In this document: piece by piece, positions 1 through 32,755 of the stretch
Layout of the letters: each line of letters starts with the position of its first letter
How positions within the stretch are numbered: the first letter of the stretch is position 1
NCBI GenBank assembly: GCA_003671075.1
Contig: QWPT01000001.1
Coordinates: 130,744-163,498 of the forward strand
Source of the DNA: Planctomycetota bacterium
Lineage (GTDB): Bacteria; Planctomycetota; Phycisphaerae; Phycisphaerales; SM1A02
Reading direction: 5' to 3'
Length of the DNA: 32,755 bases
Notes under the pieces: model-generated
What the model saw: only the letters and a program-made list of their open reading frames with translations
The model's database searches: none
What the model was told of the DNA's origin: nothing
Made by a program: the position numbers and the translations under genes

Positions 1-3000
1 GTCCGCAGTAGGAACGGCGTCGTTGATGACGCTGCATCCGCAATCGCCTGGTTGAGTTGCGATCGGATCGAGGCCGCGTGCGATGCGCAGCCAGATCGCG
101 TCCTCACGCTCGTCGATCATGCGCTCGAGAAGCGACGGCGGACGGCCGCGTCCTCCGCGTATGCGTCCAGCTCCTCCACCGCCACCTGGACCACCGCCTG
201 GTCCGTCGCCCGCCGCACCACCCCGCGCATCAGGCGCCGAAGCCTTGGCAAGCAACTCGCCGCGCGACTTCAAAACCTTCGCGTTCAATTCCGATTCCTC
301 GGTGCGCGAGTAGCGGCGCACACCGTCGATCCATGTCTCCTCGCAACGACTGAACGCGCTCAGCGGCTCGCCGTTCCAAATCACAAAGTCAGCGTCTTTG
401 CCTGTCTCAAGCGAGCCCGTGCGCGTGTCGATGCGCAGTTGCTTCGCAGGGTTGAGCGTGACCAGCTTGAGCGCTTCCTCAGGCGAGAGCCCGCCGTAGC
501 GCATGGACTTGGCGGCCTCCATGTTCATGCGGCGCGCGAGTTCATCGCTGTCGCTGTTGAAGCTCACGACCACGCCAGCGCGCTGCAGCATGGCGCCGTT
601 CCACGGGATCGCGTCCATCACTTCGATCTTGTACGCCCACCAGTCGCTGAAGCTCGACGCGCCGGCGCCATGCTTGGCGATTTCGGACGCGACCTTGTAG
701 CCCTCGAGTACATGCTGCAGCGTTGCAATGCGGAAGCCGAACTTCTCCGCGGTACGCAGCAACATGAGGATTTCGTCCTGGCGATAGCTGTGGCAATGCA
801 CAAGTCGCGTGCCCTCGATGATCTCGGCAACGGTCTCGAGCTCGAGGTCTTTGCGCGGCGCCACCGTGCGCGCGCGCGTTGCGTCGTCGAGCGCGGCGTA
901 GGCGGTTTGCGTGGCGCGATATTCACGCGCCGTGGTGAAGGCGTCGTCGAGGAATGTCGCAACGCCCATGCGCGAGGTCGGGTAGCGCGAGGTTGGGCGC
1001 GTGACATTCTCACCGAGCGCGAACTTGATTCCCGTGGGCGCGCCCTGAAAGCGGAAAGCCTCGGCGTCTTCGCCCCAGCGGATCTTGACTACAGAGTTGC
1101 GCCCGCCAATCGGATTCGCCGAGCCGTGCAGTTGATTCACCGCCACAAGTCCGCCCGCGAGCTGGCGGTACCAGTCGATGTCGGTCGGGTCGATGCAGTC
1201 GCCAATCCAGACCTCGGCGGTGTTGGCCTGCGATCCCTCGTTCACGCCGCCGGAGATTCCGGTGTGGCTGTGGCAATCGATGAGGCCGGGCGTGATGTGC
1301 TTGCCCTTGCCGTCGATGACGATCGCGCCATCGGGCGCGGCAATGTCGGCGGCAATCTCAACGATCTTTCCGTCGCGCACGAGCATGTCGCCGTCCTTCA
1401 TCGTTCCCTGCGCGCCCAGCGTCCAAATGGTGGCGTCCTTGATAAGCACGGTTCCGGTGAGCGCGGGCTGCGATGGAAGGCGGCCGTACTCGCCGAACGG
1501 CATGGGAAGCTCGTCTTTCCAGAGGTTTTCACGCTCGTCGGGCTTCTTCGCGCCGTTGGGCCCACCACCGCGTCGACCACGACGCGGACGCTCGCCATCA
1601 GCGGGCGCGGCATCCTCGGCTTTCGCAGCATCGTCAGTTTTCGCAGGCTCATCGATCTTCGCGCCGCCATCAGGCTTCGCGGCGTCGTCCTTGCTCGGAT
1701 CCTTGCTCGGCTCCTTGATTGAATCCTTGATTGGATCGGGTGCGACGCGGGTGAGCGTGAAGTTGATGCGGGTTCCATCGGCGCACTCGGCGGTCATCGT
1801 GGCTGTTTCGCCGCTGCCAGCGATGGCGAACCGAATATCGCCTTCGAGACCGAACTGTTTGCCGTCGAAGATTCCAGAGGCGCGTCCATCAGTGGAAACG
1901 CTCGCACGCTTCGCAGTTGCGGCGCCAGGCTTGGGAGCCTCTGGCTTTGCGTCCTCGAGCTTTGCGTCCTCGGGCTTCGCGTCCCCGTCCTTCGCAGTTT
2001 CGGGCTTGGCACCCGACTCAGCGGACTTCATTTCTTCCGTCTTGGCATCTTCCGCCTTCGCTTCAGGCGCCTTCTCGCCCTCTTCCGGAGTCCAGGTCGC
2101 CTTGAGCGAGCCGTCCTTTGGGTCGAGCGTGATGTGCAGGTCTTTTGCCATCGGCTTCGGGGTCGCGCCGTTGGAGGTCACGGCAAACTTTCCGGCGGCG
2201 AGCACCGGCGCGGCGGGGGGCAGCAGCACGGGTGCGCCTGCGACGAACATGGCCTCGAACTTGGTTTCGGAATCGAAGGGGTCGCCGGCGGCAACAATGA
2301 GATTCGCCAGCTTTCCGTTTTCGAGCGTGCCGACGCGGGCGTTGATGCCGAGCAGCGTCGCCGGGGTGGTTGTGAGTGCGGCGAGCGCCTCGTCCTTGGT
2401 CAGTCCGTGGGCGATCGCATCGCCGAGGCGCTTGCGGAACGAACCCTTGTCCTGCATGCGGTGGGTTGTGAATGCGACGGTGGTGCCGGCGGCGATGAAG
2501 CGCTTGGGGTTGGTGGGGGCGTAGCGCCAAGACATCAGGTCGCGCAACGAAACCGAGTCGGCGGCGGTCGGTGAGACGAGGTCGGGCGCCTGCGGGAATT
2601 CGAGCGGCATGAGCAGCGCGACTTTTTGGGCGGCGAGAAGCTTGACGAGCTCGGCTTGCGAGCGGAACTCGTTGCCATTTCCCAGGACTGAAAGCGAGAC
2701 GGCGGGAAGCTCGGTTTTGGCCAGGCGGACGAGGCGCGCAACGTCGAGTTCGTCGCTGGCGTCGACGACCAGCGACTGGCGGTGCTCAACAAGGGGACGA
2801 AGCGCGTCGAGCGCGTTCATGTCGTCCAGTGGAGTGGTGGAACCCGCGACGGCGTATGAGTCATGACGCCACTTCGCATCCATAAAGGTCTGGCGCATGA
2901 TCGCGTAGGAACCCATGAGGCTCGATGGAAAGCTGCTGGCGCGTTCGCCTCGGCCTTGGGGACTGATGGCGGGAACAGCGGGCGTGCCGGGTGCTGGCGG

Positions 3001-3597
3001 CGCGAACATCTGGCTGAAGTCGAAGCTGCGCGGTCCGACCAGTTGCGCGACTTCTCCACCAAGATCGCGGCCGAGCGATCGCTCGCTGCTCTTGGAAAGC
3101 AGCCGCATGTCGGAGCTGCCACGAAAGATGCCGTTGGCCGGCATCACGCGCGCGACGGCGAAACCTTGCGCGCGCAGCGACTCGAGCGTTGCATCGGGAA
3201 TCGCCAACGCGATGGCGGAGACTTCGGGCGTGATGTACTGATTCCAGTGCGCGCCCGGCGAGGCGATCGCGGCGGCGGACTGAGCACTGCTATCGAGAAG
3301 CAGCGCAGGCTCGATGAAGGCGGGGAAGATGGTCTTTCCCGTGAAGTCAAAGGATCGGTAGCCCGCAGGCACCACTGTGTCGAGTCCGATCGACTCGACC
3401 ACTCCGTTACGAATGAGGATCGTGGCTTTATCAATGGTGTTGCCAGGCGCGATGATGACCTTCGCGCCGACGAGCGCGTAACGCGCGGGCTCGCTCGGCC
3501 TCATGCCGTTGATCGGTGCTTGTTGCGCTGGCGCATCTACGGCGATTGCGCAGATACAGGCGATGGAGGCAAGCACAGAAGCGTGGTTCGAATGCAT
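1..3597 (-). CDS. Secreted tandem amidohydrolase-family protein, C-terminus cut by window edge
   Basis: The frame is open from an ATG at 3597 down to base 1 (1199 codons) with no stop, so the C-terminus is missing. The N-terminus resembles a signal peptide (hydrophobic stretch, then APAQQ). Two amidohydrolase-like modules follow. The second, from about residue 740, has the metal motif DCHSHTG (H776, H778), further histidines near 934-936 and 962, and an NSDSDEL aspartate near 1017, so it should be a competent metal-dependent hydrolase, probably imidazolonepropionase/dihydroorotase-like. The first module, from about residue 40, keeps the fold's edge motifs (TIFPAFIEP; GTLENGKLANLIVA), but the expected HxH is replaced by EPALLLD, so it is probably non-catalytic. 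The modules are joined by low-complexity Lys/Glu/Ala/Asp/Pro linkers, and a Gly/Arg-rich segment lies near the C-terminal end. The substrate is unknown. Shadow ORFs cover this region on the plus strand but have no recognisable domains. Confidence 0.85.
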   Translation of the reverse strand, partial: MHSNHASVLASIACICAIAVDAPAQQAPINGMRPSEPARYALVGAKVIIAPGNTIDKATILIRNGVVESIGLDTVVPAGYRSFDFTGKTIFPAFIEPALLLDSSAQSAAAIASPGAHWNQYITPEVSAIALAIPDATLESLRAQGFAVARVMPANGIFRGSSDMRLLSKSSERSLGRDLGGEVAQLVGPRSFDFSQMFAPPAPGTPAVPAISPQGRGERASSFPSSLMGSYAIMRQTFMDAKWRHDSYAVAGSTTPLDDMNALDALRPLVEHRQSLVVDASDELDVARLVRLAKTELPAVSLSVLGNGNEFRSQAELVKLLAAQKVALLMPLEFPQAPDLVSPTAADSVSLRDLMSWRYAPTNPKRFIAAGTTVAFTTHRMQDKGSFRKRLGDAIAHGLTKDEALAALTTTPATLLGINARVGTLENGKLANLIVAAGDPFDSETKFEAMFVAGAPVLLPPAAPVLAAGKFAVTSNGATPKPMAKDLHITLDPKDGSLKATWTPEEGEKAPEAKAEDAKTEEMKSAESGAKPETAKDGDAKPEDAKLEDAKPEAPKPGAATAKRASVSTDGRASGIFDGKQFGLEGDIRFAIAGSGETATMTAECADGTRINFTLTRVAPDPIKDSIKEPSKDPSKDDAAKPDGGAKIDEPAKTDDAAKAEDAAPADGERPRRGRRGGGPNGAKKPDERENLWKDELPMPFGEYGRLPSQPALTGTVLIKDATIWTLGAQGTMKDGDMLVRDGKIVEIAADIAAPDGAIVIDGKGKHITPGLIDCHSHTGISGGVNEGSQANTAEVWIGDCIDPTDIDWYRQLAGGLVAVNQLHGSANPIGGRNSVVKIRWGEDAEAFRFQGAPTGIKFALGENVTRPTSRYPTSRMGVATFLDDAFTTAREYRATQTAYAALDDATRARTVAPRKDLELETVAEIIEGTRLVHCHSYRQDEILMLLRTAEKFGFRIATLQHVLEGYKVASEIAKHGAGASSFSDWWAYKIEVMDAIPWNGAMLQRAGVVVSFNSDSDELARRMNMEAAKSMRYGGLSPEEALKLVTLNPAKQLRIDTRTGSLETGKDADFVIWNGEPLSAFSRCEETWIDGVRRYSRTEESELNAKVLKSRGELLAKASAPDARGGAAGDGPGGGPGGGGGAGRIRGGRGRPPSLLERMIDEREDAIWLRIARGLDPIATQPGDCGCSVINDAVPTAD

Positions 3598-3631
3598 CGG
3601 CGGATCGTAAGGGATTGTTGCGCTATCGATG

Positions 3632-3675
3632 AAAAAGCAAAAAGCCCCGCGAAGGCATGTGCCTGCGCGGGGCTT
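3632..3675 (-). terminator. Rho-independent terminator after the flgM-like gene
   Basis: A perfect 10-bp inverted repeat (3642-3651 with 3666-3675) encloses a further AGGCA/TGCCT pairing. Read on the minus strand it is followed by a T-rich stretch (3641-3632). It lies 33 bp downstream of the flgM-like stop codon and separates that gene from the amidohydrolase gene. Confidence 0.8.
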
Positions 3676-3708
3676 ATGATTTTGAGCTTGAACTCAGGCG
3701 AGGTCAGT

Positions 3709-4035
3709 TCAACCGATATCGTCGATCATGCGACCAATCGCCACCGAGAGCTTGTCGTCGGTGTCGAGCGTGCCGTTGGCAATCGCTGCCTTCGCCTCCG
3801 CCACCTTTGCTTCACGGATGGGGGGGAGACGATTCATCTCGCCGAGCCAACGCGCAACTTCGGAGACTTCGACCCGATCGGCGGCCACTATCCGCGATGA
3901 AGTTGAAGTAGGCTCCGCGTTGCGGCGAACGCTTGCGGCATTGAGGCCGGAAGTAGCCGCGGAACTCGATGAAGAGCCAACTTGCGAGCCGAACGAAGCG
4001 CTTACTGATGAGCCAATGTTGCCAATGTCAGCCAT
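3709..4035 (-). CDS. flgM: FlgM-like anti-sigma-28 factor
   Basis: This 108-residue protein begins MADIGNIGSS. The start at 4035 is chosen because AAGGAG (4043-4048) lies seven bases upstream; a longer frame to 4089 has no comparable site. The N-terminal half is Ser/Ala-rich and probably disordered. The C-terminal 50 residues have the FlgM pattern: RVEVSEVARWL, then an IREAKVAEAKAAIANGTLD segment and a final amphipathic helix. FlgM proteins bind the flagellar sigma factor FliA and are exported when the hook is complete, releasing late flagellar gene expression. The length matches the family. The gene is monocistronic, with its own terminator, and no other flagellar gene is in the window. A related anti-sigma role with another partner cannot be excluded. 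Confidence 0.7.
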   Translation of the reverse strand: MADIGNIGSSVSASFGSQVGSSSSSAATSGLNAASVRRNAEPTSTSSRIVAADRVEVSEVARWLGEMNRLPPIREAKVAEAKAAIANGTLDTDDKLSVAIGRMIDDIG

Positions 4036-4375
4036 TTCAATACTCCTTGGAGTGAGCGTAGCGTTTCCCGCTACCACTCGATCCTGCACGAAGCCAAACC
4101 ATCCTGGTTCTGTCCGTTGGGTTCAGGTCTCGAACCACGCGATGCCGAGACCCGCATCCTGCCCACCACTACATCGGCGGACTTGCCGTAAGAACTTGAG
4201 TAGGCGTTACAACCGAACCATTGCCGTAAGTACCTGCAATTGATAGACTTCCTTCGATAGGGCTCCGTTGAAGAGCGGGTGAACTCCCGCCACTTCCATG
4301 AGGTCGGTAAATGAGCCGCTGCGACTCGGCTGCGCCGTTGATTATGAGACTCGCGTACAACTGATCAGGCAAACT
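4036..4375. other. Divergent intergenic region between flgM-like gene and lipoprotein gene
   Basis: This is about 340 bp between two divergent starts, so both promoters are expected here. I see the leader dyads near 4042-4074 but no convincing -35/-10 pair. Small open frames exist but have no homology or ribosome-binding support. Confidence 0.5.
4042..4074 (-). promoter_or_regulatory. Dyads over the flgM-like ribosome-binding site and leader
   Basis: The Shine-Dalgarno sequence lies inside a short dyad (ACTCC/GGAGT arms, 4042-4053). Just upstream in the transcript is a 6-bp inverted repeat, GTAGCG/CGCTAC (4058-4074), with a 5-nt loop. These could fold near the start codon or form an operator; no function is demonstrated. 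Confidence 0.3.
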
Positions 4376-5347
4376 ATGCATCACATCGCGCAGAAACTTC
4401 TCTCTCTCGGCAAAGTCAGCCTGTGCACGCTGTTGTTGGTCGCCTGTGGCGATGGCGGACCGACGCAGACTCAGAAGAAGAAGGTGGCGGGTACGCAGTC
4501 GAGTGATGGCACGGGCCTGGAGCTCATGGACCCGAAGGATGATGTCATGGCCGAGGGGACGAGCGGCGCAAGTCGGCCGGCGGGGTCTTCGGTGAAGGCG
4601 ACATCACCAACCAAGTCTGCTGCTGGCGCTGCTGCTGCCGCAGCTGCCGCGAACAAGGGGCGATGGTCGGTGATCATCGCGACCTTTGGCGACGGCGACC
4701 ATGTCGCAAAGGCCAACGCGTTTCGATTGAGACTGATCTCGGAGTATCCCGAGCTGAGCGCGGCGATGGTGCGCCGAATCGGCAAGGGATCGGCGCTGGT
4801 CAGCGGTCGGTTCGAGGCATCCGATGACCCAGCGGCGCAGGCCGAGCTCAAGCGGGTCAAGGCCATCGTTCGCGAGGGGAAGAAGCCGTTTGCTGGCGCG
4901 ATGTTGATGCGCACTTCGTCGAACGATGCGAACACCACACCGAAGCCGCACGACCTGCGGAGCCTGCGGGCGAAGTTTCCGAATGTTCGGCCGCTGTTCA
5001 CGCTACAGATCGCCGCGTGGTCGACCTTTGGCGACAAGGGCATGGACTATGGCGCGATGCGCGAAGCGGCCGAGGTTCAGTGTGAGCAGCTGCGTGCCAA
5101 GGGCCACGAGGCGTGGTTTCTTCATGACGACGACAGCGACACCAGCATCGTCGCGGTCGGTCACTTTGATCGTCGCGCGTACGACACAAAGTCCACGCTG
5201 TTTTCTCCTGAGGTCGAGGAAATGATGCGCGCGTTTCCCGCGAATATGGTGAACGGCGAGCCGTTGCTGATTCCTGCCGACCCACGCAACCCCAAGGGCA
5301 AGACCAAGGCGCAGCCCTGCCGGCTGGTCGAGGTTCCTGCGCTTTGA
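4376..5347 (+). CDS. Lipoprotein with two SPOR-like repeats
   Basis: Starting at the ATG at 4376 gives a 323-residue protein whose N-terminus MHHIAQ...LCTLLLVACGDGG is a lipoprotein signal with lipobox LVAC; an upstream in-frame ATG at 4298 would bury it. A Lys/Ser/Thr/Ala-rich linker with an alanine run follows. Two segments then have the SPOR-type pattern of a beta strand beginning with an aromatic (WSVIIATFGDGDH; FTLQIAAWSTFGD), a helix rich in Ala/Glu/Arg, and a returning strand (ALVSGRFE; SIVAVGHFD). SPOR domains bind denuded peptidoglycan at division sites; that role here is inferred from the pattern, which I cannot score without a profile search. The gene precedes holB by 42 bp on the same strand. 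Confidence 0.6.
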   Translation: MHHIAQKLLSLGKVSLCTLLLVACGDGGPTQTQKKKVAGTQSSDGTGLELMDPKDDVMAEGTSGASRPAGSSVKATSPTKSAAGAAAAAAAANKGRWSVIIATFGDGDHVAKANAFRLRLISEYPELSAAMVRRIGKGSALVSGRFEASDDPAAQAELKRVKAIVREGKKPFAGAMLMRTSSNDANTTPKPHDLRSLRAKFPNVRPLFTLQIAAWSTFGDKGMDYGAMREAAEVQCEQLRAKGHEAWFLHDDDSDTSIVAVGHFDRRAYDTKSTLFSPEVEEMMRAFPANMVNGEPLLIPADPRNPKGKTKAQPCRLVEVPAL

Positions 5348-5389
5348 CGACGCTTTCTGAAAGCGCGCCGCTTCCCGTAGCATCCCACC

Positions 5390-6571
5390 ATGGCCAAGCG
5401 CGCGACAACACCTGCGGGTTCGAAGGCTCCTGCGCGGGCGCCGCGTAGCCGCGCGGGCGAGCAACAGCCCGAGGAGCGAGCGCGACCAGTCCACCACGAC
5501 GGTCCGGTTCTTTTCGGTCAGGAACTGGCGACGACGCAGCTCGCGCAGGCGATCGGATCAGGGCACATGCATCATGCGTGGATCCTGCACGGTCCGTCGG
5601 GCGTGGGCAAGTGCACGGCGGCGATGGAGTGCGCGCGGCTGCTGCTTGATGATGAAACACTCGAAGCGAACATCGCCGCGTTCAAGGCGCCGCGCGACTC
5701 GCGCGTTGCTGAGTTGATCGACCTTGCGTCGCATCCCGATTTGCATGTGATTCGCAAGGAGCGCGCCGACGATTCTTCGATCAAGGAAATGCGCGATCGC
5801 AAGCAGACCAACATTCCGCTCGATTTGTTGCGCGAGTTGATGATCGGCGGCGTGGTTGGCGACGGCAAGAGTTTCGACTCACCGGTTTGGCGCGGCGCGT
5901 ACCTCGGCCACAACAAGGTGTTCATCATCGACGAAGCCGAGCTGCTTGATCCGTATGGGCAGAATGCGCTGCTGAAGACGCTCGAAGAGCCGCCGGCGGG
6001 AACCTATATTTTTCTCGTAACCACGCAGGAAGAGCGGCTGTTGCCGACGATTCGAAGTCGTTGCCAGCGCGTGGCGTTTCGCGCGCTCGATGCTGCGGCG
6101 ATGGGCGCGTGGTTCGATCGATTTGGCGTGGAGGATTCGTCGCGCCCATGGTTGTCGGAGTTCAGCGAAGGCGCGCCGGGAACGGCGGAGCTGGCGATGA
6201 AGCATGGATTACGCGCGTGGAGCGAAGAATTGCTGCCGCGGTTTGCGATGCTGGAGCAAGGCCGTTTTGACGGCGGTCTTGCGGATCGGCTTGCGGAGTT
6301 GGTCGGTGAATTCGCCGAGCGGGTGGTGAAGGAGAATGCGAAGGCTTCGAAGGAAGCGGCGAATCGGCAGGCCACGCGGTGCGCGCTCCTAACTCTGGCA
6401 TCGCGGTCGCGCTCGCAGATCGCAGCGGCGGCGATGCGCGGCGATGTGCAGGCCGTTGCCGAGGCCGCGTATCGCGTCGAGCTCATCGTGCGACTGGAGT
6501 CGGAAGTGCGCGCGAATGTAAACCTCAAGCACGCGTTGGCGAATCTGGTTGCGCAGTGGGGTGCGGTTTGA
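5390..6571 (+). CDS. holB: DNA polymerase III delta-prime subunit (clamp loader)
   Basis: This 393-residue AAA+ protein has a disordered basic N-terminus (residues 1-38), a P-loop GPSGVGKC (residues 68-75), a Walker B segment VFIIDEAELL, the LLKTLEEPPAGTYIFL segment typical of delta-prime/DnaX, sensor-1 threonines (VTT) and the arginine-finger motif IRSRCQRV. Delta-prime is part of the gamma complex that opens the sliding clamp and loads it on primed DNA. The P-loop ends in Cys where Thr is usual in active ATPases, consistent with a non-hydrolysing delta-prime rather than gamma/tau. The stop overlaps the next gene's proposed start (TTGA). Confidence 0.85.
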   Translation: MAKRATTPAGSKAPARAPRSRAGEQQPEERARPVHHDGPVLFGQELATTQLAQAIGSGHMHHAWILHGPSGVGKCTAAMECARLLLDDETLEANIAAFKAPRDSRVAELIDLASHPDLHVIRKERADDSSIKEMRDRKQTNIPLDLLRELMIGGVVGDGKSFDSPVWRGAYLGHNKVFIIDEAELLDPYGQNALLKTLEEPPAGTYIFLVTTQEERLLPTIRSRCQRVAFRALDAAAMGAWFDRFGVEDSSRPWLSEFSEGAPGTAELAMKHGLRAWSEELLPRFAMLEQGRFDGGLADRLAELVGEFAERVVKENAKASKEAANRQATRCALLTLASRSRSQIAAAAMRGDVQAVAEAAYRVELIVRLESEVRANVNLKHALANLVAQWGAV

Positions 6572-7095
6572 CGGCGAGCGACGGTCGTGAGATCGAACGA
6601 GTCTGGGTGCTGCGCGCGGCACCGGTGATTCCGGTCGCGGTTGAGCAGTGGAAAATCGAGCAGGGGTATCTCGCGCCCCTCGCCGCCAACGAAGTCGAAT
6701 TGGCGCGGGTCGGCTTTCCCGAGGGGCGGTTGCGGCGCATTGTTGAACCGAGCGGCGCGGAGCGTTTTTTTCACACGGTGAAGTCGGGCAGCGGCATCGT
6801 GCGCATGGAAACCGAGCGCGAAATTTCGCGCGCGCAATTCGAAGCAGCGTGGGCGGGGACCGATGGACGGCGCCTAGCCAAGACGCGACATCGCGTGCAT
6901 GTTGATGGACTCGTGTGGGAAATCGATGTCTTCCGCGACTTGCCGTTGGTCATGGTCGAGGTGGAATTGGCGAGCGAGACGCAGGCGTTCACCATGCCCA
7001 GCTGGATCGCGACGCTGGTTGTGAAGGAAGTCACCGAAGACGCGCGTTATCGAAACGCAGCGCTGGCGATGCACGGCATGCCGAGTTCAATCTAG
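6568..7095 (+). CDS. CYTH-domain protein
   Basis: This 175-residue protein has the CYTH tunnel-fold pattern: an N-terminal EIER strand (REIERVWVL), a long alternation of charged strands (RFFHTVKSGSG; RMETEREIS; KTRHRVHVDGLVWEIDVF) and a V-E-V-E-L strand near the end. CYTH proteins are triphosphate-tunnel enzymes such as inorganic triphosphatases or class IV adenylate cyclases. The usual signature is ExExK; here the position after EIER is Val rather than Lys. No ATG fits. TTG at 6568 overlaps the holB stop by four bases and suggests translational coupling; GTG at 6556 is an alternative. The function is probably hydrolysis of an inorganic or organic triphosphate, but this is inference. Confidence 0.7.
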   Translation: MTASDGREIERVWVLRAAPVIPVAVEQWKIEQGYLAPLAANEVELARVGFPEGRLRRIVEPSGAERFFHTVKSGSGIVRMETEREISRAQFEAAWAGTDGRRLAKTRHRVHVDGLVWEIDVFRDLPLVMVEVELASETQAFTMPSWIATLVVKEVTEDARYRNAALAMHGMPSSI

Positions 7096-7124
7096 AACGA
7101 CGTGGTTCCGGCACGGACCTTCGG

Positions 7125-8018
7125 TCAGCGGAGATCTTTGGCTTGCGGGAGATCGCTGAGAGTTGCGATGCCGAAGACGCGCAGGAACTCTGGCGTGGTT
7201 CCGTAAAGCATCGGTCGGCCGACCTCTTCAGCACGGCCGACGATCTTGACCAGCCGACGCTCCATAAGGCTTCGAAGGACTTCGCCGCAAGCGACGCCGC
7301 GGATGGCTTCGAGTTGCGCGCGCAGCATGGGCTGGCGGTAGGCGATGATCGCAAGGGTCTCGAGGGCGGCCTGAGAAAGTCGCGTCTGGGCGCGTTGGCC
7401 TTTGATGCGTGCGAGGACCGGGCCAAATGCGGCGATGGTGAGCATCTGGCGACCGCCAGCAACGCTCTCGACGCGGAAGGCGCGGTTGGTTGCGGCGTAT
7501 TGCTGGTTGAGGGCGTCGACGGCTTCGCGCACGACGCGGACGGCTTCGCGGCGACGGCCGGCGATGGCGGCGCTGTCGCGGCCGGATGGATCGTTGTCGC
7601 TCGATTCGTCGGAGCCTTGATCAGCCCTTGCTTCAGTCTTGGCTTCGGTCTTGGCTTCGGTCTTGCCACCGTCCGCCTTCCCTGTCCGCACCGATGGCGG
7701 CACAAGTCCAAGCACTTCGGCGATGCGCGCGTCGGAAATCGGTCGATCGGCGAGCAGAATTGCCGCTTCGACGCGAAGCGTGAACGGCATGGTCGCGGAC
7801 GGCAGCTCGGGGTCATCGAGATTGATGGCGAACAGCGACGGATGATCACCTTCGGGCGATTCGCTGGTGGAGGACTTCTTGCTGCGGCGCTTGGGTGCGG
7901 CGACATCGATGGCCATGTCGACAGCGAGGATCGGGTCGGGGGACCCGATCAGCTCGGCTTCGGTTCCAGATTGTGTGGGCGCCTGTTCGGCGACCGCGCT
8001 CGCTTCATGCTCGGTCAT
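7125..8018 (-). CDS. scpB: Segregation and condensation protein B
   Basis: This 297-residue protein has the ScpB core: an N-terminal winged helix (LRVEAAILLADRPISDARIAEVLGL) and a second one with the diagnostic run LSQAALETLAIIAYRQP, followed by RGV...LRSLMERRLVKIVGRAEEVGRP and LYGTTPEFLRVFG. ScpB dimers bind ScpA and Smc to form the condensin complex for chromosome segregation. The protein is longer than many ScpB proteins because of an acidic N-terminal extension of about 80 residues and a low-complexity KTEA-repeat insert near the middle, between the two domains. It is convergent with the CYTH gene (29 bp between stops) and lies 69 bp downstream of atpC on the same strand. No scpA is visible. 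Confidence 0.9.
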   Translation of the reverse strand: MTEHEASAVAEQAPTQSGTEAELIGSPDPILAVDMAIDVAAPKRRSKKSSTSESPEGDHPSLFAINLDDPELPSATMPFTLRVEAAILLADRPISDARIAEVLGLVPPSVRTGKADGGKTEAKTEAKTEARADQGSDESSDNDPSGRDSAAIAGRRREAVRVVREAVDALNQQYAATNRAFRVESVAGGRQMLTIAAFGPVLARIKGQRAQTRLSQAALETLAIIAYRQPMLRAQLEAIRGVACGEVLRSLMERRLVKIVGRAEEVGRPMLYGTTPEFLRVFGIATLSDLPQAKDLR

Positions 8019-8087
8019 GTTTGGAGATTACCACAGGACGAAGCGTGCGCTCCGCAAATTACTCGGTCAAACTGCGATGAATCGCGA

Positions 8088-8498
8088 TCAGCGACGGCTG
8101 CTGCGGGCAAGGGCGACGCGCGCGTAGGCGAGGCGTTGGCGTCGCTCGGCGGCGTTGCGCATCTCGACCGTGCCCGACTTCAGACCTTCCGCATTGGCGT
8201 TGGTGAGTTCCTTGTCGGCATCAGCGGCATTGATCGCAGAGACCGGCGTTGCCGAGTCGGCGAGGATGGTCAGAACTCCGCCGTTCATTTGGGCGAAGCC
8301 ACCGCCAAGCAGGAAGAGCTCAGAGCCACCGTCTTGCTTCTCAACGCGCAGGCAACCCGGGCCCAAGCGCACAAGGAACGGAGCGGCGCCAGTCGCGACA
8401 CCCTTCTGGCCGTCCCAAGCTGGAAGGTCCACATAGGAAACTTCACTGTCGAGGACGCGGTCGGTGGGGGTAACGATGTTGCAGCGGAGACCAGCCAT
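8088..8498 (-). CDS. atpC: F-type ATP synthase epsilon subunit
   Basis: This 136-residue protein starts MAGLRCNIVTPTDRVLD and continues with the epsilon beta-sandwich pattern (VSYVDLPAWDGQKGV; PFLVRLGPGCLRV; FLLGGGFAQMNGGVLTILAD), followed by a C-terminal helical region. Epsilon belongs to the central stalk of F1 and modulates ATP hydrolysis. It normally follows atpD; here the upstream 400 bp is non-coding and the next gene is a PEP-CTERM protein, so atpC appears separated from the rest of the ATP synthase operon. No good Shine-Dalgarno sequence precedes the ATG (a C-run lies there). The start is supported mainly by family alignment. Confidence 0.85.
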   Translation of the reverse strand: MAGLRCNIVTPTDRVLDSEVSYVDLPAWDGQKGVATGAAPFLVRLGPGCLRVEKQDGGSELFLLGGGFAQMNGGVLTILADSATPVSAINAADADKELTNANAEGLKSGTVEMRNAAERRQRLAYARVALARSSRR

Positions 8499-8622
8499 GG
8501 GGGGAGGATGGTACGGCGAGCGAGAGGCGGGCTCAAGTTGGCTGACGGTTGAGATTGCGATTTAGACGGGCCAGAAAGGCGGGTCGGGAGGCCGCTTTCA
8601 CGGGAGTGGCTGCGGCGAAAGC

Positions 8623-8673
8623 AAAAAAAGACGCCGCCCGTGCGATCGACCGAAGTCTGGCGCGCGGGCGGCG
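8623..8673 (-). terminator. Rho-independent terminator, minus strand
   Basis: A 13-bp stem (8632-8644 with 8661-8673, one G-U wobble) is followed on the minus strand by seven T residues (8629-8623). It lies about 240 bp past the PEP-CTERM stop codon and before atpC, so it insulates the two genes. Confidence 0.8.
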
Positions 8674-8725
8674 GGCGGAAAGGGACATGTTTACTCAGGC
8701 CCTCGCGCAAGGAATCCACGTTTAG

Positions 8726-8771
8726 ATTCCCAAAGCGAAGATTCCCAAGGGCGAAAATTCCCAGGGGAGGG
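8726..8771. repeat. Three imperfect ATTCCCA-led repeats
   Basis: Three copies of a 15-16 bp unit beginning ATTCCCA start at 8726, 8741 and 8757. The middle copy contains TTCCCAAGG, the same nine bases that recur in the decameric array upstream of the ECF sigma gene. Confidence 0.6.
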
Positions 8772-8815
8772 CTTGAATTGATTCGACTCGCGGGTGCGAA
8801 GTCGGATCATCTGAC

Positions 8816-8857
8816 ACTGACGCAAGCACTGACGCAAGCACTGACGCAAGCACTGAC
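8816..8857. repeat. 12-bp tandem repeat, 3.5 copies
   Basis: Three exact copies of ACTGACGCAAGC plus a half copy lie in the 3' untranslated part of the PEP-CTERM transcript. It looks like a simple minisatellite. Confidence 0.85.
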
Positions 8858-8910
8858 TTGCTGATGAACACCTGACTTAGAACGGATGCAGTGGGCCGTT
8901 CAAGTTTTAT

Positions 8911-9663
8911 TTAGCGACGACGGCGACGAGCGCCCAGACCAGCCATGGCGAGAACTGCAATTGCTCCAGGAGCGGGCACGGGAGTTCCAACTCCAGCGAA
9001 GGCCGTCGAGAACGATGCAGTTGCGCCGGCAGAGAGGATGAAGTTGAAGGTGATTGCGAGCGGGCTGCCGAAGTCAGCAACGGCGAACGAGGGCTGAGAG
9101 CCGCCGAACGATTGCGAACCGATGAATGTGACACCAGGAGTCGACCGAGTGGCCGTCGCCCAATTAGTGAAGAGCGCGTTGACTTGAGTGGTGCCGGTAG
9201 TGGCGACCCAAAGCGGCGAGAAGCCGACTTGTCCCATTGATCCGACGCCGCCCGTGCCTGCCGCAGTGATGAGTGCAGCGGAGACGCTTCCGTTGAAGAG
9301 TCCCGTCATGGGCCCAGACGCCTGGGTTGGAATTGAAATCGTCAGTGCGAAAGCGAGGCTCGCAGAAGACGAGTTCGTCAGGCTCACTGATCCACTTTCC
9401 GTAGCGGAAAGCGCGCTGCTTGCAGCGGAGAAGTTGTAGTTGCAATTCCAGATTGAACTGGAACCGTTCGTGCCAGAGAGAGAACCGATGTAGGTTCCCA
9501 CTCCCCCAGCACTCGTCGTGCCGGGTTGGACGGTGTTGCTCTTTGCGAGCGAACCAGCTGAGACCATGATGGTCATCGCTGGCGCGTCTGCGTAGACCGG
9601 TACCACGAAGGTACAAGCCGCCACAGCCGCGGCGAACCGCAGTCTGTTTCCATAAGACAGCAT
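8911..9663 (-). CDS. Secreted protein with PEP-CTERM-like sorting tail
   Basis: This 250-residue protein has an N-terminal signal peptide (LRFAAAVAACTFVVPVYA, then DAPA). Its body is rich in Ser, Thr, Gly and Ala and is predicted to be all-beta. The C-terminus is PVPAPGAIAVLAMAGLGARRRRR, that is, a short Pro-Ala-Pro motif, a single hydrophobic helix and an arginine cluster, which is the PEP-CTERM arrangement common in planctomycetes. Such proteins are sorted by exosortase and delivered to the cell surface or extracellular matrix. The body has no family I recognise. A strong purine-rich ribosome-binding site (GGGAGGGAG) precedes the ATG. The gene is alone on its transcript. Confidence 0.8.
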   Translation of the reverse strand: MLSYGNRLRFAAAVAACTFVVPVYADAPAMTIMVSAGSLAKSNTVQPGTTSAGGVGTYIGSLSGTNGSSSIWNCNYNFSAASSALSATESGSVSLTNSSSASLAFALTISIPTQASGPMTGLFNGSVSAALITAAGTGGVGSMGQVGFSPLWVATTGTTQVNALFTNWATATRSTPGVTFIGSQSFGGSQPSFAVADFGSPLAITFNFILSAGATASFSTAFAGVGTPVPAPGAIAVLAMAGLGARRRRR

Positions 9664-9682
9664 TTTGAACTCCCTCCCTATC

Positions 9683-9735
9683 GGAACCGAATGGTTCCCC
9701 TTTTCCTAAAGCGTCGATCAGTTCCCGCTGATCGA
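9683..9735 (-). promoter_or_regulatory. Two inverted repeats in the PEP-CTERM leader
   Basis: GGAACC/GGTTCC with a 4-nt loop (9683-9698) and TCGATCAG/CTGATCGA with a 6-nt loop (9714-9735) lie 20-72 bases upstream of the start codon. They may be transcript hairpins or operators. Confidence 0.4.
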
Positions 9736-9782
9736 GCATTCCCTAACTTCGCGAACACAGTCGCGACCCTATTGAACGAAAT

Positions 9783-10883
9783 CTACTCCGAGGATTGGTT
9801 GCGGCAAGTCAGATCTAGAAAATCGTGTTGAACAGTCGGGATGTGAGGGTCGTGGCGCGTCCGAGAAAGAGCGACCGCAGGAAAGTCGAAGTCGGTAAAT
9901 TCGGCGCGTGCGGCCAAGAGCACCGCTTTTGCGTCGTCGAAAGTGGTGGCCAGGCGGATCGATTCCTTGATCGGCTTGACATGGCCCATAGTCTTTCCGT
10001 ACCACGAGATGTGCTGGCGCATTCTGGTGAGCGCTCGTTCCTCGCCGTCGTACTCCTTAGATAGGTCGAGGTGGCGCAACACCACATCGAGCTTGGCGCC
10101 GAGCAGGGGTTCTGGCCCGGCGGTACCGGTGTCGAGAAGCGTTTTGGCTTGACGGAAGAGCCACGGGGTGCGCAGTGCGCCGCGGCCGATCATGACGCCG
10201 GTGCAGCCTGACATCTGCATGATCTTTGTCACATGTTCGGGCAGGGTCACATCGCCGTTTCCGATGACGGGGATGTCGGGCACGGCCTCGACCACTTCGC
10301 CGATGGCGTTCCAATCGGCGCTGCCCGAGAAGAATTGCACGGTGTAGCGCGCGTGCACGGTGACGGCGGCGATGCCGATGTCCGCAAGCGCACGGGCAAG
10401 AATTGGCGCGACTTTGTGCTCAGGGTCCCAGCCGAGGCGCATCTTCGCGGTCACGGGCACGCGGCCGTTGGTGTGGCGCGTGACCGCGTCGACGATGCGC
10501 TTGGCGAGCATCGTGGTGTTGCCGCAATCGCGCAGAAGCAGGCTGCCGCCGCTCTTCTTGGCGACCTTGTCGACGGGGCAGCCCATGTTGATGTCGATGA
10601 TCTTGGCGCCGTGATCGACGGCCCAGATCGCGGCCTCGGGCAGCGGATCGTCGCTGTTGCCGTAGAGCTGCATGCCCGCGGGCTGGTCGAATTCGTTGGT
10701 GCGCGCGAGATCGAGCGTGCGCTCGGTTTCCTTGAGGATCGCGCGCGAGTTGAGGAGATCGGTGTAGGCCGCGCCGACGCCGCCTTGCTCGCGGCAGAGA
10801 ATGCGGAACGCGATGTCGGTGTGCCCCGCGATCGGCGCGAGGAGCAGTGGTGAATCAAGTTGGACGGGGCCGATGCGGAGCAC
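9783..10883 (-). CDS. tRNA-dihydrouridine synthase (DusB-like)
   Basis: This 366-residue flavoenzyme reduces uridine to dihydrouridine in tRNA loops using FMN and NAD(P)H. The TIM barrel begins LLLAPIAGHTDIAFR; the catalytic cysteine is C102 in INMGCPVDKV, followed by KSGGSLLL. Flavin and substrate segments include TAKMRLGW, VTVHARY, IPVIGNGD and GVMIGRGAL. The C-terminal RNA-binding helical domain starts around residue 260 (RHLDL...MRQHISWYGKTM). The pattern fits the DusB/NifR3 subgroup; the exact position modified is not certain. No partner gene is closely linked. Confidence 0.9.
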   Translation of the reverse strand: MLRIGPVQLDSPLLLAPIAGHTDIAFRILCREQGGVGAAYTDLLNSRAILKETERTLDLARTNEFDQPAGMQLYGNSDDPLPEAAIWAVDHGAKIIDINMGCPVDKVAKKSGGSLLLRDCGNTTMLAKRIVDAVTRHTNGRVPVTAKMRLGWDPEHKVAPILARALADIGIAAVTVHARYTVQFFSGSADWNAIGEVVEAVPDIPVIGNGDVTLPEHVTKIMQMSGCTGVMIGRGALRTPWLFRQAKTLLDTGTAGPEPLLGAKLDVVLRHLDLSKEYDGEERALTRMRQHISWYGKTMGHVKPIKESIRLATTFDDAKAVLLAARAEFTDFDFPAVALSRTRHDPHIPTVQHDFLDLTCRNQSSE

Positions 10884-10909
10884 TGGTAGAGAGTAGTCGA
10901 GAGTGGCGG

Positions 10910-10951
10910 AAAAACAGCGAGCGCCCCGTATGCGTTTGCATGGGGCGCTCG
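10910..10951 (-). terminator. Rho-independent terminator after the LamG/dockerin gene
   Basis: A perfect 10-bp stem (10918-10927 with 10942-10951) carries an inner ATGC/GCAT hairpin. On the minus strand it is followed by a T-run (10914-10910). It lies 32 bp past the stop codon of the LamG gene and before dus. Confidence 0.8.
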
Positions 10952-10983
10952 TGTTGTTGGCGTTTTTCGAGGGGATCGGCGAG

Positions 10984-12639
10984 TTACGGACAGGTGCCCC
11001 AGCCCATGAGAACGAGCGTGAGGTCGGAGGATGAGACTAGCCCGTCGCCATTGACGTCCGCGCGAGGGGCAGCCTTCGGATGCGGACTCCAGTTCGCGAG
11101 CAGGATCGCGATGTCATTGGCGTCGGTGGTGCCGTTCTCGTCGATGTCGGAGTCGCAGATCGCTTGGCAGGCGGGGTAGCTGGTGGTGGTGTTGCCGAGA
11201 GTTGGCGAGGTGGCGCTTCCTCCAGGATTCACAGCGACGCCGACATCACACTGAAAGTGGCTCGGACTCTCGTCGATCAGCGTGGTCGTGCCCGCCGCTT
11301 CGTTGAACTTCAGGAGCAGGAGCGTTTGGCTGTCCGTCGCAACTTCGCACTCGAATGGCGGCGTGAAGGCGTCGAAGTATCGGGGGGTGGAGCTCACACG
11401 AATCCAGTCGATATCGCCGAGGAAGGATGGCAGCGTGGGCTGTTGGTAGGTGTAACGAATCATCCCGATCGCCATCCATGAGTCTGGCGAGTTGCCGAGG
11501 CAGTCTGGTTGGGAGGGCCACTCAGCGTTCAGCGCGCCGTCGAGGTAGAGGCGCGCCGTTGATCCTGAGCGAACCCAAGCGATGTGATGCCAGTCGTCGG
11601 AGAGCGAGGTGCTGGTCGGGGTTTGGTTCTCGCTTCCGCAGAAATAGCCGCGGACCATGGATCCATAGAAGCCCATGGATGAGAGATGAACACTTTTGTC
11701 TTCGTAGGCATCCCGCTGCTCAGAGATGACCCGGTTCAAGGGCGCGCCCTTCGCCATGCGAACACGCATCTCGTAGGTGAAGTCCACCGTCGGAAAGACG
11801 GTGTTTCCTTGGATCCGAATCGTGTCACTGGTCGCGCCGAAGTGCGCGTAGCTGCTGTTCTCGTTGGGTGCGCAAGCGGGAAAGCCGTCGGTGGTGTTGC
11901 CGAGAGTTGGCGAAGTGGCCGTCACGCCTGGGTACACGGGAACGCCGACGTCGCAGACGAAGTGGTTAGGGCTTTCATCGACGAGCGTCGCAGTGCCCGC
12001 GGGCTCATTGAACTTGAGGAGCAGCTGGGTGCTGGCGTCGGAGCTGACGTCGCACTCGTACGGCGGCGTGAAGTTCGCGGTGTAGCGCGCGCCGGCGCTG
12101 ATGCGGATCCAGTCGAGGTCGCCCAGAAAGGAGGGGCGTGCGGGCGTGGGAATGTAGCCCGCGCCGTAGCGGAACATTCCGATCGACATCCAGGAGTCCG
12201 GCCTGTCTCCGTAGCAGCCAATCAGGACTTGCGTTTCGATGAGACTCCCATTGACATAGATGTAGACGTTGGACCCGCGGTGCACGTAAGCGAGATGCAA
12301 CCACTCATCCGCTGCGAACCCCGCGATCGTTCCACTGAACGTTCCAGTCGCATAGTCTGGGGAGCATCCAGTCATAAAGTAACTGCCATTCGCGGCGAGG
12401 CCAATCGTCTTGTCTTCGTATGAATCACGCTGTTCCGACACGATGTGTCCGAGAGCAGAGCCGGCGAGAACTCGAATGCGAGCCTCATAGGTGTAGTCAC
12501 CTTCGTTGAACACCGTGTTCCCATTGATGCGAATCGTGTCGCTGGTCGCGCCGAAGTGGGCGTAGCTGCTGTTCTGCGCGAGCGCGCCTGATCCAGCGGT
12601 CAATGCCGCGACTGTCCCGAGGATTGCCATCCGCTTCAT
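10984..12639 (-). CDS. Secreted protein with two LamG-like domains and a dockerin-like tail
   Basis: The start at 12639 gives a 551-residue protein with a signal peptide (MKRMAILGTVAALTAGSGALAQ); a longer frame to 12960 has no support. Two homologous concanavalin-A/LamG-like domains follow (about residues 25-245 and 248-480), each opening SYAHFGATSDTIRI and containing EQRD-YEDK, a W-H(L/I)A-V carbohydrate-binding-style strand, PDSWM-IGM and SFLGD-DWIR. The last 55 residues (from CDSDIDENGTTDANDIAILL, with DVNGDGLVSSSDLTLVL) form two EF-hand-like calcium loops, as in dockerins and planctomycete GC-type tails. It is probably a surface or extracellular glycan-binding protein. It is the last gene in line behind the sigma-kinase-sigma genes, with a 250-bp gap upstream. 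Confidence 0.8.
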   Translation of the reverse strand: MKRMAILGTVAALTAGSGALAQNSSYAHFGATSDTIRINGNTVFNEGDYTYEARIRVLAGSALGHIVSEQRDSYEDKTIGLAANGSYFMTGCSPDYATGTFSGTIAGFAADEWLHLAYVHRGSNVYIYVNGSLIETQVLIGCYGDRPDSWMSIGMFRYGAGYIPTPARPSFLGDLDWIRISAGARYTANFTPPYECDVSSDASTQLLLKFNEPAGTATLVDESPNHFVCDVGVPVYPGVTATSPTLGNTTDGFPACAPNENSSYAHFGATSDTIRIQGNTVFPTVDFTYEMRVRMAKGAPLNRVISEQRDAYEDKSVHLSSMGFYGSMVRGYFCGSENQTPTSTSLSDDWHHIAWVRSGSTARLYLDGALNAEWPSQPDCLGNSPDSWMAIGMIRYTYQQPTLPSFLGDIDWIRVSSTPRYFDAFTPPFECEVATDSQTLLLLKFNEAAGTTTLIDESPSHFQCDVGVAVNPGGSATSPTLGNTTTSYPACQAICDSDIDENGTTDANDIAILLANWSPHPKAAPRADVNGDGLVSSSDLTLVLMGWGTCP

Positions 12640-12889
12640 GTTTGTCTGCTCCGATTGCGCCGTGTTGTCGTGCGATGAAACGAATCGCGCGGAGGTCACG
12701 GCAGGACTTTGGGCAGATGAGAGAGACGCCGATGCGCCGCCATGCCAGAGCGCGGCGCAAATTGTGAGAAATGTCGCGAACCGCGAAGCGAACTGCGGCG
12801 GCCGGATTACCAGCGGTATCGCTGCATCGCCTCGCCCAGCAAGCGCTTGCCGCAGGCGCGTGAGTTCCGTGCGCGAAAGATGGCGCCGT

Positions 12890-13576
12890 TCAGGAAGCAG
12901 CATCGCCGTCGTCGAAGAGAATTGCGTTGAGCTCGCGCGCACGCTCCACCGGATCGGCAAACTCTTCCGCCAAGATCGCGTCGATTTCCGCGCGCAGGCG
13001 GCGCAGCGCGGTGCGGGTGATCATCGGCGCGCTGGCGGTGGGGATCGCGAGCTCGGTTTCGAGCGCGGGGTAGGCGACGCCGTCGATGACATGGCGCATG
13101 AAGAGCCGCCAGGCGTCGGTGCGGCCTTCGCGCGTGTAGAGCTCGGACACGCGGTCGCACGCCGCCTGCAAAACGCCGTCGCGCCACGCGCGTTCGAGCG
13201 CGCGCCATGGTGCGGACTCGATGCTGATCGGCGGCTCAGCGAGTTCCGTCGCGCGTCGTGCGCGGCGCTCATCGGCGACGCGTTCGCGCGCGTAGAAAAG
13301 CAGACCGTTGACCAGCCAGCGGCGCAGCGGAACAGGCGGATGCTCGCGCAGCCAACGCACGAGATACTCGTCGCGCGCGAATCGCGATGCGAAGAAGCCG
13401 CCAACGAGATCCTCAGCTGACGCGATGCTGCGAAGGCTCGACGCGCGCGCATAGGCGCAAAGCGGGGCGTAGGCGCGGGACATCACATGATTGCGCGCGT
13501 CGAGAAGATCGCCGCGGCCGATCGCCTCGGTGATGAACGTGCGCTGGGTCGAGGGGAATTCGTCGAGGAGCGACAT
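12890..13576 (-). CDS. ECF-like RNA polymerase sigma factor (planctomycete type)
   Basis: This is a 228-residue protein. The N-terminus LLDEFPSTQRTFI and the block NHVMSRAYAPLCAYARAS, then ASAEDLVGGFFASRFARDEYLVRWL, resemble region 2 of divergent planctomycete ECF-type sigma factors; the RRWLVNGLLFYARERVADERRARR stretch resembles the region that melts DNA. The C-terminal part, with ALETELAIPTASAPMITRTALRRLRAEI, fits a region 4 helix-turn-helix. It lies 36 bp downstream of the Ser/Thr kinase on the same strand and is probably co-transcribed. The family assignment rests on pattern recognition; a degenerate or regulatory sigma-like protein is the main alternative. Confidence 0.65.
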   Translation of the reverse strand: MSLLDEFPSTQRTFITEAIGRGDLLDARNHVMSRAYAPLCAYARASSLRSIASAEDLVGGFFASRFARDEYLVRWLREHPPVPLRRWLVNGLLFYARERVADERRARRATELAEPPISIESAPWRALERAWRDGVLQAACDRVSELYTREGRTDAWRLFMRHVIDGVAYPALETELAIPTASAPMITRTALRRLRAEIDAILAEEFADPVERARELNAILFDDGDAAS

Positions 13577-13612
13577 AGATGTGCACGGTAGCGTCAGACT
13601 GGCGGGGGCACA

Positions 13613-16168
13613 TCAGCGAACGGCGGGCCAAGTCATCGTCTCGATCCGGCGGAGTTGCTCGAGCGCCTCGGCGAAGCGGGAGATGACGACAGAGTCATCG
13701 CTGCTGGCCTTGCAACGGATGAGTCCCTGGTCCGCGTCGGCGATGGCGGACCGGAAGCGCGCGTGATCGCCGAGCCGCGCGATCAGCTCGCCGCGGGCGA
13801 TCGTGGCGTCGTAATAATCGTCGCTGCAGCTGAGCGTACGAATTTCGTCAGGCGGACTGCACAGGAGTTTGTCGTACACGGCGCACGCGTCGGCGCGGGC
13901 CTGTTCGCCGGGATGGTCGCCGCCCTGATCGCCGCCGTGCTGGTGGAGCAAGAGCGCGACGCGCGCCTCGGTCAGGAAGCACGATTGGCGAAAGCCGTGG
14001 CGGTCCAGGCGCGCGTCAATCGCGGCCAGCGCCATGGCGCATGTTTCCCAGGCGCCGATGCGGGCGAGTCGTGACGGAATCGTGCCGAAGTAATTGAGCG
14101 ATTGGCCCGAAGGTTTTACGATATCGACAACCATTGCGATGTCAATCAGCACCTCGATGAGCTCCGGGTGCTTCGCCACGATGAGGTCGAAGCTAAAGAG
14201 GCTATCGATGCCATTTGCGAGCACATGCGCCTCCGCGCGCGCGGCGGGATCGTTGCTCTGCGCCATTCGACGCAGGACATCACGAACAATCACGAGCGGC
14301 GCGGGATCGATCCGCTGCGTGGGTTCGACCCTTGCCGATTCGCTGTGCATGGCGAGCGCGATCAGCGCGCATGCGCTCACACTGACATCGGGATCGTCTG
14401 CGCGAAGATCAAGCAGGTTGCTCGCCACCGCGGTGGCAAGCGGCACCGAATGCAAGTAAGTCACGGCACCGAGGCGCGAGAGTGATGTCCAACGCACGAT
14501 GCGGTTCTGCTCCAAGAATTTCGGCGTGAGCGAGCGGAGTTCAGCGAGCGCGGGGGCGTCGTTGGGATTGCGCGCGAGACGAATATAGATCGCGTCAAGA
14601 TCCGTCTCCTTCACGCCCATGCCGCTGAATTTGCCCTTCAGCGAGAGCCTTTTGGAACACGCCTGAAGCAGGAGATTGCAGCGTTCCGCCTCTTCGAGGA
14701 GGTCGAGGCTGATGCATGAATACTGCAGCATGCGTGCAGTTTCGATGCAGCCCTTGGCGGAGTTTTCGCCCAGTGGACGGGTGGCGACCCGCTCGAGTTC
14801 CTCGATGCGAGTTCGGAAGTATTCGCGCACGGTGAGATCGCGCATACTTTTCGGATCGAGTTGCTGCGGCAGGAATGTGTCGAGGAACGCGTCGTAGACC
14901 GCGCCGGTTTGCTCCGCGACCGCGCTGGCCTCGATGGCGGCGGTTCGCGCGTAGATCGCGGCGTATATCGAAACTCCTGTGGTTGCAACGAGCGCGAGTG
15001 CGGTGATCGCCGTTGCCAGCGCGGCGATCGGATTGCGCCTTGCCGCAAGACGCACGCGACCGATCGTGCCGCGCGGTGCGGCCGTGACTGGGCGACGCGC
15101 GAGCAGTGCGCGCAAGTCATCCGACAGCGCGGCGACCGTTCGGTAGCGCTGTTCTGGTTCACGCGCGGTGGCCTTGGCGATGATCGCGGCGAGATCGCCC
15201 CGCGTCTCGCGCGGTGCGTTGGCGGGCGGAGCGAAGTTCACCGTTGCGAGGGCGCGCAGCAACGCGATCGGATTGCGTTGCGAGAGTCCCGCAGGCAGCG
15301 CGCCGAATGCGATTTCGTAGAGGACTACGCCGAGCGCGTAGATGTCCGCGCGTGCGTCGACGAGCAACGGATCGCGATCGAGCGCCTCAGGCGCGAGGTA
15401 CGCGGGTGTGCCGCACCAGGCGACGGGATCGGCGATGCGCGCGCCTGCTGAGGGCAGCGCGATGCCGAAGTCGATGACCTTCGCCCGGCCCGCAGCGTCG
15501 ACGAGAATATTCGACGGCTTGAGGTCGCGGTGGATGAAGCCGGCGGCGTGTGCGTGCGCGATCGCGTCGGCGACATCGGCGAGGAGGGCGATGCGCGCGC
15601 GCAGCGGCAGGGATCTCGCCGCATCGACCAGGCTTTGCGCGCCTTCGATCAGTTCCATTGCGATCCAGGCGAAGCCGCGGTCGGTCCCGCTGGCGTGGAT
15701 CGTTGCGATGCAGGAATGGCGAAGCGCCGCGAGCGCTTCGGGTTCGCGGATAGCGGCGCTGCGGGTTGCCGCGTGTGCATCGAGTCGCGCGATCTTGAGC
15801 GCAACCTCGCGCGTGGGATTCGTCTGACGCGCGCGCCAGACTTCGCCCATGCCGCCCGAGCCGATCTGCTCGAGGAGCTCGAAGCCGCCGATCGCGCTGC
15901 CGGCAACCAGAAGCGGATGTGGCGCGTGGCCTGTAGATGCGGTCGCGGCGAAATCGGTGAACACGAGGGTCGTTCGATCGGCGTTGGGGAGCAGTGAGGC
16001 GAGCTGTCGCGCGAGCTCGGGGTCGTCCTCGCTCAGCGTCGCGAGCGCGGATTCGCGCGCGGCCTGGTCGAGTTCGAGCATGCGGCCGAACGCAATGACG
16101 GTGCGGCCGGTCGGAACGCCGGCGCCGTGATTGTCGGTGTCGGCGTAGGTCTCGTGTGGCTGCGTCAT
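13613..16168 (-). CDS. Transmembrane Ser/Thr protein kinase with C-terminal sensor region
   Basis: The start at 16168 overlaps the sigma stop codon as ATGA and gives 851 residues. A short N-terminal helical segment of the type found in ECF-linked kinases (residues 27-65) precedes the kinase domain: glycine loop GSGGMG (103-108), ALK lysine K125, catalytic loop HRDLKPSN (D215), DFG (233-235) and GTPAYLAPE. All catalytic residues are present. A transmembrane helix lies near 381-406, followed by a largely helical region of about 440 residues that may sense a signal or bind partners. Coupled translation with the ECF sigma factor suggests that the kinase regulates that sigma factor, replacing an anti-sigma factor. 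The target residues are unknown. Confidence 0.9.
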   Translation of the reverse strand: MTQPHETYADTDNHGAGVPTGRTVIAFGRMLELDQAARESALATLSEDDPELARQLASLLPNADRTTLVFTDFAATASTGHAPHPLLVAGSAIGGFELLEQIGSGGMGEVWRARQTNPTREVALKIARLDAHAATRSAAIREPEALAALRHSCIATIHASGTDRGFAWIAMELIEGAQSLVDAARSLPLRARIALLADVADAIAHAHAAGFIHRDLKPSNILVDAAGRAKVIDFGIALPSAGARIADPVAWCGTPAYLAPEALDRDPLLVDARADIYALGVVLYEIAFGALPAGLSQRNPIALLRALATVNFAPPANAPRETRGDLAAIIAKATAREPEQRYRTVAALSDDLRALLARRPVTAAPRGTIGRVRLAARRNPIAALATAITALALVATTGVSIYAAIYARTAAIEASAVAEQTGAVYDAFLDTFLPQQLDPKSMRDLTVREYFRTRIEELERVATRPLGENSAKGCIETARMLQYSCISLDLLEEAERCNLLLQACSKRLSLKGKFSGMGVKETDLDAIYIRLARNPNDAPALAELRSLTPKFLEQNRIVRWTSLSRLGAVTYLHSVPLATAVASNLLDLRADDPDVSVSACALIALAMHSESARVEPTQRIDPAPLVIVRDVLRRMAQSNDPAARAEAHVLANGIDSLFSFDLIVAKHPELIEVLIDIAMVVDIVKPSGQSLNYFGTIPSRLARIGAWETCAMALAAIDARLDRHGFRQSCFLTEARVALLLHQHGGDQGGDHPGEQARADACAVYDKLLCSPPDEIRTLSCSDDYYDATIARGELIARLGDHARFRSAIADADQGLIRCKASSDDSVVISRFAEALEQLRRIETMTWPAVR

Positions 16169-16773
16169 GGCGTAGATTTCGGCGTGGATTTCGGCGTGGA
16201 TTTTGGCTGGGTGTCGGTCGCGTCGGCCTGTCGTTGGGCATCGAGCTGCGTGACGAGCCAAGTGCGCGCAAAGGCGACATCGCGCTTCGCCTGCGTTGCC
16301 GAGAGTCCGAGCGCGATGCCAATGCGGTCAGGCGCGATGCCGCCGAAGATGCGCATCTCCAGCGCCTTCGCTTGCCTTGGGTGGTCGGCCGCGAGTCGTT
16401 GGAGTAGCTCGTCGACGATGATGATCTCGCCGGGATCTGCTGGATTCGCCGCGAAATCCGCCGGAAGTTCGCTCAGCGGCTTTCGCGCTCCACGCTTGAG
16501 CGATGATGCCGTGCGCGCCGCATCGACCAATGCACGGCGCGCCACGAGCGATGCAAGGGCAAGAAGGTGCTGCTGGTCGTTCGCTGGGTTGCGGTCGCTT
16601 CGTGCGAGCCGCAGCCAAACTTCGTTCACGAGCGAAGTGGTGCCGAGGCTGTTCTTTGGGTTCTCGCCGCGCAACGCGCTCGAGGCGATGGCGCGCAGCT
16701 CGTCGTAGAGCGACGCGTCGATCTGCCGCAGTGGATCGTCCTTCGCGCGATGATCGGATTGGTCTTCTCCCAT
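16165..16773 (-). CDS. ECF RNA polymerase sigma factor, kinase-linked
   Basis: This 202-residue protein starts at the ATG at 16773 (MGEDQSDHR), with a purine stretch AGGGG upstream. Region 2 is visible as LYDELRAIASSAL...SLVNEVWLRLARS and ARRALVDAART; region 4 is ELLQRLAADHPRQAKALEMRIFGGIAPDRIGIALGLSATQAKRDVAFARTWL, split here only by the helix-turn-helix. This is the planctomycete/myxobacterial ECF subgroup often encoded beside Ser/Thr kinases. The tail ends in three PKST repeats. The stop overlaps the kinase start by four bases. The upstream leader contains a decameric repeat array. Confidence 0.88.
   Translation of the reverse strand: MGEDQSDHRAKDDPLRQIDASLYDELRAIASSALRGENPKNSLGTTSLVNEVWLRLARSDRNPANDQQHLLALASLVARRALVDAARTASSLKRGARKPLSELPADFAANPADPGEIIIVDELLQRLAADHPRQAKALEMRIFGGIAPDRIGIALGLSATQAKRDVAFARTWLVTQLDAQRQADATDTQPKSTPKSTPKSTP
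16171..16206. repeat. 12-bp tandem repeat encoding PKST x3
   Basis: Three 12-bp units, differing by single bases, encode the last residues of the ECF sigma factor and lie just before the overlapping kinase start. The unit keeps the sigma frame. Confidence 0.85.
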
Positions 16774-16790
16774 GTCGTCGCCCCTGCTTT

Positions 16791-16864
16791 CCCAAAACTT
16801 CTCAAAAGTTCTAAGGCTCCCCAAGGCTCACCAAGGCTTCCCAAGGTTTCCCAAGGTTCCCAAG
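16791..16864. repeat. Decameric direct-repeat array in the sigma leader
   Basis: Seven consecutive 10-bp units with consensus CCAAGGCTTC (first two diverged) end 18 bases before the sigma start codon on the minus strand. The exact 10-bp period places each copy on the same face of the helix. It may be a protein-binding array or a simple repeat. Confidence 0.7.
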
Positions 16865-16984
16865 CAACGTGGCGAAGTCCTCGCGCACATTCGCAATTTA
16901 GGGGAAATTTGACCGACTCGTGGTCCGAGCGGGCGCGCATCGCGCTGTAAACCAGTGAGCGCTTCGCTCAACAAGGAGATTCGA

Positions 16985-17770
16985 ATGCACCAGTTTAGAG
17001 TTTGGATGGCTCCCGCCGCGCTGGCGGGCGTCGTGTTGTCTGCTTCACCTGCGTTGGCCCAAGATACCGCAAAAAAGGCGGATTTCGGCGCGTTTTATAT
17101 CGGCACCGAGATCGGCGTGAGCTTCGTGCCGAGCGTCAAGATTAAGGATTACACGCCAGCTGATCCGTCGGTCTTCGGCATCTCCGGAGTGGAGGCACAG
17201 ACCTCCCCAGGCGCCGCCTGGAATTTTGATATCGGTTTCAAGCTGACCGAAGCGTTCTCGATCGAGCTCGAGGGCGGCTACTACCGCAACGGCTTCGATG
17301 GCTTCTCGTCCGGCGAGTTCGTCAATGCCGGGCTCGGTTCGACGCCCATCATCGGCGGCTCGGGAAACTTCCAGCAGATCCCGATCTTCCTGAACGGCAA
17401 GTTCGAACTGCCACTCACCACGGCGAACGCGGGCTCAGATGGCGGCGCGCTCAAACTCGAGCTGATGGCGGGCTTTGGCGCTGTGAATGTAGGCGCGAAC
17501 ATCTCGAACATCGCAGCAGCCGACATTCCCGGCGTGACGGCTACGGTCGACGGCAACAGTTGGGCAGCTGGCGGCCAGCTCGGCGTGGGACTCGCATGGG
17601 AACTCAATACGCGCGTGAACCTTGGCGTTTCCTATCGCTTCATGATGGTGAACTCCGCGGACTTCGGAGTCGCGACCTTTAGCGATCCGGCGCTTGTCGG
17701 CATTTCCAACGTGCAGTCGGATTCAGTGTTCACGCATGCGATTCAAGCGACGCTGTCGATCGATTTTTGA
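16985..17770 (+). CDS. Outer-membrane beta-barrel protein (OmpA/porin-like family)
   Basis: The start at 16985 has AAGGAG six bases upstream (16973-16978) and a clear signal peptide ending SPALAQ-D, giving a 261-residue protein. The mature part alternates short amphipathic strands with turns (FGAFYIGTEIGVSFVP; WNFDIGFKLTEAFSIELEGGYYRNGF; LELMAGFGAVNVGAN; LGVGLAWELNTRVNLGVSYRFMM) and ends in a strand with terminal Phe (ATLSIDF), the usual signal for barrel insertion by BamA. An eight-to-ten-strand barrel is likely. The gene diverges from the sigma-kinase genes and has its own terminator. Confidence 0.85.
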   Translation: MHQFRVWMAPAALAGVVLSASPALAQDTAKKADFGAFYIGTEIGVSFVPSVKIKDYTPADPSVFGISGVEAQTSPGAAWNFDIGFKLTEAFSIELEGGYYRNGFDGFSSGEFVNAGLGSTPIIGGSGNFQQIPIFLNGKFELPLTTANAGSDGGALKLELMAGFGAVNVGANISNIAAADIPGVTATVDGNSWAAGGQLGVGLAWELNTRVNLGVSYRFMMVNSADFGVATFSDPALVGISNVQSDSVFTHAIQATLSIDF

Positions 17771-17840
17771 CGGATGGGGTGAATCCCGCGCTGGATTGGC
17801 GTGATCGGCATGCTGTCCAGCATCAAACTTGGTCGGCGAT

Positions 17841-17879
17841 CGAGCGGCGTACGGTTTCGTGCGCCGCTCGCGTTTTTTT
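17841..17879 (+). terminator. Rho-independent terminator after the barrel gene
   Basis: A 9-bp perfect stem (17841-17849 with 17862-17870) is followed by seven T residues on the plus strand. It lies 70 bp past the outer-membrane protein stop codon. Confidence 0.85.
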
Positions 17880-17920
17880 CGTTGTTTTGGGTCGTTTTGC
17901 GCGCTACTTCCACCAGCGCC

Positions 17921-19384
17921 TCAGCGGCGGCCGCTGCTGAGTAGGACGCGGGTGGCGGGGGTGAACTCGCGTTGGACCGAGGTGGCGTGTTCTGCGCCGA
18001 GTGTGCAGGCGAGGATCGCGTCGCGGACACACGCCATCGGCATGGATTGTTCGAGGAAGGGGTCGGGAAGGTCGCCGATGAGGACGGGATCGAAGCCCGA
18101 TGCCTGCTGCGCACGACCGTGCGAGCCGCGGACGAGCGAGGCATCGAGCGGAATGACATCGAGAAGCGCGCGCAAACCGAGCTTGCGGAGTAGAAGTTTG
18201 CCCATGACACGACCTTTGGGCCACAGCAGCTTGGGATCGAGGAAGAGTTCGCACGGGTCGTAGCCGGGCTTGCGGTGGATGTCGACCGTCCGCGCGTAGT
18301 CGGGGGCCTTCGCGTCATCGAGCCACCAGCCATAGGCGAACCAACGGTCAGCGGCGCTCACGCAGACGATGTCGCCTGCGCGCGGATGATCGAGTCCGAC
18401 AGCGCGGCGGGCCTCGCCCGAGAGCGTGCGCTCGATGCCGTCGACTCGAGAAAGCAAAGCTTCGACAGTGGCGACATCGGCGGGATCGCGCACGGTGACA
18501 TGCGCAACCTGATGGTCGGAGACAGCGAAGGCACGGCTGTGCTCGAGATCGAGAATCTCGCGCTGGTGGCCACGGCCTCCCTCGAGGCGGACCGCGAGAT
18601 AGCCCGCGTCGCGCAGGGTGCGGTTGATCCAGACCGCGTCGCGCACCGGCACGATGCCGTACTCGCTGACGATGAGCGGCTTCACTCCGAGGCGGCTGCA
18701 GACATCGAACAACCCGCCGACGATGCGGTCGATCTCCCTGAGTTCCTGGCGGATCGATGGATGTCCAGGTCCGACCTTCTGCAGCGCGTAGTCGAGATGC
18801 GGGAGATACGCGAGGGTGAGCGTTGACGGCGTTTGCTCGAGAATGTGCTTGGTCGCGAAGGCAATCCAGTCGGTGGACTCGATGCCCGCGCCCGGTCCCC
18901 AGAACTTGAAAAGGGGAAACTGACCGAGCTTCGATTGGAGTTGGTCGCGCAGTTCGGGCGGAGTCGTGAGGCAATCTGGAAGCTTGCGGCCGTCTGCCTT
19001 GTAGACCGGACGGGGCGTGATCATCGTGTCGGTCGTTGCGTGCATGGCATACCACCAGCACGCGTTCGCACAGGTGAACGACGGATCGATGCGCCGCGCC
19101 GTTTCCCAGACTTTCTCTCCGCTGACGAGCTGGTTTGATTGCTTCCAGAACTGGACCTCGCCAAGCGCGCGGTCGTGCCAACCGTTGCCGACGATGCCGT
19201 GGCCAGCCGGAGCGAGGCCAGTGAGCATGGTCGACTGCGCCGAGCAGGTGACTGCGGGAAGCGGCGGTCGAAGCGTTCGCACGCCGCCCGAAGCGCGGGC
19301 GAACTCCTTGATGCGCGGCGTCGCCTCGCCGATGAGGTTCGGTGAGAGCGCGACGATGTTGAGGACGCAGACGCGTTGGGCCAC
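17921..19384 (-). CDS. eboF: EboF-type alkaline-phosphatase/phosphodiesterase superfamily protein
   Basis: The proposed GTG at 19384 gives VAQRVCVLNIVALSPNLIG and 487 residues; the frame extends to 19462 but then runs through a strong hairpin. The fold is that of type I phosphodiesterase/nucleotide pyrophosphatase. The nucleophile-region motif PAVTCSAQSTMLTG is followed by HGIVGNGW; metal-site segments include LPHLDYALQKVGPGH, VSEYGIVPV and VSDHQVAHV. In ebo clusters this family accompanies eboABCDE and is thought to act in handling or export of a metabolite precursor. It is the last gene of the minus-strand series here. The substrate is unknown. Confidence 0.8.
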   Translation of the reverse strand: MAQRVCVLNIVALSPNLIGEATPRIKEFARASGGVRTLRPPLPAVTCSAQSTMLTGLAPAGHGIVGNGWHDRALGEVQFWKQSNQLVSGEKVWETARRIDPSFTCANACWWYAMHATTDTMITPRPVYKADGRKLPDCLTTPPELRDQLQSKLGQFPLFKFWGPGAGIESTDWIAFATKHILEQTPSTLTLAYLPHLDYALQKVGPGHPSIRQELREIDRIVGGLFDVCSRLGVKPLIVSEYGIVPVRDAVWINRTLRDAGYLAVRLEGGRGHQREILDLEHSRAFAVSDHQVAHVTVRDPADVATVEALLSRVDGIERTLSGEARRAVGLDHPRAGDIVCVSAADRWFAYGWWLDDAKAPDYARTVDIHRKPGYDPCELFLDPKLLWPKGRVMGKLLLRKLGLRALLDVIPLDASLVRGSHGRAQQASGFDPVLIGDLPDPFLEQSMPMACVRDAILACTLGAEHATSVQREFTPATRVLLSSGRR

Positions 19385-19408
19385 TCGCCAATGGTAAGGA
19401 ATCGGCGG

Positions 19409-19438
19409 CCCCGCGCGTGCGATGGCGCACGCGCGGGG
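19409..19438. other. Strong 12-bp hairpin between lipoprotein gene and eboF
   Basis: A perfect 12-bp stem (19409-19420 with 19427-19438) with a 6-nt loop lies 24 bases before the eboF start. It has no T-run on either strand, so it may be a processing or attenuation site rather than a simple terminator. Confidence 0.55.
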
Positions 19439-19474
19439 CGGTGGGAGCGAAGAAGTTGTCAATGAATTTGCCCA

Positions 19475-20278
19475 TTACTCGGCGGGCGAGAAGAGGAACC
19501 GCGCTTCGATGAAGACTGCATTCTTGAAGATGGCAATGGTGGCGAAGTCAGGATTGACCTCGACTGCCCACGCGTCGAGGCCGTCGTTGAACTCGATGCT
19601 GCGCACGCCCGCCTCGGCGCAGTAGCGCGCGACTTCGTTGAAATCACCCTCGACTCGCACCGCACTTCCTGACTTGATGAGGGTGGTGCCGTTGGGGCGT
19701 GCGGGGATTCCGTCGATCTCGATGATCAAGGTTTGATAGCGCCGGATCGAGGGAAGCACGCGGTCGTTGGGAACGACGATGCTCACATCGGCGTGCGAAC
19801 CCTGTTCGTCGTGGATGGCCTGCGCGAGCGTGAGCACATACTCGTCACAGTTCAGCTTGGAGAGATGCACGCCATCCGCTGTAAATTCTCCAGCTCGATC
19901 GCGCGCCGCTTGTCGCGGCGAAATCTTGATCGGGAAAAACTTGCCTTCGCAGTTGAGTTGAATGTAGATGGGATCAGCAGGATTTGGCGAGCAGTAGAGG
20001 CAAAACTTAATCTCCACGCCGCGAGCACGCCAGAGGTTCTGCTCACACTGCGCATAGCCTGGTGGCAACGCGCCCACTGGTTCGTCGAAGATTCGGGCGA
20101 GAAGCGATTCGCAAAGGGTCACTGCGGCACTGATCAGAAGTGGAACCGCCTTGCATCCTGTCATCAGTGGAACAGTTGAGGCAGTGAGCGCGGCGGCGAC
20201 GGCGCCGAGCACGACTCCGCGGCGCGCGGCGCGTGCAAAAAGCGAACGCGACAATCCCATCGGGCTTGGAAGAGCCAT
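19475..20278 (-). CDS. Predicted lipoprotein of unknown function in the ebo region
   Basis: This 267-residue protein is preceded by AAAGGA in the leader. Its N-terminus contains a long hydrophobic stretch with lipobox PLMTGC, so it is probably a lipoprotein anchored in a membrane. Residues 80-267 contain several cysteines (CLYC, NC) and a predicted alpha/beta pattern (DVSIVVPNDRVLPSIRRYQTLIIEIDG; VRVEGDFNEVARYCAEAG). I do not recognise the family; an ExbD/TolR-like resemblance in the middle part is possible but unproven. It sits between eboC and eboF on the same strand, so it may serve the same pathway at the envelope. Confidence 0.6.
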   Translation of the reverse strand: MALPSPMGLSRSLFARAARRGVVLGAVAAALTASTVPLMTGCKAVPLLISAAVTLCESLLARIFDEPVGALPPGYAQCEQNLWRARGVEIKFCLYCSPNPADPIYIQLNCEGKFFPIKISPRQAARDRAGEFTADGVHLSKLNCDEYVLTLAQAIHDEQGSHADVSIVVPNDRVLPSIRRYQTLIIEIDGIPARPNGTTLIKSGSAVRVEGDFNEVARYCAEAGVRSIEFNDGLDAWAVEVNPDFATIAIFKNAVFIEARFLFSPAE

Positions 20279-20414
20279 GGTGTGTCCTTTCCCCGGTGGT
20301 GCCGGGATATTGGTTGCCCTCAGCGCAACGCGCGACGAGAGCTGGATGCATCATGCACAGGAAAAAGCATCGCTTCCGCTTCCACTACACATTTACATGA
20401 GAAATCTTTGACGC

Positions 20415-21452
20415 TTAACTGCCAGCGATTTGGCGCTGCATGCGTCGAGTTGTGCACGCGAGTAGAACCGAGATTCCAGCGAGCAGGAGTTGACCAGTTG
20501 CGGCAAGCGCGATGGCGTCGATGAGCGCGAGGCAGGCGATCCAGAGTCCGATCGCCGATGGGGTGGCGCGCTGGTCGTTCCAAATGATGCGAAAGCCGCG
20601 ATTACTCACGAGCGCGAGCGTCATGGTGAGCGCGACCATGACGATGGAAACCACGACGCTCATGCTCACCATCGCATCGGGGGCGAACTCGACAAACTGG
20701 AGTTGCGCGCACACACCGCCTCGCCGAATCAGGCCGTCCATCGCGAGGAAGATGATCGATGCGGCGACAAAGCCGCCGATTGAAATGAATCTTCGGCGAA
20801 GTTGTTCAGGGTTCGCGCGCGTTGGATCGCTGGTCGTGCGTGCGGCTGCAGTCATTTCTCCGCGCGCAACGATCGACAGTCCAAGCGTCCAAGCGGCGAG
20901 TGCAAGCGGAAGAACGAGCGCGCCGCCAGAGAGTGCGGTTGGCCAATCGTTGCCAGCGAATGCGAGCATGGGCACGATGGCCGCAAGCGCGCGGCAAAAC
21001 GCCAGAAGCAGCGTGCTGGCGGCGGCGCGTTGATGGATCGCGTCATAGAAAACGATGCAGGCCACCAGCGCGGCAGTTGCAGTGAGCGCGGGCAGTGAGC
21101 TTGACACTGCTGCAACTGCGAGCGCAAGTGCAAGCAGCACGAATCCAGCAGCAAACGCGTGCTTACGCGCGATACGCCCGCTGGGAATCGGCCGATGCGG
21201 GCGCTCGCGATGGTCGGTGGGTGCGTCGAACGCGTCGTTGAGCACCATGCCACCCAAGTACGCCAATGGCGGCGATAGAAGCGTAAACAGAGCGCGCGGC
21301 GAATCATCGTGGCTCGAAACGATCAATCCCAGCGCGGCCCCGGCGATGGCGTTCGACAGAACCGTCGGGAGATTCGAGATGCGCATGATCTCAAGCCAAG
21401 CGCGCACGTGTCCGTCGCGCACGTGTCCGTCAAGTACGCGGCCATCGCTCAC
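20415..21452 (-). CDS. eboC: EboC, UbiA-like prenyltransferase-family membrane protein
   Basis: GTG at 21452 overlaps the eboE stop as GTGA and gives a 345-residue protein. UbiA-family features are the N-terminal RISNLPTVLSNAIAGAALGL segment and the first aspartate motif NDAFDAPTDHRERPHRPIP, followed by about eight hydrophobic helices. The second motif is weak (VFYDAIHQRAAA), as in other EboC proteins, so true prenyl transfer is uncertain. The N-terminus carries DGHVR twice from an exact 15-bp duplication. The gene is coupled to eboE. Confidence 0.85.
   Translation of the reverse strand: MSDGRVLDGHVRDGHVRAWLEIMRISNLPTVLSNAIAGAALGLIVSSHDDSPRALFTLLSPPLAYLGGMVLNDAFDAPTDHRERPHRPIPSGRIARKHAFAAGFVLLALALAVAAVSSSLPALTATAALVACIVFYDAIHQRAAASTLLLAFCRALAAIVPMLAFAGNDWPTALSGGALVLPLALAAWTLGLSIVARGEMTAAARTTSDPTRANPEQLRRRFISIGGFVAASIIFLAMDGLIRRGGVCAQLQFVEFAPDAMVSMSVVVSIVMVALTMTLALVSNRGFRIIWNDQRATPSAIGLWIACLALIDAIALAATGQLLLAGISVLLACTTRRMQRQIAGS
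21402..21431. repeat. 15-bp exact direct repeat at the eboC N-terminus
   Basis: Two adjacent exact copies (21402-21416, 21417-21431) encode a duplicated DGHVR. It lies just inside eboC after the GTG start. Confidence 0.9.
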
Positions 21453-22612
21453 GCGTGCACCTGGTAGCCGGCGCGCTCGAGTGCGGCGCGTGTCCATAGG
21501 AGTTCACGCGCGATGCCCGCGGAAAGATCGCGTTCGCGCAGATGAATCGGCAACACCGTCCATGCATAGGTTTCGACTTCGAAGCACGGCGGATCAACCT
21601 TCGATGCGGCGGCGAGCGCAAGCGGAATCTGCCGCGCCGTCGTACTTAGGCGGCCGATTTCCTCGAGATGCACAGGGACATGAAAATGAGTGCGCCACGG
21701 GCCGTCGGGCATCGCTTCGAGCGCGAGGTCGAGGTCCTCGAAGAACTGCACATCGCCGTTGCCCGCCAGCACGCAGGTTTGGTGCAAGTAGCGTGGTTCA
21801 GTGAATTGCGCGAGTTCTGCAAGCTCCTTCGGTGCGCCCGCGCAACTGAGTGCCGCACTCACTTGGATTTTTCCGACACGCACAGCATTTCTCGCATAGA
21901 GCTCGAGCGCGTCATCTTGTTCTTCAAACATGACAGCGCTGTGGCAGATGTCGTGACAGACGCCGAGATATCTGCGGGATTGCTCGGTGTTGAAGCACTG
22001 ATCGAACAGCGAGACGACATGCTCGGCGCGGTCGAGCAGACATCCCGGCTCAGGCTCAAGGTCGAGCGTGATGCGGACTCCTGTTGCATCTTCGGTTTCG
22101 GCAAGTTTGCTGGCAATCCACTCGAGCTGCGCGGCGGCAAGTCCCACGCTCGCGCCACAACCTTCATTGGTGAAGTCCGCACGCCATCCAAGTGGGACAG
22201 TTGAAATGGACGCGGTCGGCGTTGCGGGCTCGACGAGTTGCGCGAGAATCTTGGCGAGGTCGAGCGTGAACAGCGATCGATTTGGATCGGCCCAATGCGG
22301 GTGATACACGCGCGTCTTCACGGTTTCGCCGTGGAAATCGCCGTAGGGAAAGCCGTTGATCGTGCGTACTGCAATCGCGCGTTCGCGCAGCCAGTCGCGA
22401 AATCGCGCGATTCCATCGGCCTCGAGCAAAAGTTCGCGCGCGCTTTGCGCAGAGAGCCAAAGCCCAATACCAAGCATTTCGTCGGGAGCGGCGAGCGCGC
22501 GCACTCGCACGGCGTGCTGATCGAGCATCGACTTGGTGCGAGCGAGCGTCTCGCCCGGATGGACATTGGTGCAGTAGGCAAGTTGGGCGGTGGGACGCGT
22601 CACGCCTTCCAT
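21449..22612 (-). CDS. eboE: EboE metabolite-traffic protein (TIM-barrel, xylose-isomerase-like)
   Basis: The ATG at 22612 gives 387 residues (MEGVTRPTAQLAYCTNVHPGE); the frame runs further upstream, but only through the divergent DUF3500 gene. The EboE-type barrel shows as YCTNVHPGE, RTINGFPYGDFHGETVK, YHPHWADPNR, TLDLEPEPGCLL, GVCHDICHSAVMFE and CVLAGNGDVQFFEDL, a family related to xylose-isomerase-like enzymes, with His/Glu/Asp residues placed to bind a metal. The length is normal. The stop overlaps eboC. Its promoter must lie in or beyond the DUF3500 coding region, since the two starts are only 30 bp apart. Confidence 0.88.
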   Translation of the reverse strand: MEGVTRPTAQLAYCTNVHPGETLARTKSMLDQHAVRVRALAAPDEMLGIGLWLSAQSARELLLEADGIARFRDWLRERAIAVRTINGFPYGDFHGETVKTRVYHPHWADPNRSLFTLDLAKILAQLVEPATPTASISTVPLGWRADFTNEGCGASVGLAAAQLEWIASKLAETEDATGVRITLDLEPEPGCLLDRAEHVVSLFDQCFNTEQSRRYLGVCHDICHSAVMFEEQDDALELYARNAVRVGKIQVSAALSCAGAPKELAELAQFTEPRYLHQTCVLAGNGDVQFFEDLDLALEAMPDGPWRTHFHVPVHLEEIGRLSTTARQIPLALAAASKVDPPCFEVETYAWTVLPIHLRERDLSAGIARELLWTRAALERAGYQVHA

Positions 22613-22642
22613 TGTGGCAAAGTTCCTGCGAGGATTGGCGCC

Positions 22643-23674
22643 ATGCGTATGAGAACTGCCTTCACCGCTGGACTTTCGCTTGTTGCTGGATTGGCCATGT
22701 TCGCGGCCGATCGGACGAGATCGCAGACGACGCAAACTGTTTCGGCGGAAGCGTTCGTGCGTTCGCTGTCGGAGCAGGAGCGCGCGGCTGCACTGCGACC
22801 GCTCGACGATGGTGAACGGACGAAGTGGATCTTTACCCGCGACGCCCGGCCTGGTTTGTATATCCGCGACATGGATGTCGACACCAAGCGGGCGGCACTC
22901 ACGCTCACCGACGCATTTCTGTCCACCGCCGGCCGTGAGCAGTGGCGGTTGATCAGAACAATTGAGGCGATGAACGCAGTTCACGAGAAGGAGCGCGGAA
23001 CAACGCCGCCGACCTACGGCGACGATTTGTATGCAGTCTTCTTCTTTGGTTTACCGACCGATTCCGCGTGGGCGTTTCAAATCGAAGGGCATCACTTCGT
23101 GCTCAATGCGGCGTGCGTCGATGGCGTGGTGACGGTGACGCCGGCGTTCACGGGTTCGTTTCCCGCGATGGCCGATAGCGGTGCAGACAAAGGAAAGCGT
23201 CCACTTGGCGCGGCAGTCGAAGTTGCGTTCGCACTCGCGAAATCACTTGATGACGCGCAGCGCAAGGCAGCACGAATCATGGACGCTACGCCCGCCGATG
23301 TGATGTGGGCAGTTGGCTCCGACGCCAAGGAGCCCGACATGCGCGGCGTGATGCGCGACACGATGACCGATGCGCAGAAGAAGCTCATCGACAAGCTTCT
23401 GGCGACGCACGCGGGTTTGCTTGACGAGGGTGTTGGTCGCGCGCAGCTGCGCGAGTGGCGAGAGAAGTTCGGAGGCAAACTCGCGTTCGCGTTTGTCGGC
23501 GAGACTGAGCTCGACAAGGCGCATTACTACCGGCTCACGAGTCCATGCTTCACGATCGAGTACGACTCAACCAACGCCGACGCGTCGCATGTGCACTGCG
23601 TGTGGAGCGATCCTCACACGAATTTCGGCGGCGACGCGCTGCGCACGCATCTCAAGAGTGCGCACGCGAAGTGA
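22643..23674 (+). CDS. DUF3500-family secreted protein
   Basis: The start at 22643 gives a signal peptide (MRMRTAFTAGLSLVAGLAMFA) and 343 residues; in-frame codons further upstream only run antisense through eboE. The body has the DUF3500 pattern: WIFTRDARPGL, LYAVFFFGLP, FQIEGHHFVLNAACVDG-VTVTP-F, LG-AVEVAFALAKSL, and the C-terminal HVHCVWSDPHTNFGGDALR. DUF3500 proteins are widespread and of unknown function; the conserved His/Asp/Glu residues hint at an enzyme. It is the only plus-strand gene inside the ebo region, head-to-head with eboE and tail-to-tail (3 bp) with the membrane protein. Confidence 0.85.
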   Translation: MRMRTAFTAGLSLVAGLAMFAADRTRSQTTQTVSAEAFVRSLSEQERAAALRPLDDGERTKWIFTRDARPGLYIRDMDVDTKRAALTLTDAFLSTAGREQWRLIRTIEAMNAVHEKERGTTPPTYGDDLYAVFFFGLPTDSAWAFQIEGHHFVLNAACVDGVVTVTPAFTGSFPAMADSGADKGKRPLGAAVEVAFALAKSLDDAQRKAARIMDATPADVMWAVGSDAKEPDMRGVMRDTMTDAQKKLIDKLLATHAGLLDEGVGRAQLREWREKFGGKLAFAFVGETELDKAHYYRLTSPCFTIEYDSTNADASHVHCVWSDPHTNFGGDALRTHLKSAHAK

Positions 23675-23677
23675 CGC

Positions 23678-24703
23678 TCAGAGCGCGCCAAACATCGCGG
23701 CCGACGTCATGAGGGAAATCAGCGTTGCGATGGTGGTGCACGCGCAGCCGACGGCGATTGGATGGGACATCCGCAGATAGCGCGATGAAATGGCCGACAT
23801 CCAAACAACCACGATCGCCGCGGCAAAGATGGTGATGACATGTGGTTCGAGTCGGCCGAGCAGATTGGTCGTGCCGACGGTCATGTACCAGTGCGCATGG
23901 GTGGCGTAGATGGCCAGCACGAAGCAAGGAAGCACGAGCGCGGTCGAGTACGCACACGCGCGCACAATGTGGGCGCGGCGCACGCGGGCGCGCCCCAACG
24001 AAATCGGAAGCAGCAGCAACAGGAGCGGCGCAGTCATTGGAACAAGCGCGCCCGCGAAAAGCCGCCGCGTTGTGGGCGGATCGACCAACCACGGAGCCCG
24101 GGCGAAGGCGACGACGAAGGCCGGTTGCCCATTGTTTGTGGCGGTAAGCACCATGTCGCCCTCGAGCAGCGCGGCTCGAACGAATGCCATCGCGAGTCCT
24201 ACATTGTCGGTGGTTCCCAGACGGGCGTAGGTGTCGATGATGGTCGAAGCGAAGTGATTCGAGGCTGGCGACACGATGGCGAAGAGTAGATTCGCGGTTG
24301 GATGCGTGCGCTTGAGCCAGTTGTAGCGGGTGTTGCGAATGACTCGCCCGCCCACGCCGATGCTGTGCCCGACCAATGCGACTACGAGGAGAAACGCGAG
24401 CAAACCGCGCATGCGCAGCGGAATTCCCATCGAGATGCGTGTCCAAAATGCAAAGGGGCGCACGCACATCACCAGCGTCTCGACGGCGCGGCGGAGCAGG
24501 TGGCGCGGTGCGATGCGTGACTCAACAAACCAGATCGGATCGGTCTGTACCTCGCGCAACGACGACCATGCGAGCTCGAGGCCGCATTCGCTGCAGCGAC
24601 CATTGTCCTCGCCTCGAGCCTCGCTTGCCGCGATCGAACTCTCTAGCTGGTAGCCGCAGCGAGGGCAGTGAATGCTGCGCGGATGGTCGTTGTTACGAGG
24701 CAT
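23678..24703 (-). CDS. Zinc-ribbon multi-pass membrane protein of unknown function
   Basis: This 341-residue protein starts with a zinc ribbon: CPRCGYQL near residues 13-20 and CSECGLEL near 37-44. A soluble stretch is followed by an N-terminal transmembrane helix (GLLAFLLVVALVGHS, near residue 105) and, further on, at least four more (MTAPLLLLLLPIS; ALVLPCFVLAIY; VITIFAAAIVVVWMSAIS; IATLISLMTSAAMF). Planctomycetes carry many zinc-ribbon membrane proteins of this layout with unknown role. It lies 66 bp downstream of the amidotransferase gene on the same strand. Confidence 0.7.
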   Translation of the reverse strand: MPRNNDHPRSIHCPRCGYQLESSIAASEARGEDNGRCSECGLELAWSSLREVQTDPIWFVESRIAPRHLLRRAVETLVMCVRPFAFWTRISMGIPLRMRGLLAFLLVVALVGHSIGVGGRVIRNTRYNWLKRTHPTANLLFAIVSPASNHFASTIIDTYARLGTTDNVGLAMAFVRAALLEGDMVLTATNNGQPAFVVAFARAPWLVDPPTTRRLFAGALVPMTAPLLLLLLPISLGRARVRRAHIVRACAYSTALVLPCFVLAIYATHAHWYMTVGTTNLLGRLEPHVITIFAAAIVVVWMSAISSRYLRMSHPIAVGCACTTIATLISLMTSAAMFGAL

Positions 24704-24769
24704 GATTCGAAGCTACTGCAAGCCCGATGGACCGAGCGTTGCCGATGAAACTGCGGATTGCGCGCCGAA

Positions 24770-25426
24770 CTATCTCGCCGCGTCGACCAACGCCCGTATC
24801 ACTCTAAGTCCAGTTTCGTCCGACTCCGTGCGTTCGGGATGCCACTGCACGCCGATGTAGAAGCGTCGCTTGGGATCGATGATCGCCTCGATCACGCCGT
24901 CGTCGGAGCGCGCGATGATCTCAAAACCATTCGCTTCGGCGAGCGCTTGGTGATGCCACGAGCGCACCGCACCCGATGCGAGCGGCGATCCACGCGAGGC
25001 GTCGACGGAGTGCACCGCGTCGTTGCGATGGCGGTCGGCGTTGGGCAGCACATCGGCAAGATGCTGAATCATCGCGTTTCCGCGGTGAAAGCCCATCATT
25101 TGCATGCCGAGGCAGACGCCGAGCACGGGCTTGTCGGGGCGCGCGTCGAGTTCCTTAAGCAGCGCGAACTCCGCGTCCTGGCGTTCGGGCGCCATGCACT
25201 CGGCCTTCGGATGCAGCGGCACGCCGAACTTCGAGACATCGATGTCGCTGCCGCCAGTCATGATCACGCCGTCGACGCGGTCGAGCATCGCGGCGCACAG
25301 TTCGGCGCGCGGCGGAAGAATCACAGGGATCCCGCCCGCAGCCTCGACCATATCGAGATAAGTGTGGCGAACACGCGCGTAGCCGTCGACGAAATCTGCG
25401 GAGAGACCGATGAGTGGGCGTTTCAT
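24770..25426 (-). CDS. Class-I glutamine amidotransferase-like hydrolase (peptidase C26 type)
   Basis: The ATG at 25426 overlaps the eboB stop as ATGA and gives a 218-residue protein starting MKRPLIGLSADF. The pattern is that of gamma-glutamyl-gamma-aminobutyrate hydrolases (PuuD-like): GGIPVILPP, VDGVIMTGGSDID, LGVCLGMQMM with the nucleophilic Cys, WHHQ, and the His-Glu pair in GVQWHPERTE. All three catalytic residues are visible. Such enzymes cleave gamma-glutamyl amides. Coupling to eboB ties it to the ebo pathway; the substrate is unknown. Confidence 0.88.
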   Translation of the reverse strand: MKRPLIGLSADFVDGYARVRHTYLDMVEAAGGIPVILPPRAELCAAMLDRVDGVIMTGGSDIDVSKFGVPLHPKAECMAPERQDAEFALLKELDARPDKPVLGVCLGMQMMGFHRGNAMIQHLADVLPNADRHRNDAVHSVDASRGSPLASGAVRSWHHQALAEANGFEIIARSDDGVIEAIIDPKRRFYIGVQWHPERTESDETGLRVIRALVDAAR

Positions 25427-26223
25427 GCGATGCGGAACCTTCCGGATTGCGAGAGGAATTGGAGCGGATTGTCGAAGCTGACCTTGCGCACGCTTTCGAG
25501 CGTGTGGCCGCGGGCCTTCATTTCGATCTGCGTCTTGGGCACGGCAAGCGGATCGCTCTGGCCCCAGTCGCCCGCAGAGTTGATCCACAGGCGCTCGGTG
25601 CCGTGCATCTCAAAGATGTCGACGGCGCGCTGCGGCGTGCACTTGGTGTCGGGATACAGCGTCATTCCCGCCCAAAATCCACGGTCCAGCACATGGCGAA
25701 CCGTGTGCTCCTCGACATGATCGATGAGCACACGCGACGGGTCGAGCCGCGCGTGGTTGCGGATCGCGTCCATGATGAGCTTCGTGCCCTTGAGCTTGTC
25801 CTCAAGGTGCGGAGTGTGCACGAGCACAAGCAAATTGTGCTCAGCGGCGAGGGTGAGGTGCGCGTCAAGGATCTCGAGCTCGTTGCGCGAATTCTTGTTC
25901 AGTCCGATCTCGCCGATGCCAAGCACGCTCTCGCACTTGAGGAACTGCGGGATGAGCTTGATGACTTCCTTCGCGAAGACCGGATCCTCGGCTTCCTTCG
26001 GATTGATGCACAGCCATGTATGGTGGCGGATCCCATACTGCGCCGCGCGCTTGGGCTCGAAGTCAGTGAGCTGGCGAAAGTAGTCAAAAAAGCCCTGCGG
26101 CGAGCTGCGGTCGTAGCCCGCCCAAAACGCCGGCTCAGTAATCGCGACGCATCCCGCGAGCGCCATGCGCTGATAGTCATCAGTCGTGCGACTCACCATG
26201 TGAACATGCGGATCGATGTACAT
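25423..26223 (-). CDS. eboB: EboB, TatD-family metal-dependent hydrolase
   Basis: The ATG at 26223 gives a 266-residue protein beginning MYIDPHVHMVSRTTDD; an in-frame GTG at 26235 would add four residues. TatD/TIM-barrel metal ligands are visible: HxH (H6, H8), Glu in GIGEIGLNKN, His in LVHTPH, His in VLIDHVEEH and Asp in INSAGDWG. EboB proteins are the TatD members of ebo clusters. The first nine codons are exactly repeated upstream in three micro-ORFs, so the present start is the last of four copies. The stop overlaps the amidotransferase start. Confidence 0.88.
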   Translation of the reverse strand: MYIDPHVHMVSRTTDDYQRMALAGCVAITEPAFWAGYDRSSPQGFFDYFRQLTDFEPKRAAQYGIRHHTWLCINPKEAEDPVFAKEVIKLIPQFLKCESVLGIGEIGLNKNSRNELEILDAHLTLAAEHNLLVLVHTPHLEDKLKGTKLIMDAIRNHARLDPSRVLIDHVEEHTVRHVLDRGFWAGMTLYPDTKCTPQRAVDIFEMHGTERLWINSAGDWGQSDPLAVPKTQIEMKARGHTLESVRKVSFDNPLQFLSQSGRFRIA

Positions 26224-26224
26224 G

Positions 26225-26326
26225 TCAGTTGCCACCCTTCACGTCGCAGCCACCAGAACGACGAGCGGACGAAGTCCGATTGGAGTGCTCAAACCCCGGC
26301 ATGTGAACATGCGGATCGATGTACAT
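26225..26326 (-). CDS. Micro-ORF 3 (33 codons) directly before eboB
   Basis: It starts with the same nine codons as eboB (MYIDPHVHM), continues PGFEHSNRTSSARR and then a Gly/Lys-rich end, and stops with TGA one base before the eboB ATG. A GAAGGGTGG-like site precedes the eboB start inside its last codons. It may be translated as a leader peptide or only as a coupling device. Confidence 0.5.
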   Translation of the reverse strand: MYIDPHVHMPGFEHSNRTSSARRSGGCDVKGGN

Positions 26327-26327
26327 G

Positions 26328-26429
26328 TCAGTTGCCACCCTTCACATTACCGTCACCAGAGCGACGAGCGGACGAAGTCCGATTGGAGCGCTCAAACCCC
26401 GGCATGTGAACATGCGGATCGATGTACAT
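26328..26429 (-). CDS. Micro-ORF 2 (33 codons)
   Basis: This is a tandem copy of micro-ORF 3, beginning MYIDPHVHM, then PGFERSNRTSSARR and SGDGNVKGGN, and ending TGA-C-ATG onto micro-ORF 3. Translation is possible through coupling but unproven. Confidence 0.5.
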   Translation of the reverse strand: MYIDPHVHMPGFERSNRTSSARRSGDGNVKGGN

Positions 26430-26430
26430 G

Positions 26431-26610
26431 TCAGTTGCCACCCTTCACATTACCGTCACCAGAGCGACGAGCGGACGAAGTCCGATTGGAGCGCTCAAAC
26501 ACGTGACGAGCGGACGAAGTCCGATTGGAGTGCTCAAACACGCGACGAGCGGACGAAGTCCGATTGGAGCCCTCAAACCCCGGCATGTGAACATGCGGAT
26601 CGATGTACAT
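26431..26610 (-). CDS. Micro-ORF 1 (59 codons) with 13-residue repeats
   Basis: Its ATG shares a base with the stop of the upstream small gene (TGATG). It begins with MYIDPHVHM and carries three copies of a 13-14 residue segment (core SNRTSSAR) because the 39-bp DNA repeat is a multiple of three, and it ends TGA-C-ATG onto micro-ORF 2. The start-over-stop junction suggests that eboB originally began here. Confidence 0.5.
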   Translation of the reverse strand: MYIDPHVHMPGFEGSNRTSSARRVFEHSNRTSSARHVFERSNRTSSARRSGDGNVKGGN

Positions 26611-26903
26611 CAGACGCCTCCCATTGCGCCGGTTGCGCCCTTGGTGGAGGCTTTCGCGATTGGTTCGGTTGTGTGATCGCTGAGTAGTTCAAGCACGCGG
26701 CGTGCGCGTTCTGGCTTTCCATCGAGGAGAACACGGCAGCATGCTTCCAGCGCTTTCACGCGAAAGTCGTCGGCTCCGTCTCCTTGCGCGCGATCGACGC
26801 GGTCGAAGAAGGCGGCGAGGTCGATCGCTTTTGCTCGATGCTCGAGGAAATAGCGATCGACGACGGCGCGCTTGGTGATCGGTGGCGGCGTGCTGCTGGG
26901 CAT
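26610..26903 (-). CDS. Small protein between eboD and eboB
   Basis: This 97-residue protein starts at the ATG at 26903, with an AGGA-type site nine bases upstream (26912 is an alternative start). It is mostly helical: VVDRYFLEHRAKAIDLAAFF, DRVDRAQ, DFRVKALEACCRVLL, RARRVLELLSDHTTEP, followed by a Gly/Ala tail. No catalytic motif is seen and I do not recognise the family. It occupies a place where eboA might be expected but is much shorter than the EboA proteins I know, so I do not call it EboA. It lies 27 bp after eboD and overlaps the micro-ORF array. Confidence 0.7.
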   Translation of the reverse strand: MPSSTPPPITKRAVVDRYFLEHRAKAIDLAAFFDRVDRAQGDGADDFRVKALEACCRVLLDGKPERARRVLELLSDHTTEPIAKASTKGATGAMGGV

Positions 26904-26930
26904 GGGGCGCATCCTACGCGGCAGAGGTCG

Positions 26931-28112
26931 CTACGCGAGTTCGGTGGCGGCGGCGCGCACGAGTGTGGTGTCGAGCTCGTGGATCTCGACACCTCGACCG
27001 ATTCCTCTGAGCATGGTGATGGTCAGCGTTCCGCCGAGATGCTCGCGAAATTCGTCGAGACCGCGCAGAAGCGCGTCTTGGTCGGCGAAAAGCGGGTGGT
27101 GCGTCGGAAGTCCGAGTCGCTTGATGCAGGCGCAGATGCGGGCGTAATCGGCGTCACTGAGCCAGCCTTCAGCCTTCGAGTTCATCAGATTTGAATAGCG
27201 GCAGTCCAGCAGAAGTCCGAGCGCGACGGCATCACCGTGCGAAATCGCGTAGCCGCTCATCGACTCGAGTCGATGCGCGGCCCAGTGACCGAAATCAAGC
27301 GGGCGCGCGGCGTTGCTTTCGAATGGATCACCGCCGTCAGCGATGTGGCGTAGATGCAATTCGGCGCTGCGACGAATGACTGGACTGGCGGCATCGAGAT
27401 TACGCGCAGCGATTCGCTCGGCGTTTTGCTCGATTTCGGCGAAGAACATCGGATCCTTGAGCAGCGCGATCTTGACCGCTTCACTGAAACCGGCGCGAAA
27501 CACGGCATCGGGAAGGGTTTCAAGGAGGAGCTCGTCGCAGAGGACCGCGAAGGGAACGGCGAAGGCGCCGACGAAATTCTTCTTTCCGAAGCGGTTTATG
27601 CCGTTTTTCACGCCCATCGCCGCGTCGTCTTGCGCGAGCACGGTCGTGGGGAGACGGACCAGACGGACGCCGCGATGGGCGATGGCGCTTCCAAAGCCGA
27701 CAGCGTCAAGCATCGCGCCGCCACCAATGGCGATGACGAAACTCTTGCGGCAAATGCGGTGTTTCTCCACCAGTTCGACGACGAGGTCGCAGAGGCGCGT
27801 GTCTTGCTTCACCGCCTCGCCGCCGGGCACCACGCAAATTTCCGCGATCACGGGCATCGAGGTCGCGTGGGCTGCGAAGTACGCGCGCAACTTCGTCTCG
27901 AGCGCATCGCCGTACGCACGGGCGACACCGTCGTCGATCAGGACGACTGCGCGTCGAGTTGCGATGGCTTCGTCTGCGGCAAACAGATTGCGTAACGCCG
28001 GATTTGCCGCGTCGAACGCTCCACGGGTGAAGCGCACGCGATGCGAAAACTTGGGTAGCACCGTGCTGTCGAGCAGCAGTGTGTGGTGGGAATCGGTCGG
28101 GGGCGTGACCAC
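26931..28112 (-). CDS. eboD: EboD, 3-dehydroquinate-synthase-like protein
   Basis: With the GTG at 28112 it has 393 residues and an N-terminal length close to other EboD proteins; a TTG at 28157 is possible, but it lies in the T-run of a terminator. DHQ-synthase motifs are present: IAIGGGAMLDAVGF (NAD-binding), RLPTTVLAQDDAAMGVKNGIN, and metal ligands Glu in GFSEAVK, His in DFGHWAAHRLE and His in SHGDAVALG. It is therefore likely active as a sugar-phosphate cyclase-type enzyme. It is the first gene of the minus-strand ebo series. Involvement in making a carbocyclic intermediate is possible but unproven. Confidence 0.85.
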   Translation of the reverse strand: MVTPPTDSHHTLLLDSTVLPKFSHRVRFTRGAFDAANPALRNLFAADEAIATRRAVVLIDDGVARAYGDALETKLRAYFAAHATSMPVIAEICVVPGGEAVKQDTRLCDLVVELVEKHRICRKSFVIAIGGGAMLDAVGFGSAIAHRGVRLVRLPTTVLAQDDAAMGVKNGINRFGKKNFVGAFAVPFAVLCDELLLETLPDAVFRAGFSEAVKIALLKDPMFFAEIEQNAERIAARNLDAASPVIRRSAELHLRHIADGGDPFESNAARPLDFGHWAAHRLESMSGYAISHGDAVALGLLLDCRYSNLMNSKAEGWLSDADYARICACIKRLGLPTHHPLFADQDALLRGLDEFREHLGGTLTITMLRGIGRGVEIHELDTTLVRAAATELA

Positions 28113-28155
28113 GAGGTCGGAGAGGGTAGTCGCTTGGATGGGCGGGGCGATGCAC

Positions 28156-28198
28156 AAAAAGAAGTCCGCCCTGGCTACCGAGTAGAACCAGGGCGGAC
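28156..28198 (-). terminator. Rho-independent terminator between the HtrA-like gene and eboD
   Basis: A perfect 11-bp stem (28164-28174 with 28188-28198) is followed on the minus strand by TTCTTTTT (28163-28156). It should end transcription of the protease gene immediately before eboD, so the ebo promoter is expected at or after this element. Confidence 0.85.
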
Positions 28199-28271
28199 AC
28201 GCTGCGGCGTGGGGGCTTCGCGCGCAGCGTTGCGTGCCAACATGACACGCGATTAAGAGATCTTGAGCCGG

Positions 28272-29813
28272 TTAGCGGCGGGTATCGGACGAGGTCGGTG
28301 CGGCGCGGATCAGCACGAATCTGGATTGGCCTTGGCGCTCGACCAACGCGGGAACCGCTGCGTCTGCCGCAATTTCTTTGAGCGCGGATTGCGCCTGCTT
28401 CAGCGTGTGCACGGTGTGGGCACCGAGGCGGCGGATCAGATCGCCGGGCGCGATTCCCGCATCGGCAGCGGGGCTGTTGGCGTTGACGCTTTCGACGAGA
28501 ACGGCGCCTGTTTCCGCGCCCGAATTCGCCGCGGGGCCCATATTCGCCGCAGCGCCCATATTCGCCGCGGCGCCTAGGGCCGCGAGTTCGTCCGCACTGA
28601 TTTCGCGCAGCACCATTCCAAGTTTCACCGAAGCCGAGCTCGGTTTGGCGGCCGAGTTTCGCTCGGCTAGCGGAGCGCTGCCATCGGGTCGTTCCGCAAG
28701 CGTCGCACGCATCCGTCGCTCGTCGCTGTTGCGGATTGCGCGAAGGTCCACTTCACTTCCGGGAGCGATTTCGCTGATGGTCGCAACCAGTTCGCCCGGG
28801 GTGTGGACCGAGCGCCCTGCGATGCTGGTGATGAGGTCTCCGGGCTCGATTCCTGCTTTGGCCGCAGGTGAATCGCTCTCGACTCGATTCACGAGCACTC
28901 CCACGCCCGCGTCCTTGGCGATACCGAGTCCCGCGAGCATTTTTGCGTCGGCGGGTTGCACGCCAATGCCGAGATATCCGCGCGCCACTCGTCCGGTGGC
29001 GATGATCGAATCGGCCACGCGGCGAACCACCGAGCTCGGCACTGCGAAGCCGATACCGTCGTTTCCACCGCCACGGCTGGATATGGCCGAGTTGATGCCA
29101 ATGACGGCGCCATCAAGGTTGGCAAGCGGTCCGCCCGAGTTGCCAGGATTGATGGCGGCGTCAGTTTGAATGTAGCTTTCGAAGGTTGCCAGGCCGACAT
29201 CGCTGCGCCCCTTGGCGCTCACGATTCCTGCGGTGACGGTGCGCTCAAGTCCGAAGGGCGCGCCGATTGCGACGACCCACTCACCGGGCTCGAGCTCGTC
29301 GCTGTCGGCGAAACCAGCTGGAATCAGGCCGCTTTCTTCAGTTCGAAGCACGGCGATGTCGGTTCCCGGATCAAGTCCAACCACAGTTGCCTTGGCGGAT
29401 CGGCCGTCGTGAAGAACGAGTTCGATTTCATCGGCGTCGGCGACAACATGGTTCGCCGTGACGATGTAGCCGTCGCGCGAAATCACCACGCCGGTTCCGG
29501 TTCCATGCTGCGCGCGCCCACGATCGTTGAGTTTCGCCGAGCTGGTGTTGATGGTCACCACGCTTGGCGCAAGCGTTTTGGCGGCGTCACGGAACGCATG
29601 AGAAAGTTCGTCGGCGAGGCGGCGTGCAGTGGATTTACCAGCGGTTTGCGTGGTGTTCACCGCGCGCGCCACCCCGTCGGTCGAAGGCGCGAGCGCCAGT
29701 GTCAGTGCCATTGCCGGCGTAGCAGTGAGCATGGCGCATGCGCCGATGATGGCGAGAAAGTGAGTCTGCTGGAGCGAGTTGGTTGCTGTGATCGAGCGAG
29801 TGAGATGCTTCAT
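28272..29813 (-). CDS. HtrA/DegP-family periplasmic serine protease
   Basis: This 513-residue protein has a signal peptide (to about residue 36, ATPAMA), a trypsin-like domain with triad H122 (TANHVV), D152 (TDIAVL) and S226 (GNSGGPL), and two PDZ domains (GYLGIGVQP...GVLVNRVESDSPAAKAGIEPGDLI; GAVLVESVNANSPAADAGIAPGDLI). All catalytic residues are present. It probably degrades or refolds damaged envelope proteins. An Ala-Asn-Met-Gly repeat of three 18-bp units joins the PDZ domains. AAAGGA precedes the ATG. Confidence 0.92.
   Translation of the reverse strand: MKHLTRSITATNSLQQTHFLAIIGACAMLTATPAMALTLALAPSTDGVARAVNTTQTAGKSTARRLADELSHAFRDAAKTLAPSVVTINTSSAKLNDRGRAQHGTGTGVVISRDGYIVTANHVVADADEIELVLHDGRSAKATVVGLDPGTDIAVLRTEESGLIPAGFADSDELEPGEWVVAIGAPFGLERTVTAGIVSAKGRSDVGLATFESYIQTDAAINPGNSGGPLANLDGAVIGINSAISSRGGGNDGIGFAVPSSVVRRVADSIIATGRVARGYLGIGVQPADAKMLAGLGIAKDAGVGVLVNRVESDSPAAKAGIEPGDLITSIAGRSVHTPGELVATISEIAPGSEVDLRAIRNSDERRMRATLAERPDGSAPLAERNSAAKPSSASVKLGMVLREISADELAALGAAANMGAAANMGPAANSGAETGAVLVESVNANSPAADAGIAPGDLIRRLGAHTVHTLKQAQSALKEIAADAAVPALVERQGQSRFVLIRAAPTSSDTRR
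28519..28572. repeat. 18-bp x3 in-frame repeat in the protease gene
   Basis: Three 18-bp units (the last two differ by one base) encode the AANMGA-type linker between the PDZ domains. The length keeps the reading frame. Confidence 0.85.
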
Positions 29814-29920
29814 GGCGATCGTTCCTTTCGCCTTCGGATACAGGGCAACACGCGCGTCAAAGCGACGGTGGCTGCTTGATCAAGAAGGCATGTGGTTCGT
29901 TCCCGCCCGCAGTTCCGGAC

Positions 29921-29939
29921 CCTCGTCGAATGGACGAGG
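29921..29939 (-). promoter_or_regulatory. Inverted repeat in the HtrA-like gene's upstream region
   Basis: CCTCGTC/GACGAGG with a 5-nt loop lies about 110 bp upstream of the protease ATG. It may be an operator or a leader hairpin; no promoter was assigned. Confidence 0.3.
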
Positions 29940-30041
29940 CGGCGCGCGCATGGCTCGTGGCATACGCGACCATGAAGTCGAGGTTCGGGAATCTTTTCCA
30001 ATTCCGTGAGGGAAATCCGGGCGCGTTCCCGCCCGCGCCGG

Positions 30042-30857
30042 CTAGACCCGTTTGCCCTGGGAGAAGTGGTCGAGCGCGATGGCGGCGCTGACGGCGACAT
30101 TCAAACTGTCGACGGCAGAAGCCATGGGAATGCGGGCAATATGCGATGAAATCGCCCGAGTCTGCGCGCTCACCCCGTTCATTTCATTGCCGACCACGAC
30201 CGCGACCCGCGCGGGTGGCACGATCGACCGCAGCGCGACCGAGGACTGAATTGCGGTTGCGACTAGGGTGAGATCGAAGCGCGTGCAGAAGCGGCTGAGG
30301 TCGTCTGGCCAACGGGCGGCGCGGATGGAGGGGACCTTGAGGGCGTTCCCCGTCGAAACCCGCAGACTCTTGCGGTAAAGCGGGTCATGACAAGTCGGAC
30401 TGAGTAGCACGGCGTCAACGGCGAACGAGGCGGCGATGCGGAAGAGCTGTCCGATGTTGTCGATGTTGTTGATGTCCTCGCAGACGAGCACGGTTCGCGG
30501 AGCCACGGCGGGCGCGTAGGCGTCGATGCTGATTGGCTCGAACGCCGCACGCTGCGCAACGGCGAGCACGCCGCGGTGAAGGTCGATTCCCGTGAGCGCT
30601 TCGATGGTCTCATCGCTTGCGGTATAGAGCGGCGCGGAGCAGTGGTGGAATTCCAGCAATTCCACGGTGCGCGCGAGCATGCGCGGGCTGGCGAGCACTG
30701 AGTGGATCGCCGCCGCGCGCAGCAGCATCGCCTCAAGGACGATCATCGTTTCACCCATGAAAAGCCCTTCGCGCGCTGCGAGTTCGCGCTCACGGATGTC
30801 ACAAAATGGGGACAGCCGCGGGTCGGTTGGATCTTCGATATGGAGCGGATCGGGCAC
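30042..30857 (-). CDS. SpoU/TrmH-family RNA 2'-O-methyltransferase
   Basis: The frame is open far upstream (to 32192), but only through antisense of mgtE. The probable start is GTG at 30857 (VPDPLHIEDPTD), giving 271 residues. The N-terminal part (REGLFMGETMIVLEAML) resembles the substrate-binding domain of TrmH-type enzymes. The SPOUT domain shows its three motifs: NIDNIGQLFRIAASF, VAVVVGNEMNGVS and IPMASAVDSLNVAVSAAIAL, which form the knotted SAM site. The target, an rRNA or tRNA nucleotide, cannot be assigned. It diverges from mgtE. Confidence 0.85.
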   Translation of the reverse strand: MPDPLHIEDPTDPRLSPFCDIRERELAAREGLFMGETMIVLEAMLLRAAAIHSVLASPRMLARTVELLEFHHCSAPLYTASDETIEALTGIDLHRGVLAVAQRAAFEPISIDAYAPAVAPRTVLVCEDINNIDNIGQLFRIAASFAVDAVLLSPTCHDPLYRKSLRVSTGNALKVPSIRAARWPDDLSRFCTRFDLTLVATAIQSSVALRSIVPPARVAVVVGNEMNGVSAQTRAISSHIARIPMASAVDSLNVAVSAAIALDHFSQGKRV

Positions 30858-30917
30858 GCGACGATTCTCGCTGATTTGTTGATGAGCCGCGCGACGACCC
30901 TTCGGTACACTCGTCGA

Positions 30918-32426
30918 ATGGCCTCGGACCGTCCCAACGAAATCGACCAATTCGACGAGCAGCGCCGCAGGGCGAGTGGTGGCGAGCCGTCGCCGATTGA
31001 GGATGTGCGACGCGGCGGTTCGATCATTGAAGTCAACGAGCCGTCGCCCGAGGACGAGCGCGTTGACGAGCTTCTCAACGCCATCACCGTCGATTTGCCC
31101 GAACTCGCCGACGCTGTTGAGCAGCAGGAAGCACCTGACGCCGCCGATACGCTCGAGCAGATCGGTGAGGCCGCCGTCGAACTCATCGAGGAGATGGAAA
31201 CGGAGAGCGCAGCCGAGGCGCTTGCGCACATGCATCCGTCGCTCGCGGTGGGCGTGCTCGAGGATCTCATCGAAGAGGATCCGTCGTACGCGGGCAAATT
31301 GATCGAGGAAATGGCTCCCGATGACGCCACCGATCTTTTGCAGAACCTGACCGACGAGTCGCGCGATCGCTTGCTGGGAACGCTGGGAAAGGTCGAGGCG
31401 GTGAAGTTCCGCCGATTGCTCGAATATCCCGAGCGCAGCGCGGGCGGCATGATGACGACCGACTATCTCGCCGTGCGCGATTCGATGTCGGTGCGCGAAG
31501 CGATTGAGGCAATTCGCCGCGCCGAATCGCTTGGCGAAGACTGGCTCTATGTGTTCGTCGTCGATTGGCGCGGCCGTCTGCAGGGACGCGCCACCATGCG
31601 CGCGCTGCTGCTCGCCGATCCCGCGCAGCGCGTGATCGCGATTTCGGAGAAGCGCGTCGACGCGGTGAAACCCAACATCGACCGCGAAGATGTCGCGCGT
31701 GAGTTCGAGAAGTACGACTACCTCGTGCTGCCCGTCGTCGATGACGAGGACCGCATGCTCGGCGTCATTACCGTCGACGATGTCGTCGACGCCATTCGCC
31801 AAGAAGGCACCGAAGATGCGCAGGCGATGTTCGGTGCAGGTCGACAGGAGGCCGTGTTTTCCAGCGTCGCGGACAAGTTGCGCGGGCGTCTGCCTTGGCT
31901 CTTCGTTAATCTCTTCACCAGCTCGATCGCAGCCATCGTGGTGCTGCAGTTTGACGGGCTCATTACTTCGATTGCGTTTCTCGCGGTGATCATGCCGGTG
32001 ATCGCCAATCAAGCAGGAAACGCTGGGCAACAGTCGTTGGCAGTCACTCTGCGCGGCATCGTGCTCGACGAGGTGCGCGAGGGATCGGCGCTGCGCCTGG
32101 TGCGCCGTGAGGCGATCGTGGGCATGGTGAACGGAACGATCTGCGGCTTGCTGGTGGGCGGAGTGGTCGCGGGCATCGAGTACTTGCAGCACCCCGAGGC
32201 AACGATGTGGAAACTTGGCGCAGTCGTCGGAGTTTCGATGACGATCGCGCTTTCGGTGGGAACCGTCGTCGGCTCGAGCCTTCCGCTCTTGGTGCGTCGT
32301 TTCGGCGCCGACCCAGCGACGGCATCGACGATCTTCCTCACCATGGTGACCGACTCGATGAGCTTTCTTGTGTTTCTCGGCCTCGCCAGCGCACTTTCCG
32401 GTTGGATCGGCATCGGCGCTGGTTAG
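30918..32426 (+). CDS. mgtE: MgtE magnesium transporter
   Basis: This 502-residue protein starts at the ATG at 30918 (MASDRPNEID). The order is typical: a cytoplasmic MgtE_N helical domain (LLNAITVDLPELADAV ... APDDATDLLQNL), two CBS domains (about residues 180-300; SVREAIEAIRRAE, YLVLPVVDDEDRMLGVITVDDV), and a membrane domain of about five helices with the pore motif VIMPVIANQAGNAGQQ. The N-domain and CBS pair close the channel when Mg2+ binds. Length and order are normal. The N-terminal acidic extension is a little longer than usual. Confidence 0.92.
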   Translation: MASDRPNEIDQFDEQRRRASGGEPSPIEDVRRGGSIIEVNEPSPEDERVDELLNAITVDLPELADAVEQQEAPDAADTLEQIGEAAVELIEEMETESAAEALAHMHPSLAVGVLEDLIEEDPSYAGKLIEEMAPDDATDLLQNLTDESRDRLLGTLGKVEAVKFRRLLEYPERSAGGMMTTDYLAVRDSMSVREAIEAIRRAESLGEDWLYVFVVDWRGRLQGRATMRALLLADPAQRVIAISEKRVDAVKPNIDREDVAREFEKYDYLVLPVVDDEDRMLGVITVDDVVDAIRQEGTEDAQAMFGAGRQEAVFSSVADKLRGRLPWLFVNLFTSSIAAIVVLQFDGLITSIAFLAVIMPVIANQAGNAGQQSLAVTLRGIVLDEVREGSALRLVRREAIVGMVNGTICGLLVGGVVAGIEYLQHPEATMWKLGAVVGVSMTIALSVGTVVGSSLPLLVRRFGADPATASTIFLTMVTDSMSFLVFLGLASALSGWIGIGAG

Positions 32427-32453
32427 ACCGATGTTGCACCAAGGCTCAACGCA

Positions 32454-32657
32454 CTAGAACTCGAAGCGGATCAAAAACGGCGCGATCAACAGTGCCGCGC
32501 AAACAAGAATCAGCACGAGCATGCTGTCGATGAAGTATGGAACCACGCAGAGCAGCGCGCCGGCGACCAAGGGCACGGGCTTCTGGTCCTTCTTGCCGTA
32601 GATGAAATAGGCCGCGCCAAAGATGCCCGCGACCGCGCCGATGATGAAGGTGTTCAT
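32454..32657 (-). CDS. Small two-helix membrane protein
   Basis: With the ATG at 32657 (MNTFIIGAVAGIFGAAYF) it has 67 residues; a longer frame to 32702 has no support. It has two or three hydrophobic helices separated by YGKKDQK, plus a proline in the second one. It resembles a small family sometimes labelled amino-acid transport protein, a name that is not supported by evidence. It converges with mgtE (27 bp between stops). Confidence 0.65.
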   Translation of the reverse strand: MNTFIIGAVAGIFGAAYFIYGKKDQKPVPLVAGALLCVVPYFIDSMLVLILVCAALLIAPFLIRFEF

Positions 32658-32755
32658 GTCCACGGGCAAATCATCGGCCTTTGCGGCGGCTGACGAGAGC
32701 AATCGAACGAATTCGTCGAGCCCATTGCCTACTCAACGCTATGTATTACGCTGCC

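Follow-up and report, generated by a model that had tools for sequence, protein, structure and literature searches.

Stop-restart micro-ORFs carrying a dispersed palindromic repeat at the small gene-eboB junction of a planctomycete genus

Termination-reinitiation, in which ribosomes that end one gene restart at the next, was nearly abolished when about 20 nt separated the genes of the pairs studied in H. volcanii and E. coli (PMC10666635), and synthetic nonsense ORFs placed upstream of a gene gave a boost of up to 20-fold in the constructs described in PMC13255528. Short ORFs that bear repetitive extragenic palindromes (REPs) were excluded as plausibly spurious in the account given in PMC3733652, and the class-3 Y1 transposases of planctomycetes are described in PMC6006769 as flanked by atypical structures. 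Here, we analyzed a stretch of 32,755 nucleotides from a Planctomycetota genome (hereafter the window, meaning the whole stretch at its full length), in which a palindromic repeat, short ORFs, and closely spaced stop and start codons occur together in front of eboB, which encodes a TatD-type hydrolase.

A previous sequence-only reading of the window had described a chain of micro-ORFs ahead of eboB, and the anatomy of this chain is correct to the base. Specifically, ATGTACATCGATCCGCATGTTCACATG (minus-strand reading), which comprises the first 27 nt, or nine codons, of eboB, is present four times (26584-26610, 26403-26429, 26300-26326, and 26197-26223). The codon counts of the three micro-ORFs were likewise as proposed (coordinates in Table 1); all are on the minus strand, have 59, 33, and 33 codons, and end in TGA-C-ATG, the last leading into eboB. 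The upstream small gene ends in a TGA that overlaps the ATG of micro-ORF 1 (TGATG), again as had been read, so that the stop/start gaps along the chain are -1, +1, +1, and +1 nt, each pair overlapping or adjoining as in genes coupled by termination-reinitiation. Purine-rich, Shine-Dalgarno-like letters precede each restart, with GGAGG ahead of micro-ORF 1. Chance is ruled out as the source of tandem repeats with such length and identity, and micro-ORF 1 is longer than the others because of a nested 39-bp tandem repeat inside it.

Table 1. Coordinates of features at the small gene-eboB junction, numbered from the first letter of the window.
Feature	Position	Strand	Remarks
Upstream small gene, 100 aa, ebo cluster	26610..26912	-	TGA overlaps micro-ORF 1 ATG
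Micro-ORF 1, 59 codons	26431..26610	-	three hairpin units, 39-nt spacing
Micro-ORF 2, 33 codons	26328..26429	-	one hairpin unit
Micro-ORF 3, 33 codons	26225..26326	-	one hairpin unit; TGA-C-ATG into eboB
eboB, TatD-type hydrolase, 266 aa	25423..26223	-	homologue in 103/151 genomes searched, own included
Tandem array, period 103, 3.0 copies	26197..26500	-	TRF: 96% matches, score 559
Nested tandem array, period 39, 2.9 copies	26464..26578	-	TRF: score 209
Palindromic element copy (model R1), in micro-ORF 3	26251..26293	-	genome 156994-157036
Palindromic element copy (model R1), in micro-ORF 2	26354..26396	-	genome 157097-157139
Palindromic element copy (model R1), in micro-ORF 1	26457..26499	-	genome 157200-157242
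Palindromic element copy (model R1), in micro-ORF 1	26496..26538	-	genome 157239-157281
Palindromic element copy (model R1), in micro-ORF 1	26539..26577	-	genome 157282-157320

Other tandem repeats in the window were an error-free twelve-base unit, CACTGACGCAAG, present 3.6 times at 8815-8857, a ten-base AAGGCTTCCC-like unit present 5.3 times at 16813-16864, and an eighteen-base unit present 3.3 times at 28516-28574, inside an HtrA/DegP-like protease gene (28272-29813, minus strand).

The junction was assigned to an ebo cluster because an EboE (NF035939, 392 bits) and an EboD-type synthase (PRK06203, 481 bits), both above cut-off, were located nearby, along with an EboC-like gene that at 97 bits stays below its cut-off. 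The product of the upstream small gene had no match in Pfam or NCBIfam. The EboA model NF035938 found no match in the window's genome, a weak result in that control matches were absent everywhere as well. We noted that many genomes of the family encode, between the EboD-type gene and eboB, a conserved protein of about 100 aa (DRYFLEHRAK...PIAK..TKGATGA; window 26610-26912, minus strand). EboA has been suggested to aid formation of an EboC-EboA-EboB complex, as put forward in PMC6282210. Such a complex could be a reason for coupling to matter in ebo genes, the small gene here being at most a candidate EboA.

Among 16 genomes of the genus, 13 had an EboB junction, one (G010) had the start of an insert before a run of Ns, and two (G003 and G014) had neither. 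An insert between the small gene and eboB was present in 10 of the 14 informative genomes (G000, which is the window's genome, G012, G011, G002, G008, G006, G005, G004, G013, and G010), nine of them with a complete insert and G010 with an incomplete one. The other four (G001, G007, G009, and G015) had no insert, and their stop/start gap was -1 or +1 nt, which argues that close coupling is the ancestral layout. Relatives carry homologous sequence at the junction and not the unrelated sequence that would have spoken against the chain. The earlier suggestion of a recent expansion stands for the extra amplification in the window's genome (103 bp, three times; 39 bp, three times) and fails for the insert as such, which is genus-wide. 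A restart ATG lies at the upstream stop in 8 of the 9 complete inserts (the overlap is longer in G012), and in seven of the nine an open micro-ORF of 26-85 codons is coupled-like at both ends, being -1/+1 nt from the eboB ATG. G013 has a single unit of the window's type, MSIDPHVHMPWFERSNRPSAARRSGAQVQKVKH followed by TGACATG, and G005 has a coupled-like micro-ORF without a hairpin. The micro-ORF of G011 stops 13 nt early, whereas in G002, a close relative of G011, the frame continues to the usual TGA; in G004 the restart ATG is lost and the insert decayed, leaving a 102-nt gap, and its sister G007 (100% in all three trees) has no insert. No element was seen at the junctions of other genera among those listed. 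The genus's junction was also found in JASGCF010000126.1 (L055, titled Limnohabitans) and in L057 (titled Candidatus Kuenenia), titles that look mislabelled unless the bins are mixed.

The make-up of the inserts can be read as a front, a middle, and a back. The front is the eboB start, exact over 14-27 nt in five of the nine and with one substitution in 27 in G013; this copy is absent from G012 and G005 and altered in G004. The middle is TTTGAGCGCTC-hairpin-CGCTCTGGTG, and the back is a copy of the upstream gene's tail, together with its stop and restart. The tail of the window's micro-ORF matches the upstream gene of G004 at 14 of 18 nt, a best-of-13 value equalled in 0.04% of 5000 shuffles. 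Ungapped tail matches within the same genome range from 14/18 (G005) down to 6/18 (G008 and G012), so that the copy appears to be old or, in places, conversion-prone. The chain had been ascribed to duplication of the eboB start, and while the start copies are real, the unit also holds the tail copy and a dispersed palindrome; the presence of both in the homologous unit of relatives rules out an eboB-start expansion as the whole story.

The palindrome belongs to a REP-like repeat class of about 40 nt, detected by a covariance model (R1) and by the pattern TGAGCGCTC-N(5-32)-CGCTYTGG, which is dispersed in the genus and in a few other genera of the family. At E 0.01, R1 had matches in 24 of the 181 family genomes. 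The pattern was found in 14 of the 16 genus genomes, with 52 copies in G002, 39 in G006, 35 in G011, 31 in G004, 16 each in G003 and G010, and six or fewer in the others, including three in the window's genome, two of which are at this locus; the pattern read backward as a control gave two matches in the whole genus. Across the order it was present in 28 of 400 genomes, outside the genus in G044 (40), G038 (10), G073 (4), and G042 (3), and several of the single matches look like chance. The outer GAGCG/CGCTY stem is common to the class, while the inner arms differ and usually still pair: for the 21 variants that were typed, which include three from this locus, the inner hairpin had a mean of -8.2 kcal/mol, versus -3.5 kcal/mol for shuffles, with a shuffle fraction above 0.05 in seven of the 21. 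Copies elsewhere are often in tandem too, and 19 of 44 element contexts were inside a predicted ORF, as called by a crude and unreliable ORF caller. An array of the class with a 73-bp period, five model matches, and a different inner hairpin was located in G012 (L083, C13:14800-17000, positions 986-1321), and tens of copies with covarying inner stems, some directly after a stop codon, were present in G044 (L085-L087 and L101) and G038 (L088, L089, and L102).

A pattern allowing three mismatches matched only this junction, in 9 of the 16 genus genomes; in a wider contig scan it matched eight contigs, all corresponding by length to the same genus contigs, and it had no match in viral contigs. 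An RNA motif limited to the locus was overturned by R1 and the open-ended pattern, which exposed dispersed kin with other inner hairpins. Mobilisation by a RAYT was unsupported, as no element was present at the 8 Y1_Tnp places examined of 28 in the genus, with a flank of about 1 kb or less.

Within three mismatches, the inner hairpin subtype of the junction had no match at any other place in the genus, which favors one old, vertically inherited insertion, and a 39-nt doubling common to G000, G012, and G008 agrees with this. These three genomes formed a 100% clade in the tree of codon positions 1+2, had 64% in the codon tree, and did not group in the protein tree. Because the three reconstructions conflict on the backbone, the case for a single origin followed by losses is made by shared architecture and not by the tree. 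The absence from G007 is consistent with a clean loss between the flanking repeats, separate gains being the alternative.

We favor, at roughly even chances, an explanation in which the micro-ORF would act as a ferry, taking re-initiating ribosomes over the inserted palindrome and so keeping the small gene and eboB coupled. A palindrome of the class, with its outer GAGCG/CGCTY stem and variable inner hairpin, sits in the touching junction, flanked by duplicated junction pieces: the first eboB codons are in front of it, and the upstream tail with stop and restart follows it. Because stop-restart signals bound the insert at both ends, it reads as a micro-ORF from the upstream stop to the eboB start. 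Under this proposal, ribosomes ending the upstream gene could restart, translate through the hairpin, stop beside the eboB ATG, and restart again. The translated micro-ORF would thereby bridge an insert that otherwise separates the two genes by about 80 nt or more; untranslated, such an insert would be expected to uncouple eboB, given the near loss of coupling at gaps of about 20 nt in the pairs of PMC10666635. In the window's genome, the unit is amplified into three such micro-ORFs. The proposal draws on observed features, namely the anatomy, the homology across the genus, the membership of a dispersed repeat class, the compensatory stem changes described below, and the frame kept in seven of nine complete inserts, whereas translation, coupling, and selection for coupling are inferred.

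The main rival, which we consider possible and place close behind, is a neutral by-product: slippage or template switching would have duplicated the junction along with the repeat, the frames and coupling-like ends would be unselected, and the instability of the palindrome would drive tandem growth. Several observations suit it. Any head-to-tail copy of the 103-bp unit keeps the stop-restart spacing, because 33x3 + 3 + 1 = 103, and the spacing within this genome therefore counts as one fact and not three; coupling-like spacing is real here, and the earlier argument for coupling selection from a unit that is not a multiple of three has no weight alone. The tandem habit of dispersed copies, the decay in G004, and the empty junction of G007 point the same way. 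Also in its favor is the small number of independent frame events: hairpin units of the same micro-ORF are spaced by 39 and 39 (G000), 39 (G012), 39 (G008), and 54 and 54 nt (G006); all six spacings are multiples of three and may represent about three independent events given common ancestry. Such in-frame internal spacings are nevertheless confined to this locus, as 13 of 37 spacings between neighbouring dispersed copies were multiples of three among the matches listed for six genomes. The stronger point against neutrality is the seven of nine complete inserts that are open and coupled-like at both ends despite differing lengths and make-up, and it is these relatives' inserts of other lengths, still in frame, that indirectly suggest a constraint on coupling better than the 103-bp unit does. 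Among 73 element contexts, some of them overlapping, four were coupled-like at both ends; three were this locus in relatives, so that only one (L108) was elsewhere, which we count against the ferry. Moreover, the 102-nt gap of G004, the early stop of G011, and the insert-free G007 speak against a strict need for coupling. The exclusion of short REP-bearing ORFs in PMC3733652 is a further caution for the ferry.

A less probable alternative, and one we would call doubtful, is that the hairpin itself does the work, as an RNA element of the operon that acts by stabilising or cutting the mRNA or by tuning re-initiation, comparable to REPs or to the ribosome termination structures of PMC7518266, with the micro-ORF incidental. 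The stem of the junction hairpin has changed in a compensatory manner: variants were CGGCC/GGCCG, CGGAC/GTCCG (window), CGGGC/GCCCG (G010), and CAGCC/GGCTG (G006), and G008 has an extra C-G pair. In a set of 14 rows (17 copies less three that repeat a kept row, with several rows per genome), two pairs had changed on both sides (seven cells) and zero cells on one side only. None of 500 shuffles reached the covariation score, the paired-cell share, or the number of both-side-changed cells, while 111 of 500 reached the number of both-side-changed pairs and 282 of 500 the number of pair types; the counted signal is carried by about three lineages. The hairpin core was also conserved, with fourfold sites identical in 184 of 192 comparisons versus 1870 of 2887 in eboB, across 28 non-independent genome pairs in which the core offers 5-9 such sites per pair. 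The outer and inner stems of the 43-nt unit were present in the predicted fold of eight variants, and the folding of eight whole elements surpassed that of dinucleotide shuffles by only a modest margin (z -0.6 to -2.3), a point that also counts against the ferry. Folding of the whole array was no better than that of shuffles (z 0.23), and a whole-array RNA structure was dropped. Counting against a working hairpin are the coupled-like micro-ORF without a hairpin in G005 and the four congeners without an insert. Dispersed copies with other inner arms usually pair too, which a palindrome-keeping mutation process or mobility would equally explain. A search of Rfam with window positions 25300-27000, up to E 1, had no match, and a known RNA family was rejected.

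A peptide with its own function, to which the open frame and a FERSNRPSAARRSG-like core common to many congeners might point, is very improbable, since the compensatory changes alter residues (RTSS, RPSA, QPSA, RASP) while pairing is kept, tails and lengths vary widely, and four congeners have no insert. The TatD HxH motif that had been pointed out in the repeated MYIDPHVHM looks incidental; HVHM occurs in the micro-ORF only in G000 and G013 among ten inserts, and a functional metal motif there was rejected on this ground. An assembly artefact as the source of the copy number is just as hard to credit, for while tandem repeats are error-prone in draft assemblies, the units differ by substitutions, the contig is 184 kb, and nine other genus genomes have homologous single or multiple units at the same junction.

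Returning to the ferry, a broader and more tentative proposal is that a mobile-like palindrome in a zero-length junction may be domesticated by the operon through duplication of the stop-restart signal on either side. The micro-ORF would only carry ribosomes, selection would act on frame and coupling and not on the peptide, and tandem growth would be tolerated while the chain is unbroken. If the ferry is true, it shows a route by which tightly coupled genes survive the insertion of a repeat, and one by which tiny translated ORFs that lack a peptide function can emerge and be kept throughout a genus, which bears on how small ORFs from ribosome profiling are read. The junctions of the genus would then offer tests of coupling a natural range of lengths and of states, from intact through near-intact and decayed to absent.

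Within open-licence literature in PubMed Central, we found neither this repeat nor REP-linked stop-restart micro-ORFs described, and earlier descriptions are possible outside that scope. Like the REPs of the GTAG and CGTC superfamilies as described in PMC3733652, the class is short, palindromic, dispersed, and in some cases clustered, and some REPs are inside ORFs. It lacks the constant GTAG tag at the stem foot that defines the GTAG superfamily: of 28 copies listed from other genera, 12 have GTAG ahead of the stem or running into it, and among the genus copies listed none was noticed with GTAG at that position. At the locus itself, CCA precedes the hairpin and CGTC follows it, a tag pair that the dispersed genus copies listed do not show. 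In the CGTC REP family, these tags stand in the reverse order. Unlike RAYT-mobilised REPs, the class had no transposase link at the Y1_Tnp places described above. The repeat is thus REP-like in a broad sense, being a palindromic unit with many dispersed copies (but only three in the window's genome), and does not fit cleanly into either published superfamily.

The Rickettsia palindromic elements described in PMC3733652 are likewise palindromic repeats read in frame as protein-coding sequence; they are located inside existing ORFs, whereas the repeat here is in a gene junction with its own stop-restart micro-ORF. The stops and starts overlap by one base or are one base apart, as in termination-reinitiation coupling at TGATG/ATGA junctions (PMC10666635; PMC6728339), but here two to four successive restarts would pass through short ORFs that carry a repeat. 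Finally, the synthetic nonsense-ORF boosters of PMC13255528 resemble the micro-ORFs in being short, without peptide function, directly upstream of a gene, and provided with a ribosome-binding site by the stop; those were engineered in E. coli, whereas the micro-ORFs in front of eboB are natural and carry a palindromic repeat.
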